From positions 1 through 52,013 of the forward strand of contig JAISZL010000050.1 in NCBI GenBank assembly GCA_031269245.1: a DNA stretch of 52,013 nt, given 5' to 3'. Shown one piece after another: positions 1 through 52,013 of the stretch. A program made the position numbers and the translations under genes. The first letter of the stretch is position 1; each line of letters begins with the position of its first letter. Below the pieces are notes generated by a model that made no database searches, was not told where the DNA came from, and saw only the letters and a list, made by a program, of their open reading frames with translations. The DNA is from Synergistaceae bacterium. GTDB taxonomy: Bacteria > Synergistota > Synergistia > Synergistales > Synergistaceae.

Positions 1-348
1 TGATGAGCTGGCGGATACCAGCCGGCCGCATATTCCACAGCGACCGTGGGAGTCAGTACACGTCGGAGGCGGTAAAACAGCTTCTCTCGCGCCTCGGGTT
101 CAGGCAGAGTTTCTCTCGTGCAGGCAAACCCGGAGACAATGCCTGGAGTGAGAGTTTCTTCACCAACCTGAAAAAAGAGGCGGTACACTGGGCACATTTC
201 AAGACCAGAGAGCAGGCCCGCCAAGCTATGTTCGCCTACATCAACGGTTTTTACAACACCCGGCGGAGCCCAAAAACGCCTGGGCTATCTTAGCCCGCTG
301 GAGTGGTTGAAGCATTGGTATCGTAGTAGTACAAATCTGGCCGCTTAA
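1..348 (+). pseudogene. IS3-family transposase (OrfB) C-terminal part, frameshifted, cut by window edge
   Basis: This is the C-terminal half of the DDE integrase core of an IS3-family OrfB transposase. Visible are FHSDRGSQYTS (second catalytic Asp), then GDNAWSESFFTNLKKE with the catalytic Glu, and the family's usual end around FYNTRR. The open frame stops at 291-293, but the expected ending KRLGYLSPLEW continues one frame over from about 274 to a TAA at 346-348. One extra A in the A5 run at 272-276 explains the shift. The reading frame is open at the left edge, so the N-terminal part lies outside. As it stands the product would be truncated by about 20 residues and the copy is probably inactive, unless the homopolymer is a sequencing error. 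It converges on the methyltransferase gene, whose stop codon overlaps its own. Confidence 0.88.
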
Positions 349-2309
349 CTTTCTGTCCGAAAAAGTGTTGACGACCCGTAGTTCACAATCAAGACTTCAT
401 CTGCCGAATTAGACTTGTCTTTGGTGTGGTAATTGCTGTTGCCGTAGCTGTGGTTAAGGTGAATAACACGATACTTCTCAGACCACTCCGTGAGTATCGC
501 ATTTATCTTGCCTTTGCTTGTCAGAACATTTGACAAAGCGAAGCGGATACGCCGCTCGTTCAGCCCATCTAACAGCGCTAGCAAATCGCGCTCACATCGC
601 TCGTTCCAAGCGTCCTGCTCGTTGTATGCGGCGCAGGTAATCAGGTACGGCGGGTCGCAGTAGACAAGACTGTTTCCAGTCAGCCCCATTGTGTCAACTT
701 CGCGGAAGTCAAGGCTTGTAAAGCGATAGTTACCCTCGCAAAGTCTGTCTGCAAACGCAGTCAATTTGGATTTCATTTTATCGTTGAAATCGCGCTTGCC
801 GACGGGCAAATTAAACTCGCCCTTAGCGTTAAAACGAATCTGATTATTGAACGCAAACACAATCAGCACATACAGCATAATGTAGTAGCCGTGATCCTCA
901 TTCTTAGCATTGAAATCGGTGCGAAGTTTGAGAAATGGTTCGCGGTTATAGCTGCCCAATCCCGCTGAGCTTTCACACCCATAAAAGTCGTAGCCGTGTT
1001 CAGTGGAACGCGACAACCCGTACTCCGTAATCACACCGTCAATCCACCGCAGAACGTAACTGCTGCCGAGATTGCGGAATGTGTTATACAGATAGAGCAG
1101 CTGCGGACTGCTGTCATTGAAAATCACTCGTTCGGCATTGACATTCACGCCGACATTACCACCTCCGCAGAACAAGTCAACGAATGTGTCAATCCGCTCC
1201 GGGAAGTGCGGCAAAATCTGAGGCAACAGCTTGAACTTGCCACCCGTATAGTTTAGCGGAGACTGGATAATATCCCGCGTTTTCGGCTTACAAACACACA
1301 GAAATAGCCGTTCCTCGTGTTCGTCTATATCGGACTTGCCTGTCGAGAACGGCTTGTAATCCCGTGTAAACACTCTGACTTCACCTTTCGCCGACAGGAC
1401 GCGCATAATGTCCGAGTCGCTGATTTTGGCGTTTGAGCGGTCGTTGCCCTTTTGCGCCATATTGTTATACGATAGCAGAATATAATGAGCGTTCACGCTG
1501 CGGATTAAATCCTCAAACGCCGCAGCGGCTTTGTTCGTGCAGTAATCGCTCTTGAGCGCAGACCTGTCCATCTTCCGAGCAACGCCCGAAACGGCGGGTT
1601 TCTCCCACCGAGCGATGTTTTCCAAGAGGTGATAAGCATCGCAATACTGCCGTGAGTTGTACGGCGGGTCAATGTAGACCAAATCAGCGGCAATCCGCTT
1701 GACCAACTCGTTTGTGTCCTCGTTATAGCAGACATTGCCGCTGTTCAAATCCCCCAACGGCAACGGCACAGATAGTTCAAGGTGTCTGTCAAACTCCACG
1801 CCCTGCCGAAAAGCGTCATAATGACCGCAAGTGTTAGCGATTTTGTCTGCCGCGTACAAAAGGGATGTAATTAGTAACGCACGTTCACGCTCGTTAATTT
1901 CGCCGTTAGCGCAGCGGGTTTCAACATCCTCGCGCACATATCCGATTTTGCGGCAGTCGGCAAGGCTGAAGAACGTGTCCGCAAAGGTAAGGTTCATATA
2001 GTTATCCGCGACAACTTCAACAGTGTTATAACGCGCGATCAGCCGTTCAATCTTTTCCCGCGAATAAGTCTGCGGACTGAACCAAGCAAGGTGGCAGATG
2101 TAGTTGCTGTAAAGGTTATCATTCGTGATAATCTGCTTGTCCGTGAACGCTGACGCAACCGCGCCTGTTCCGGCAAAAATATCCGCAACGGAATTAACCC
2201 CTGTGCAGTTCTCCGTGACCACGCTTGTGATGAACGGCAGGAGCTTATATTTATTGCCGAGATAACGGCGATTGTTGATGTGGGTAGTTCTCAAAGGTGT
2301 TTTGAGCAT
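345..2309 (-). CDS. Double-domain D12-class DNA adenine N6-methyltransferase (M.FokI-like)
   Basis: 654 residues holding two complete D12-class (Dam-type) methyltransferase domains in tandem. The first has an AdoMet motif FAGTG at 45-49 and the catalytic DPPY at 214-217. The second starts with NYTGGKFKLLP near 353, has FCGGG at 380-384 and DPPY at 552-555. Two such domains in about 650 residues is the plan of M.FokI and M.StsI, where each domain methylates one strand of an asymmetric site; that specificity is inferred here. No restriction endonuclease is visible next to it, so it may be an orphan or its partner may have been lost. The gene is clearly more A+T-rich than the rest of the window and lies beside IS debris, which suggests horizontal transfer. 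The last 10 or so residues (from about 645) are encoded by the presumed IS3 end. The ATG has only a weak ribosome binding site. Confidence 0.85.
   Translation of the reverse strand: MLKTPLRTTHINNRRYLGNKYKLLPFITSVVTENCTGVNSVADIFAGTGAVASAFTDKQIITNDNLYSNYICHLAWFSPQTYSREKIERLIARYNTVEVVADNYMNLTFADTFFSLADCRKIGYVREDVETRCANGEINERERALLITSLLYAADKIANTCGHYDAFRQGVEFDRHLELSVPLPLGDLNSGNVCYNEDTNELVKRIAADLVYIDPPYNSRQYCDAYHLLENIARWEKPAVSGVARKMDRSALKSDYCTNKAAAAFEDLIRSVNAHYILLSYNNMAQKGNDRSNAKISDSDIMRVLSAKGEVRVFTRDYKPFSTGKSDIDEHEERLFLCVCKPKTRDIIQSPLNYTGGKFKLLPQILPHFPERIDTFVDLFCGGGNVGVNVNAERVIFNDSSPQLLYLYNTFRNLGSSYVLRWIDGVITEYGLSRSTEHGYDFYGCESSAGLGSYNREPFLKLRTDFNAKNEDHGYYIMLYVLIVFAFNNQIRFNAKGEFNLPVGKRDFNDKMKSKLTAFADRLCEGNYRFTSLDFREVDTMGLTGNSLVYCDPPYLITCAAYNEQDAWNERCERDLLALLDGLNERRIRFALSNVLTSKGKINAILTEWSEKYRVIHLNHSYGNSNYHTKDKSNSADEVLIVNYGSSTLFRTES
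349..380. mobile_element. Probable right end (inverted repeat) of the IS3-family element
   Basis: Directly after the transposase stop comes CTTTCTGTCCGAAAAAGTG followed by TTGACGACC, the kind of sequence (TGTCCGAAAAA) found in the terminal repeats of many IS3-family elements. The left end is outside the window, so the repeat cannot be paired and the exact boundary is an estimate. The end falls inside the 3' part of the methyltransferase gene on the other strand. Confidence 0.5.
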
Positions 2310-2341
2310 AACTTCGCGTACTATCGGCGCATAAACAGCGT

Positions 2342-2605
2342 CTACTGCGCAGCCCTAAATTTTCTTGCGGCGACAAACCTTGAAAGTAAAAAACAGGCGA
2401 GAAGTTTACGGTAAAAAAGAATCTTGTTCAGGTTCATCAACAATATCGACAGCGCAACGCCGCTCATCGTCGTCTCCTCAAGACGCGTGTACAACATCCC
2501 CCTCCCGTATTTTCCCTTGGCCAAAAGGAAGATGTCCCAACGCAATAGTGTCGCTATTCCAAACAACGTAATATTTACATGTTTCACGGCGTAAGGCGTA
2601 GTCAA
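2342..2605 (-). pseudogene. Possible remnant of a transposase C-terminus (IS1182-like)
   Basis: A short A+T-rich open frame of up to 87 codons. Its middle, GMLYTRLEETTMSGVALS followed by ILLMNLNKIL, resembles the end of IS1182/IS5-type transposases, where a YTR motif precedes a hydrophobic helix ending in MNLKK. No catalytic residues and no convincing ribosome binding site are present, so if it derives from a transposase it is only a scar. The rest of 2310-2715 (about 400 bases between the methyltransferase and the sirtuin) holds no other gene or RNA that I can support. Confidence 0.3.
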
Positions 2606-2715
2606 ACTTTAAAAATCTCTGAAAATACCAACCAGCCCTCTTACTTAAGAAAAACCATTTTTACTAAGATCCCCATCGTTTCATTCAACTCTGTCTCGAT
2701 GCGTCCGCCATACGC

Positions 2716-3444
2716 TCAGCCTAAAAAAAACTTGAGGCTGGCCAGAAAATTACCAATGCCCTCGTTGGTGCGATAGTCTGCCATGTGGTCGTACGGCGTG
2801 ATGTCCCTGTTGCAGATCGCGAGTATCGCGCCAGCTCGCTTAGCCATGACGGGGAGTTGATTGGCCGGCGACACCTGGAGCGACGAGCCGAGCACGATGA
2901 ATACGCCGCAGGCCTCAGCCGCTCTCCAGGACGCGTCGAGGACGCCGCCCGGCAGGCTCTCCTCGAACAGCACCACGCCGGGGCGCAAGCGGCCCCCGCA
3001 CGCCGGACACGGCACGCGCGCCGTGAAATCCTCCTGCGTCGAGGACGCGCCGCACTCTATGCAGCGCACATTACCCACCGAACCGTGGAGCTCGTATATC
3101 GTTCTAGATCCAGCCGCCGCGTGGAGGCCGTCTATGTTCTGGGTTATCACGCAACGGACTATTCCGCGCTCCTCCAGCTCGGCCAGGATTCTGTGCCCGG
3201 CGTTCGGGGCTGCGTCCCTCATCCGCGCGAAACGATTGGAGTAAAACGCGTGAAATTTGTCGTAGTTGTTCCGCATCGCGGTGGCGGTCGCCAGCTCCAT
3301 AGGATCCTCGACGTCCCATATGCCGCCCTTCGAGCGGAAGTCGGACAAACCGGATTCGGTGCTCATTCCGGCTCCGGTGAACACCACAGCGTTCGAACTG
3401 TCGAGCATACGTTTTGCGAGAAGCCTCAGCGCGTCATCGCTCAA
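2716..3444 (-). CDS. cobB: NAD-dependent protein deacylase, SIR2 family (sirtuin)
   Basis: About 242 residues, normal for a bacterial sirtuin, which removes acyl groups from lysines using NAD+ in the cytoplasm. The NAD-binding motif GAGMSTESGLSDFR is at 24-37, TQNID at 101-105 and the catalytic His at 120 (LHG). A zinc site CxxC..CxxC lies at 128/131 and 146/149. The open frame runs further upstream, but the TTG at 3442-3444 is the better start: it has GGAGG nine bases before it and gives the standard N-terminus just ahead of the Rossmann fold. It follows the citrate lyase genes in the same direction with about 145 bases between. Such deacylases often regulate acyl-CoA enzymes, but a link to citrate lyase is not shown by the sequence. 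Confidence 0.93.
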   Translation of the reverse strand: MSDDALRLLAKRMLDSSNAVVFTGAGMSTESGLSDFRSKGGIWDVEDPMELATATAMRNNYDKFHAFYSNRFARMRDAAPNAGHRILAELEERGIVRCVITQNIDGLHAAAGSRTIYELHGSVGNVRCIECGASSTQEDFTARVPCPACGGRLRPGVVLFEESLPGGVLDASWRAAEACGVFIVLGSSLQVSPANQLPVMAKRAGAILAICNRDITPYDHMADYRTNEGIGNFLASLKFFLG

Positions 3445-3590
3445 TTTACACCGCCTCCTTCGAAAGATCAAGAGCGTGGGCACCGCCCGCACCCGCCAGA
3501 TGAGCCAAGCCCCTCTGGACTCCCATAAATATCGCGATGTCCAGGAGAGGCGCTCTCCCGGCGAGGTTTGCGGGGCGCCTCCACAAGGTC

Positions 3591-5153
3591 CTAACGCTCC
3601 AACTGGCGCACCACGTCTATCACTGTGCCGTCGCGCCACTCAACCACGCCAATTATCCTGTCGGTCGTGCGGACGGGCTCCATCGGGCCGCTCAAACGGC
3701 GGGCCCTCTCCGCCAGCTCGTCGATCGGTATCAGGGGGATGTCGCAGCCTGGGCGAAACTCCTGCCACGAGTCCAGCAGATCCTTGCGGCGCGGATTTAT
3801 CGTAACCCCGAACTCCGTAACCACCGCGTCGATTACCTGTCCGGGGGTGGTCAGAGTGTGCACACGGTCGACCACACACGGTATGCGGCCGCGAAGAAGG
3901 GGCTGGGCTATGATGGTGAGTTTTGCCCCGGCGGCGGTGTCCTGATGCCCTCCGATGCCGTGCAGAAGCGCGCCGTCTGCCTCCGTGTTCACGTTCGCGT
4001 TGAAGTCGGCGTCGACCTCGGTGGCGCCCAGTATCACCACGTCGAGCATGTTCACCGCCGCGCCGCAGTTCCACGGGTTGGCGTACCAATCCGCCGATAT
4101 CTCCATGTGGTTCGGATCGTCCAATATGGACCTCGCCGCGTCCAGGTCGAACGATTGCACGTCCATCAGCTTTTGAACCAAACCCTCCCTGAGGAGGCTG
4201 ACGAAGTACCCGGTGATGCCGCCCAGCCCGAAGCTCCCCCGAATGTCCCTCCGCCGCATCGCATCCCTCATGAACGCGGTCACGGCGAGAGGGATGCCTC
4301 CCGCTCCCGTCTGGAAACTTATGCCGTCCATGAAATACGGCGACGACTCTATGAGGCCCGACGCGTACTTCGCTATGAGAAGCCGCAGAGGATCCCTCGT
4401 CACCGCCGTGGTGCCCGACACGATCCCGGACGGGTCGCCTATCCTTTCGCACTCGGCGACGAAATCGACGTAGATGCCTGGGATGGAGACAGGGGATATC
4501 GGATGGCTGTGCAGGTTGTCGGTAATGGCCACAACGCAGTCAGCGCACTCGGCGTCTGTAAAGGCGTAGCCTATCGACCCGCACGCGGACCTGCCGGCAC
4601 GACCTGAGATGTTGCCCGCCCTGTCGGCGGTCGGAGCGGCGATGAACGCCGCGTCTATCCGAACTTCGCCGGACATCACGGCCCTCGGCCTGCCGCCGTG
4701 GCTGCGCAGGACGACAGGCGCCTCCATCCCGCCCTCCGATATGAGCTGGCCGATGGGCCCGTTCACGGAGCCCATTATCCGGCTCACCACCCCGCTCTTG
4801 ATGTGCGGTATTATGTCCCTGTGAACCTCGAACAGAGCTGTGGGGAATATCGTCAGGCCGCGTATCCCCATCTCGGCGCACGCGCCGATAACCTGGTTCA
4901 CGACATGGTCCCCGTTGCGCAGATGATGGTGAAACGAGATGGTCATGCCGCTCGTTAAGCCGCTCGCCGCTATCGCGTCCTTTATTCCGCCCACCACCTT
5001 GCTGCCGCCGTGAGGGACGGAGCCGCGGATTCTCCCGCCCGCCCGGCGCCCGTCGGGCTTGCGCTCGAACGGCCCCTCGTACAGCTTCCCAAAGGTGTCT
5101 CCGTAGCCGTCTATTCGCGTCGGAATGTCCCTGTCAGCGGCGTTCAGCGGCAT
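3591..5153 (-). CDS. citF: Citrate lyase alpha subunit (citrate CoA-transferase)
   Basis: 520 residues, full length for CitF. The alpha subunit moves the acyl carrier from acetyl-ACP to citrate, giving citryl-ACP plus acetate, the first half of anaerobic citrate cleavage. Typical stretches are MTISFHHHLRNGDHVVNQV near 70-88, the glycine-rich GGMEAPVVLRSHGGRPRAV near 141-159, and DGISFQTGAGGIPLAVT in the C-terminal half. It is the last gene of citD-citE-citF and its start overlaps the end of citE by 10 bases, which suggests translational coupling. The complex is cytoplasmic and yields acetate and oxaloacetate. Identification is firm. Confidence 0.96.
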   Translation of the reverse strand: MPLNAADRDIPTRIDGYGDTFGKLYEGPFERKPDGRRAGGRIRGSVPHGGSKVVGGIKDAIAASGLTSGMTISFHHHLRNGDHVVNQVIGACAEMGIRGLTIFPTALFEVHRDIIPHIKSGVVSRIMGSVNGPIGQLISEGGMEAPVVLRSHGGRPRAVMSGEVRIDAAFIAAPTADRAGNISGRAGRSACGSIGYAFTDAECADCVVAITDNLHSHPISPVSIPGIYVDFVAECERIGDPSGIVSGTTAVTRDPLRLLIAKYASGLIESSPYFMDGISFQTGAGGIPLAVTAFMRDAMRRRDIRGSFGLGGITGYFVSLLREGLVQKLMDVQSFDLDAARSILDDPNHMEISADWYANPWNCGAAVNMLDVVILGATEVDADFNANVNTEADGALLHGIGGHQDTAAGAKLTIIAQPLLRGRIPCVVDRVHTLTTPGQVIDAVVTEFGVTINPRRKDLLDSWQEFRPGCDIPLIPIDELAERARRLSGPMEPVRTTDRIIGVVEWRDGTVIDVVRQLER

Positions 5154-6037
5154 GATTTAACCCTCCGCTCGTCAGATTCGCGCGCGCGCCCAGCCCGCTG
5201 GAGGGTGAACTCCGCGCGGCGTATCACCGGGGCGTCGATCATCCGCCCGTCGAGGGCCGCAACGCCCAGCCCGCGCTCCGATGCCTCCCTGGCCGCGGCC
5301 AGGATTCGCTCCGCCCTCTCGACCTCGCTCTCCGTTGGGGCATATATCTCATGGATTATGGGTATCTGATTAGGATGAATGACGCTCTTCCCGTCGAATC
5401 CGAGCTGCTTTACGAACCCGGCCTCCCTCCTCAGACCGTCGTCGTCGGATATATTGGGGAACACCGTGTCGAGCGCGTCAACGCCGGCCGCGCGAGCCGC
5501 CACCACGATCATGCGCCTGATCCACTCCAGCTCGGTCCCCTCGTTGCCGCGGCTGGTCCTCAGGTCAGCGGCCAAGTCCTCGCCCCCGGGGATTATCGCC
5601 GTCACCCTGGGAGACGACGTGGCTATGTCGTAGGCGTTCCACACGCCAAGCGCCGTTTCGAGCAGGCAGAAAATCTCAATGCCGCCAACGGACATTCCCG
5701 ACTTAGACTCCACGGAGGACAGGTATTCGTCCATATCCTTCACCATCCGCGGGGTCTCGGTCTTGGGGGCGCGTATACCCGATATCCCGCACGGGACCAC
5801 GGCGGCTATGTCGTCGCGCCAGCAATCCGTCCCGACGCCGTTGATGCGCACCGTCACCTCGCACTCCCCGAAATCCCCTCGTCTCAACACGTCCCGGACC
5901 AAAACCCTGGCGGCGTCCTTCTCTCCGGCGCTGACTGAGTCCTCGAGGTCTATTATCAAACCATCGGGCCTGAAGAGATGCCCGCGTAGCAACATGTTCG
6001 GGCTGTTGCCCGGAAGATAGAGCATCGTCCTCCTCAT
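5144..6037 (-). CDS. citE: Citrate lyase beta subunit (citryl-ACP lyase)
   Basis: 297 residues, a TIM-barrel lyase of the HpcH/HpaI-CitE family. It splits citryl-ACP into oxaloacetate and acetyl-ACP. The N-terminus MRRTMLYLPGNSPNML and the metal-site motif IIDLEDSV (28-35) are characteristic, as are IPGGEDLAADL with the acidic metal ligand and GFDGKSVIHPNQI near the C-terminus. The start overlaps the citD stop by four bases (ATGA) and the end overlaps citF by 10 bases, so all three subunits are probably made in fixed ratio. Stand-alone CitE-like proteins exist, but the citD and citF neighbours make this the true lyase subunit. Confidence 0.96.
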   Translation of the reverse strand: MRRTMLYLPGNSPNMLLRGHLFRPDGLIIDLEDSVSAGEKDAARVLVRDVLRRGDFGECEVTVRINGVGTDCWRDDIAAVVPCGISGIRAPKTETPRMVKDMDEYLSSVESKSGMSVGGIEIFCLLETALGVWNAYDIATSSPRVTAIIPGGEDLAADLRTSRGNEGTELEWIRRMIVVAARAAGVDALDTVFPNISDDDGLRREAGFVKQLGFDGKSVIHPNQIPIIHEIYAPTESEVERAERILAAAREASERGLGVAALDGRMIDAPVIRRAEFTLQRAGRARESDERRVKSCR

Positions 6038-6324
6038 GACGCGGGACCGCCCGTAAATCTGAGATACGCGCTCTCCACCCTTGCGCCGAGCACAAGATCG
6101 AGAGCGCCGTTGTCCTGGACGTCAACCCTCAAACCGGAGTCCGGCGACACGCCCAGCCCGCTCAAGACATCCCTGACCTTCGCCTCCATCGCGCCCCTGA
6201 ACCTCGAAGCGCCGCTGCCCGCGACCTCTATCGTCATCGGGCCGTCCGACTGCGTTATCGTCACTCGGCAATCCATGGACTCAACCGTCCCCGCCTGCGC
6301 AATTTTCGCGGCAGATCTCTCCAC
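6034..6324 (-). CDS. citD: Citrate lyase gamma subunit (acyl carrier protein)
   Basis: 96 residues, the usual CitD size. It carries the phosphoribosyl-dephospho-CoA arm that holds the acetyl or citryl group. The attachment motif AGTVESMD places the modified serine at residue 16, matching the conserved AGTLESSD of known CitD. The start is GTG at 6324, with GGAGG seven bases upstream. First gene of citDEF. The genes that make and attach the prosthetic group (citG, citX) and the acetate ligase (citC) are not in this window, so they must lie elsewhere for the enzyme to be active. No citrate transporter or CitA/CitB regulator is adjacent either. Confidence 0.94.
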   Translation of the reverse strand: MERSAAKIAQAGTVESMDCRVTITQSDGPMTIEVAGSGASRFRGAMEAKVRDVLSGLGVSPDSGLRVDVQDNGALDLVLGARVESAYLRFTGGPAS

Positions 6325-6586
6325 GTCCCGTCCTCCTATCCGCGTAGCTTTCAGAAGTCTAAATATTCTTCGACAATATCGCTATATTTTATTGCGATTT
6401 TTTTAAAACAGAAAGAGGGCAAATTTACCCAAATTATTCCAACGTCAGGCATTGCGGATCGTTGGACAACGTTAGAAACACAACACAAACCGGGAGAAAT
6501 ACTGAAAAAACATCAGTCAATATCCTCTCTCGCAAAGGGTATAATCAACGAAGCGGCAAAAATTTTCCCGAAAATGGTGATACGCA
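6325..6586. promoter_or_regulatory. Divergent intergenic region between citD and the NYN gene, with a -10 box at 6540-6545
   Basis: 262 A+T-rich bases separate the start of citD (minus) from the NYN gene (plus), so both promoters must lie here. A perfect TATAAT at 6540-6545, 41 bases before the NYN start, is the clearest signal; the -35 region 17 bases upstream is poor. For the cit operon I see several A+T-rich -10-like sequences at 6355-6400 but no convincing pair. No recognisable riboswitch or operator was seen. Confidence 0.45.
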
Positions 6587-7201
6587 ATGGCAAGGACGAT
6601 GGTTTTTATAGATCACATGAATTTTCAAATCGCTCTCAGCGCTTTATACAGCACGGACGCGGCGCCGCGGCTGGACTACAACGAACTGCCGAGGCAGATC
6701 GTCGCCCACGCCAACTCCGGCGAACTGATGAAGACCATACTGTTCATACCGAAGCCGGACGACTTCCTGATGCAGGACGAGGGTCTGGAAAAATACTATC
6801 TCTGGGCGACGGGGATGAGGGTGCAGAGAAACTTCGACGTCATAGAGGGGGACTACATGGCGCGGCCGACGAAGCTGAACGGCGCGATGAACATCAAGGA
6901 CGGCGAGAGCTACTACAAAGTCGAAAAGGGCACGGACGTGAACATAGCCATAAACTCGCTGCGCATGGCGTTCTTCAACGCGTACGACGCGGCGGTGTTC
7001 GTGAGCGGCGACACCGATTACATGCCAATATACGAGACCCTGAGGATGATGGGGAAGCTGGTCATGATCGCCGTGGTAAAGGGGCAGTACATCGGGCGCC
7101 TCATACCGTGCGTGGACGGGTACATCAACCTCGACAGGGCGTTTTTCGAAAAGTGCACGCTGCGCGAAAAATCCGAGAGGCGTCACTCGAAGGGCGCGTG
7201 A
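6587..7201 (+). CDS. NYN-domain protein (LabA/DUF88 family, PIN-like putative nuclease)
   Basis: 204 residues with the NYN fold of PIN-like nucleases. The N-terminal strand carries VFIDHMNF with Asp9 and Asn12. The central part has GTDVNIAINSL and then VFVSGDTDY, giving the four acidic positions expected for a metal-dependent active site. NYN proteins of this type are thought to act on RNA, but no substrate is known for this branch. It is the only plus-strand gene in the first 28 kb apart from the IS. It has its own -10 box, no clear ribosome binding site, and runs 19 bases into the convergent ELM1-like gene. Identification of the domain is firm, the function is not. Confidence 0.85.
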   Translation: MARTMVFIDHMNFQIALSALYSTDAAPRLDYNELPRQIVAHANSGELMKTILFIPKPDDFLMQDEGLEKYYLWATGMRVQRNFDVIEGDYMARPTKLNGAMNIKDGESYYKVEKGTDVNIAINSLRMAFFNAYDAAVFVSGDTDYMPIYETLRMMGKLVMIAVVKGQYIGRLIPCVDGYINLDRAFFEKCTLREKSERRHSKGA

Positions 7202-8541
7202 TGCCAATGTTTCCCGTCCCATCCGCCCTCGCCGCGGCCGTTCGAGCGCGGCACGGCGCCCAAGTTGTCGAGTATCCAGTCCGCCGCGCGCCTGGCCTCG
7301 TTGAAGCCGTCAAAATCCATGTCAATCTGGCCGCCGAGCGGCGCGAAGGGGGAGAACTCATCCCTCCTGCGCTCGCGCAGCCAGCCCTTGAAATCCACGA
7401 GGAGCCCCATCCGCATGAACCTTTTGAAAGTCTGGTCGAAGCGCGACACTCCCCAGAGCGCCTTTCGGGGAAGGAGACCGGACGACACCAAGAGCGAGGT
7501 TGCGCCCTGAAGCCTGTTCTTTATGGCTCCCACCCGTTCCGCGCGGAGCAGGATCGCCCTGTGCCCGGCGGTCACGGCCTCGGAGACCGTGTCAACGGAG
7601 TCGTCGGTCACGAAGATCTCGTCACATGCCCCCAGCATCGCGGGCACGGGGTTCAGCGGGTCCTCCCTCGCGATCATCAGGAACCTCACATTGGGGCTGT
7701 TCGCCGCGATCCTTCGGAGCGCGCTCTCGGCCTCAGCCGACGTGCGTCCGCTCGTGGCTATGTACAGGTCCACGCCGCCGCGCATGGCCTCTTGGAATAT
7801 CTTCCCCGCCTGCTTGTGTATCCACGCGGCCGAGATGCGGTAATTCCTGTCGTCCCCGCCTATCAGCAACCCCCACCTGCGCTCGCGCGACGGGGGGAAC
7901 TCGCGCAGAAGCGATTCACCTACGGGACCCAGGTCCTCCCGAACTATGAGGTTTGGCGCCCCGACTGTGGTCATCACATTGGAGACGTCCCTGGGGCAGT
8001 CATGCTCCGGCACTATCGCGAAGTCGAACGGCGCCGTGCCTATAACGCTCGGGGTCATGACGGTGACGCAAGTGCACCGCCAGATGTAGCCTAGCGCGAT
8101 GTTGTAGAACGCGCACATAGTGCCGGCCGACAGCAGTATCAACGACTCGGCGTCCCCCTCCCTGATGCCGCGCTCCAACAGCCATCTGCCGAGTGTGCGT
8201 ATGACGCTCTCCCCCTCGGCCAAGGACAACCAGTCGCGTGCCTTGCGCCTGTTGCCCTCCAGCAGCTTCGACGCGGCGGCGCGCGCCTTGCGGCGTTTGA
8301 TTCCCTTGGGCTCCGGTATGCCGAGCTCCAATATCTCCGCGCCGGTGCGCCTGGAGAGCCATGCCGCCACGCCCCTGCTCTGATTTACGTGCCCCCTTAT
8401 GCCATCGCTCAGGATGACGACGAGCTTCAAGCCCGGGGACGACGGCGCCTCCCGCCGGGACACGCGGACGACCGGGTCGTCCCGATCATCCTCATAAGCC
8501 CTGCGCCTTTTTATCCGCCGCTTGACATCGTCCGAGGACAT
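7183..8541 (-). CDS. ELM1/DUF1022-family glycosyltransferase-like protein
   Basis: 452 residues. After a basic N-terminal stretch comes LKLVVILSDGIRGHVNQSRGVA (about 38-60), the signature of the ELM1 (DUF1022) family, which has a GT-B-like fold. The C-terminal half has WGLLIGGDDRNYRIS and IFVTDDSVDTVSEAVTAG, typical of the nucleotide-sugar side of this family. The bacterial members often sit in lipopolysaccharide clusters, as here, directly after waaA with about 36 bases between. That position suggests a role in transferring something onto Kdo or the inner core; this is inference. It is the last gene of the envelope block and overlaps the convergent NYN gene by 19 bases. Confidence 0.8.
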   Translation of the reverse strand: MSSDDVKRRIKRRRAYEDDRDDPVVRVSRREAPSSPGLKLVVILSDGIRGHVNQSRGVAAWLSRRTGAEILELGIPEPKGIKRRKARAAASKLLEGNRRKARDWLSLAEGESVIRTLGRWLLERGIREGDAESLILLSAGTMCAFYNIALGYIWRCTCVTVMTPSVIGTAPFDFAIVPEHDCPRDVSNVMTTVGAPNLIVREDLGPVGESLLREFPPSRERRWGLLIGGDDRNYRISAAWIHKQAGKIFQEAMRGGVDLYIATSGRTSAEAESALRRIAANSPNVRFLMIAREDPLNPVPAMLGACDEIFVTDDSVDTVSEAVTAGHRAILLRAERVGAIKNRLQGATSLLVSSGLLPRKALWGVSRFDQTFKRFMRMGLLVDFKGWLRERRRDEFSPFAPLGGQIDMDFDGFNEARRAADWILDNLGAVPRSNGRGEGGWDGKHWHHAPFE

Positions 8542-8577
8542 ATCTCATCACCACCCCGCAGCGTAAATTATAGCCCA

Positions 8578-9909
8578 TCATAGGCCGTGGTCCGCGCGCG
8601 TTCGGAGACTTCGCCGGCTCATTCGGAGTTCGTTGACGGACTCCCACGCGCGGCGCGCGGCGCCGCTTCGCCCGGCGACGTAATCCATGCCGCGCCGCGC
8701 GGCTGAGACCCCGTCTCCGCCAAACAACCGAATCATCTCGCGCGCCATCTCGCCGGAATCTCGGACGAGAACCGAGGCACCGATCGCGTCCAGCCTCTCC
8801 GTGGGCTCCATGAAGTTCTCCATGTGCGGCCCATGCAGAGTGGGCGTCCCCCAGCTGGCGGGCTCCAGCAAGTTCTGTCCCCCCCTCGGAACCATGCTGC
8901 CCCCGACGAAAGCCGCGTCCGCGACTCCGTACAGCTCGAATAGGATCCCTATCTCGTCGACTATCACTATATCGGGCCGCTCCGGGCTGCCTTGCCCGAG
9001 CTCGGAGAGGAGCGCGGCACTCCCGAACGAGCGCGTGGTTTCCGCGATTTCGCTGGCCCTGTTGGGGTGCCTCGGGGCGATTACCAGGCGCGCGTCCCGA
9101 ACCCCGGACGCGGATTTGAATGCCCTGAACGCGTCCAGTACTACGCTCTCCTCGCCCTCGTGCGTGCTGCCCGCGACGAAACAATACGTGCCGCCGCCTA
9201 GCCGGAGGCGTTCCCGCGGATCGTTCCCGCTCCTCCGAATCTGATCGTGCCGCTCGATGATGGCATCTATCTTGCAGTCCCCGGCTAATTTGATTTTTTT
9301 CAAATCCACGCCCATGGACTCGATACGCCGCGCGTCCTCATCCCCGCGAGCCAGAATCAGGTCGAACAAATCATACGCATCCCTGAGACATTTGCGGAAG
9401 AGGCGCGCCCGCGCCGCGGTTCGGTCGGAGACGCGGGCGTTGAGCAGACAGGTCGGCACGCCCCGGGAGCGGAGCTCCGCCAGGATGTTCGGCCAGACCT
9501 CCGTCTCCACCGTCACGTAGACGGAGGGCCGTATCGCGTCGCAGGACTTTTTCACTATGGACGGGATGTCCCACGGCGCGTAGATGTGAGACGCCATGCG
9601 GTCCCCCATCAGGCGCTTCGCGCTCTCCGCCCCCGTCTCGGTGACGGTTGAGACGAACAGCGCCGCGTCCGGGGACATTTCAGCCGCGTAGGAGACGAAC
9701 GGGCTCGCGGCCTGCGCCTCGCCGACCGACACGGCGTGCAGCCAGACCGCCGATCCATCAGGAACCCGCCCGAACAGATCCATCTTTTCCGGGGAATATT
9801 CTCCGCAACGCTCGCCGAAACCGACGGGGTGGCTTCTTTCCAGACACCGCCGCGCCAGCGGGAATATCACGCTGGAGAGGGCGCGATACGCGCCTAAGAC
9901 CATGCTCAT
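8578..9909 (-). CDS. waaA: 3-deoxy-D-manno-octulosonic acid (Kdo) transferase
   Basis: 443 residues, a GT30-family enzyme that adds Kdo from CMP-Kdo to the lipid A precursor at the inner membrane. The N-terminus is a short hydrophobic anchor (about 3-20). WLHAVSVGEAQAA at 57-69 contains the catalytic Glu64, and VTVETEVWPN near 152-161 is also typical. The C-terminal half has FVAGSTHEGEE and NLLEPASWGTPTLHGPHM, the nucleotide-sugar-binding part. The ATG follows the kdsD stop without a gap (TGAATG), so the two are coupled. Whether it adds one or more Kdo residues cannot be told from sequence. Confidence 0.95.
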   Translation of the reverse strand: MSMVLGAYRALSSVIFPLARRCLERSHPVGFGERCGEYSPEKMDLFGRVPDGSAVWLHAVSVGEAQAASPFVSYAAEMSPDAALFVSTVTETGAESAKRLMGDRMASHIYAPWDIPSIVKKSCDAIRPSVYVTVETEVWPNILAELRSRGVPTCLLNARVSDRTAARARLFRKCLRDAYDLFDLILARGDEDARRIESMGVDLKKIKLAGDCKIDAIIERHDQIRRSGNDPRERLRLGGGTYCFVAGSTHEGEESVVLDAFRAFKSASGVRDARLVIAPRHPNRASEIAETTRSFGSAALLSELGQGSPERPDIVIVDEIGILFELYGVADAAFVGGSMVPRGGQNLLEPASWGTPTLHGPHMENFMEPTERLDAIGASVLVRDSGEMAREMIRLFGGDGVSAARRGMDYVAGRSGAARRAWESVNELRMSRRSLRTRADHGL

Positions 9910-10944
9910 TCAGGAGACCCCGGACCGCAATATTTCGTGGAGGTGTATCATCCCTATGGGATACCCGTCCTCCACCGCTATGAGAACCGATATCTTTCTT
10001 CTCTCCATTATTCTGAGAGCCTCCGTGGCGAGTTTTTCAGGCGCTATGGTGCGGGGCTCTCCCGTCATCCCCGATTCCACCGGAAGGTCCATCGCGCCTA
10101 TCCCGACGCGCTCCATCAGCCTGCGCAAGTCCCCGTCGGTGAAGATGCCCCGCAAATATCCCCGCTCGTCCACTACCGCGGTGGCGCCATATCCCTTGCT
10201 CGTTATCTCGAAGAGAGCGCCCCTGACCGACGAGCCGAGCGGGGTCAGCGGCATTCGCTCCCCGCTCCCCATCAGGTCCGACACCCTGGTGAGCAGGCTG
10301 CGGCCGAGAGCTCCCCCCGGATGGTACATGGCGAAATCCTCTGGCTTGAGGCCCTTCAGCGTCGTCGAGATGCCGGCTATGGCATCGCCGACGGACATCT
10401 GCACCGACGTGCTGCTCGTCGGGGCGAGACCCAGCGGATCGGCTTCCCTCTCAACCCCTACGTCAAGGACTATGTCGGAGTTTTTCGCGAGGGTGGACGA
10501 GGATTTGCCGGTCATGCCTATGACTGACGCGCCTATCCTGCGAAAGTAGGGCAGCAGAGCCAGAACCTCGTCCGTCTCGCCGCTGTTGCTGATAAAAAGC
10601 CCCACATCGTCCGGGCAGACCATGCCCAGATCCCCGTGAGACGCCTCGGCGGCGTGCAGAAAGTGCGCAGGGACCCCCAGCGACGCCAGCGTGGCGGCTA
10701 TCTTGCGCCCCACGTGCCCAGATTTGCCCAGCCCAGAGACGACGACCCGCCCCTTGCACGACGACACCAGCCTCGCCGCGCGCGCCAGATCATCCCCCAA
10801 GCGCGCGGCGGCGGCCTCCATGGCGCGGGCCTCGGCCAAAATCACCGCGCGGCCGACGGAGACGAGCTCCTCGTCCGAGTGTGCGGACCCCGCTCCCTCG
10901 CGTATCGCGCCCTTCTTTGTCCTCATATTCGCACCGTCCATCAC
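9910..10944 (-). CDS. kdsD: D-arabinose 5-phosphate isomerase (SIS plus two CBS domains)
   Basis: 344 residues. The SIS domain (about 50-200) contains VVVSGLGKSGHVGRKIAATL and FLHAAEASHGDLGM, the hallmark of KdsD/KpsF, and FISNSGETDEVL. Two CBS repeats fill about 210-344. The enzyme turns ribulose 5-phosphate into arabinose 5-phosphate, the first step of Kdo synthesis, and with KdsA, KdsC and WaaA nearby this is clearly the Kdo-pathway copy. The likely start is GTG at 10944 with AGGGG nine bases upstream; an ATG follows directly. Unlike the other genes of the block it is separated from the preceding one (kdsA) by about 180 bases of repeat sequence. CBS domains may bind an effector such as CMP-Kdo, which is inferred. 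Confidence 0.95.
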   Translation of the reverse strand: MMDGANMRTKKGAIREGAGSAHSDEELVSVGRAVILAEARAMEAAAARLGDDLARAARLVSSCKGRVVVSGLGKSGHVGRKIAATLASLGVPAHFLHAAEASHGDLGMVCPDDVGLFISNSGETDEVLALLPYFRRIGASVIGMTGKSSSTLAKNSDIVLDVGVEREADPLGLAPTSSTSVQMSVGDAIAGISTTLKGLKPEDFAMYHPGGALGRSLLTRVSDLMGSGERMPLTPLGSSVRGALFEITSKGYGATAVVDERGYLRGIFTDGDLRRLMERVGIGAMDLPVESGMTGEPRTIAPEKLATEALRIMERRKISVLIAVEDGYPIGMIHLHEILRSGVS

Positions 10945-10963
10945 GTATATTCGCCCCTTATTG

Positions 10964-11110
10964 AAGGCTGATTTATCGTCAAGAGCCTAAAGAGTACCTC
11001 GAACCACAGGCAAGACCTCGGGGCTCTGCCACGAACCCCGCAAAGGGTCCAGGGAGCCATCTCCTTGGCGGGTGTGGGCAGAGCCCACGGTTTTGATCCC
11101 GCGGTTTGAG
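10964..11110. repeat. Dispersed repeats of families B and A between kdsA and kdsD
   Basis: Two repeat types abut in this gap. AAGGCTGATTTATCG at 10964-10978 followed by GCCTAAAG at 10985-10992 is family B, also seen at 38715 and 43751. From 10996, CCTCGAACCACAGG, CAAGACCTCGG and ACGAACCCCGCAA form family A, with a near-identical copy at 51649-51700. GGGCTCTGCC at 11021-11030 can pair with GGGCAGAGCCC near 11086-11096, so the transcript may fold into a long hairpin inside the operon. Confidence 0.75.
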
Positions 11111-11122
11111 GGGGGTAAGCAC

Positions 11123-11950
11123 TCAAATCCAGTCGAGATCGGCGAAACCGGTGTCGAACCTCGACACCCTGTCTATTCGCTCCATCTCGACGAGCAGTTT
11201 GTCAACCCGCGCCAGGGGAACCATGTTCGGCCCGTCGCTCTTCGCGCTGTCGGGATTGGGGTGAACCTCCATGAAGACCGCGTCAACCCCAATCGCGAGC
11301 GCCGCGCGCGTGAGAGGCCGCACGAAGCGCCTGTCACCCCCGCTGGAGCTCCCCCTGCCTCCAGGGCTCTGAACGCTGTGAGTCGCGTCGAACATCACCG
11401 GGACGCCCAGCTCCCTCATGATCGAGAGCGACCTGAAGTCGACCACGAGCCTGTGATAGCCGAACGAACTCCCCCGCTCGCAGAGGATTATCCCGGACGC
11501 TCCCGCCTCGCGGCACTTCTCCACGACGGATGCCATGTCCTCCGGCGCGAGGAATTGGGCTTTTTTCACGTTGAGCGGCCTCCCCGTGCGCGCGGCGGCG
11601 ACCAGAAGATCGGTCTGCCTGCACAGAAACGCCGGTATCTGAAGCATGTCCGCCACCTCCGCGGCCCTTTCCGCCTGACACGGCTCGTGAATGTCGGTGA
11701 CCACGCGAACCCCGGCGCGCCTCTTGATCTCTCCCAGCCACTCCAGCCCCAGCTCGAGCCCAGGCCCCCTCTCGCTGTGCGCGGACGTCCTGTTGGCTTT
11801 GTCGAAGGACGCCTTGAAAATATAGCCGAAACCGCGCTCCTCGCAAGCCCGTTTGAGCTCAGACGCGACGAGCTCCCCAAGCTCCAGCGACTCCAACATG
11901 CAGGGGCCGGCTACGATGACCAGCCTGTCCCCCCCAATCCCCAGCGTCAC
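11123..11950 (-). CDS. kdsA: 3-deoxy-8-phosphooctulonate synthase (Kdo-8-P synthase)
   Basis: About 275 residues, the normal size. It condenses arabinose 5-phosphate with PEP to Kdo 8-phosphate. Diagnostic motifs are [11 protein letters not shown] near the start, [38 protein letters not shown] and MFDATHSVQ. The open frame extends 22 codons further upstream, but GTG at 11948-11950 is preferred: it overlaps the stop of the lpxK fusion as GTGA, has AGGA five bases before it and gives the family's usual N-terminus. A proline- and serine-rich insert follows HSVQ ([14 protein letters not shown]), matching the variable loop of the family. Ends in a repeat-filled gap before kdsD. Confidence 0.96.
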
Positions 11951-14370
11951 AGCTGTCCTTTTATTATTTTCACCAGTTTGAGAGCCCTGCCTATCATATT
12001 TTCCGGCATTCTCCATTCGGCCTCGCGCTCCCCTCCGTTGTTTTCGTCATCGCCGCGCCCCTCGCTCTCCTCGTAAACCCTTTCGCCGCAAGCCGATACA
12101 CGGCCGTCCCTTGCCTCAAGGCAAAATTTCCGCAAAACGCCGTACAACCTGCACCTGGCATCCCACCCCAGATTCGCGGCGGCGTACTCAACCACCCTGT
12201 CGAGAGCCCCCGAGCCGCCGAGGAGCCGCATCCCAGCCTGTGACATCTCCTCGCGCCTCGCCGGGTCCGAAAGTAAATCCATGGCCGCCTCGGCTAAGGC
12301 ATCCGGCTTTGGCGCAACCAAGACCTCGGACTCGCGCAATAACTTCTTCTGAACGATCTTGCTCCGCTCAATTATGGATAGCACCGGGACGCCCAGGCCG
12401 GCGGAGACCTGATTCGCCGTGCCTCCAAGGCCAATCAGCAGGTCCGCCCCGCGCGCCGCCGGCGCCAGAGGACCGGAGTATATGAAGATTTTCGCGAGTC
12501 CCACCGCGAGCCCTCCATCACCATCGAACTTGTAGGGCACGTTCTCGAATAGCGGTTTTTTCTCGAGCGTGGGGGCGAGCACGAGGACGTAGCCGCACGT
12601 CACCCTCTGGGACATCAGGGCAACGGCGTCGAGCAGCAGCGCCGCGTCTTCGTATGCCCTCGGCCTGCTGCCGGGCAGCAGCATTATGTGCGGGCGCTCC
12701 AAGCCCCTCCACGGGTCGGAGCCAGCGTCGAACTCCACAGCCAGGTCCATGAGGGGGTTGCCGTGAAAGACCGCGTCGATCCGCGTTCTCCCGAGATCCT
12801 CCGCGGTCTCGGCATCCCTCGTCCACACCCTTCTCGCTCGCTCCCGCATGAGCAATCGCTCCGCGAGCCAGTGCCCCCGCAGCTTGACGCTCTTCGCGGT
12901 GGCGATGAGGACGGGCGTCAGCCCCTGGCCCCACAGTGTGTGCGCCAGGAGATAGACGTCCCCGACGCATATGGGCGTGCGAAATTTGCCGCGCATCGAC
13001 CTCCACGCCGCGATCTGGCGCTTCATCAGGCCCACGAGACCGTGCCTGACGTCCCCTATCAGCGCCTTGACGGAGTACTTCACTATGCCTCCGCTGGGCA
13101 TGTCCGCCGGAGGGGAGACCACTGGTATGCCTCTGTCCCTATACTCCTTCCCGTCGCCTACCAGCGAGAACGCCGATACCCGGGCGAGCGGGAATCGGTC
13201 CCTCAGCCTGCGGGCGAGCAGCGCGCCGACAGAGTCCTCCCCGTACCCATTGGACGTGACCACGAGCTCCGGCTTGAGCTTTTGCGACACGGCCCGCCAG
13301 AAGCGATCGTCCTCGTCGATCGACACCGCGATGCTGGGAATATAGACCGGCAGGAGGAAACACGGATTCTCGGGCATATTCTGAATATCCTTCTCAGTGC
13401 ATATCAAGCCCGTCGCGCCATGCGCGCCCGCCAGCCTCTCCAGCTCGTCGACGTCCCTCCACGTGAACCGGTGGTGGTCCCTGTAGGCGCGGTTGGCCGC
13501 GACGTCCATACCCATGTCGAGCAGAGACCTGTGAAAGCTGTGCGAGTTGCCTATGGCGGAGAAAGCCACGAAACGGCCCTCGGGTTTTGTCCGCCCGCCC
13601 TCGCCATCGAAGGCCCCGAGGACCCCGTCCGACATCTCCAGCCACGACTCCAGGCGGACGCGGGATGTGAATATGCTCTCGGGCGGCGCCCAGCGCGACA
13701 ATTGAAGCCTTATCCCCTCCACGGACTCCGCCGAAGCCTGCTCCACCTTAGTCAATATTACGATATCAGCGCGCAGGAGGGCATCGGGATGCTCGCGCAG
13801 GATCCCAGCGGGGAACAGCCTGCCGTTCCCGAAGGGACACGTGGCATCTATCAGGACCATGTCGAGGTCGCGCCCCATGCGCCTGTGCTGGAAGGCGTCG
13901 TCGGCCACCGCGACGTCGGCTCCCAGCTCGTGAAGCAACCGGACGCCGTCGTGCCTGTCGCGCGACACGACCACCTTTGCGTCGGGGAGCCGCGACGCGA
14001 GCATCAGAGGCTCATCCCCCGTCACGGAGCGATCCCAGCTCGCCGCGTCCCGCCCGATCCACATAGCGCCGGTCGTCTCACCGGTGTAGCCCCTGCTCAC
14101 GATTCCCACGGACAGTCCGAGACTCATCAGCCTCCTGGACAGCATCTCGACCATCGGCGTCTTGTTCGTGCCGCCGTTGCACAAGTTGCCGACGCTGACC
14201 ACCGGCAGCGGGGGGTCCATACTGGGGAATACTCCCCTGTCGTAGAAGGCGTTTCTGGCGTCTATAAAGGGACGCGACAAAGCCCCGACGACGTTCAGCA
14301 TCGCCCAGGGGGAGAGCCCGGACGATTCTCCCCTCGCGTACCTGATGTAGCTGCCGAAGATGTCAGGCAC
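11947..14370 (-). CDS. lpxK: Fusion of tetraacyldisaccharide 4'-kinase (LpxK) with a lipid-A-disaccharide-synthase-related glycosyltransferase domain
   Basis: 807 residues, more than twice a normal LpxK. Residues 1 to about 365 are Lpx[17 protein letters not shown] (57-72) is the P-loop, [14 protein letters not shown] (157-170) and [12 protein letters not shown] (183-194) are family signatures, and TEKD is at 325-328. It phosphorylates the 4' position of the lipid A disaccharide. From about 368, [18 protein letters not shown] opens a second domain with the GT-B pattern of the LpxB-related family known from cyanobacteria and Deinococcus; [12 protein letters not shown] near 585 and [18 protein letters not shown] near 670 look like the sugar-nucleotide site. 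A charged tail ([11 protein letters not shown]) ends it. GTG start; overlaps msbA by eight bases and kdsA by four. I see no stop or shift between the halves, so the fusion looks real. Confidence 0.9.
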
Positions 14371-16132
14371 CCTCGCCGCCCCCCTGAAGCTGATACAAGT
14401 TGTAGTAGTGCCCGCGCTTCATTACAAGCTCTTCGTGGTTTCCCTCCTCGACAATTTTCCCCTCCGAGATCACGATGATCCTGTCCGCCTCTCGGATGGC
14501 CGACAGCCTGTGGGCTATCGCCAAAGAGGTCCTTCCCTTCATTGCCTCGTTCATGGCTCCCTGCACCTGAGACTCAACCAGGGCGTCGAGTGACGATGTG
14601 GCCTCGTCCATCAGCAGGATGGCGGGGTTTCGGATTATCGCCCTGGCAATCGCGACCCGCTGGCGCTGCCCTCCCGACAGGGTGACTCCGCGCTCACCCA
14701 CCCCCGTGCCGTATCCGTCGGGCAGCGACGAGATGAAGTCGTCGATGCCAGCGGCCCTGGCCGCTGATTTTATTTCATCCATGGAACAGCCGTCCAGGCC
14801 GTATGAAATATTATACGCCATCGACCCCTTCATGAGAACGGGATCCTGCGGCACGACCCCGACGCGCCGCCTGTAGCTCGTCACGTCCAGATCCCTCAGA
14901 TCGGTGCCGTCGATCAATATCCTTCCGTGCGACGGGTCGTAAAAGCGCAGTATCAGATCCGCGATGGTAGATTTACCAGAGCCGGTCTCGCCGACTATGG
15001 CTATTCGCTGCCCCGGCTCTATGTCGAAACTTATCCCCTCGAGCACCCATCGCTCGCCCTCGTAAGCGAACCAAACGTCCTCGAAAGTTATCCTCCCCTT
15101 CACATCGGCCAGGAGGACGGGCGACGGCGACGGCAGGACCTCGCCTCGCTCGTCGAGTATCTCGAAGACGCGCTCCGCCGACGGGACGCCCTGCTGAATC
15201 GAGCTTATGACCTTGGAGATGACCCGCACTGGCTGAACTATGAGGCCTATGTAGGTGAGGAAAGTTATCAGCTCTCCCGTTGAGAGCCTCCCCTCTATCA
15301 CGCTGTGCCCGCCGAGCAGGAGTATAAGCGCCATCGCGGAAAAGAGCACCGCCTCGACGAATCCGTCCAGCACCCCCCGCGTCCGAGCGCCGCGGATTAT
15401 GGCATCGAAGTGGCTCCTGCTCTGAGCGTTGAATCGATCGTACTCCATCTTTTCCGTGGCGAAGGCGCGCACTATCCTGATGGAGGACAGCGCCTCCTGC
15501 GCGATGGCGGACAGCTGGGCGAGCTGTTCCTGTATGCGCCATCCGACTATCCGCAGCTTCGCCGATGCCCTGTCGATGGCTAACGCCGCTATAGGCAGTA
15601 TCGCGCAGGCGCAGAGCGTCAGCCGCCAGTTGATGAAGAACATGAAGCCCAGTATGCCCGCCAGCGCTATGCCCTGGCTCACCAGGTCCACCACGACGGA
15701 AGCCAGGATGCTCTGGAGCGTGGAGACGTCGTTCGTGATGCGCGACATGAACTCCCCCATGCGCCTCCTGTAGAGGACGCAAAGCGACAGCCTCTGCGTC
15801 TTGTCGTACAGCTCCAGCCTAATGTCCATTATCACGTTCTGCCCCACCCATGCCATCAGATACCCGTGGCAGTAGGAGAATACGGCCTTGAGGACCGATA
15901 TGAGCACCATGCCCCCAGCCACGAGCGCAAGCACCCTCAGCCTGCTCTCGCGGGCGCCCTTCTCGTTGGCGAGCACGTCGTCGACGATGTACTTTATCAT
16001 CCACGGAGGTATGACCGAGAGCGCCGATGAAACGACCATGCATACGACGGCCGGGATGAGGCGCGACTTATACGGCATGCAGTAGTCGAGCAATCTCAGG
16101 TAGGGCTTGAAATCGCCTGGCGAGAGTTTCAT
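14363..16132 (-). CDS. msbA: Lipid A export ABC transporter, permease and ATP-binding protein (MsbA type)
   Basis: 589 residues: six membrane helices (about 1-310) and a C-terminal nucleotide-binding domain, acting as a homodimer in the inner membrane. Walker A is GETGSGKST, the Q-loop region reads VGVVPQDPVLM, the ABC signature is LSGGQRQR, Walker B is ILLMDEATSSLD, and the switch His is in IAHRLS. The ATG at 16132 shares one base with the lpxB stop (TGATG), which fixes the start; the open frame itself is longer. Its place between lpxB and lpxK makes lipid A the likely substrate, flipped to the periplasmic face. Sequence alone cannot exclude other multidrug-type ABC exporters, but the context is strong. 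Confidence 0.93.
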   Translation of the reverse strand: MKLSPGDFKPYLRLLDYCMPYKSRLIPAVVCMVVSSALSVIPPWMIKYIVDDVLANEKGARESRLRVLALVAGGMVLISVLKAVFSYCHGYLMAWVGQNVIMDIRLELYDKTQRLSLCVLYRRRMGEFMSRITNDVSTLQSILASVVVDLVSQGIALAGILGFMFFINWRLTLCACAILPIAALAIDRASAKLRIVGWRIQEQLAQLSAIAQEALSSIRIVRAFATEKMEYDRFNAQSRSHFDAIIRGARTRGVLDGFVEAVLFSAMALILLLGGHSVIEGRLSTGELITFLTYIGLIVQPVRVISKVISSIQQGVPSAERVFEILDERGEVLPSPSPVLLADVKGRITFEDVWFAYEGERWVLEGISFDIEPGQRIAIVGETGSGKSTIADLILRFYDPSHGRILIDGTDLRDLDVTSYRRRVGVVPQDPVLMKGSMAYNISYGLDGCSMDEIKSAARAAGIDDFISSLPDGYGTGVGERGVTLSGGQRQRVAIARAIIRNPAILLMDEATSSLDALVESQVQGAMNEAMKGRTSLAIAHRLSAIREADRIIVISEGKIVEEGNHEELVMKRGHYYNLYQLQGGGEGA

Positions 16133-17292
16133 CACATGGACTCCATTATCTGATCCGCCCAAAAACCGTATGCCCCGCCGCCACCCATGAGCGCCGCGAG
16201 ATCATCCATCCTCCCGGTCATTTTTTCCCTCGCGCCCGGATCCATGTCGAGCCACCTGCGCATCTCCCTCTCCGCGTTCTCGGCGTTTACGTCCCCCTGT
16301 ATTAGCTCAGGGTAGAATACCTCTCCCGCCAAAAGATTGGGGATGGCGAAACGCACCCCCTTGAGCAGCATCTTGCCTATCAGCGCGGAGAGGGGCCTCA
16401 CCTTGTACATCACCACCATATACCGTCTGAGCAGAAGCGCCTGCGCGGTGGCTGTCCCGCTGGATCCGGCCACTACACTCGATGCGGCCATTATGTCCCT
16501 GCCCGGCCCGTCGTGGTAGTTGTGGGAATCCCTTTCAACGTTCGACATCAGATATTCCCTGGCCCTCCCGGAAAGCCCGGGGGCTACGGAGAACACCGGC
16601 CGGCATCCGCCGTTCGACAGCCTCGATGCGAGCTCCGACAGCGTTGGATAGAGCGCCTTTATCTCGCCTAACCTGCTCCCCGGCAGGAGGGCCGCCAGCA
16701 CGTCCCCGCGCTCAGGCGCGTTCGGTCCCTCGATGCGCGGCAGGGGCGCGTCCGGGCCGTAGTTCCATCCACGGGAATCCTCCACCAAGGGATGCCCCGC
16801 CCAGCGGCTGTCGCACCCCTTCGACAGAAGGTACTCGTGCTCGAACTTAAAGAGCGGAAGGCAGATGTCAACGTGCTTGGCGAGGTCGGCCGCCCTGTAT
16901 TTTCTCCAAGCCCACACCGCAGGCGGCGAGATGTAAAAGATCTTCCCCCGATAACCACACCGCCGCAGCCTCCTTATCAGGGGCAGATGAAAATCGGGGC
17001 TGTCGACGACCGCCATCGCGTCGGGCCGGCGCTCCATGACGTTCCCGCAGATCTCCCCCATCAGCCTCAGAATATCGGCCAGCGAACTGAATACCTCGGC
17101 CACCCCCATAACGTGAAGGCGCTCGTTGTTCCAGAGGGCCTCGAAACCCGCCTCCCTGCTCTCCGCACCACAGAGACCGTATATGCCGCCGCAAAAGCCC
17201 CTCTCCTTGAGCAGGGTCCCCAGGCGCGCGGCGTAGTGGTCGCCGGAGACCTCTCCGGCGCTCACGAACAATGTTCCGCCGCGGCGCTTCAA
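16132..17292 (-). CDS. lpxB: Lipid-A-disaccharide synthase
   Basis: 386 residues, GT19 family. It joins UDP-2,3-diacylglucosamine to lipid X, making the lipid A disaccharide at the inner membrane. The N-terminus LFVSAGEVSGDHYAARL is the family signature. VDSPDFHLPLIRRLRRCG, FYISPPAVWAWRKYRA and AALLPGSRLGEIK follow in the usual order, and VVAGSSGTATAQALLL is the C-terminal donor-binding part. The start TTG overlaps the lpxI stop as TTGA. Upstream substrate is supplied by the LpxI encoded next door, and the product goes to LpxK. Identification is firm. Confidence 0.96.
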   Translation of the reverse strand: MKRRGGTLFVSAGEVSGDHYAARLGTLLKERGFCGGIYGLCGAESREAGFEALWNNERLHVMGVAEVFSSLADILRLMGEICGNVMERRPDAMAVVDSPDFHLPLIRRLRRCGYRGKIFYISPPAVWAWRKYRAADLAKHVDICLPLFKFEHEYLLSKGCDSRWAGHPLVEDSRGWNYGPDAPLPRIEGPNAPERGDVLAALLPGSRLGEIKALYPTLSELASRLSNGGCRPVFSVAPGLSGRAREYLMSNVERDSHNYHDGPGRDIMAASSVVAGSSGTATAQALLLRRYMVVMYKVRPLSALIGKMLLKGVRFAIPNLLAGEVFYPELIQGDVNAENAEREMRRWLDMDPGAREKMTGRMDDLAALMGGGGAYGFWADQIMESM

Positions 17293-18086
17293 TAATCTAT
17301 TCCCACCACTGACAGGTCGTGCTCCGCCGCCTCCGCCGCGAATTTTTCAGGGGAAAGGACCAGCGTCCACCCCGACTGGACGGCGAGGCACGTCAAGCCC
17401 GCTTTTTTCATCAACGAGAGCGTCTTGGGGCCGACCACGGGTATGTCGAACCTTGGATCCTGCCCCTGCCTCATCATTTTTACCAGAACTCCCCTTCTGC
17501 AGAGCGAGCCCGCCCGAAGTATGGCGGCGTCGGTCCCCTCCATGGCCTCGACCGCGACCACCGCCCTGCCGTTCACAATGACGCTCTGGCCGAACGAGAG
17601 CGGGATCACGGCCTTGGCGATGCCTATCCCGTACTCTACGTCGGCACTCTCCTCGTCGCTCGGCGCTCTCCCGGCGATCGGCCCAGGCTTGGCAAGCAGG
17701 TCGCTCAGAATATCCGTGTACCCTATGACCTCGAAACCGGATTTCTCGAAAAAATCCACTATGCGCCCGAGAAGAGCATGGTCATCCCTGGTCTTGAGGG
17801 ACGCTATCAATTGCCTGGCCGCATCGTCCATCATCTCGGGGCGAAACATCAGAGTCTTCGAAACAAGGCCGGCCAGCATTATCTGCCTTACGCCGCGCGA
17901 GGCCATGTCCCTCAGCGCGGAGGCCATATCGGCACGGAACACGGGTATGACGTCGTCAGCGTAGGAAGTTAGCGAGCCGCTGTCCTCCCTCATGCTGTAA
18001 ATGAGGGGCTTCTCCCCCTTGAGCGCCATCCTTCGCGCCATCTCCTCCGGCAGATCTCCCTCGCCCGCTATCAAGGCAACGGCCAT
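17289..18086 (-). CDS. lpxI: UDP-2,3-diacylglucosamine pyrophosphatase, LpxI type
   Basis: About 265 residues of the LpxI (DUF1009) family, which cleaves UDP-2,3-diacylglucosamine to lipid X and UMP. LpxI replaces LpxH in alpha-proteobacteria and several other phyla. Visible are VALIAGEGDLPEEMAR at the start, IMLAGLVSKTLMFRPEMMDD in the middle, and the C-terminal GQDPRFDIPVVGPKTL. The ATG at 18084-18086 is preferred because GGGAG lies eight bases upstream. It ends in a four-base overlap with lpxB, and about 60 bases separate it from lptF/G upstream. No LpxH is seen in the window. Confidence 0.95.
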   Translation of the reverse strand: MAVALIAGEGDLPEEMARRMALKGEKPLIYSMREDSGSLTSYADDVIPVFRADMASALRDMASRGVRQIMLAGLVSKTLMFRPEMMDDAARQLIASLKTRDDHALLGRIVDFFEKSGFEVIGYTDILSDLLAKPGPIAGRAPSDEESADVEYGIGIAKAVIPLSFGQSVIVNGRAVVAVEAMEGTDAAILRAGSLCRRGVLVKMMRQGQDPRFDIPVVGPKTLSLMKKAGLTCLAVQSGWTLVLSPEKFAAEAAEHDLSVVGIDY

Positions 18087-18146
18087 ATAACCATCTCCCA
18101 ACGCACAAGAAAATATTTATAACACCAATTTTTGCAATCATACCGT

Positions 18147-19280
18147 CTACCCGAGCCTGTTGGCCCGCCTGATCAGCAGTGAGCCGATCGCCAGAAAAAC
18201 CGCGTTCGGCGTCCAGGCCGCGAGCGCCGCCGGCATGAAGCCAGCCTCGCCCAGGGATTTGCAGAAGGACATTATGACGTAATAGCAGAACACTATCACC
18301 ACCGAGAGGCCGAGTCCCATGCCAGAGCTGGATCTCTGCGGCCTGCTGCCCACCGCCGCGCCAACTAAGACCAGGACCACGCTGGCCCAGGGGACAGCGA
18401 TGCGGAGGTTTAAGAGCATCCGGAGTTTCCCGGTGTCGTTACCCTGCTTATTGGAGTTCTCGATTGTGAGGCGCAGTTCCTTCAGGCTCATCTCCTCCGG
18501 CTTGGACGCGCCGGCGCCTATGTCGGACGGAGCCATGCCGAGGTTGAGCTTCTGCCTGTCGAAGCTGAACAGCAGGCTCACGGATTCGTCGCCCGACACC
18601 TCGAACACCTGCCCGTTCATGAGCCACCACGTCGCGTTCTCCCACCTGCCGGACGGGGCGGAGACGAGCCTGCGGATTTTTCCGCCGTCGAACTCCTGCA
18701 CGAGTATGTCGTTCATATCGCCAGACCTGGGAAGCACCTCCCGCACGTATATGACCCGGCGCAGCGACCCCTCCGATTCCTCGCGGATGAACACGTTCTC
18801 CTTGAACACCGGCGGGACCTTCCTGTAGACCTCGTAGCGCAGCACGTTGGCCGCCGCGCGTTCGCTCAAAGGGACTATCGTCTCGTTCATGACGAAGGTG
18901 AATACGGAGACTAACACGCCAGCCGCGGCGAGCGGCCTGACTATGCGCCCGAACGAAACGCCCGCGGCTTTGAGGGCCACCAGCTCCGAGTTGGCCGACA
19001 TGCCGCCGAAGCCCAGGAGCGACGCCAAAAGACAGCTCATCGGCATGGTCATGGCGACGACGCTCGGGAGCGAATAGAGGAACAGCCTCATGACAACAGC
19101 GAACGGCACACCTCTCTGAATGACCAGGTCGGCGAGCCGGAAGAGCAAGTTGCCCGCCACGAGTATGACCGTGAAGGACATGATGCCAAACATAAAGGGC
19201 GCCAGCATCTGTTCCAGGATGAATCGATCCAGTATGAGGCCGCCGAACGATAATCTTCGTCCCGGCACGCGCGCCCTCAC
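18147..19280 (-). CDS. LptF/LptG-family permease (lipopolysaccharide export)
   Basis: 377 residues of the YjgP/YjgQ family, the membrane part of the LptB2FG machine that extracts lipopolysaccharide from the inner membrane. Three helices lie in about 20-125 (starting LILDRFILEQMLAPFMFGI, then MRLFLYSLPSVVAMTMPM), a periplasmic jellyroll domain in about 135-280, and three helices at the C-terminus. NSELVALKAAGVSFGRIVRPL is the typical cytoplasmic coupling segment. GTG start overlapping the kdsC stop by four bases. Only one such gene is present here; the partner, LptB, LptC and LptA are elsewhere. Whether this is F or G cannot be decided by eye. Confidence 0.92.
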   Translation of the reverse strand: MRARVPGRRLSFGGLILDRFILEQMLAPFMFGIMSFTVILVAGNLLFRLADLVIQRGVPFAVVMRLFLYSLPSVVAMTMPMSCLLASLLGFGGMSANSELVALKAAGVSFGRIVRPLAAAGVLVSVFTFVMNETIVPLSERAAANVLRYEVYRKVPPVFKENVFIREESEGSLRRVIYVREVLPRSGDMNDILVQEFDGGKIRRLVSAPSGRWENATWWLMNGQVFEVSGDESVSLLFSFDRQKLNLGMAPSDIGAGASKPEEMSLKELRLTIENSNKQGNDTGKLRMLLNLRIAVPWASVVLVLVGAAVGSRPQRSSSGMGLGLSVVIVFCYYVIMSFCKSLGEAGFMPAALAAWTPNAVFLAIGSLLIRRANRLG

Positions 19281-19747
19281 CGCGCGGAGTTCGCGCGCAG
19301 CACGCGGTCCGCAACCTCCCGAACCGCCCCCTCGCCTCCGCGCGCCGAGGTGATCACGTCTGCGGCCGACAGGACATCGTCATGCGCGTCGGCGACGGCT
19401 ACCCCCAGCCCCGACCACTCGATGCACGGGACATCCCGCAGATCATCGCCTATGAAAGCCACCTCCGACCGCGCCACGCCGAGTTCCCGCGCCATAGTTT
19501 CGAGATCGGTCAGCTTGTCGCCAGTACCGTTGACGACCAGGGTCACCCCGAGGTCACGAGCCCTGCGGTCCGTCGCGCCGGAGGCTCTTCCGCTTATAAA
19601 GGCGACACGCACCCCCGACTTCATCAACGCCTCTATGCCGTATCCGTCGCGAACGTGGAAGCGCTTGAACTCCCCGCCGGCATCGTCCATGTATATTCCG
19701 CCGTCAGTCAGCGTCCCGTCTACATCCATGGCGACAAGGCGGATCAT
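19277..19747 (-). CDS. kdsC: Kdo-8-phosphate phosphatase (HAD family)
   Basis: 156 residues, the compact cap-less HAD fold of KdsC. The nucleophile motif is MDVDGTLTDGGIY near 7-19, ISGRAS supplies motif II, and FIGDDLRDVPCIE supplies the metal-binding motif IV. It removes phosphate from Kdo 8-phosphate to give free Kdo, between KdsA and the CMP-Kdo synthetase KdsB. It follows lpxA after three bases, and the GAG-rich end of lpxA provides its ribosome binding site (GGAGTAGGGG before the ATG). KdsB itself is not in the window. Confidence 0.95.
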   Translation of the reverse strand: MIRLVAMDVDGTLTDGGIYMDDAGGEFKRFHVRDGYGIEALMKSGVRVAFISGRASGATDRRARDLGVTLVVNGTGDKLTDLETMARELGVARSEVAFIGDDLRDVPCIEWSGLGVAVADAHDDVLSAADVITSARGGEGAVREVADRVLRANSAR

Positions 19748-19750
19748 CCC

Positions 19751-20584
19751 CTACTCCTCCTCCTCCTCCGGCTCGCGCGCGAGCTTGGTCCTGCCGCCTC
19801 GCCACTGAAAGAGCCCCCTCCGAGTCGACTTGGCGAACGCCACTATCTCGCGCGCGAACACGTCATCGGGAAATCGCTCCTCGATCATGGCCAAGGCCTC
19901 CCTGTGCCTGAACCGCCTGTCGAAAAGCATCCTGTATATGTTCTTTATGTGCGTGCGCTGCTCCTGTGTGAAGCCCCTTCTGCGAAGGCCCACGGTGTTG
20001 AGCCCGTATATGTACGCCGGGTTGCCGTCAACCAGCGAATACGGGGGGATGTCCTTTATGGCCTTGGTCATTCCCCCTATCATGGCGTAAGATCCGACTC
20101 GCACGAACTGATGGAACCCGCTCAACCCCCCCACGACCACGTAGTCGCCGATCTGGACGTGTCCGGAGAAGCCAGTCTTGCTCGTGACGGTGCAGTATTT
20201 TCCCATGCGAACGTTGTGCCCGAGGTGACAGCCCTCCATGATCAGGCACCCCTGACCCACCACGGTCTCGCAGTCCTCCCCGGTCGCCCTGTGTATCGTC
20301 ACGTTCTCCCGGATTATGACGTCATCCCCGATGCGGACGTATGACCTCTCCTGCCCAAAGTCGTGGTCCTGTGGATCCTGGCCTATCACGGCGTTCTCGA
20401 AAATGTGACAGTTGCGCCCTATATCCGCCCAGGATGTCACGCGCGCGAACGACTCTATAATCGTCCCGCCGCCGATTTTCGCGTTTGCGTCGACGACAGA
20501 GTAAGGGCCTACCCTGACGCCGCCGCCAAGCTCCGCATCCGGGGAGACCAGCGCCGTTGGATGGATTGCCGCGCCCATGGACAT
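19751..20584 (-). CDS. lpxA: UDP-N-acetylglucosamine O-acyltransferase
   Basis: 277 residues with a left-handed beta-helix of hexapeptide repeats (about 5-190) and a helical C-terminus. It transfers a hydroxyacyl chain from ACP to the 3-OH of UDP-GlcNAc, the first step of lipid A synthesis. The catalytic His lies in MEGCHLGHNVRMG. GGLSGFHQFVRVGSYAMIGG and the loop VDGNPAYIYGLNTVGLRRRG are family signatures. The C-terminus ends in a run of Glu (PEEEEE), which is unusual and doubles as the kdsC ribosome binding site. The order fabZ-lpxA-kdsC is tight (4- and 3-base gaps). Confidence 0.96.
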   Translation of the reverse strand: MSMGAAIHPTALVSPDAELGGGVRVGPYSVVDANAKIGGGTIIESFARVTSWADIGRNCHIFENAVIGQDPQDHDFGQERSYVRIGDDVIIRENVTIHRATGEDCETVVGQGCLIMEGCHLGHNVRMGKYCTVTSKTGFSGHVQIGDYVVVGGLSGFHQFVRVGSYAMIGGMTKAIKDIPPYSLVDGNPAYIYGLNTVGLRRRGFTQEQRTHIKNIYRMLFDRRFRHREALAMIEERFPDDVFAREIVAFAKSTRRGLFQWRGGRTKLAREPEEEEE

Positions 20585-20588
20585 GACG

Positions 20589-21110
20589 TCAATCTTCCTC
20601 TTCCCTCGCCGCCCCGCCCGGGATGCTCATGAAGCCGAGCACGGCCTCGGCCGCTACCTCTCCATCCACGGTCCCGACGAACCTCATCTTTCCGACCTTT
20701 CCCCGAAACCTGATCAGCGTAGCCTCGGTCCTCAACTGGTCGCCGGGGACAACCGGCTTCCTGAACTTGGCCTCGTAAACGGAGGTGAGGAACACCGTCG
20801 ATCGCCCTCCGGAGGCCCTGTTTCGCTCCTCCTGCGCCACGGCCATCATGACGCAGCCAACCTGCCCCATGGCCTCGAGGATGAGCACTCCCGGCATCAC
20901 CGGCTCGTCCGGGAAGTGACCGATGAAGAAGGGCTCGTTCATGGAGACATTCTTGATCCCGACGATTCTCTTCGTCTCTCCATCCATGTCTAGTTCCACG
21001 ATGCGGTCCACGAGCAAAAACGGATACCTGTGCGGCAGGAACTCCTTTATTCTCTTGATATCGTACAGGCACTTGCACCTCGGTTCCTTGACGTCGTCAG
21101 CCATTGCCAT
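20589..21110 (-). CDS. fabZ: (3R)-hydroxyacyl-ACP dehydratase
   Basis: 173 residues, slightly longer than typical because of about 15 extra residues at the start and an acidic tail. The hot-dog fold motifs are IKEFLPHRYPFLLVDRI with the catalytic His and GHFPDEPVMPGVLILEAMGQ with the catalytic Glu. The enzyme dehydrates hydroxyacyl-ACP in fatty acid elongation and competes with LpxA and LpxD for that substrate; lying between lpxC and lpxA is the common arrangement. The second ATG, two codons in, is better spaced from GGGG and may be the true start (21104). Confidence 0.95.
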   Translation of the reverse strand: MAMADDVKEPRCKCLYDIKRIKEFLPHRYPFLLVDRIVELDMDGETKRIVGIKNVSMNEPFFIGHFPDEPVMPGVLILEAMGQVGCVMMAVAQEERNRASGGRSTVFLTSVYEAKFRKPVVPGDQLRTEATLIRFRGKVGKMRFVGTVDGEVAAEAVLGFMSIPGGAAREEED

Positions 21111-21115
21111 TCCCC

Positions 21116-21955
21116 CTACTCGTCATTTGTCCCGGCCAAGCCCCTGAGTCTGAGGGCCAGCTTCGCGTGAAGCCAGTGCCCTCCGCACACACAGACGTAG
21201 TGCGCCCGGACGATTCCGCCAGCCGCGGCGAGGTCGCCGAGAAGATCCGCGATCTTGTGAGCGGCGCACTCGGACTCTATTTTATATCCGACCGTGTTGA
21301 GCGGACCGCCGTCCCCGATTATCATGACGTTATCCAGGTTTCCCCCGAGGCCGAGGCCGGACTTCTGGAGCTCCTCCACCTCGGATAGGAGCCCGAACGT
21401 CCGCGCCGGGGCGATCTCGCTCATGAACGTGTCCTCGTTTACGACGACGTCCTTCATCTCGGTGCCGATCGCGGTGCCGGGATAGTCTATCACGTAAGTC
21501 ACCCTCAGCTCATCGGACGGAATGGCGGTTATGCTGGATTTCCCCGAGTCGATGCACACCGGGACGCCAAGCGGCGCAAAGACGCGCCTTTCATTCTTGA
21601 TCGCGAAGCCCGTATCCAGAATCCCCCTGGCGAAGGGCAGGGCGCTGCCGTCAAGGATGGGCACCTCCGCGCCGTCCGCCTCTATAAGAACGTCATCAAG
21701 GCCCACGCCCGCGACGGCCGCCAGCATATGCTCGACCGTCCTCAAAATCCTGCCGTTCGGAAACAGCAGCTCCGTGTTTCTTCGGGATTCGACGCTGGCC
21801 GCCTCCTCTATGCGATAACTCGTTTCTCCAAACTTGAAGCGGATGCCGCTCCCGTCGAGCAATGGACTCATCCTGACCGACGACCGCTCCCCCGAATGAA
21901 TCCCAACTCCCTCGAAGAGCAGCTCCCCTCCGATGGTTCTCCTGCTCGTAACCAA
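21116..21955 (-). CDS. lpxC: UDP-3-O-acyl-N-acetylglucosamine deacetylase
   Basis: 279 residues, the zinc enzyme of the committed step of lipid A synthesis. Zinc ligands are recognisable as His in VEHMLAA and as the His/Asp of SECAAHKIADLLGDL; GGHWLHAKLAL supplies the catalytic His near the C-terminus. SALPFARGILDTG and ARTFGLLSEVEELQKSGLGLGG are also typical. The start is TTG immediately after the lpxD stop (TAGTTG), supported by GAGGGGG eight bases upstream. In many bacteria LpxC is controlled by proteolysis; nothing here shows how this one is controlled. Confidence 0.96.
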   Translation of the reverse strand: MVTSRRTIGGELLFEGVGIHSGERSSVRMSPLLDGSGIRFKFGETSYRIEEAASVESRRNTELLFPNGRILRTVEHMLAAVAGVGLDDVLIEADGAEVPILDGSALPFARGILDTGFAIKNERRVFAPLGVPVCIDSGKSSITAIPSDELRVTYVIDYPGTAIGTEMKDVVVNEDTFMSEIAPARTFGLLSEVEELQKSGLGLGGNLDNVMIIGDGGPLNTVGYKIESECAAHKIADLLGDLAAAGGIVRAHYVCVCGGHWLHAKLALRLRGLAGTNDE

Positions 21956-22993
21956 CTAGATATCCCCCTCGCAAACCCCTGCCGCCATGTTCCCAATGAA
22001 CCTCTCTATCCTTTTCAACCGCTCGCCGTAGTCCCTGGCCCGCCTCAGCGAGGCCTGAAACCTCTTTTCCGCCATATGTTCCTGCGCGGGGAAACCCGAC
22101 ACGGTCAACCCGCTCTTCAGGTCCTTCGTCACCCCCGACCTGCCCGCGACCGTCACGTCGTCGCCCACGGTGACGTGGTCAGCTATACCGGACATACCGG
22201 CGACGAGGACTCGCCTGCCCAGTTTCGAACTGCCCCCGAGCGGTGTGAAACCGACCATCATACAATCCGGGCCAACTTCGCAATTATGGGCGATGTGGAC
22301 GTGAACCCCCAGCTTCGTTCTGTCGCCTATCCTCGTGACGCCAAAGGTCGCCCTGTCTATGGTGCTGTTGGCCCCTATTTCGACGTCATCGCCTATCAAG
22401 ACGGTCCCTATCTGCGGGATTTTCTCCCATTTCCCGTCCTGGCCCGGCACGAAGCCGAAGCCGTCACACCCTATCACCGCACCCGAGTGTATCAGCGTCC
22501 TCCTGCCTATCTCAACGAAATCCTGAATGGAGACGAACGCTTCAATGCGCGTGTCGTCCCCAACAACCGCGTTTTTGCCGATGAACACGTTGGCCTGCAG
22601 GACCACTCTTCCGCCTATGACAGCCCCTTCGGATATGACGCAGCCCGGCCCGATGAAGCAATCCTCCCCTATCGCGCTGTTTTCATGGACGAAAGCCCGA
22701 GGATGTACGCATGGCTCGTCAGAGATCCTTCTGTCGAACAGGGGAAGGAGGTTCACTAGGGCCTCCCTCGGATGGTCCATCTCGACTCCGTCGCGGCTCC
22801 TTACCGAACCCGTCTCAGCGAGGACGGGCACATCCCCGGGGATCCGCTCCAACGCGCCTCTGTCCCAGACTACGCACAGCTTGTCTGCTTGCGGCTCGTC
22901 AGGCGCGCACAAACCGCATATTCGCCTCTCCCCGTCCCCGATCAAGGCCCCCCCCGTAATCTCGGCTACCCTAGCGATAGAGATGCCCTCCAT
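21956..22993 (-). CDS. lpxD: UDP-3-O-(hydroxyacyl)glucosamine N-acyltransferase
   Basis: About 345 residues. An N-terminal uridine-binding domain (about 1-100) is followed by a hexapeptide-repeat beta-helix; the catalytic His sits in [39 protein letters not shown] and the C-terminal helix with [11 protein letters not shown] are typical. It N-acylates the LpxC product. The open frame begins eight codons earlier, but the ATG at 22993 has GGGGGCGG just upstream and fits the family N-terminus. It lies directly after the outer-membrane-like protein and is coupled to lpxC. Confidence 0.95.
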
Positions 22994-23020
22994 TTTTCCG
23001 CCCCCATCCCAATTCATTCG

Positions 23021-24313
23021 TCAAAGGTTCACGAGTGCGCGCACGTTCCAAGGGTCCCCGAACCTGGAGTCGTAATGCAGTTCTATGGATAAAAAGTCGT
23101 TGACGCGCACACCCAAAGCGGCGTTTACGTCGTCCCGCCCGCTGTAGCGCAGCCACGCGTACGGGCGCCTCACCCGCCCGTCCAGAGCGGCCTTGCCCCA
23201 CCAGGTGCCGTCCGCGCTGCTCCACTCCCCTCCGAGCCACAGGTTCCGCATCACAGGCCACCTCATCCCGAGCCGTGTCTCCAAATTCCAGCTGTCCATT
23301 TGAACCATGAGCTCCGCGTACATCTCCATGTCCTCTCGGGGAAAGATCCGGACGCGTCTGCCGAAGTGCAGCCCCGCCTCAGGATAACGGTCGCGCGTCC
23401 CGGCGTATATCGACATCCACACCCACGCGGAGTACCGCCTGCTCTCCAGCTCTATATCCAGCGTAGACACCGAACCGACGGCCACGCCGACGTTCGGCTC
23501 GGCGTGCGCCTTTTTGACGAGATATTCGTCCGCGAGTATCTCCTTGCTGAGCGCCGCCAGATCATCCTTGTGCCGGTCGAGCCACGGTACTGGGATGCCT
23601 ATCACCGGCGCGAACCCCTTGACGATATCGTCCTTGAGGTTCGAGTGAAGCATAACCGGTATGGACGAGGAATTTATCTTTGACGTGACGGCGAGCGTCA
23701 ACGGCTGGTCCGGAGTGAACGAGACCTCCAACGCCACTTGCCCGTCCGCCCTGTTTCGAACCATAAGGGACACCCTCCAGCCCGGTATGCGTTCCGCGCC
23801 GATGCGCTCGATGGTCTCCTTGAGGTCTATGTCGCCCCACGACAGGGCCTCTATGGGGACGCCCCTCATAAGGCTCGCTATCTCGTCGGACATCCCCTCC
23901 GTGTCTGACCTGAACCACGAGTCCACCGGGGCGCTCAAGTTGGGGGCCGCGACGGATACGCCCCAATCGACGGGCAGGCCCTCCATCTGGAGGCTTATTC
24001 GCACGATGCCGCCCGATTCGAACGTTATCGCCCTCACCGAATATCCCAAGAGCAGCCTGTTGGCCACGACGCGAAGCAACTCCTCCTTGACGTGAACGGG
24101 CTCCTCGTTCGGTATGTGCTCGTACACGGCGTTCAGGCTGCGCTCGGCGCCTAAAGTCAGCCAGCCGTTCAGCCCCTCGACCGCGACGGAGGCGGAAGCG
24201 CGCGCTGAGGCGGCCTCGAACGCGATAAAAACAAACAGAGCCGCGACAGCCCTGACTGCCGCAACTCCAAATGCATATGCGCCTGGAGGCGCCGCGTCAG
24301 AACATCTCGCCAA
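23021..24313 (-). CDS. Probable outer-membrane beta-barrel protein of unknown function, between bamA and lpxD
   Basis: About 430 residues; not recognised as a named family. The start region has a signal-peptide pattern: AAVRAVAALFVFIAFEAASARA, split here as a basic residue, a hydrophobic core and an Ala-x-Ala site. The first half (about 40-270) has POTRA- or DUF-like alternating strands. The last 150 residues are short amphipathic strands with many Trp and Tyr (YSAWVWMSIYAGTRDRYPEA, YAWLRYSGRDDVNAALGVR) and end in a barrel-like strand. The start is uncertain: no good ATG exists, and a TTG at 24311-24313 overlapping bamA by 17 bases is the most economical choice. In many bacteria this position, between bamA and lpxD, is held by the chaperone Skp/OmpH, but this protein does not look like Skp. 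Confidence 0.6.
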   Translation of the reverse strand: MARCSDAAPPGAYAFGVAAVRAVAALFVFIAFEAASARASASVAVEGLNGWLTLGAERSLNAVYEHIPNEEPVHVKEELLRVVANRLLLGYSVRAITFESGGIVRISLQMEGLPVDWGVSVAAPNLSAPVDSWFRSDTEGMSDEIASLMRGVPIEALSWGDIDLKETIERIGAERIPGWRVSLMVRNRADGQVALEVSFTPDQPLTLAVTSKINSSSIPVMLHSNLKDDIVKGFAPVIGIPVPWLDRHKDDLAALSKEILADEYLVKKAHAEPNVGVAVGSVSTLDIELESRRYSAWVWMSIYAGTRDRYPEAGLHFGRRVRIFPREDMEMYAELMVQMDSWNLETRLGMRWPVMRNLWLGGEWSSADGTWWGKAALDGRVRRPYAWLRYSGRDDVNAALGVRVNDFLSIELHYDSRFGDPWNVRALVNL

Positions 24314-26237
24314 AGCCGAAGTGCACCCTCGATTCCTCGTCGCCCTGCGCAAAATCCAGCCTCAGGTTGCCTATCGGGGTGCGCACCCGAACGCCTATCC
24401 CGTACGCGTCGGCCATGTCGCCGAAGTCGATCTTCTCGCCGGCGTTGGTGTCCCACGTCCGGCCTATGTCGTAGAAGAACACGAGCGAGGCCGTCCTGTG
24501 AACCGGCAGGCGCAGCTCCGTGTTCAGCAGGAACATCTGGCCGCCCCTGAACCGTTTGTCCTCATAGCCCCGAAGGGTGCTGTCCCCGCCCAGTGTGTAG
24601 TCGACGGCCCAGGGGAGATATCCTTCGGAGTCCCCTATGATCATTCGGGCCGCTATGATCGGCGGCACGTCGTCAACGGTGAAGTTCCTCTCGAACAAAT
24701 TCGTCAGGAAGTTCATCGGCGTGTAATATTTGGCCTCCAACCAGTATTTCCAGTAGGACCACTCGCCGCCGAAGCCGTCAAGGCCCTTCTCGACTATTAT
24801 GGACTCGGTGTCGCCCTTGGGATACGGCGAGTACTCGTCCATGTTGCCGCGCGTAACTCTGGCCGACACCATGAGGTTCTTGCCACTCTCCATCTCCTCG
24901 AGCTGTATCTGGGTCAGGTTCGCGTTCGAGCGCGCGTCTATGTCGATGTTCTGCCACTCTGTCGTGATGAACCAGCTCAGCTTCGAGCGCGCGCTGAATT
25001 TGCGCCCAAGGCCCACATACGCCCCGACCCTGTCCTCGTCGTACTCGAACTGGAAGAGGTCGTCGTCGTAGTAGCCCAGGTTCTTCCACATCCTCTTGTA
25101 CGCTCCGGCCCGCCACGCGAAGACCTTGTGGTCCATGTACGGCTGCTCCAGCGTCAGCCAGTACTGCTCCCTGTCCCCTACGTCGAATCCGATGCCAACG
25201 CTCTCGCCCCTGCCGCGCCAGTTGTTGTCGCTGTACGAGAGCCCGCCGCTGAAGCCGCTCTGCGTCCCGTAGCCTACGGATACCCCTATGCGCGCCGTCT
25301 TCGCCTCCGCGACGGTCAGAATGAGGTTCACCGCGTCCTCCGTATCCCCCGGCTCGAAGCCGACGTTGACGTCCTCGAAGTAGCCCAAGCCCTGAAGTTT
25401 GTTCAGCGTGTAACGGAGCTTCGTGGAGTTGAAGAGATCCCCCTTCTCCAGCCGAAGCTGGCGGGAGATCACGTAGGTCTTGGTCCTCTTGTTCCCCTGG
25501 ATTACGATGTCCCCGATCCTCGGTTCCATGATGTAGACGTTGACGACCCGGCCCTCTATCTTGACGTCGTTGACTCGCGCCATGACGTACCCGTCCTGCT
25601 GATACTTCTCCTTGATCCTCTGGAGGTCGTTGCGGAAGAACACCCTGTTGAATATCATCCCGGGCTTCGTGAAGCAGATCTCCCTCAGCTTCTCCTCGGA
25701 GTACGTCTCGTTTCCAAAGAAGCGGATGTCCTCTATCGTGGGGTTCTCCGTCACCATGAATATCACGTGCGCGCCGTCTATCTCGTCGACGATCCTGTAG
25801 TCCGCGTTGGAGAAGAAACCCTGCTCGAATATCGCGTCGGCGTCCCTGGAAAGGCGGTTCTGATCCAACGGGGACCCGGCCTGCGACGTGACGACCGAGA
25901 GTATGTGGCTGGACACCACTTGGGAATTGCCCTCCACCGACACGGAGAGGATGGGGGGCGACTGCGCGCCTGGGCGCCCGTCCCTTGGACGGTCACCCAA
26001 GCTCTGGGGCCTGGGTTCGTTCAGAGGCACATCGGACTCGGCCACGCCCTCCATATCTATCTCGACTGTGCCTCGGCTCTGCCCCGGCTCTCCTATGACC
26101 ACGGGAACGCCTCCAACCTCGCCCGCGTTCGGCTCGGCGGCTGAACCCGTCCCAGCCCATAACGCGGCCCACATCGGCGCCGCGATCAGCCCCATCGACA
26201 GGAACCTGCGGAACCTCGGTCCAAACGCCGCGCCCAT
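24297..26237 (-). CDS. bamA: Outer membrane protein assembly factor BamA (Omp85)
   Basis: About 646 residues. A signal sequence ends near GTGSAAEP, a linker rich in Pro and Gly follows, then three POTRA repeats (beginning ILSVSVEGN, IEDIRFFGN and IGDIVIQGN) and a 16-strand barrel. LRGYEDKRF is the conserved loop motif (VRGF type), and the protein ends in HFGFGEMF with the terminal Phe expected of outer-membrane proteins. Most proteobacterial BamA have five POTRAs; three is a shorter form. It inserts other barrel proteins into the outer membrane. The start is unclear: the frame is open to 26276 with several TTG codons behind GGGGAG, and the ATG at 26235-26237 is the first ATG. First gene of the envelope block. 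Confidence 0.93.
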   Translation of the reverse strand: MGAAFGPRFRRFLSMGLIAAPMWAALWAGTGSAAEPNAGEVGGVPVVIGEPGQSRGTVEIDMEGVAESDVPLNEPRPQSLGDRPRDGRPGAQSPPILSVSVEGNSQVVSSHILSVVTSQAGSPLDQNRLSRDADAIFEQGFFSNADYRIVDEIDGAHVIFMVTENPTIEDIRFFGNETYSEEKLREICFTKPGMIFNRVFFRNDLQRIKEKYQQDGYVMARVNDVKIEGRVVNVYIMEPRIGDIVIQGNKRTKTYVISRQLRLEKGDLFNSTKLRYTLNKLQGLGYFEDVNVGFEPGDTEDAVNLILTVAEAKTARIGVSVGYGTQSGFSGGLSYSDNNWRGRGESVGIGFDVGDREQYWLTLEQPYMDHKVFAWRAGAYKRMWKNLGYYDDDLFQFEYDEDRVGAYVGLGRKFSARSKLSWFITTEWQNIDIDARSNANLTQIQLEEMESGKNLMVSARVTRGNMDEYSPYPKGDTESIIVEKGLDGFGGEWSYWKYWLEAKYYTPMNFLTNLFERNFTVDDVPPIIAARMIIGDSEGYLPWAVDYTLGGDSTLRGYEDKRFRGGQMFLLNTELRLPVHRTASLVFFYDIGRTWDTNAGEKIDFGDMADAYGIGVRVRTPIGNLRLDFAQGDEESRVHFGFGEMF

Positions 26238-26324
26238 TCCCAAAGACTTCAAGCACAAAACCAACCATCTCCCCAATTTTTGATATAGCGACCAGCTACA
26301 AACCAGCCCCTGCGAAGCTATGGG

Positions 26325-27005
26325 TCATTTGACGACAGTTATGGCTGGTTCCGAAACCCTGAGAGCCCGCTGTCCAACCTGAATCAGGGATATGACGTCC
26401 TCCACCGACGGGTGGATGTCGGCTTTGCCGGGGACCGCGCCCTCTTCAGGTTCCTCGGCGCCGGCGGCCCCAGGAGCCCCGCCCCGGGTTTCAGCCGGCC
26501 CCTCCGCCGCGCGCGGCGGAGGGGCCGCCATCGCCGCGCCCGCCGCGAGAGGAGCGGCGACGGCCGTTTTTTCGGGCAGCTCGACCGAGACGACCACCCT
26601 GCCCCTGTTAGCGCTGCTCAGATTCTCCCTGAGCGCGTTCAAAATCTCCGCCTCGCTGCTAGAGAGAATCTCTATGGAGTAGTCTCCGGCGCGGACGCCG
26701 TGACCTCCGTCGATCTCCATCGATAGGGGGAATACGGCGGACAGGACGATGGCCGTCGCCGCAAACGCCACGCGAAACCAGAAGAAGCACGACGACGCCA
26801 GCTTTCTCGGCGCTCGCTCGATCGAGGCGGCCTCAGCGGCGCGCCACAGCTCGCCGTGAATTTCCCTCGTCTCGGCCTCCATGCACTCTATCTCCATGAG
26901 AGCCGATCCCCACGAGCCGCTCCCGCACGCGGCGACGCATCGCTTCAGCCAGCGCTCTATCCTCGCGAAACGCTTCTCCAGATATTTGCCGTCACCGCTC
27001 TCCAT
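26325..27005 (-). CDS. Single-span membrane protein of unknown function (possible anti-sigma or regulator)
   Basis: About 226 residues, no family recognised. A charged cytoplasmic part of about 75 residues with three Cys (CVAAC and ECMEAE) is followed by one membrane helix (FFWFRVAFAATAIVLSAVF) and a periplasmic part containing a short folded region (YSIEILSSSEAEILNALREN). Then come a long Ala/Pro/Gly-rich linker and a small C-terminal segment. The in-out topology and the place after the sigma-factor gene are what one expects of an anti-sigma factor, but the Cys pattern is not the classical zinc type. The start is ATG at 27005 or TTG at 27008, both behind GGAGG. About 50 bases separate it from bamA. 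Confidence 0.6.
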   Translation of the reverse strand: MESGDGKYLEKRFARIERWLKRCVAACGSGSWGSALMEIECMEAETREIHGELWRAAEAASIERAPRKLASSCFFWFRVAFAATAIVLSAVFPLSMEIDGGHGVRAGDYSIEILSSSEAEILNALRENLSSANRGRVVVSVELPEKTAVAAPLAAGAAMAAPPPRAAEGPAETRGGAPGAAGAEEPEEGAVPGKADIHPSVEDVISLIQVGQRALRVSEPAITVVK

Positions 27006-27103
27006 CAACCGCACACCTCCAGGACCGCGAAAAAATCAAGCCCTCGCGCCATACCTCAAACCGCGGGCGCTGCCCGCACCCGGCAGGGAACTAGTTCCCC
27101 GCG

Positions 27104-27156
27104 CCCTTTCTATTTTTTGTTTTCACCCCGCGGGTGAAAACAAAAAATAGAAAGGG
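27104..27156. repeat. Near-perfect 53-base palindrome between the sigma gene and the membrane-protein gene
   Basis: CCCTTTCTATTTTTTG at 27104 continues to CACCC at 27128; after a 3-base loop the reverse complement runs to 27156, giving arms of 25 bases with no mismatch. There is no T-run beyond either arm, so it is not a simple rho-independent terminator; it could still end or attenuate transcripts, or protect RNA ends. Just before it, 27036-27103 is a diverged copy of the G+C-rich dispersed repeat (GGGCGCTGCCCGCACC). Confidence 0.85.
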
Positions 27157-27198
27157 GCCAACGGGACTTAAACCAGCCTCCCCAAAAATTCTCACGCT

Positions 27199-27792
27199 TC
27201 AGGCGTCGGAAGTGGCGTCCCCTTTAAGGAACCAATTTTTGAGCCGCGCGACGGCCCTCCTCTGCAACCTGTAGATGTGGCTGATTCCCACTCCCTGCTC
27301 GCGGGCCACGTCGCCGGCCCGCCGCCCGTCGATTATCATCGACCGCACGATCTCCCTCTCACGGCGAGGCAGGCTGTTAAACCCGTCGTTGAGCGCGAGC
27401 GCCCACTCCATGTTGTCGAGGTCGGCAGCGAAGGAGTCGGGGGATTCGAGATACTCCTCCTCGACCGGCAACGGCGCCCTGGCCTCCGAGCGCTGGAGGA
27501 AATTCGCCATTCGGCCCCTCACCTTGTAGTACGCGTATGTTATGAATTTGTTGTTGCGGGCCAATTCGAAATTGTCCACAGCGGAAATCAACCCCACCAT
27601 GCCCTCCTGTATCAGGTCGGGGTACGAGCTGTAAGGGACTCTGAATTTTTTGGCGAGCCAGAAGACCATGGGCCTGTACGCCAAGATCAGCTTCTCCCTG
27701 CTCTCCTCGTCGCCGTCGCGCAGCTTCCCCCAAAGCGCCCTCTCCGTGTCCCGATCCAAGGACGAACCGCCAGTCACTTCACTCAATGGCAT
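27199..27792 (-). CDS. RNA polymerase sigma factor, sigma-70 family (small, regions 2 and 4)
   Basis: 197 residues. Region 2 is clear: AYRPMVFWLAKKFRVPYSSYPDLIQEGMVGLISAVDNF splits into the 2.1-2.2 core, and NKFITYAYYKVRGRMANFLQR is 2.3-2.4. Region 4 follows as LPRREREIVRSMIIDGRRAGDVARE with the helix-turn-helix QGVGISHIYRLQRRAVARL. There is little room for region 3, so this is a reduced alternative sigma factor, closer to the SigB/SigF/FliA side than to RpoD. It lies upstream of the membrane protein and bamA on the same strand. Promoter recognition and regulon cannot be read from the sequence; flagellar genes (fliD) and envelope genes are both nearby. Confidence 0.88.
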   Translation of the reverse strand: MPLSEVTGGSSLDRDTERALWGKLRDGDEESREKLILAYRPMVFWLAKKFRVPYSSYPDLIQEGMVGLISAVDNFELARNNKFITYAYYKVRGRMANFLQRSEARAPLPVEEEYLESPDSFAADLDNMEWALALNDGFNSLPRREREIVRSMIIDGRRAGDVAREQGVGISHIYRLQRRAVARLKNWFLKGDATSDA

Positions 27793-27925
27793 TGCCTCCT
27801 ACCCGCATAAGGGCTGAATCGCCGCCGGGGAGGGGGCCAAAGGCCGGAGGCCTCTCCCCGCTGGCCGCCGTAAGATTTTACCATATTATCATAACGGGAG
27901 GCGTAATAGCCCCCTCTGTTTGAAA
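27793..27925. promoter_or_regulatory. Leader region of the sigma-factor gene with a G+C-rich hairpin
   Basis: On the minus strand a TAAAAT-like -10 box (27870s) precedes a strong G+C-rich stem (GGGGAGAGGCC pairing with GGCCCCCTCCCC, about 27817-27857) and then AGGAGG before the sigma ATG. The hairpin could be the end of the histidine phosphatase transcript or a leader structure controlling the sigma factor; it lacks a T-run. Confidence 0.35.
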
Positions 27926-28636
27926 TTACACATGGAAAACCAACCGCGCGATATCCCGCTCGCTCATCCTCGTGTGGTGCGTGTCGTTGAGCGTCAGCAG
28001 CGACGGATGGGAGCCCCAGAAGTCCAGCACCGTCAAGGAGCAGTTGTCGAGCCTCATCATCCACATCAGGTCGATGTCCGAGACGTTCATCATGGACGCG
28101 AGCAGCGAGCGCAATATGGCCCCGTGCGCGACTATGAAGGTCACGCCGCCCGGGACGCCCCGCCTCACTATGTCATCCGCCGCGCCGCGCGACCTCTCGA
28201 TGATTTCGCCGATCGACTCGCCGCCGTCCGGGGTCACCGAAAAAGGAGCCAACCGCCATCTCCCGTATGTGTCAGGATAGCGCTTCGACACCTCGGAGAA
28301 CGTCAGGCCCTCCCAACATCCGAAGGAGATCTCGCGCAGGTCGTCCATCGTCTCTATGGGAGCGCTGCCCGAGTTCAGCCTCATTATCTCCTCCGCCGTG
28401 CGCAGGGCGCGCGCCAGAGGGCTGGATACGACCCTCGTCGGCTCGGTCTTAGCCAGCCTGAGCCCGAGGCGCCGCGCCTGTTCGAGGCCAAATTCGTTCA
28501 GCTCGACGTCCGAGAGGCCCTGATACCTGAAATTTTTGTTCCAGTCCGTCTCGCCGTGTCTTATGAAAAAAATTCTGTGGTTCTCCCGCGTATTTTCAGC
28601 CTTCGAGCGCAATAACTCTTTCTTTTTTCTCGACAT
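27926..28636 (-). CDS. Histidine phosphatase family protein (phosphoglycerate mutase-like)
   Basis: 236 residues of the histidine phosphatase superfamily. The catalytic motif FFIRHGETDWN is near 23-33, VVSSPLARALRTAEE near 70-84 supplies conserved Arg, EISFGCWEG contains the acid, and FIVAHGAILRSLL holds the second His. It is most like the GpmB/CobC group, whose members act on small phosphate esters; the substrate cannot be predicted. A basic N-terminus (MSRKKKELLRSK) precedes the fold. It is upstream of the sigma gene on the same strand, with about 130 bases between. Confidence 0.88.
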   Translation of the reverse strand: MSRKKKELLRSKAENTRENHRIFFIRHGETDWNKNFRYQGLSDVELNEFGLEQARRLGLRLAKTEPTRVVSSPLARALRTAEEIMRLNSGSAPIETMDDLREISFGCWEGLTFSEVSKRYPDTYGRWRLAPFSVTPDGGESIGEIIERSRGAADDIVRRGVPGGVTFIVAHGAILRSLLASMMNVSDIDLMWMMRLDNCSLTVLDFWGSHPSLLTLNDTHHTRMSERDIARLVFHV

Positions 28637-28860
28637 ATAACCGCTGATCCTCTTTCATTATTTTTGTTTGAATTATATTATCAAATATATGGTATCATTT
28701 ATAATGGAATGGAGCAACAGCGCCATGCGTGTCCGCGTACCGGCGGGCCGATGTGTTTTCGCGGGACGCGCGTTTGCCCCTTCAGGCGGGTTCAAGACAA
28801 GCCGAAATATGTATTATAATCATAATCAATTGCGCCATTCGATTGGAGGTTGTAACAGTT

Positions 28861-31710
28861 ATGTCCGATTCTCTATTCCAAATATCCGGCATCAGCAGCG
28901 GGATACCGTGGGACGAAATGATAACGAAGACGATAGAGGCCGCCAGCAAGCCTAAGACTCAGTGGCAGAACAGCATAGACACGCTCGAGGTAAAAAAGAC
29001 GCTCTATCAGCAGCTGCAGAGCAAACTGAACAGCCTGCGCACCAAGATGACCAGCCTCAGGCTCCCGGACGCCTATAAGAAAAAGACGGCCGAGTTCACG
29101 GTGTTCAGCCCCGCGGGCGCGACCGCCGAGAGCATCGTGTCCGCCACCGTGGCGGCGAACGCCGAATTTACCTCGTGGGACATCGACGTCAAATCGCTGG
29201 CCCGCTCCCAGCGCCACGTGTCGACGCGCTTCGACAGCCGCACGGAGTCCCTGGGCATATCCGGTTCTTTCAGGATCCACATGGGATCGAGCTACGCTGA
29301 GATAACGGTCGGCACGGACGACACACTCCTTACGATCAACGAAAAAATAGCGAATGCCGCCGACCAGCACGGAAACAAGCTGAACGTGAGCGCCAAGCTG
29401 CTCGACAACCGGCTCGTCATCGAGAGCCTCGTCTCGGGCACGAACAACACCGGCGCCAAGCTCGGCGAGAAGATGACGATGGTTGGGGATGCGGGCAAGG
29501 TCGCCGTCGATCCTAACGACCTCTCCAAGGGCTATAATTACGAAATGTACCTGCCGCGATCGACGGTCTGGGACGAGACCAACAAAAAATATGTCTACCC
29601 CAGCGAGTACCCCAAGCAGATACTGGAGTTGGTGTACGAGACGAAAAACGTAGACGGCAGCTCGTATTATTACCAGTACAAGGCGGGGACCGACTTCGAC
29701 TATGATCCCGCCAACGGCAAGATAACATGGCTCAAGGACGGGCAGCGGCCGCCCGCGGGCGCGGAGGTCAACGCGATATACAGGCGCGACGACCTGAGGA
29801 TCACGCGCAACGAGGCATACGTCTTTCCGGACATGTCCACGGATCCAACTAAGGATTTGATTCCCCTCACCTCAGCCGGCGAGTTTTTCGACGCCGGCCT
29901 GGGATTCTCGATAATAGCCGGCGGAACGGAGTACGTCGAGGGAGCCGACTTCAACATCGTTAATGTCCTTGACACCTCATCCGCGGTCGTCGGTCAAGCC
30001 ATAGAGTGGTCAGCCTCAGTCACACGTCCGGCTAATGGCTCCTCTTATTTCCTGCAAGCCGGGACGAACGTGAACTACAGCACGAACGAGAGCGTGTTCT
30101 ACATGGAGCCATCCGACGGCATATACGACAGCGACTCCGTGCTGGCCCAGCTCGGTTTCATAACCCCCGGCAACGCGAATGACGATTGGACGTTCACCGA
30201 TGGGAGCTTCCGCGAAGCCACGGACGCCGTATTCTCCGTGGACGGGGTCGAGATGACGAGGTCGAGCAACACGATAAGCGACATCATAGCGGACGTCACC
30301 TTCGAGCTGAAGGGATCGGGGAGCGTGCGGCTGAACGTCACGCAGGACGTAACGGACACCATAGCGGCCCTGGAGTCGTTCGTCGAGGAGTACAACGCCG
30401 TTATGGAGTGGATAAACTACTACATGAGCCAGAAGGAGGATGCCGCTAACCCGGTGGACGAGGAGGACTTTCTCTCCTCCATCCTCTCCGATAGCAAGGG
30501 CAGTACGGTCTTCGGGGTGCTCCACGGCGACCAGTTGCTCTCCAGCATAAAGAACCAGCTTCGCACGAAACTGTCGTCCCCGCTGGCGATGATCTCGGGG
30601 TCAGTGGCGTCGAGAAGGGTCCAGCACCCCTCCGAGGCGCTCAACGTCCAGGGGTCGTTCTACCTCTACATAGGGGGCAAGGCGACCAGGATAGACGTGG
30701 CGAAGTCGGACTCGCTGGAGGATATAAAGGAAAAGCTCGATCTCTCCACAAACATCTTCTCGCCCAGCGACTCGTCGACGCCCTCCGGGACGAGCATGGG
30801 GCTCAAGGTCGCGATCAATGACGGGCAGCTCATCATCGGCGGGTCCGGGAACGTGTCGTTCAGCGCGAGTAACCAGGCGACCTTCGACACGAACAACGGC
30901 ATGATAAAGAGGGAGGGCGGGCAAAACTACGACCTCCTCCCCTTCGTGCCGGTCTCCCAGTCCCCTATAAGCGGCAAACTGACGATATACACCGGCGCGT
31001 ATCAAACCGACTCGAGCGGCAACGTGATCCAGGAGCCCACGATATACGAGGAGGGACGGGATTACAGGATCGTCACGGAGACGAACTCGAACGGCGTCAT
31101 GCAGAGCAGGGTCGAGTGGCTGTCGGGGGGGAAGAGCCCCACCGCGGGCAAAAGCTACAGCTATTCGTACTCGTACATGGCGGACGCGGTCATGATCTCG
31201 GAGATTCAGGGGTCCGGCGGCATCGGCAATAACAGTTATGGAGTCTCGTGGCTCGACTTCACGGCCGACTCCGGCAAGGCGATGATGGCTAACTTCGGCT
31301 TCACGACGGAGGCCGCCGAGTACGGCAAGAGCGGCTACCTCGAGTTCGACTCCGAGAAATTTTTCTCCAAGGTCCAGGAGGATTCGGGCATAGTGTCGAA
31401 CGTGATGCTGACCTTCATGCGCGACCTCGACTCGTACATCGGCAACCTGGTCGACAGCTCTCAGATAGTGGTGGGCGGCCAGATCGTGACTAAAGGACGC
31501 ATCGCCGCGGCGCTCAACTCCATCGACACGGAGCAGTCGACGCTGAACGAGAGGATAGCGAAGCTGGAGAAGGACCTGGAGACGAAACAGACCGCGATGT
31601 ACAAGCAGTACTCCGACATGGAGGTCGCCATCCAGAAGCTCAACGCTCAGATGTCGGCCGTGAGCAACTTCATGTCCAGCATGAGCTCATCATCCAGCTC
31701 GAGCGCTTAA
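28861..31710 (+). CDS. fliD: Flagellar hook-associated protein 2 (filament cap), enlarged
   Basis: 949 residues, about twice the usual FliD. The N-terminus ISGISSGIPWDEMITKTIEAA and the C-terminal helix (STLNERIAKLEKDLETKQ, then YSDMEVAIQKLNAQMS, ending in a Ser run) are the family's conserved ends that form the coiled coil of the cap. The centre is expanded by an internal duplication: a GSF.I..G motif near residues 131 and 593, each followed by a segment of the type YEEGRDYRI..WLSGGKSPTAG near 253-300 and 705-760. It is secreted through the flagellar export system and caps the filament. The chosen ATG has GGAGG 11 bases upstream; the frame is open further but lacks support. No other flagellar gene lies in the window. 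Confidence 0.9.
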   Translation: MSDSLFQISGISSGIPWDEMITKTIEAASKPKTQWQNSIDTLEVKKTLYQQLQSKLNSLRTKMTSLRLPDAYKKKTAEFTVFSPAGATAESIVSATVAANAEFTSWDIDVKSLARSQRHVSTRFDSRTESLGISGSFRIHMGSSYAEITVGTDDTLLTINEKIANAADQHGNKLNVSAKLLDNRLVIESLVSGTNNTGAKLGEKMTMVGDAGKVAVDPNDLSKGYNYEMYLPRSTVWDETNKKYVYPSEYPKQILELVYETKNVDGSSYYYQYKAGTDFDYDPANGKITWLKDGQRPPAGAEVNAIYRRDDLRITRNEAYVFPDMSTDPTKDLIPLTSAGEFFDAGLGFSIIAGGTEYVEGADFNIVNVLDTSSAVVGQAIEWSASVTRPANGSSYFLQAGTNVNYSTNESVFYMEPSDGIYDSDSVLAQLGFITPGNANDDWTFTDGSFREATDAVFSVDGVEMTRSSNTISDIIADVTFELKGSGSVRLNVTQDVTDTIAALESFVEEYNAVMEWINYYMSQKEDAANPVDEEDFLSSILSDSKGSTVFGVLHGDQLLSSIKNQLRTKLSSPLAMISGSVASRRVQHPSEALNVQGSFYLYIGGKATRIDVAKSDSLEDIKEKLDLSTNIFSPSDSSTPSGTSMGLKVAINDGQLIIGGSGNVSFSASNQATFDTNNGMIKREGGQNYDLLPFVPVSQSPISGKLTIYTGAYQTDSSGNVIQEPTIYEEGRDYRIVTETNSNGVMQSRVEWLSGGKSPTAGKSYSYSYSYMADAVMISEIQGSGGIGNNSYGVSWLDFTADSGKAMMANFGFTTEAAEYGKSGYLEFDSEKFFSKVQEDSGIVSNVMLTFMRDLDSYIGNLVDSSQIVVGGQIVTKGRIAAALNSIDTEQSTLNERIAKLEKDLETKQTAMYKQYSDMEVAIQKLNAQMSAVSNFMSSMSSSSSSSA

Positions 31711-31737
31711 CGGCTCATCAGCCCTCAGAAGGCAAAC

Positions 31738-31771
31738 CAGGGACAAGATGCCCCGGGGCATCTTGTCCCTG
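31738..31771 (+). terminator. Rho-independent terminator after fliD
   Basis: A perfect 34-base palindrome: CAGGGACAAGATGCCCC at 31738-31754 followed by its reverse complement to 31771, then TTGGGTTTT. It lies 28 bases after the fliD stop and 8 bases before the end of the convergent response-regulator gene, so it may serve both strands. Confidence 0.85.
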
Positions 31772-31778
31772 TTGGGTT

Positions 31779-32465
31779 TTATATGGGCGAGTTCAATGGT
31801 TGGTCCGGAAGGGACGTGGACGAGGCATGGACTAGCCCCATGCGCCACGCCAGCACCGCCGCCTGGGTGCGGTCATTAAGGCCCAGCTTCTTCAGGAGAT
31901 GGCTGACGTGGTTCTTGACGGTTTTCTCGCTCAGCACCATCTTCGCCGATATCTCCAGGTTGTTGAACCCCTGCGAGAGCCAGAAGAGTACCTCCTTCTC
32001 GCGCTGTGTCAGGAGCAGGAGGACGTCGTTCTCCTCCTTGTGCTTCTGGAACGACGACAAGAGCTTGCCCGCGACCTTCGGGTCCACATATGACTCGCCG
32101 CTGTTGACCGAGCGGAGGGCCGCCAGGAGATCGGGCATGCTCGATGACTTCAGTATGTACCCGTTTATTCCGAGGGCGGATAGATTGGCCAGGTGCTCCT
32201 CGTCGTCGTATGCCGTTATAGCGACGAACTTGGAGTGTATATGGGAACCCTTGAGCTTGGCGATCACCTGCCCGCCGTCCATGCGCGGCATGTTGATGTC
32301 GAGGAGGACTATGTCGGGGTCCGTTTCGAGGATGAGATCGACCGCTTCCACCCCGTCCTTAGCCTCTCCCGCGATCTCTATGTCGCTCTCCAGCTCCAGC
32401 AACCGGCGCAGCCCGTCCCTGAAGAGCCGGTGGTCGTCGGCGAGCACGATCCTAATTTTTCCCAT
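31779..32465 (-). CDS. Response regulator, NarL/FixJ (DegU-like) family
   Basis: About 228 residues. The receiver domain (1-120) has IVLADDH with the acidic pocket, the phosphorylated Asp in DIVLLDINMP at about 56, the Thr/Ala in FVAITAYDDEE and Lys in YILKSSS. The C-terminal LuxR-type helix-turn-helix reads LTQREKEVLFWLSQGF and later LSEKTVKNHVSHLLKKLGL. It binds DNA when phosphorylated. The open frame starts two codons earlier, but the second ATG has GGGAG six bases upstream. Its start overlaps the end of the kinase gene by 14 bases, so the two are translationally coupled partners. Confidence 0.93.
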   Translation of the reverse strand: MGKIRIVLADDHRLFRDGLRRLLELESDIEIAGEAKDGVEAVDLILETDPDIVLLDINMPRMDGGQVIAKLKGSHIHSKFVAITAYDDEEHLANLSALGINGYILKSSSMPDLLAALRSVNSGESYVDPKVAGKLLSSFQKHKEENDVLLLLTQREKEVLFWLSQGFNNLEISAKMVLSEKTVKNHVSHLLKKLGLNDRTQAAVLAWRMGLVHASSTSLPDQPLNSPI

Positions 32466-33618
32466 TGTCATCTCTCCCTAACGGAACTCTGAGTGATATG
32501 CGCGTGCCTTTGCCTATTCTACTCTCGATGTTGAGGGTGCCATTGACAAAATGTATGCGTTCCGACATATTGGCCAAGCCGAACGACCCGCGCTCAGCGG
32601 CCGAAACCCTGCCGCTGTTTACGTCGAATCCGCTGCCGTCGTCCTCTATCGTGACCGAGAGATCCCTGTCGTCATACCCGTACCTCACCTTTATTTTTTT
32701 CGCCCCGCCATGCCTGAGCGCGTTTGAAGCGGCCTCCTGGACTATCCTGAACACGTTCGACCTTAGTACGGAGGGAAACGAATCCTCGTCCTGGGCCGAC
32801 TCTACCTCGAAACTTATCCCGTGCCTCTCCCTGTAGCTCTCGGCGAGGCGAGTTATAGCCCGGCCAAGCCCTTTCTCCAGGCCGAGCGGCTGGAGATGTA
32901 CCAAAAACGCCCTGAAGTCGGCGAGCGCATCGCGAAGCTGGCCCTTTATCCTCTCTATCTCGGCTTTGACGGACTCGGGATCACCCCGCGCAACGACGCT
33001 CTCCAGGTACTCGAACGACAGGATGGACGCCGCGAACTGCTGTATGGGGCCGTCGTGAATCTCGCGGGCCAGCCTCTTGTTCTCACGCTCCGCGAATTGC
33101 AACGCCAGCGCAGCCGCCCGCATGTCCCCGGCGGATCTCATGGAATCCATGGAGTCCATCCTGCTCTTCAGTATCTCGATGGACAGCCGCAGTTTGCTCA
33201 TCATGTTGGTGCTGTGCCCCATTATGCGCTCCATGCGGACCTTCTCGCGCTCCAGGTCGTCGCGCCTCCGCCTGAGGTAGCGCTCGCGCTCCTCGAAGGA
33301 AGCCCTAAGCCGCATAAAACGCTCGGCCTCCTCGTACATCTTGGCCTGCATATCGTAATCATGCGCCACTTCAGCACTCGCCAACTGACGGCGTGCCTGT
33401 TTATATGCCTCAGTGACGGAGTCACTCGCGGAGATAACGTCCTTCGTCTCATGGCGAACGGCGTTCAGCTCGTCGTACAGGTCGCGAAGGCCGAGCATCA
33501 CGTCGTCGCGTATGCCCACGACATGGTCTATGCTGGAACCGAGGAATTCGTGAGTCCTGTCGAGGACCCCCTGCAATTTGTGCCTATAATTGTCGTCAGG
33601 CATTACTCGAAGCATCAT
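32452..33618 (-). CDS. Cytoplasmic sensor histidine kinase, DegS-like (HisKA_3)
   Basis: 388 residues with no membrane helix or signal peptide. Residues 1-180 are a long coiled coil, as in DegS, rich in Arg/Glu (ERERYLRRRRDDLEREK). The phosphorylated His188 lies in AREIHDGPIQQF of the HisKA_3 domain. The ATPase domain has the N-box VFRIVQEAASNALRHGG and the G-box DDGSGFD. It phosphorylates the response regulator encoded just downstream. DegS/DegU pairs often control motility and secretion, and fliD lies convergent to this pair, but a regulatory link is inference. The signal must be cytoplasmic. Confidence 0.92.
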   Translation of the reverse strand: MMLRVMPDDNYRHKLQGVLDRTHEFLGSSIDHVVGIRDDVMLGLRDLYDELNAVRHETKDVISASDSVTEAYKQARRQLASAEVAHDYDMQAKMYEEAERFMRLRASFEERERYLRRRRDDLEREKVRMERIMGHSTNMMSKLRLSIEILKSRMDSMDSMRSAGDMRAAALALQFAERENKRLAREIHDGPIQQFAASILSFEYLESVVARGDPESVKAEIERIKGQLRDALADFRAFLVHLQPLGLEKGLGRAITRLAESYRERHGISFEVESAQDEDSFPSVLRSNVFRIVQEAASNALRHGGAKKIKVRYGYDDRDLSVTIEDDGSGFDVNSGRVSAAERGSFGLANMSERIHFVNGTLNIESRIGKGTRISLRVPLGRDDNGKN

Positions 33619-33745
33619 CCTCTCATTACTGAGTGATTATATTATACTGAATAGCAAGGATTACGGTAGTGTTTTAGATGACATTCGGCAAACCGTGACC
33701 GCGAGGCTTTGAGCGGCGGATAATCGAGGGGGCAGCGTTTTTCGG

Positions 33746-34504
33746 ATGGGCGACGCGCGGAGGTTCAGGCTGAGGAAGAAGATCGCGAAAGACATCGGCA
33801 GGGCGATTTTCGATTTTTCGATGATACGCGAAGGTGATAAAATACTCGTGGGATTATCCGGGGGAAAGGACAGCAACTTGTTGCTCTACGCGCTCTGCGG
33901 GATGCGCCGGCGCGGTCTCGTGCGCTTCGACGTCGAAGCATTGACGATAGACCCCGCCGGCGGGCAGTCCGACCTGGGGCGTCTGCGCGAGTACGTCGAG
34001 TCGTTGGGGGCGCCGTTCAGCGTGGAGGGGTATCCGATTTTCAGCATCCTGGAGTCGAGGGGCGGCAAGTCGCCGTGCAGTCTGTGCGCGAATATACGGA
34101 GGGGGATGCTGGCGTCCGCGGCAAGATCGCGCGGCTGTAACGTGCTGGCCCTCGGGCATCACAGGGACGACGCCATCGAGACGGCGCTGATGAATCTGCT
34201 CTACTCGGGGAGGTTCAGGAGCTTTCACCCGCACATAGCGATGAGCCGCAGCGGCGTGCGCGTGATAAGGCCGCTGGTCTACGTGCCCGAGCGTGACATA
34301 GCCGAGGAAAACGATTCTCTCGCGCTCCCCAGGATAGATTTCAACTGCAAATACGCCGCCGCGTCGGCGAGAGCGCGCGTAAAGGGCCTGATACGGGATC
34401 TGTCCGGTGAATCCCGCGACGTGCCCGGCAGCATCGTTCACGCTCTGAAGAACTGCCGGGAATCCGGCTCATGGAGCGAGGAGGCAGAACATGGCTTCGA
34501 ATGA
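33746..34504 (+). CDS. ttcA: TtcA-family tRNA 2-thiocytidine synthetase-like PP-loop ATPase
   Basis: 252 residues. The PP-loop ILVGLSGGKDSNLLLYAL near 33-50 binds ATP. CSLCANIRRGML near 111-122 matches the CxxC-(R/L)RRG motif of TtcA that holds an iron-sulfur cluster, and VLALGHHRDDAIETALMNLLY is the family's second signature. TtcA thiolates cytidine 32 of tRNAs. The C-terminal Cys in FNCKYA could be the third cluster ligand. It is shorter than proteobacterial TtcA and may act on another position or RNA. The 3' end overlaps the next gene by 14 bases, so the two products are probably made together. Confidence 0.88.
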   Translation: MGDARRFRLRKKIAKDIGRAIFDFSMIREGDKILVGLSGGKDSNLLLYALCGMRRRGLVRFDVEALTIDPAGGQSDLGRLREYVESLGAPFSVEGYPIFSILESRGGKSPCSLCANIRRGMLASAARSRGCNVLALGHHRDDAIETALMNLLYSGRFRSFHPHIAMSRSGVRVIRPLVYVPERDIAEENDSLALPRIDFNCKYAAASARARVKGLIRDLSGESRDVPGSIVHALKNCRESGSWSEEAEHGFE

Positions 34505-36227
34505 AGAGGTACTGGAGAGATATTTTTCATGGGATCCGTCGATGGATCCCGAGTTCGCGCATTTTATAATCGGCGGCGGCACCATCGGGGGAAAGGGAAG
34601 GTCGCTTCTATACGCGTTGAGGGTCCTTCGCGACTCGGACGACGAGCGGCTGCGCGCCGTGGTCCTTCCCAGGTCACGCTACATCGGGGCGGGGGTCTTC
34701 CAGGACTTCATATCGCGCGTCCCGAACCTGGACGGCATGAGGCGCGGCGCGGCGCCGGAGGAGTTGGAGGAGGAGTTCGTGAAGGTGGAGCTCCCCGAAT
34801 GCGTGACGAAGGCCCTATATGGATATCTGGCGGAGATGCGCGACCCAGTCGCGATCCGAAGCAGCTCGATGCTGGAGGACTCGCTGAAATATTCGTTCGC
34901 AGGGAAATACATGTCCCCGTTCCTCCTCAACTCCGGCGACTCGCTGGAGGCTCGGGTGAGGGCGGTCGAGCACCAGATAAAGCGCGTGTACTCGAGGACA
35001 TACTTCCCCGCCGCGGAGACCTACCGGCGCAAGCACAATCTTCCTGACGACCTGATGGGCATCGTGATAATGAGGATCTCCGGAAGGTGGCGCGGCAACT
35101 ACTACTACCCCACGACCGCGGGCGTCGGGTTCTCCTTCAACGGGAGACGCTGGACCACCAGGATAAAACGCGAGGATGGACTCATCCGAATGGTATTCGG
35201 GCTGGGCACCATGAGCACCAAGCGCGGATACGCCAGGACGTACTCTCTCACGAACCCGTACCTTCGCCCGGAGGGCTCGAGCGCGTTCAAGATAATGAAA
35301 CACTCCCAGGAGCACTTCCACGCGATAGACAGGGCAACGGGCGAGCTCACCACCATCGACATCAAGGAAGTTTGGCGCGACTCGTTCCGATGGCACCCCG
35401 ATTTCTCCACCTACGCCAGCCTTTATATATACGACGAAAACCAGGGCTACTTCGGCTCGCTCGACAGGACGAGCATCTTCTCCCCCACCGAGGGGAAGGT
35501 ATGTATGCCGTTCGAGTCGTTTCCCAGGGCGTACGCGCGTTTTTTCAAGACGATGTCGAAACTGATGCCGCTGTTGCAGGAAAAAATGGGGACATACGCC
35601 GACATAGAGTTCGCCTACGAGCCTCTGGAGAACCGACTGGAGCTTTTGCAGGCCCGCCCCCTGTGGATAAAGGAGAGCGGCGACCCGACGCTCGGCCCCG
35701 AGCTGAATGGATGCGAGACGATACTGCGCGCTGACAGGATGGTAACCGACGGCAGCCATGACAATATAAAGTACCTCGTCCTGGTGGACCCGGAGATCTA
35801 CTCGACAAGCGGCGAGTTTCAGAGCATAGCCAGGGCTCTGGGCGAGATGAACAACCGCCTGTCGCCCGAGAAATACATCCTCGTAGCGCCCGGTCGAGTC
35901 GGCTCCAGCAGCCCCGAGCTCGGCGTTCCGGTGAGGTACGACGAGATAACGTGCAGCGCGTGCATCGTCGAGGTCGGGATACCGAAGACCGGGCACATGC
36001 CCGAGCTCTCGTACGGGACGCACTTCTTCTCAGACCTCGAGACGGACGAGGTGCTCTACATGCCCGTGTTTCAGGGGGAGAAGGACAACGACTACAACGA
36101 GGCGTGGTTCCAGAGGACTCCCTACGAGTGCGGGGCGCACGAGGCTATTCGCCTTTACAAGGGGGATTTTTCGGTGTACATGAGCGGCGACAGGAACATA
36201 GGCATCGTCAGCTGCCCCGCGGAGTGA
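34491..36227 (+). CDS. Stand-alone PEP/pyruvate-binding (PPDK_N) ATP-grasp protein
   Basis: 578 residues. The region from about 25 to 400 matches the ATP-grasp half of PEP synthase and pyruvate phosphate dikinase: IIGGGTIGGKGRSLLYALR near the start, DPVAIRSSSMLEDSLKYSFAGK with the substrate-binding Arg, and DIEFAYEP..LELLQARPLWI at the end of the domain. The swivelling phosphohistidine domain and the C-terminal PEP barrel are absent; instead about 180 residues of unrecognised sequence follow (with VLVDPEIYSTSGEF and VAPGRVGSSSPELG). So it is not a normal PEP synthase. It overlaps the TtcA-like gene by 14 bases, hinting at a shared pathway. Its reaction is unknown to me. Confidence 0.8.
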   Translation: MASNEEVLERYFSWDPSMDPEFAHFIIGGGTIGGKGRSLLYALRVLRDSDDERLRAVVLPRSRYIGAGVFQDFISRVPNLDGMRRGAAPEELEEEFVKVELPECVTKALYGYLAEMRDPVAIRSSSMLEDSLKYSFAGKYMSPFLLNSGDSLEARVRAVEHQIKRVYSRTYFPAAETYRRKHNLPDDLMGIVIMRISGRWRGNYYYPTTAGVGFSFNGRRWTTRIKREDGLIRMVFGLGTMSTKRGYARTYSLTNPYLRPEGSSAFKIMKHSQEHFHAIDRATGELTTIDIKEVWRDSFRWHPDFSTYASLYIYDENQGYFGSLDRTSIFSPTEGKVCMPFESFPRAYARFFKTMSKLMPLLQEKMGTYADIEFAYEPLENRLELLQARPLWIKESGDPTLGPELNGCETILRADRMVTDGSHDNIKYLVLVDPEIYSTSGEFQSIARALGEMNNRLSPEKYILVAPGRVGSSSPELGVPVRYDEITCSACIVEVGIPKTGHMPELSYGTHFFSDLETDEVLYMPVFQGEKDNDYNEAWFQRTPYECGAHEAIRLYKGDFSVYMSGDRNIGIVSCPAE

Positions 36228-36254
36228 TCGGACAAAAAAATCCGCGCGGCCCGC

Positions 36255-36375
36255 TCATGCCAATTTGAAGTCAAAGGCATAAAGGGTGAGGCGTTAAAAC
36301 AGGTTTGGAGGACCGCCTGAGCCGCATAAAAAAACAGCCTGCCGATTGCGAATCGGTATCAATCAGCGCTTCCCC
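36255..36375. repeat. Repeat-rich gap between the ATP-grasp gene and pgi
   Basis: The gap contains GCATAAAGGGTGAGG (36278-36292), related to family B, then GCGTTAAAACAGGTTTGGAG at 36293-36312, of which an inverted copy lies near 49345-49366. It ends with ATCAATCAGCGCTTCCCC, the right end also seen at 43846. It therefore looks like a member of a small mosaic intergenic element. Confidence 0.6.
36328..36356 (-). terminator. Possible terminator downstream of pgi
   Basis: Read on the minus strand, CCGATT-CGC-AATCGG (36356 to 36342) is followed by CAGGCTG and a run of seven T (36334-36328). The stem is only 6 bases and the T-run begins 7 bases after it, so this is plausible rather than certain. 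It lies about 23 bases after the pgi stop. Confidence 0.5.
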
Positions 36376-36378
36376 AAT

Positions 36379-37758
36379 TCAAGCACGAACGGTGCCGCTC
36401 CTCACGCGTCCAAAAAACTCGTTCGCCTCGTCCGCGTCGCCCCTGTACACATCCCTGCCCATCAACCCATACGTGTACCGCTTCCCCTGTTCGACCCCGG
36501 GCTGGTCGAACGGGTTTATCCCCATCAGCCGGCCGGTGGCGGCAGTGACGAACTCCAGAAGGAATATCAACCCGCCGAGCGATGCCTCGTCAAGGCGATC
36601 GAGCTCCATCCAGACCACCGGGCGGCCGGCTTTGACCAGCGCGGCGGCGGTGCTCGCCGCCTCATAGCTCAGCATCTCGCCCAACTTCTGCCGTGAGAGG
36701 TACGACAGGGACGCGAGCGACTCGTCGGACACCTCGGGGAGCTCGATCTCCTCCGCGCGACGGCGGACGTTTATTATCGTGTAAAGTTTGTCGTCGGGGC
36801 CGGCGGTGTAGAGCTGCACCTGCGAGTGCTGGTCGACGGCGCCGAGTGCCCTGATCGGCGTAGTGCCCAGTCCGTCCTTCCCGACGCTCTCGCCCCACAG
36901 CTGGGCAAACCACTCGGCGAACGTCTCCATTCTGCTGGAGTACGGCATCATGACCGTCATCGGTCTCCCGGCCTTCTGGTGAATCGCCTGGACAGCGGCC
37001 ATGCGAAGCGCCGGGTTTCTCCCGGCGTCGGCGGCGGACTCCAGCGTTTTTTTCATGAGCGCGGCTCCTGAGAGCAGTGCCTTGACGTCAGCCCCCAACG
37101 CCGCCGCGGTGACCAGCCCGCACGCGGACAGGACGGAAAACCTGCCGCCAACGGACGGCGGTATCTCAAGCGACCTGCACCCGCGCTTACTCGCGTAAGT
37201 GCGGAACACGCCCCCGCCAGGGTCGGTTATGACCAGAATGTCGCCGTCAACCCCGCCTCTGGACGAACCCTCCATCCTCGACCTGAACCACAGGAACTGG
37301 GACATGGTCTCAGCCGTGGCCCCTGATTTGCTCACGCCTATCAAAGCCGCCCGCGAGCCCTCGACGCGCTCCCAGATCGCCGACGCCTTGTCGGGGTCGG
37401 GGTTGTCCGCCAGATAGAAGCGAGGGACGCGGGAGCCTACCGCGCCCTCGTTGAAATACATCGGCAGCAGCGCCTGATGAAGCATGAGGTTGCCCAATGC
37501 GGAGCCGCCTATGCCGACATGGATGATGGAGTCGTATGACGCCAGCCACTCCGCCGTATCTAAAATAGGGGAGATATCCTGCTCCGGGAGATTGTACCAA
37601 CCGAAGCCCGGTTCATCAGAGGCCGCCCCTCGGGCTATCCACCCGGCGGCCTCCGCGAGAGACGGCGCCAGAGCGTCGATGCTGGCATCGAAGTCAGAGG
37701 AGCCTCGCCCCGAGCCAGCCGCGCAGCCGAATGAGCATGATATGCCCAGTTCGCTCAT
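36379..37758 (-). CDS. pgi: Glucose-6-phosphate isomerase
   Basis: 459 residues, like the shorter Gram-positive and Thermotoga-type enzymes. The phosphosugar site is built by VGIGGSALGN near 82-91 and GVSKSGATAETMSQF near 139-153. WGESVGKDGLGTTPIRALGAVDQHSQVQLY contains the catalytic Glu and His, given here as one conserved region around 288-318. It interconverts glucose 6-phosphate and fructose 6-phosphate. The ATG overlaps the folB stop by four bases, giving an unusual folB-pgi couple. Identification is firm. Confidence 0.95.
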   Translation of the reverse strand: MSELGISCSFGCAAGSGRGSSDFDASIDALAPSLAEAAGWIARGAASDEPGFGWYNLPEQDISPILDTAEWLASYDSIIHVGIGGSALGNLMLHQALLPMYFNEGAVGSRVPRFYLADNPDPDKASAIWERVEGSRAALIGVSKSGATAETMSQFLWFRSRMEGSSRGGVDGDILVITDPGGGVFRTYASKRGCRSLEIPPSVGGRFSVLSACGLVTAAALGADVKALLSGAALMKKTLESAADAGRNPALRMAAVQAIHQKAGRPMTVMMPYSSRMETFAEWFAQLWGESVGKDGLGTTPIRALGAVDQHSQVQLYTAGPDDKLYTIINVRRRAEEIELPEVSDESLASLSYLSRQKLGEMLSYEAASTAAALVKAGRPVVWMELDRLDEASLGGLIFLLEFVTAATGRLMGINPFDQPGVEQGKRYTYGLMGRDVYRGDADEANEFFGRVRSGTVRA

Positions 37759-38147
37759 TTCTTCTTCTCGCACCCGATGATCTCGTCCCTGCCGCAGGAG
37801 ACCTCGGCCACGATGTTGTCGACGCTTCCCGGTATGAAGAGCTGTTTTCGGCAGATGGACACGCTTGCCCTGTCGGCGTACTCGAACTGTTTCAGGATAT
37901 CCTGCGCTATCTTGAGGGCAAGCCCCGTAAGCGACCTGAACTTGGTGCCCATCATGACGTTCTTGGTCAGCTCGTATATCTCGGCATCCCTGACTATCGT
38001 CTCTGACGTGGGCGTCAGCAAGTCACCCGCCAGCTCGAATTCGAGCGCCACGTCGACCACGAGAACCTGTCCCAACTCGCGCTCTACCTCGAGCATCCCA
38101 TGAAAGGCGTGGAAGCTCATCCCCTTGACCGTGTATTTTCCCATCAT
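37755..38147 (-). CDS. folB: Dihydroneopterin aldolase (folate synthesis)
   Basis: 130 residues, the usual length for FolB. The N-terminus YTVKGMSFHAFHGMLEVERELGQ, given as the family's FxxxHGxxxxER pattern, carries the catalytic Glu, and ALKIAQDILKQFEYADRASV precedes the conserved C-terminal strand with the Lys-type residue (RKQLFIPGSVDNI). It splits dihydroneopterin to the hydroxymethylpterin precursor of folate. The ATG has GGGAG nine bases upstream. The remaining folate genes are not in the window, so it is orphaned from its pathway and coupled to pgi. Confidence 0.88.
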   Translation of the reverse strand: MMGKYTVKGMSFHAFHGMLEVERELGQVLVVDVALEFELAGDLLTPTSETIVRDAEIYELTKNVMMGTKFRSLTGLALKIAQDILKQFEYADRASVSICRKQLFIPGSVDNIVAEVSCGRDEIIGCEKKK

Positions 38148-38186
38148 AAAGTATCACTCCCTTGGCAGATAGCCGATGTATTTAAA

Positions 38187-38226
38187 AAACCGTGAGGAAT
38201 TCTGACGCCAGTGATCCTCACGGTTT
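38187..38226 (-). terminator. Rho-independent terminator between the glutaredoxin gene and folB
   Basis: On the minus strand AAACCGTGAGGA (38226-38215), a 16-base loop, and TCCTCACGGTTT (38198-38187) form a 12-base perfect stem running into TTTTTTAAAT. It lies about 140 bases after the glutaredoxin stop and separates that transcript from folB-pgi. Confidence 0.82.
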
Positions 38227-38368
38227 ATAAAGTTTGCCTGATTCTCCCTCCGCGATCTCGAACCCTAAACCCGTTCCCCCTGAAGCGCTGTTTGAATCCC
38301 CTCGGCGATATCCGCCCTGGCAGCCGGAGAGTTACGGCGGCGACGCCTCCCACCTCGGCATGTCCGGC

Positions 38369-38632
38369 CTAGATGAGGTTGTTTTCCTTCAGCGCCGATT
38401 TTATCGCGTCCTGGTCGAAACCGACGATGTACCTCTCTCCGACCTTAACGACCGGCACCCCGCGCTGGCGCGTCTTTTCAACCACCTCGCGCGCGGCCTC
38501 CTTGTCCGCCCCGACGTCCACCGGCAAAAACGGCACGTTCAAGGACGTCAGATACTCCTTCGCTTTGACGCACCACGGGCAGCTGTTCGTGGAATAGACG
38601 ACTACTTTATTTTCATCAGCGCTCACTGACAT
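38369..38632 (-). CDS. Glutaredoxin-family protein
   Basis: About 87 residues with the thioredoxin fold of small glutaredoxins. The redox motif CPWC is near 18-21 within VVVYSTNSCPWCVKAKEYL. The cis-Pro motif is GVPVVKVGERYIVGFDQ, where the GFD ending matches the NrdH/YtnI-like subgroup. It reduces disulfides in the cytoplasm; the electron donor is unknown. Two starts are possible: ATG at 38632 with GGAG only two bases before, or the GTG three codons later with better spacing. A single gene between two repeat-containing gaps. Confidence 0.88.
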   Translation of the reverse strand: MSVSADENKVVVYSTNSCPWCVKAKEYLTSLNVPFLPVDVGADKEAAREVVEKTRQRGVPVVKVGERYIVGFDQDAIKSALKENNLI

Positions 38633-38713
38633 CACTCCTCGCTTGAGTCTTCCTCACTAAAGATATTAAAACACAGTATTAAAACGAGTCAATAGCAATT
38701 TAAGCTAGAGAAA

Positions 38714-38776
38714 CACTGATTTATCGTTAGGGCCTAAAGGGTGAGGATTCAAACCCCTCCGTAATCAAGCGTTCCC
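38714..38776. repeat. Family B dispersed repeat between glpX and the glutaredoxin gene
   Basis: CACTGATTTATCGTTAGGGC at 38714-38733 then CTAAAGGGTGAGGATTC; it ends TAATCAAGCGTTCCCC. It shares CTGATTTATCGTTAG and GCCTAAAGG with the copy at 43755. The left (CTGATTTA) and right (TAATCAAG) ends are imperfect inverted repeats, as in small MITE-like elements. Confidence 0.7.
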
Positions 38777-39760
38777 CTAGTACAAAACATTTACATAGGA
38801 TTCGAGTTTCTTGTACTTGTGTTCCGCGTTGACGTACCTGATGGTGCCGCTTTTAGACCTCATGACGAGCGACGAGGTAACGATGGAGTCCCCGAGGTAT
38901 TTCACGCCGTTCAGCCAGTCGCCGTCGGTGACCCCGGTGGCGGCGAAGTAAACGTTGTCGCTCGACACCAAGTCGTTCAACGTAAGGACCTTGTCCACGT
39001 CCATTCCGCGCTCGGCGCACTTGCCCCTCTCATCGTCGCCGCGCGGCCAGAGCTTGCACTGCATGTTGCCGCCAACGCATTTGAGAGCACACGCCGATAT
39101 GATGGCCTCGGGCGAGCCGCCTATCCCAAGCAGCAGATCTATGCCTGAATCCGGCTTGCACGTCGAGAGGGCGCCCGCGATGTCCCCGTCCATTATAAGC
39201 CTTATCCTCGCCTTCATCGCCCTCACCTGCTCAATTATATGGTCATGCCTCGGGCGGTCCAGCACCGTCACGGTCACGTCCTCCACCCTCTTGCCGAGGG
39301 CGGCGGCCACCGCCCTGATATTGTCCTCTATGGACGCGTTTATGTCTATGACCCCCGCGGCGGAGGGGCCTGTGGCGATCTTGCTCATGTACATTATGTG
39401 CCGGGGGTCGAACATCGATCCCCTGTCCGCGAACGCCACGACGCTCACGGCGTTTGGCAGGCCCTTTGCGGTGAGGGTGGTCCCGTCGACCGGGTCGACG
39501 GCTATGTCGAGCTGAGGGGCGTCCCCATTGCCCAGCCGTTCCCCGTTGAAGAGCATGGGCGCGTTGTCCTTCTCTCCCTCCCCTATTACGACTGTGCCGT
39601 CCATGGAGACGGTGTTCAGCACGAGGCGCATCGCGTCGACCGCCGCCCCGTCTACGCTGTTTTTGTCCCCACGCCCCACCCATCTGCTGGCAGCCATGGC
39701 CGCGGCCTCCGTCGCTCGAACCATCTCCAGCGCGAAATTTCTGTCCGGACTCGTTATCAC
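38777..39760 (-). CDS. glpX: Fructose-1,6-bisphosphatase, class II
   Basis: 327 residues of the GlpX family. The metal and substrate motifs are [17 protein letters not shown] near 57-73 and [16 protein letters not shown] near 84-99; [15 protein letters not shown] near 208-222 and [14 protein letters not shown] are also conserved. It makes fructose 6-phosphate in gluconeogenesis, feeding the Pgi encoded nearby. It follows purB after 23 bases and is probably cotranscribed with it. Confidence 0.95.
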
Positions 39761-39783
39761 GGCAATACCTCCCCCAATAATTG

Positions 39784-41109
39784 TCAGTCTACTTCAACGC
39801 ACGAAAACCTGGTGAATATTTCGTCGACATGCCTCGTGTAAAAATCCAAGTCGAAGAGCGATTCAAGTCGTCCAGACCCTCCCGCGAAATCGGAAAGGCG
39901 CGGGTCCTCGGAGAGCAGCGAGAGCAGGGGTTTTGGCTCGCCGCCGGAGACGATCGACTCCCAGCACCGCATAGCGTTCTCCTGAACGACGGCGTAAGCG
40001 TCCTCCCTCGACAGCCCCCACTCCACCAGAGCCAAGAGGACGCGCCCGCTGAAGAGAAGCCCTTTCGTGATCTCCAGGTTGCGGGAGATCTGAGCTTCGT
40101 TCACCACGAGCCCGTCCACGATCCTCCTCATGACGTTGGTCATGTAGTGCGCGATGTTGAAGGCGTCGGGCCAAATCACCCGCTCCACCGACGAGTGGCT
40201 GATGTCGCGTTCGTGCCAGAGCGCCACGTTTTCCAGCGCGGCCGATGCGTATCCGCGCAGCAACCGCGCCATGCCGGTCACCCTCTCAGACAGTATAGGG
40301 TTTTTCTTGTGGGGCATGGCCGACGAGCCCTTCTGTCCCCTGCCGAACGGCTCGCTCGCCTCCATGACCTCCGTCCTCTGAAGGTGACGGATCTCCACGG
40401 CCAGACGCTCCAGCCCAGCGCCGTAGAGGGCCAGCGCGCTTATAACCCGCGCGTGACGGTCCCTCTGGATCACCTGCGTCGACACCAGGTCGCGCGCGAG
40501 ACCCAGCTCCTCCGCGACAAGCGCCTCGATGTGCGGCGGGCAGTTCGCGTAAGTCCCCACGGCCCCGGAGAGCTTACAGACCCTGATGTCCTCCTTAACC
40601 TGTTCCAGCCGCGCTATATCGCGCTCCACCTCGGCCGCGTGACCGAGCAGTTTTAGGCCGAAGGTCGTCGGCTCCGCGTGAATGCCGTGCGACCTGCCCA
40701 CCGACGGCGTGTATCTGTACTCCCGCGCCCGCCGGCCCAGCGAGGCGCGCAGGCCGCGGGCCGCGGCTATTATCACGTCGAGCGCCTCCGAGAGCAGCAG
40801 TGACGCGGCTGTGTCTATGACATCGCTGCTTGTCAGCCCAAGGTGGACGAACCTGCCGGCGGGACCTATATTCTCCGCGACTGAGCTGACGAACGCTATC
40901 ACGTCGTGCTGCGTCACCTCCTCGATCTCGGCTATCCTCGCCGCGTCGAACGACGCGCGCGCCTCTATCTCCGCCATATCCCCGGGCGGTACAGCGCCGT
41001 CACGCGCCCACGCGCGGCAGACCGCCAACTCGACGTCGAGCCACTTTGCATATCTGTTGTCGTCGGACCAAATTCTCTTCATGTCCCCGGTACTGTATCT
41101 CTCGATCAA
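39784..41109 (-). CDS. purB: Adenylosuccinate lyase
   Basis: 441 residues of the fumarase/aspartase superfamily. The signature [11 protein letters not shown] is near 261-271. [21 protein letters not shown] carries the catalytic His, and [12 protein letters not shown] is the first conserved loop. It acts twice in purine synthesis, releasing fumarate from SAICAR and from adenylosuccinate. The start is TTG at 41109, with GGAGG nine bases before it. Upstream, TTGATA (41161-41156 on the minus strand) and TATAGA are a possible promoter. Confidence 0.96.
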
Positions 41110-41133
41110 TTAAAAGTTCCTCCCCACATTAAC

Positions 41134-41161
41134 ACTCTATAATGAAATCGAATTGGTATCA
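41134..41161 (-). promoter_or_regulatory. Possible purB-glpX promoter
   Basis: On the minus strand TTGATA at 41161-41156 and TATAGA 15 bases downstream lie about 25 bases before the purB ribosome binding site. The -35 matches five of six positions; the spacer is short, so confidence is low. The same stretch holds a small hairpin CGAATTG-GTAT-CAATTCG that could end the DUF4416 transcript. Confidence 0.3.
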
Positions 41162-41686
41162 ATTCGCGCCGGCTCGCCTCAAGGCACGCATGTCGCTTCT
41201 CCAGTCCGCGCGCACGCTGTCGAGAAACGCGTCGTACATTCCGCTGGCGAAGTCCGGGAACGTGTACGAAAAGCTCTCCCATCCAGACTTTCTTCTGCAC
41301 ATGGTCACCTCCGCGAATATGTCGTCCTGGAGGTATATCCTGTGCGCGTTGTCCTTCGTCGAGGCCAGGACTATGCGGGCGCCGTCCAAATAACCAGGAT
41401 CTATGTTGACCCGCCTGCTGAGCGGTCCGCCGGACGAGCTCTCCTCCTCCAGCGCTATAGCCATCTTCTTCCATGCCGCCAGGCCGAACGGATGCCTCAG
41501 CCCCTTGAACGAAAAAAAACGCCTGACGAGATCGGGCGATATATCCCTGTAATAGTCAGTGAAACCGAACGGATACGGCTCGCTCTCCCTCTCGGCGGCG
41601 CCGAAGATACTCGCCATGCGCACAGCCGTCCACTCGCACAGCCGGGGCTCATCCGCCGGATAGAGAACGCCAGCCACCAGCTTCAC
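41159..41686 (-). CDS. DUF4416 family protein
   Basis: About 175 residues. The pattern KLVAGVLYPADE near the start, YYRDISPDLVRRFFSFKGL with the conserved Tyr-Tyr, NIDPGYLDGARIVLASTKDNAHRIYL, and the C-terminal FPDFASGMYDAFLDSVR are the marks of DUF4416, a family of unknown function found in Synergistota, Thermotogae and delta-proteobacteria. The frame is open upstream, but GTG at 41684-41686 has GGAGG seven bases before it and removes a basic tail not typical of the family. It sits in a minus-strand run ftsY-unknown-DUF4416, perhaps one operon. No function can be assigned. Confidence 0.88.
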   Translation of the reverse strand: MKLVAGVLYPADEPRLCEWTAVRMASIFGAAERESEPYPFGFTDYYRDISPDLVRRFFSFKGLRHPFGLAAWKKMAIALEEESSSGGPLSRRVNIDPGYLDGARIVLASTKDNAHRIYLQDDIFAEVTMCRRKSGWESFSYTFPDFASGMYDAFLDSVRADWRSDMRALRRAGAN

Positions 41687-41702
41687 CGCAAGACCTCCGC
41701 CG

Positions 41703-42776
41703 TCAGTCGCCCTCCGCATTCCCCGTCGCTTCCGGCTCCTTCGCGTTTCGCCTCGGCGCGCCGCCATACGCCCTGCGCGCGGCGTTTTTGTTCACCCTGT
41801 CCAAGCCCTCGGGAAGCTCGTGCGATGCCCTCGGCGGGGCGAGATCCCCCGCGAAATCGCAAGCCGCGTCAGGCAGAGGGCGCTCCGCCGGCTCGTCCTC
41901 CCGTTCGCCTTCTGACGAGCCGGCAGGAGCGATGTCCTCGTGCGGCGGCGCCTCGCGGCCGGTCTCCTCCTCCGCTTCGTCGGGGAGCCTTATTGCGAGG
42001 CTCCCCATAAGCTCTCCCTCCCACGAGCAAGGGATGACCTCGGCCGCGCCCTCCGGCGGGTCCTCGAGCGGCGTGAGGCGCTTCATAAGAAGGCCGTTCT
42101 CCTCCATCCGGCGGAAGAGCGCCTTGCCGACCGAGGCCCACCATATGAGATCCTCGGCCATCTCGAAGTCGCCGCTTATGTCCTCCATCAGGAAATCGCC
42201 CTCCGTCAGATGGTGGAGGGAGAATGTCTTGTCCTGCCCGTCGCTCTTGAGGACGATTATCCTCTCGCGTTTGATCCTGTCGATCTGGTCCGTCAGGGCT
42301 TGCGCGTCGCGGGGGATGAGCTCGCGGGCCGAATCGTTCAGGAGCACCATCTCCTCGAACACGCGCAGAACCGGCAGCGGCACCCCCCACCACTCGGGGA
42401 ACATGAGTTCGGCCTCCCTGACCTTCAGCTCGCGGTACTCCTCGAACGTGACGCACTCGAGCGACCCGGGGGAGTTGGAGCGGCTCTGCCGGAAGATCAG
42501 CAGGGGAGTCTCATGCGGTATGTTCTCGATCTGCATCTTGGCCGACAGCGGCTCATTCAATACCGCCGACATCATATCCTCCAGCGTCGAGCTCGCCCTG
42601 CCGTTTTCCAGCAGGGCGACTAGCTGCTCCTTGTGTATGAGACGCTCCCTCCTCCCCGCTATCGACATGATGTAATCAGTTCCGTAGAAGTAAAGGGCCC
42701 TCAGTATCTCCTGAACCGTAGATGACTCGGTCAGCATGTCGTTTTTTACGTCCATAGGGTTATTCGTTATCATCAT
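41703..42776 (-). CDS. Protein of unknown function between ftsY and the DUF4416 gene (PAS-like centre)
   Basis: About 357 residues, not recognised. Residues 1-80 are helical (TVQEILRALYFYGTDYIMSI). The middle (about 110-250) has a pattern reminiscent of a PAS domain: VPLPVLRVFEEMVLLNDSARELI, then RERIIVLKSDGQDKTFSLHHL and a closing helix EDLIWWASVGKALFRRM. The last 100 residues are disordered, rich in Glu, Pro and Ala. No signal peptide or membrane segment. The start is taken as the ATG at 42776 with GGAG seven bases before; it overlaps ftsY by 17 bases, so the two are probably coupled. A role in signalling is only a guess. Confidence 0.65.
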   Translation of the reverse strand: MMITNNPMDVKNDMLTESSTVQEILRALYFYGTDYIMSIAGRRERLIHKEQLVALLENGRASSTLEDMMSAVLNEPLSAKMQIENIPHETPLLIFRQSRSNSPGSLECVTFEEYRELKVREAELMFPEWWGVPLPVLRVFEEMVLLNDSARELIPRDAQALTDQIDRIKRERIIVLKSDGQDKTFSLHHLTEGDFLMEDISGDFEMAEDLIWWASVGKALFRRMEENGLLMKRLTPLEDPPEGAAEVIPCSWEGELMGSLAIRLPDEAEEETGREAPPHEDIAPAGSSEGEREDEPAERPLPDAACDFAGDLAPPRASHELPEGLDRVNKNAARRAYGGAPRRNAKEPEATGNAEGD

Positions 42777-43701
42777 CGGTGTTCTCCATTCCCAGCAGAG
42801 CAAAGATGAAATCACGCGGCGAGAACGGCTCGATGTCGTCCAAGCCCTCTCCGAAACCGATATACCGTATGGGAAGGCGCAGCCCGCGAGCTATGCTGAG
42901 CGCGATTCCCCCCTTCGCGGTGTTGTCGAACTTGGTCATTATGACGCCCGTCAGCGAAACCGCCCTGTTGAACGCCTCCGCCTGCGTGAAACCGTTCTGC
43001 CCCATCACCGAGTCGAGGACCAGCAACGACTCGGCGGGGTCCCCGCCCAACTCCCTCGCGACGACTCGCCTCACCTTCGCCAGCTCGTCCATGAGGTTGG
43101 ATTTCGTGTGAAGCCTGCCCGCGGTGTCCACCAGGACGACGTCCGTCCCCGACGCCCGCGCTGCCTGGACGGCGTCAAAGACCACAGCGGCGGAGTCGCT
43201 GCCATGCGACTGCGCGACCACTCTGACCGATGCCCGCTCCCCCCACGCCTTGAGCTGTTCTATGGCGGCCGCCCTGTATGTGTCGGCCGCCGCCAGTATG
43301 ACGGACTTGCCCTGCCTGAGAAACCTCGACGCCAGTTTCCCCGCCGTGGTGGTCTTCCCGCTTCCGTTCACCCCCACCAGCATTATGACGGACGGGGACG
43401 CGGATAGATTCAGCGGCGCCCCCATGCCCTCGACCTCGTCGAGATACCCGACGAGCATCTCGGCGAATGCCCTCTTGAGCTCCGCGGAGCGGGCGATTCT
43501 CCGGTCTATGGCTGTCCGTTTGAGATCCGCTATGAGGGCTTCAACCGTCTCCACCCCCACATCCCCCCGCAGGAGACGATCCTCCAGTTCCTCCCAGAAC
43601 TCGTCGGTCACGGGCTCGTCAGAGAATAGATTCGACACGCCCTGAGACCACTTGTTCGCCGCGTTTCGTACGCTAGATATCAATCCGTCAAAGAAACCCA
43701 T
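42760..43701 (-). CDS. ftsY: Signal recognition particle receptor FtsY
   Basis: 313 residues, the compact NG-domain form without the long acidic A domain. The G1 loop is VGVNGSGKTTTAGKLA, followed by LAAADTYRAAAIEQLKAWG, DTAGRLHTKSNLMDEL (G3), TKFDNTAKGG (G4) and the C-terminal YIGFGEGLDDIEPFSPRDF. It receives SRP-bound ribosomes at the membrane and hydrolyses GTP. It heads the run ftsY-unknown-DUF4416. Identification is firm. Confidence 0.97.
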   Translation of the reverse strand: MGFFDGLISSVRNAANKWSQGVSNLFSDEPVTDEFWEELEDRLLRGDVGVETVEALIADLKRTAIDRRIARSAELKRAFAEMLVGYLDEVEGMGAPLNLSASPSVIMLVGVNGSGKTTTAGKLASRFLRQGKSVILAAADTYRAAAIEQLKAWGERASVRVVAQSHGSDSAAVVFDAVQAARASGTDVVLVDTAGRLHTKSNLMDELAKVRRVVARELGGDPAESLLVLDSVMGQNGFTQAEAFNRAVSLTGVIMTKFDNTAKGGIALSIARGLRLPIRYIGFGEGLDDIEPFSPRDFIFALLGMENTDDDNE

Positions 43702-43750
43702 CCTGACCCCCCGTCGTTTTATCCACTGCCGCGTCAGCTTGTTAAATTTT

Positions 43751-43856
43751 AAGGCTGATTTATCGTTAGATGCCTAAAGGGCAAAGATCCAAATCCAGTC
43801 GAAACCGGCGTCATAAAACATTTGGATGTCGTTTAAGCCATTTAATCAGCGCTTCA
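43751..43856. repeat. Family B repeat with terminal inverted repeats downstream of ricT
   Basis: Begins AAGGCTGATTTATCGTTAG at 43751 and ends near 43856 with TTTAATCAGCGCTT, so the ends are inverted repeats of about 12 bases (AAG(C)GCTGATTWA). GCCTAAAGGGCAAAG lies inside. About 105 bases, no coding capacity: a MITE-like or REP-like element between ricT and ftsY. Confidence 0.72.
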
Positions 43857-43869
43857 TTAAATCAAAAAC

Positions 43870-45240
43870 TCAATCCGCCCTCTCCGTTCCGGCGGGAGCT
43901 CTCCTCGGGCGTCTCCGCCGGCAGCGGCCGCTCGCCGATTTCGCCCTGTCGCCCGCCTCGTCCATGCTCGCCGCGCTGGCCTGAGGCGGGCCGCCCCGGA
44001 GGGCCTGCCTCGCGTTTGCCTGGGAAGCGTCCCCATTTCCCCCCGGAGCGCTCATGGCGGCCGGCGCCGAAGCGTCGGCCCTGTGTCTGCGGCCACCCCT
44101 GTGGCCCCTTCTCCGATTCTGGCGTTTGCGCTCTGAGGCCGCGTCGCCGCCAGCCGGGGATTTCTGGCCTGAAGCGGTTTTGGAGACTCTAGGGGCGTGC
44201 CTCTCTGCCGTCCCGGCGGGTTTGAGGGACTCAGAGGCACACCCCCCGTCGGATGCGAAACCGAAATTCACGCGGCACGACCCGCAGGAACGATGCTGCG
44301 AGGCGTTAAGCGCGCCCCTCTCGGAAAACTCCCCTTCCTCCCGCGGCCCCCACTGATTTCCGCCCATCACGGTCTGTTTGAACTCGTCGAAGCTCGCGAT
44401 GGGCACCATGACGTCTCCGCCGGACGGTTTGTGACACCTTACAGCCTCGTTCGCCACGTCCATCGAGAGGACTATATAGTTGCCCTCCGGCGTCTTTATC
44501 TTACTGCCCGGACCCGGGAGGCCGGACCAAAGATCCCTGTACACCTTGTGCTCGAAGGACATGCAGCACATGAGACGCCCGCATATACCCGAGATCTTGG
44601 CCGGGTTCAAGGCGATATTCTGCTCCTTCACCATCTTTATCCCGATAGGGGCGAACTGGTTGAGCCAGTAGCTGCAACAGCACGGCATCCCGCAGGAGGC
44701 CAGCCCGCGAATGATCCTCGCCTCGTCGCGCACCCCCATCTGCCTCAACTCGATGCGGGTCCTAAACTTGCGGGCCAAGTCCTTCACGAGAGTGCGAAAG
44801 TCCACCCTCGCGTCCGCCGTGAAGTAGAAGAACAGCTTTTTCCCGTCCAGGATGGACTCAGCGTCTATCAGCTTGATCTGAAGGCGATGCCACTCGACCA
44901 GCTCCCTGGCCGTCCGCAAGACCTCGTCCTCCGTCCGAGCCTGAGCCTCTCGCCTGGATACGTCATCGTCCGACGGCACCCTGAGGAAGTCGAGGTCCGT
45001 CACGACCGGATCTCCCCCGCGAAGCGGGCCCTCACCGTGCTCCGATATGGTTCTGAGGTTCCTGTACTCCCGCTCCTGCCCCTCGTCCAGCGATCCCATG
45101 ACGGTCGACAGCTCCTCGCCCCTGTGGGTGTTGGTCACCATAAGCCCTCCGCCCTCGAAGACGGATGCGTATATATCCTCATCCAGGCTTACTATCCCGA
45201 GAAACCTAGGCTTCCCGTAAGTCGCTAAATATTTGCTCAC
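43870..45240 (-). CDS. ricT: RicT/YaaT-type PSP1-domain protein with a long basic tail
   Basis: 456 residues. The PSP1 domain (about 60-270) has the cysteine clusters CGMPCCCSYWL and CGRLMCCMSFE that in RicT bind a 4Fe-4S cluster with RicA and RicF; the B. subtilis complex aids RNase Y in mRNA processing. After about 290 the protein becomes a low-complexity Arg/Ala/Gly-rich tail (ERKRQNRRRGHRGGRRHR) of about 160 residues, absent from the Bacillus protein, that could bind RNA. GTG start behind GGAG; it overlaps the holB end by 35 bases. The order tmk-yaaR-holB-ricT matches Bacillus. Confidence 0.9.
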   Translation of the reverse strand: MSKYLATYGKPRFLGIVSLDEDIYASVFEGGGLMVTNTHRGEELSTVMGSLDEGQEREYRNLRTISEHGEGPLRGGDPVVTDLDFLRVPSDDDVSRREAQARTEDEVLRTARELVEWHRLQIKLIDAESILDGKKLFFYFTADARVDFRTLVKDLARKFRTRIELRQMGVRDEARIIRGLASCGMPCCCSYWLNQFAPIGIKMVKEQNIALNPAKISGICGRLMCCMSFEHKVYRDLWSGLPGPGSKIKTPEGNYIVLSMDVANEAVRCHKPSGGDVMVPIASFDEFKQTVMGGNQWGPREEGEFSERGALNASQHRSCGSCRVNFGFASDGGCASESLKPAGTAERHAPRVSKTASGQKSPAGGDAASERKRQNRRRGHRGGRRHRADASAPAAMSAPGGNGDASQANARQALRGGPPQASAASMDEAGDRAKSASGRCRRRRPRRAPAGTERAD

Positions 45241-45988
45241 TCCGCACTCCCTCCCTCAGGATCACCGTCAGCGCATCCTGAACCATTGAAACCGGCATGT
45301 GTCTCTTCTTTGACAGGTACATAACGTTCGCGAGGTCCGCCGCCGCATTCCACTCCCCCCGCTCGGACAGGAATTTCGCCCAGGATTCCGCCTCGGACGC
45401 CAGTTCGTCGAGGGATTTCTTCCTGGTTCCCTCCAGCCACTCAGCCCATTCGAGCGAGGTTCTCGGAGGAGGCGACGCGGCGGCCTCAAACGCCTGCGCG
45501 AAGCGGACCATCCACACCCTGCTGCGTATCGTGGGAATGAGGTTGTCCTCCACTGCCAGGAAGAGCAGCCTCGAACCCGCCGGCGGCTCCTCCGCGAGCT
45601 TCAAAAGGGAGTTGGCGGCCGGAGGCGACAGCCCCTCCGCCGATGGGATGACGCCGAGCCTCCCGCGAGCCGTCACGGGCTTCAAATGCATCTCGGCCTG
45701 CAGGACGAGGCAGTCTGACACTCCCGGGGCGCTCCAGTCGCCGCGGGCCATGACCAGATCGGGATGCCCCTCCCCTCCCCACGAGGCGCACGAGGCGCAA
45801 CCGTCCGTTCCCGTGCCGGAGTCGCAGAGCGCCATGCGCGCGTACTCATCTCTGAACGGCCTCATGAGCTCCTCGGGCAGGATGGCGGCCAACGACTGCG
45901 GAGCGCCCCTCTCTGAGATCATCGCCGTCAGCTCCGCCCACTCCGGCGTTCGGGCCACGTCCCTCAGAAGAGTATCGATATCAGACAT
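45206..45988 (-). CDS. holB: DNA polymerase III delta' subunit-like protein (HolB), degenerate
   Basis: 260 residues. The zinc module C..GTDGCASCASWG followed by GHPDLVMA, the segment LSPPAANSLLKLAEEPP and the motif TIRSRVWMVRF are those of clamp-loader delta' subunits. The N-terminal part is short and no Walker A loop is visible where one would be in DnaX; delta' need not bind ATP, so this fits a structural role in the loader. It is shorter and more diverged than HolB of model species. Overlaps yaaR by 25 bases upstream and ricT by 35 bases downstream. Confidence 0.85.
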   Translation of the reverse strand: MSDIDTLLRDVARTPEWAELTAMISERGAPQSLAAILPEELMRPFRDEYARMALCDSGTGTDGCASCASWGGEGHPDLVMARGDWSAPGVSDCLVLQAEMHLKPVTARGRLGVIPSAEGLSPPAANSLLKLAEEPPAGSRLLFLAVEDNLIPTIRSRVWMVRFAQAFEAAASPPPRTSLEWAEWLEGTRKKSLDELASEAESWAKFLSERGEWNAAADLANVMYLSKKRHMPVSMVQDALTVILREGVRSEQIFSDLREA

Positions 45989-46416
45989 CCCTTTATCTCG
46001 TCCATGAGCGAGAACACGCGGGTCCTGTCCCGCTCACGCAGCAACGCCGCCTCCAGATCCTCCAGCTCGGCGAGAGCGCCCTCTATCCGCTCGATCGTCA
46101 TGAACATGGACCGCTCGGTGCGCCTCCACTTGAACTCACGCTTTATGCGCATACCCCTCTTTATCCTGTCAAGCGCCCGGCGGACCAGTTCCCTGTATTG
46201 GGCGAGCAAAACCGACGTGGGATACTTGCAGAGCCGTCCCCCGATATCGTCGAGCTCTTCGATGATCATGCGGGCCTCTATGTCGGACTCCATCTCGGCG
46301 AACGAAACACGGGCTCCCTCAGCCCCGGATACCTGGGCCTCCCCTCTGCCTCGGCTCTGCGGCGCGTATGGCGCGGCTTCCTTAGTTTTTGTCTTTGTCG
46401 AGCCCGCTACCTTCAT
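45964..46416 (-). CDS. yaaR: YaaR family protein (DUF327)
   Basis: 150 residues. A disordered start is followed by an all-helical domain: MIIEELDDIGGRLCKYPTS, LLAQYRELVRRALDRIKRG and FKWRRTERSMFMTIERIEGAL match the DUF327 pattern. The family is found between tmk and holB in many Firmicutes and Synergistota; its function is unknown to me. It overlaps tmk by four bases and holB by 25 bases. The small PII-like gene yaaQ, which usually stands beside it in Bacillus, is missing here. Confidence 0.85.
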   Translation of the reverse strand: MKVAGSTKTKTKEAAPYAPQSRGRGEAQVSGAEGARVSFAEMESDIEARMIIEELDDIGGRLCKYPTSVLLAQYRELVRRALDRIKRGMRIKREFKWRRTERSMFMTIERIEGALAELEDLEAALLRERDRTRVFSLMDEIKGCLISILF

Positions 46417-47063
46417 TTGTCCGGCATCTCAGTCCCTTCAAGCGACATGAGCCGCTCCACGTGTCCCCTCAACGCCGCGAAGACGCTCTCCTCGTCCAGA
46501 GCCGCGTCAAGCCTTACCCACTCAGTTCCAGCGCCGGATCGCATGAGCCGCTCGTATCCCAACCTGACGCGCTCGAAAAAATCCTCTCCCCTTTTATCGA
46601 AAGAGTCCCTCTTACCCCGGGCATCCATCCGGCTTTTAGCGACGCTCACGTTCACATCCAGAAAAAACGTGCAATCCGGCTGCGGCAGCCCTATCAATTT
46701 CGACAGGCCGATTATTTTTTCCGCAGCCGACTCCGTCATTATAGTACTGCTCAATACCTGATATGCCAGCGTCGAAGGCATGTATCTGTCGCACAAAACC
46801 ACTTTTTTCCCCGCGATGGCCGGGTTGATCACCCTCGCGACGTGCTCGCACCTGTCCATCATGAAGAGAAAAAACTCGCTCCATACGCTCGAAAAATCGC
46901 CTCCGCGCGCCAGAGCCCTCACGGCCTCTCCTCCGGGCCACCCTCCGGGCTCGTATGTGACTAAAACCGCGTCCAGTCCCAACAGGCCCGAGAGCCACTC
47001 CCCCAGCCTCGAGCTCTGCGTGGATTTGCCGCAACCGTCGATTCCCTCCAACACTATGAACAT
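46413..47063 (-). CDS. tmk: Thymidylate kinase
   Basis: 216 residues. P-loop LEGIDGCGKSTQSSRL near 4-19, DRYMPSTLAYQ near 92-102 with the conserved Arg, FFLDVNVSVAKSRM as the third motif, and a lid region RGKRDSFDKRGEDFFERV. It phosphorylates dTMP to dTDP. First gene of tmk-yaaR-holB-ricT; its own promoter probably lies in the 205-base gap shared with the divergent chemotaxis gene, where a minus-strand TATAAT is visible near 47107. Confidence 0.95.
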   Translation of the reverse strand: MFIVLEGIDGCGKSTQSSRLGEWLSGLLGLDAVLVTYEPGGWPGGEAVRALARGGDFSSVWSEFFLFMMDRCEHVARVINPAIAGKKVVLCDRYMPSTLAYQVLSSTIMTESAAEKIIGLSKLIGLPQPDCTFFLDVNVSVAKSRMDARGKRDSFDKRGEDFFERVRLGYERLMRSGAGTEWVRLDAALDEESVFAALRGHVERLMSLEGTEMPDK

Positions 47064-47268
47064 CTATATAAGTTTCTCCCCATCCGCCCATCGAAATTTT
47101 ACTGAATTATAACCTTTACCGCGCCTATTATGTGGAAATTTTTTTTGCGCCGGATATAACTTTTTCGCGCCTAAGAAATGATATAATGAAATTGTTCTGT
47201 CAAAAATATCAGTTAAATATGATTAAAATACGGCGGTATGTCTGGAAGAGGGCGGTGAGGAGATTATT
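47064..47268. promoter_or_regulatory. Divergent promoter region between tmk and the chemotaxis receptor gene
   Basis: 205 A+T-rich bases. For the plus strand TATAAT lies at 47182-47187 and the receptor ATG is preceded by GAGGAG six bases away. For the minus strand TATAAT lies near 47103-47109. I looked for a flagellar sigma-28 promoter (TAAA-N15-GCCGATAA); only a weak GCGCCGGATA at 47149-47158 without a proper -35 was found. Confidence 0.5.
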
Positions 47269-49308
47269 ATGATATTAAAGGGGACGAGCATTCAATCCAA
47301 GTTGCTGGCGGCGTTCGTGCCAATATTCGTCATATCTTTCGTCGTGTTGTCGTCCGTGAGCTACAGCCTGTCGAGGACGGCGCTGTCCGCCGGCGCGAGG
47401 GAGACCGCTATGGCCATAGGCTCCCGCTACGCGGAACAGATCAAGGCCAACATGGACTCCATCACCGCATACCTCAAAATCATGTCGGGCATGCAGCCCA
47501 TACGCGAGGCCCGCGATAGGGATCTGATAGTTGCCGCGATGTCCGACATGTTCGGCCGCGTTGGCAAATTCGACGTCCTGTTTTTCGTGTGGCCCGACGG
47601 AAGGGCGGTTCGCTCGGTGAACACCGAGTTCGACGCGAGCACGCGGGAGTACTTCAAGATCGTGTCGTCCACGAAGTCGCCTTACGTCTCCGGTGTGACG
47701 GTCTCCAGCTCGTCCGGGAAACCATCCGTGATGGTCTGCGAACCGATCATTAACGAGGGGGAGTTCATGGGGCTGCTTGGGGTTACATACAACCTCGAGA
47801 GGATGAACCACATCATCGGCAGCGTAAATTTCAAGAGCACCGGCTACGGTTTCATAGTAGACCGTACCGGGCTAGTCATATCCGGACCCGCGGTCCCGGA
47901 GATCGTCGGAAAGCTGAACATCAGCGAGAAACGCGTCAGCCCGGAGACCGGCCTCGACTTAACCGAGCTGGACGACAGCCTTTTGAACCTGTTCAGGAAT
48001 GCCTCCTCCGGCGGGAACTCCGGCGTCGTGGGGAGCTACTCCTTCTACGGCACCGATTATGACGGCGTGTTCGTTCCGATAAACCTCGAGGGCGGCCAGC
48101 GCTGGTTCGTAGCGGTCGCGGCCCCGCTCGCCGAAGTCAACAGGGATGTATCAGTGCTGTCCAGGCTGATGTTAGCGATATCCGCGGGCTTCATCCTGGC
48201 CGCGCTCATATTCATCGTTGCGATCAGCAAGAGGATCGCCGCGCCAATCGCCCTGCTGAGGGACGAGTGCCTGGTCATGGCCGGAGGAGACCTCAGGGCG
48301 CGCGCAATCAACGTAAGATCGAAGGACGAGACGGGCGCCCTGGCGGATGGGTTCTCGACCATGAAAAGAAACCTGTCCAGCCTCATAAGGAAGGTGAAGT
48401 CGGAGGCGGAGAACATCGCGTCCGCCAGCGAGGAGCTTCAGGCCGAGTCGCAGAGCAACGCCGATATCTCCGAGGACGTCAGCCTCGCCATGTCGGAGAT
48501 ATCGGCGCGCACGAAGGTTCAGGCCGACTCGACGAAGAACGTGTACTCGATCGCCAGCGAGATGTCCAGCGTCGCCCAGAGTGTCATGGCCATGGCCATG
48601 AGGGTGAACGATATCGCGTCCTCCGCGTCTGGGAACGCGAGCGAGGGGCAGTCCGTGGTCGAAATGGCGATGGGGCGGATGAATGACATAGGCTCCGGCT
48701 CGTCCGCCCTGCAGGACGCCGTGGTCGACCTGGCCGAGGGGTACCGCGAAATTGGCGAGATCGTGAACATGATCTCGTCCATAGCGCAGCAGACGAATCT
48801 GCTCGCGCTCAACGCGGCCATTGAAGCCGCCCGCGCCGGCGAGTCCGGAAGGGGATTTGCCGTGGTGGCGGAGGAGGTCCGCAATCTGGCCGAGAGCTCC
48901 AGCGGCGCCGCGCGCAAAATCGCCGTGCTGATCTCCGAAAACCAGGGCAAGATGGAGCAGGCGGTGGAGGCCGCGAAATCAGGCACCAGCGGCGTGTCGT
49001 CGGGCATCGAGGTCGTCAATTCCGCTGGGGAGATCTTCGGCGGTATAGCCTCGTCCATAATATCCCTGTCGGATCAGATAAAGTCCGTGTCGGCGTCCAT
49101 CGAAAAGATAGCCTCGGGCAATCAGGACCTTGCCTCGCTGATCGGCGGCATCGAGGAGATAAGCGAGAAAAACATCGCGGACGTGAACGACATCGCATTG
49201 GGTATGCAAAAACAACTGGCGTCCGCCCAAGCGATCGCCTCCTCCTGCGTCAGCCTGGCGGAGCTCGCCGCGGTCCTGCAGGAGGAGGGCGCCAACTTCC
49301 GCGTCTGA
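47269..49308 (+). CDS. Methyl-accepting chemotaxis protein (Cache sensor)
   Basis: 679 residues. A first membrane helix at about 14-34, a periplasmic double-Cache ligand-binding domain (about 40-295, with [14 protein letters not shown] and [18 protein letters not shown]), and a second helix at about 300-322. These are followed by HAMP and the cytoplasmic signalling hairpin. Its tip reads [21 protein letters not shown] and is followed by [16 protein letters not shown]. It senses a small molecule outside the membrane and controls CheA; the ligand is unknown. Good ribosome binding site GAGGAG. The hemerythrin-CheX gene lies convergent 3'. Confidence 0.95.
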
Positions 49309-49387
49309 TGCCAATCAGCGATCAATAAGTTGTTTTCGATGCGGCTCTCCAAACCTGTTTTAACGCTAAACAGCGGACGGGCGCCCG
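49309..49387. repeat. Intergenic repeat copy between the receptor and hemerythrin-CheX genes
   Basis: CTCCAAACCTGTTTTAACGC at about 49347-49366 is the reverse complement of 36293-36312, apart from one base. TGCCAATCAGCGATCAATAAG at the left end resembles the AATCAGCGCTT end of family B. It is followed by the G+C-rich palindrome GGGCGCCC. Confidence 0.6.
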
Positions 49388-50236
49388 CTATTCGACCGCC
49401 AGCAGCACCTGCATGTCGCCTTTCCCCGTGTGGAGATGGAACCCCTCCATCCCCCACCCCTCGCGGAGGTTCGCGGTCAGCGTCGGGGGAGTGATGTCGC
49501 ACGTCCTGCCGTCACCCGACATCATGACGGTGGATTTTCCCCCTATGATGTTGGACGTCTCGGCCATGGCGGAGCGCGCGATCTCATCCAGCTCGTCGAT
49601 ATCACGCGCTACGAGCGACTTTATTATCGCGCGCGCGAAGTCGGCCGAGTAGGCGAACACAGCCTTGCCGGCCACGTCGCCGGTCAGTCCTATCTCGAAC
49701 GTTATGTCGCCCTTGAAGTTCATCTTGGGGGGCATCGTTCTCGTGATTTCACCCCGGCTCAGCCCCAGCATGGTCATGATGACGTTGGCCGCGCTGTCGG
49801 AGAAGCTATCGAGGCAGGTCAGCAGGGACTCGCTGCCGCGCGAGGGGTTTTTGCCAACTATCTTCTGATCCGTATCGGCGACGTGGTAGTTCAGCCACGC
49901 GACCAGCGAGCCCGAGAACGCTTTCACGACCTTCATGTCGTATTCCGAGTCGATCATTTTTTTCGCGAAGTTGCCGACCGTTATTATGAACCTCTTGTGC
50001 TGCAACTTGTGGGCCTCGATGTCCTTGTAGCCGATCGACTCCTGATACCCCTCCTCGAACTGGAAGTGCTTGACCGTGTAGTCGTACAGGAAACTCACCG
50101 CGTCGGCGCACTTTTTTTTGTAGTCGGCGTGCTCGCAGTCGTCGATCACGGCTAGCAGGCCGTCGACCATTTCAAAAAGCTGCTGGTGCTGCCTGTCTAT
50201 CGTATCGACCCCCAGCCGGTACTCCTCTTTCCACAT
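49388..50236 (-). CDS. Bacteriohemerythrin-CheX fusion protein
   Basis: About 282 residues. Residues 1-130 are a bacteriohemerythrin four-helix bundle with every di-iron ligand: His17, His57 and Glu61 (HFQFE), His76 and His80 (HKLQH), His118 and Asp123 (HVADTD). It should bind oxygen. Residues about 135-282 are a CheX-like phosphatase domain: FSDSAANVIMTMLGL as first helix and MAETSNIIGGKS with the catalytic ExxN. CheX removes phosphate from CheY-P. The fusion suggests oxygen-dependent control of swimming. The ATG at 50236 is chosen because GAGGGAGG lies seven bases before it; the frame is open for 20 more codons. Confidence 0.88.
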   Translation of the reverse strand: MWKEEYRLGVDTIDRQHQQLFEMVDGLLAVIDDCEHADYKKKCADAVSFLYDYTVKHFQFEEGYQESIGYKDIEAHKLQHKRFIITVGNFAKKMIDSEYDMKVVKAFSGSLVAWLNYHVADTDQKIVGKNPSRGSESLLTCLDSFSDSAANVIMTMLGLSRGEITRTMPPKMNFKGDITFEIGLTGDVAGKAVFAYSADFARAIIKSLVARDIDELDEIARSAMAETSNIIGGKSTVMMSGDGRTCDITPPTLTANLREGWGMEGFHLHTGKGDMQVLLAVE

Positions 50237-50402
50237 AAGACGGCCTCCCTCGCGAACGCTGGAAAATATTTGTTTGCCGCATAATATCCACAACATTGTT
50301 ATTTTATAGATATATTGGTATTTTACAATATCGGCAATCTCATGAACAGCCCCGCTATGGAAAATTTCCGCGGCGCCGCGAAAAGCTCAGGTCAAGGAGG
50401 TG

Positions 50403-51560
50403 TCATCCTTCAAGGAGGGTTCTCTGCAGCGCCGCCAGCCCGACGCCAGGCTCTATCTTGTGGCCGCATCGTATGGCTGCCCGCTCTATGGCCGCTACGG
50501 CCGATACCAGTATGTTCGGTTCGATGTTGCCCATGTGCCCCACTCGGAACCCCTTGCCCGCGAAGTCCCCGAAGCAGCCGGCTATGTGAGCGCCCTCGTC
50601 GTACACCGCGCCGCGGAAGGCCGCGTCGTCGATGCCGGAGCCGTCAGGATACAGCCCGACCGTGACGGTCGGGGACGCCAGTTCAGAGGCGCAGCAGGGG
50701 GCGAAACCCATCGCGGACAGGGAGCCGCGTATGGCTTTCGCGTAGTGCCTGTGCCTTTTGAAGCGATTCTCCAACCCCTCCTCCTTAATTATCCGCACCG
50801 ACTCCGAGAGCGCCCAAATCAGGTTGACGGCGGGAGTTCCCCAGTACTTCACCGTGTCCTTCATGACCGGTATCCACTTCTCGAAATCGACGTAGGAGGC
50901 GTTGAGCGGCGGCATACCACGGCGCTTTTCGATCGCGCGCCGCCCAGCCCACAGGATCCCCAGGCCCGGCGATATCCCGAAGCACTTCTGGGAGCACGTG
51001 AGCATCACGTCAACGCCCCAGTCCATATAAAATTCGACGCCGCCCATTGACGCGACGCCGTCGACCGCGATGAGGACCTCCGGGTGTTTATCGCGCATCA
51101 TTCGCGTCAGGTCCCGCAGTGGAAACTCGACCCCCGTGGAGGTCTCGACGTGGGTGAGGACCAGCACGTCGAATCTGTCCTCGCTTAGGCGCCTGTCGAT
51201 CTCGTCCGCCGTGACGGTCTCTCCCCACTTCGCCCTGATGGTATCCATTTTGAACCCTCTGCGCGAGCAGATGTCTATATACCTGTCGCCGAAGTACCCG
51301 TTGGAGCAGACGAGAACCCTGTCCTCGTCGGAGGCGATGTTCACTATCCCCATCTCCATAGCCATGGTTCCCGAGCCCGCCACTACGAACGCTATACCGT
51401 CGCACCTCCAAAGGGTCGTGAGGTCGTCGATGAGCGCCTTGAACTCCGCCACGAGGCGGGGGTCGTGGAACGACACCGTCTCCCGCCCCATCGCGTCCTG
51501 GATGGAACGGGCGACGGGCGTTGGGCCCGGCACCATAACGTATGGATTCCTTTTGTACAT
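50403..51560 (-). CDS. Class V aminotransferase (alanine-glyoxylate / serine-pyruvate aminotransferase-like)
   Basis: 385 residues, PLP-dependent fold type I. The N-terminus NPYVMVPGPTPVARSIQDAMG is that of the alanine-glyoxylate family. FVVAGSGTMAMEMGIVN forms part of the cofactor site, AVDGVASMGGVEFYMDWGVDV contains the Asp that binds the PLP nitrogen, and TCSQKCFGISPGLG contains the Schiff-base Lys. It may use serine, alanine or phosphonate-type amines; the exact substrate cannot be told. ATG behind GGAGG at ten bases. About 165 bases of A+T-rich sequence separate it from the hemerythrin-CheX gene. Confidence 0.92.
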   Translation of the reverse strand: MYKRNPYVMVPGPTPVARSIQDAMGRETVSFHDPRLVAEFKALIDDLTTLWRCDGIAFVVAGSGTMAMEMGIVNIASDEDRVLVCSNGYFGDRYIDICSRRGFKMDTIRAKWGETVTADEIDRRLSEDRFDVLVLTHVETSTGVEFPLRDLTRMMRDKHPEVLIAVDGVASMGGVEFYMDWGVDVMLTCSQKCFGISPGLGILWAGRRAIEKRRGMPPLNASYVDFEKWIPVMKDTVKYWGTPAVNLIWALSESVRIIKEEGLENRFKRHRHYAKAIRGSLSAMGFAPCCASELASPTVTVGLYPDGSGIDDAAFRGAVYDEGAHIAGCFGDFAGKGFRVGHMGNIEPNILVSAVAAIERAAIRCGHKIEPGVGLAALQRTLLEG

Positions 51561-51647
51561 AGTTGATTGGCCTCCTGATCAGCTAAAAAGTCCGTGTCGC
51601 AATTCACGAATGATATCCTAAATCACGCGGCATAACAAGGAGGTTTT

Positions 51648-51712
51648 ACCCTCGAACCACAGTCAAGACCTCGGGACTCCGCCCCGAATCCCGCAAGGGG
51701 ACCAGTCCCCTA
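51648..51712 (+). repeat. Family A dispersed repeat, second full copy
   Basis: CCCTCGAACCACAGTCAAGACC at 51649-51670, shown here in shortened form as CTCGAACCACAG then CAAGACCTCGG, GCCCCGAATCCCGCAAGGGG and ACCAGTCCCC. It agrees with 10996-11053 nearly base for base. The region 51561-51950 between the aminotransferase and the last gene holds no coding sequence, only this repeat, the inverted-repeat element and a short tandem repeat. Confidence 0.72.
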
Positions 51713-51727
51713 GACTCGCCTTTGGTC

Positions 51728-51842
51728 CTTGACTAGGGCGTGTTTGAAAACTAATCACTCCAACGAAACTTAGCCATTTTCAGACATTTTTTTGGCGTAA
51801 TTAACGGCTAAATAGTAGTTTTCAAACACCGCCCTAGTCAAG
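51728..51842. mobile_element. MITE-like element with 26-27 base terminal inverted repeats
   Basis: The left end CTTGACTAGGGCGTGTTTG at 51728, continuing AAAACTA to 51753, is repeated inverted at 51816-51842 with a single base insertion (GGCGGTG). The 115-base element has no coding capacity. The core GGGCGGTGTTTGAAAAC and a CTAG at each end resemble the ends of IS5-type elements (IS427 group), so it may be moved in trans by such a transposase. None is visible in the window. Confidence 0.8.
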
Positions 51843-51852
51843 AGAGCGCATA

Positions 51853-51925
51853 GCATCAAAAAAAACAGCACCGAAAAAGGAATCGTTGCGTCATAAAAAA
51901 ACAGCACTGAAAACCGTACCCTTTT
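51853..51925 (+). repeat. Short tandem direct repeat upstream of the last gene
   Basis: Two units of about 35 bases: GCATCAAAAAAAACAGCACC from 51853 and GCGTCATAAAAAAACAGCAC from 51888, each followed by GAAAA. CATAAAAAAACAGCCTG at 36325 is similar. They lie 25-100 bases before a start codon and may be regulatory or part of an IS end. Confidence 0.6.
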
Positions 51926-51950
51926 TAGTTGTCAATAGGGGGTGCGAAAC

Positions 51951-52013
51951 ATGGCTAAAGCAACGATGCCGACAAGAAAAGAAATCATCGCAAGGCACAA
52001 ATGGAAATATGGC
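51951..52013 (+). CDS. N-terminus of a gene running out of the window (unknown)
   Basis: An ATG at 51951 with AGGGGG eight bases upstream opens a frame that is still open at the window end: 21 codons beginning MAKATMPTRKEIIARHKWKYG. The good ribosome binding site and lysine-rich start suggest a real gene. It is too short to identify. Its A+T-rich codons and the neighbouring repeats fit an accessory or transposon gene. Confidence 0.5.
   Translation, partial: MAKATMPTRKEIIARHKWKYG

Follow-up and report, generated by a model that had tools for sequence, protein, structure and literature searches.

Accounts of aerotaxis usually start from the receptors, and a gene in the window (the whole stretch of 52,013 nucleotides analysed here, from a Synergistaceae bacterium) raises the question of whether oxygen or redox state could also enter chemotaxis through a phosphatase. 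A sensor carried by such an enzyme would, if real, let the signal enter elsewhere in the pathway and act with other dynamics. Anaerobes may have to avoid oxygen in gut gradients. The idea is directly testable, as the predicted protein has solved relatives and simple assays exist for both of its domains.

A bacteriohemerythrin joined to a CheX domain

The gene, hereafter HHE-CheX, runs from an ATG at 50236 to a stop codon at 49388-49390 and encodes a soluble protein (Table 1). Its start is invariant (M-W-K) across 28 homologues, and the ATG is preceded by GGGAGG, within 5'-GCGAGGGAGGCCGTCTTATG, which is a good ribosome-binding sequence. A longer frame from the ATG at 50296 would add 20 residues; conservation of the start codon at 50236 ruled it out. 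A phage or viral origin was likewise dropped, as a scan of viral contigs gave no relative. A sequence-only reading had assigned the product to a bacteriohemerythrin fused to CheX, and both domains score above curated cut-offs. Judged on these profiles, the domain and motif content is far beyond chance.

Table 1. Coordinates of the HHE-CheX gene, its parts and the convergent chemoreceptor gene
Feature	Position	Strand	Basis or remark
HHE-CheX gene	49388..50236	-	ORF, 282 aa; Pfam and NCBIfam profiles
Bacteriohemerythrin domain, residues 1-128	49853..50236	-	PF01814, TIGR02481, NF033749; DcrH-Hr 2awc profile match; VIA Z
Linker, residues 129-138	49823..49852	-	Low model confidence, variable
CheX domain, residues 139-282	49391..49822	-	PF13690; 1xko and 3hzh_B profile matches; VIA Z
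Catalytic core E226-T-S-N229	49550..49561	-	Aligned with T. maritima ELGN and B. burgdorferi EVGN
Chemoreceptor (dCache_1-HAMP-MCPsignal), 679 aa	47269..49308	+	Convergent neighbour; Pfam domains

The N-terminal half was matched by the Pfam hemerythrin profile PF01814 at 46.8 bits (cut-off 25.3) and by two NCBIfam profiles, the bacteriohemerythrin NF033749 at 89.7 bits (cut-off 84) and TIGR02481 at 99.4 bits (cut-off 51.75, E=1.5e-28). It satisfies the ligand pattern H...HxxxE...HxxxH...HxxxxD (five histidines, one glutamate and one aspartate), and the seven di-iron ligands claimed earlier were all found, namely H17, H57, E61, H76, H80, H118 and D123. When a profile of the 28 homologues was compared with PDB chains, DcrH-Hr (2awc) was matched at E=2.1e-20. 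The AlphaFold model places a four-helix bundle here (helices 11-32, 39-67, 73-96 and 101-125), which aligned with DcrH-Hr over 123 residues at 28% identity (VIA-align Z 17.3-17.5, rmsd 2.0-2.3). This half is expected to be a non-heme di-iron sensor of oxygen or redox state.

Meanwhile, the C-terminal half reached 39 bits against the Pfam CheX profile PF13690 (cut-off 27) and carries the complete catalytic signature S222-x3-E226-x2-N229-x21-P251. The ETSN motif reported earlier is confirmed. E226 and N229 align with the E-N pairs of the T. maritima (ELGN) and B. burgdorferi (EVGN) CheX proteins, and in the model both residues sit on a long helix (218-239). The 28-homologue profile matched T. 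maritima CheX (1xko) at E=6.5e-21 and 3hzh_B, the CheX chain of the B. burgdorferi CheX-CheY crystal structure, at E=4.5e-13. The sequence-only reading had staked its assignment on a CheX-like fold in this half, and this is what the VIA-align comparison returned, with Z 18.3 to V. vulnificus CheX 6vpw (rmsd 2.2, 141 residues aligned) and Z 17.0 to 3hzh_B. The threshold of the Thermotoga-type CheX equivalog NF041094 was missed (59.7 bits vs 280); by its score, this half is in the same superfamily and outside that equivalog.

The model as a whole has a mean pLDDT of 78 and a pTM of 0.67, and its VIA-align matches split by half into residues 1-130 (DcrH-Hr) and 137-282 (CheX). Sequence profiles, PDB profiles and the predicted structure thus agree on both halves. 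Between them, pLDDT falls below 50 at residues 128-135, and identity of the linker to four orthologues (50-80%) is lower than that of both domains in most comparisons. With a linker this variable and this poorly determined in the model, no path for rigid coupling of the domains can be seen; rigid helical coupling was considered and found unsupported by the model.

Distribution and conservation

Both domains occur together in 17 of the 188 Synergistota genomes, in copies that share 47-83% identity with that of the window; two of them end at contig ends. The named records show the carriers to be Synergistaceae MAGs, whose habitat, to go by the style of their sample codes, may be the termite gut. 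The same architecture was found at 33-40% identity in gut Clostridia (Flavonifractor, Anaerotruncus, Butyricicoccus, Agathobaculum and Lachnospiraceae), and more examples turned up when two Clostridia groups were surveyed at order level. In a tree with a provisional root at its midpoint, all Synergistota copies fall into a single clade (support 0.93) surrounded by sequences from Clostridia, a pattern compatible with one transfer.

Six of the iron ligands, E226 and N229 are invariant in the core alignment of 28 rows; D123 has one exception, a D to G change in L055. Pairwise dN/dS against four relatives was 0.05-0.17 for the hemerythrin domain and 0.11-0.22 for CheX, and purifying selection acts on both.

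In the copy of Flavonifractor An306 (L065) the frame ends after 44 residues while similarity runs to residue 250, and the gene appears broken. Another genome holds, about 4 kb downstream of its first copy, a second and divergent HHE-CheX-like ORF (L046:8422-9207) in which similarity crosses stop codons. A tandem pair of HHE-CheX genes is present in one Clostridia genome (L099).

Unfused gene pairs and divergent relatives

The two domains were also found as separate neighbouring genes, in the same order, at six Clostridia loci from five lineages (L092, L093, L114, L115, L116 and L118, of which L114 and L115 are near-identical). The start of cheX overlaps the end of hhe or lies within about 10 bases of it, all pairs keep the HHEHHHD ligands and the motif E-[VI]-A-N-I-I-S-G, and they group as a clade of their own (support 0.997). 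Domains, ligands, ExxN and order are those of the fusion, with two polypeptides in place of one, and these pairs are likely its counterpart. Such adjacent or overlapping genes are the strongest support, independent of the fusion itself, for a functional link between hemerythrin and CheX.

Other relatives depart further from the window copy. Two proteins that start with PAS-like and GGDEF regions (L082:988-2817 and L083) continue into hemerythrin and CheX with the catalytic asparagine replaced by E or D, and few or no chemotaxis genes were found in their genomes. In four more (L084:1367-2926, L085:959-2500, L112 and L113), the hemerythrin is followed by a weakly CheX-like region lacking ExxN and then by a receiver domain; this CheX likeness comes from our own profile, Pfam making no CheX call in any of the four and, for L084 and L085, calling just hemerythrin and receiver. 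About ten Clostridia fusions with no extra domain keep the seven ligands and lack ExxN (L086, L089, L100 and L105-L111). The output of relatives that lack ExxN or carry GGDEF or receiver domains therefore need not be CheY-P hydrolysis, and the hemerythrin site is retained more strictly than the phosphatase site, which would suit a sensor whose output changes. Separately, an open frame at L091:2-1972 resembles a hybrid histidine kinase followed by a receiver and a C-terminal hemerythrin, its kinase and receiver being judged by eye.

Chemotaxis genes of the carriers

The genome that holds the window encodes FliG, three CheW-domain proteins and nine chemoreceptors. It also encodes a separate stand-alone CheX with an ELTN motif, so basal removal of CheY-P need not depend on the fusion, which, as far as gene content indicates, presumably serves as an extra, conditional phosphatase beside it. 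CheW-domain proteins were found in all 17 Synergistota carriers vs 127 of the 171 other genomes (Fisher p=0.014, uncorrected for relatedness), and FliG in 16 of the 17, the exception being a genome that is 63% complete.

Among Clostridia carriers, 11 of 15 had CheW domains. Searches for CheW, FliG, chemoreceptors and FlhA found none of these in G196, where both domains are intact, in G192, where ExxN is kept and the seventh ligand lost, or in G201, whose HHE-CheX copy ends at a contig end. In G189, also with both domains intact, the same search found FliG and no CheW, chemoreceptor or FlhA. Incomplete assemblies could be part of the cause in these four genomes.

Relation to known systems

The CheX phosphatases of T. 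maritima (1xko/1squ) and B. burgdorferi (3hzh) share with HHE-CheX the whole fold (Z about 16-17, 22% identity), the single E-x2-N site and the spacing S-x3-E-x2-N-x21-P. HHE-CheX differs from them by its added N-terminal hemerythrin, and its host has a stand-alone CheX as well. On the other side, the hemerythrin domain of the Desulfovibrio vulgaris chemoreceptor DcrH is the closest solved one, with all ligands in common and the same presumed oxygen or redox input to chemotaxis. However, DcrH is a membrane chemoreceptor that acts via CheA and carries its hemerythrin at the C-terminus, whereas in HHE-CheX the hemerythrin is N-terminal and the output is a soluble predicted phosphatase, which would act at the opposite end of the pathway. 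Bhr-DGC of Vibrio cholerae and Bhr-HD-GYP of Ferrovum likewise place a hemerythrin on a soluble signalling enzyme (GGDEF or HD-GYP), for which redox-gated catalysis is the working model (PMC9388753). Their output is synthesis or breakdown of c-di-GMP, while that predicted for HHE-CheX is hydrolysis of CheY-P. As in all three of these proteins, hemerythrin and signalling output domain share one chain.

CheX, bacteriohemerythrins and hemerythrin-enzyme fusions are thus known, and the fusion with CheX appears to be a new variant. We recognised no paper describing a CheX-hemerythrin fusion or gene pair in the searched open-access literature, which was covered mostly by titles and abstracts. The single co-mention of CheX and hemerythrin in this set occurs where the genes of a magnetotactic genome are counted. 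A term search of two hemerythrin overviews returned neither CheX nor CheC, and the same held for a 2026 review, which names receptors and DcrH (PMC13401364). The architecture may already be listed in domain databases.

Proposed mechanism and alternatives

We propose that HHE-CheX is a soluble CheY-P phosphatase gated by the redox state of its di-iron site or by oxygen, a reading to which we give about an even chance. The site would be diferrous in the anoxic cytoplasm, and oxygen or another oxidant reaching it would oxidise the iron. The state of the iron would then alter the attached CheX, most likely so that dephosphorylation of CheY-P by E226 and N229 goes up or down. The level of CheY-P, and hence flagellar switching, would shift alongside the chemoreceptor array and in parallel to CheA. 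We infer by analogy that CheY-P is the substrate and redox state the signal; we likewise infer, and only infer, that the two domains communicate and that motility responds to oxygen.

Parts of the sequence-only reading had to be modified. It had suggested oxygen binding as the direct trigger, whereas characterised hemerythrin-enzyme fusions follow the redox state of the iron instead: catalysis proceeds in the diferrous form and stops or slows greatly in the diferric one, and bound azide does not switch these enzymes on (PMC9388753). Since the known fusions respond in this way, a redox-gated CheX with oxygen as the usual oxidant is the likeliest model. It had also proposed that the protein could bypass a membrane receptor. 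A phosphatase trims only the CheY-P that CheA has made, so HHE-CheX would modulate the receptor path and not replace it. Moreover, the sensor itself would lie outside the reach of receptor methylation; the effect may therefore be a set-point on switching (a kinesis or a control of gain) and not adapting aerotaxis in the classical sense. The notion of an aerotaxis switch survives as a plausible functional idea, to which the adjacent hhe-cheX pairs lend support. Aerotaxis need not be the only output, given that at least two carriers with both domains intact (G189 and G196) showed no chemoreceptor or CheW and that several relatives lack ExxN. More tentatively, and with the odds slightly against it, we suggest that gut anaerobes may possess a whole family of such soluble phosphatases under redox control, built as fusions or operon pairs, through which oxygen or redox state would set flagellar switching at the step of CheY-P removal, in parallel to the receptor array and with no receptor methylation affecting the sensor.

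The protein might be a redox or oxygen regulator whose CheX half targets some response regulator different from the motor CheY, or simply binds receivers without catalysis, perhaps in c-di-GMP signalling or a further two-component pathway. The GGDEF fusions (L082, L083), the receiver fusions (L084, L085, L112, L113), the carriers with no detectable chemotaxis genes and the loss of ExxN in several relatives all point this way. We nevertheless consider it unlikely: ExxN does not vary among the window copy and the 28 core homologues, CheW-domain proteins accompany every Synergistota copy, and the proteins with a GGDEF or receiver domain, which no longer have ExxN, are divergent.

Azide binds di-iron sites, and nitric oxide or peroxide can react with them. 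With such chemistry, and a sequence that cannot tell the ligand, the signal might be nitric oxide, peroxide or iron availability in place of oxygen, with the same CheX output. Azide forms are known for DcrH and Bhr-DGC, but among characterised relatives no reaction is better documented than autoxidation driven by oxygen (both PMC9388753), and we give this possibility little credence. Equally improbable in our view is a CheX that works on CheY-P beside a hemerythrin with no regulatory role, one that buffers oxygen or iron or stabilises the protein. The flexible, variable linker would suit such an arrangement, these genomes often encode bacteriohemerythrins of a single domain, and oxygen-protective ones occur elsewhere (work on C. 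jejuni cited in PMC9665402). Yet the recurrence of the fusion, together with the separate adjacent gene pairs, suggests a specific pairing, and the characterised hemerythrin-enzyme fusions are regulated (PMC9388753). Redox-gated removal of CheY-P remains our preferred reading.

Gene neighbourhood

The chemoreceptor gene next to HHE-CheX is indeed convergent, as the sequence-only reading stated, with 79 bases between the two stop codons. Clustering of ORFs placed its cluster at only two of 30 homologous loci (L060 and L061) and at no other Synergistota locus. We thus rejected it as a conserved partner: the adjacency looks incidental, and the receptor is probably outside the HHE-CheX system. At the Synergistota loci, where flanking ORFs were clustered and some of them annotated, no chemotaxis gene was seen to recur as a neighbour.

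Two other genes of the window deserve mention. A class V aminotransferase at 50403-51560 (-) is nearest to BhcA, an aspartate-glyoxylate aminotransferase, but at 241 bits falls far short of the cut-off of 650. A very long FliD of 993 aa is encoded at 28729-31710 (+), with FliD_N at residues 57-161 and FliD_C from residue 497.
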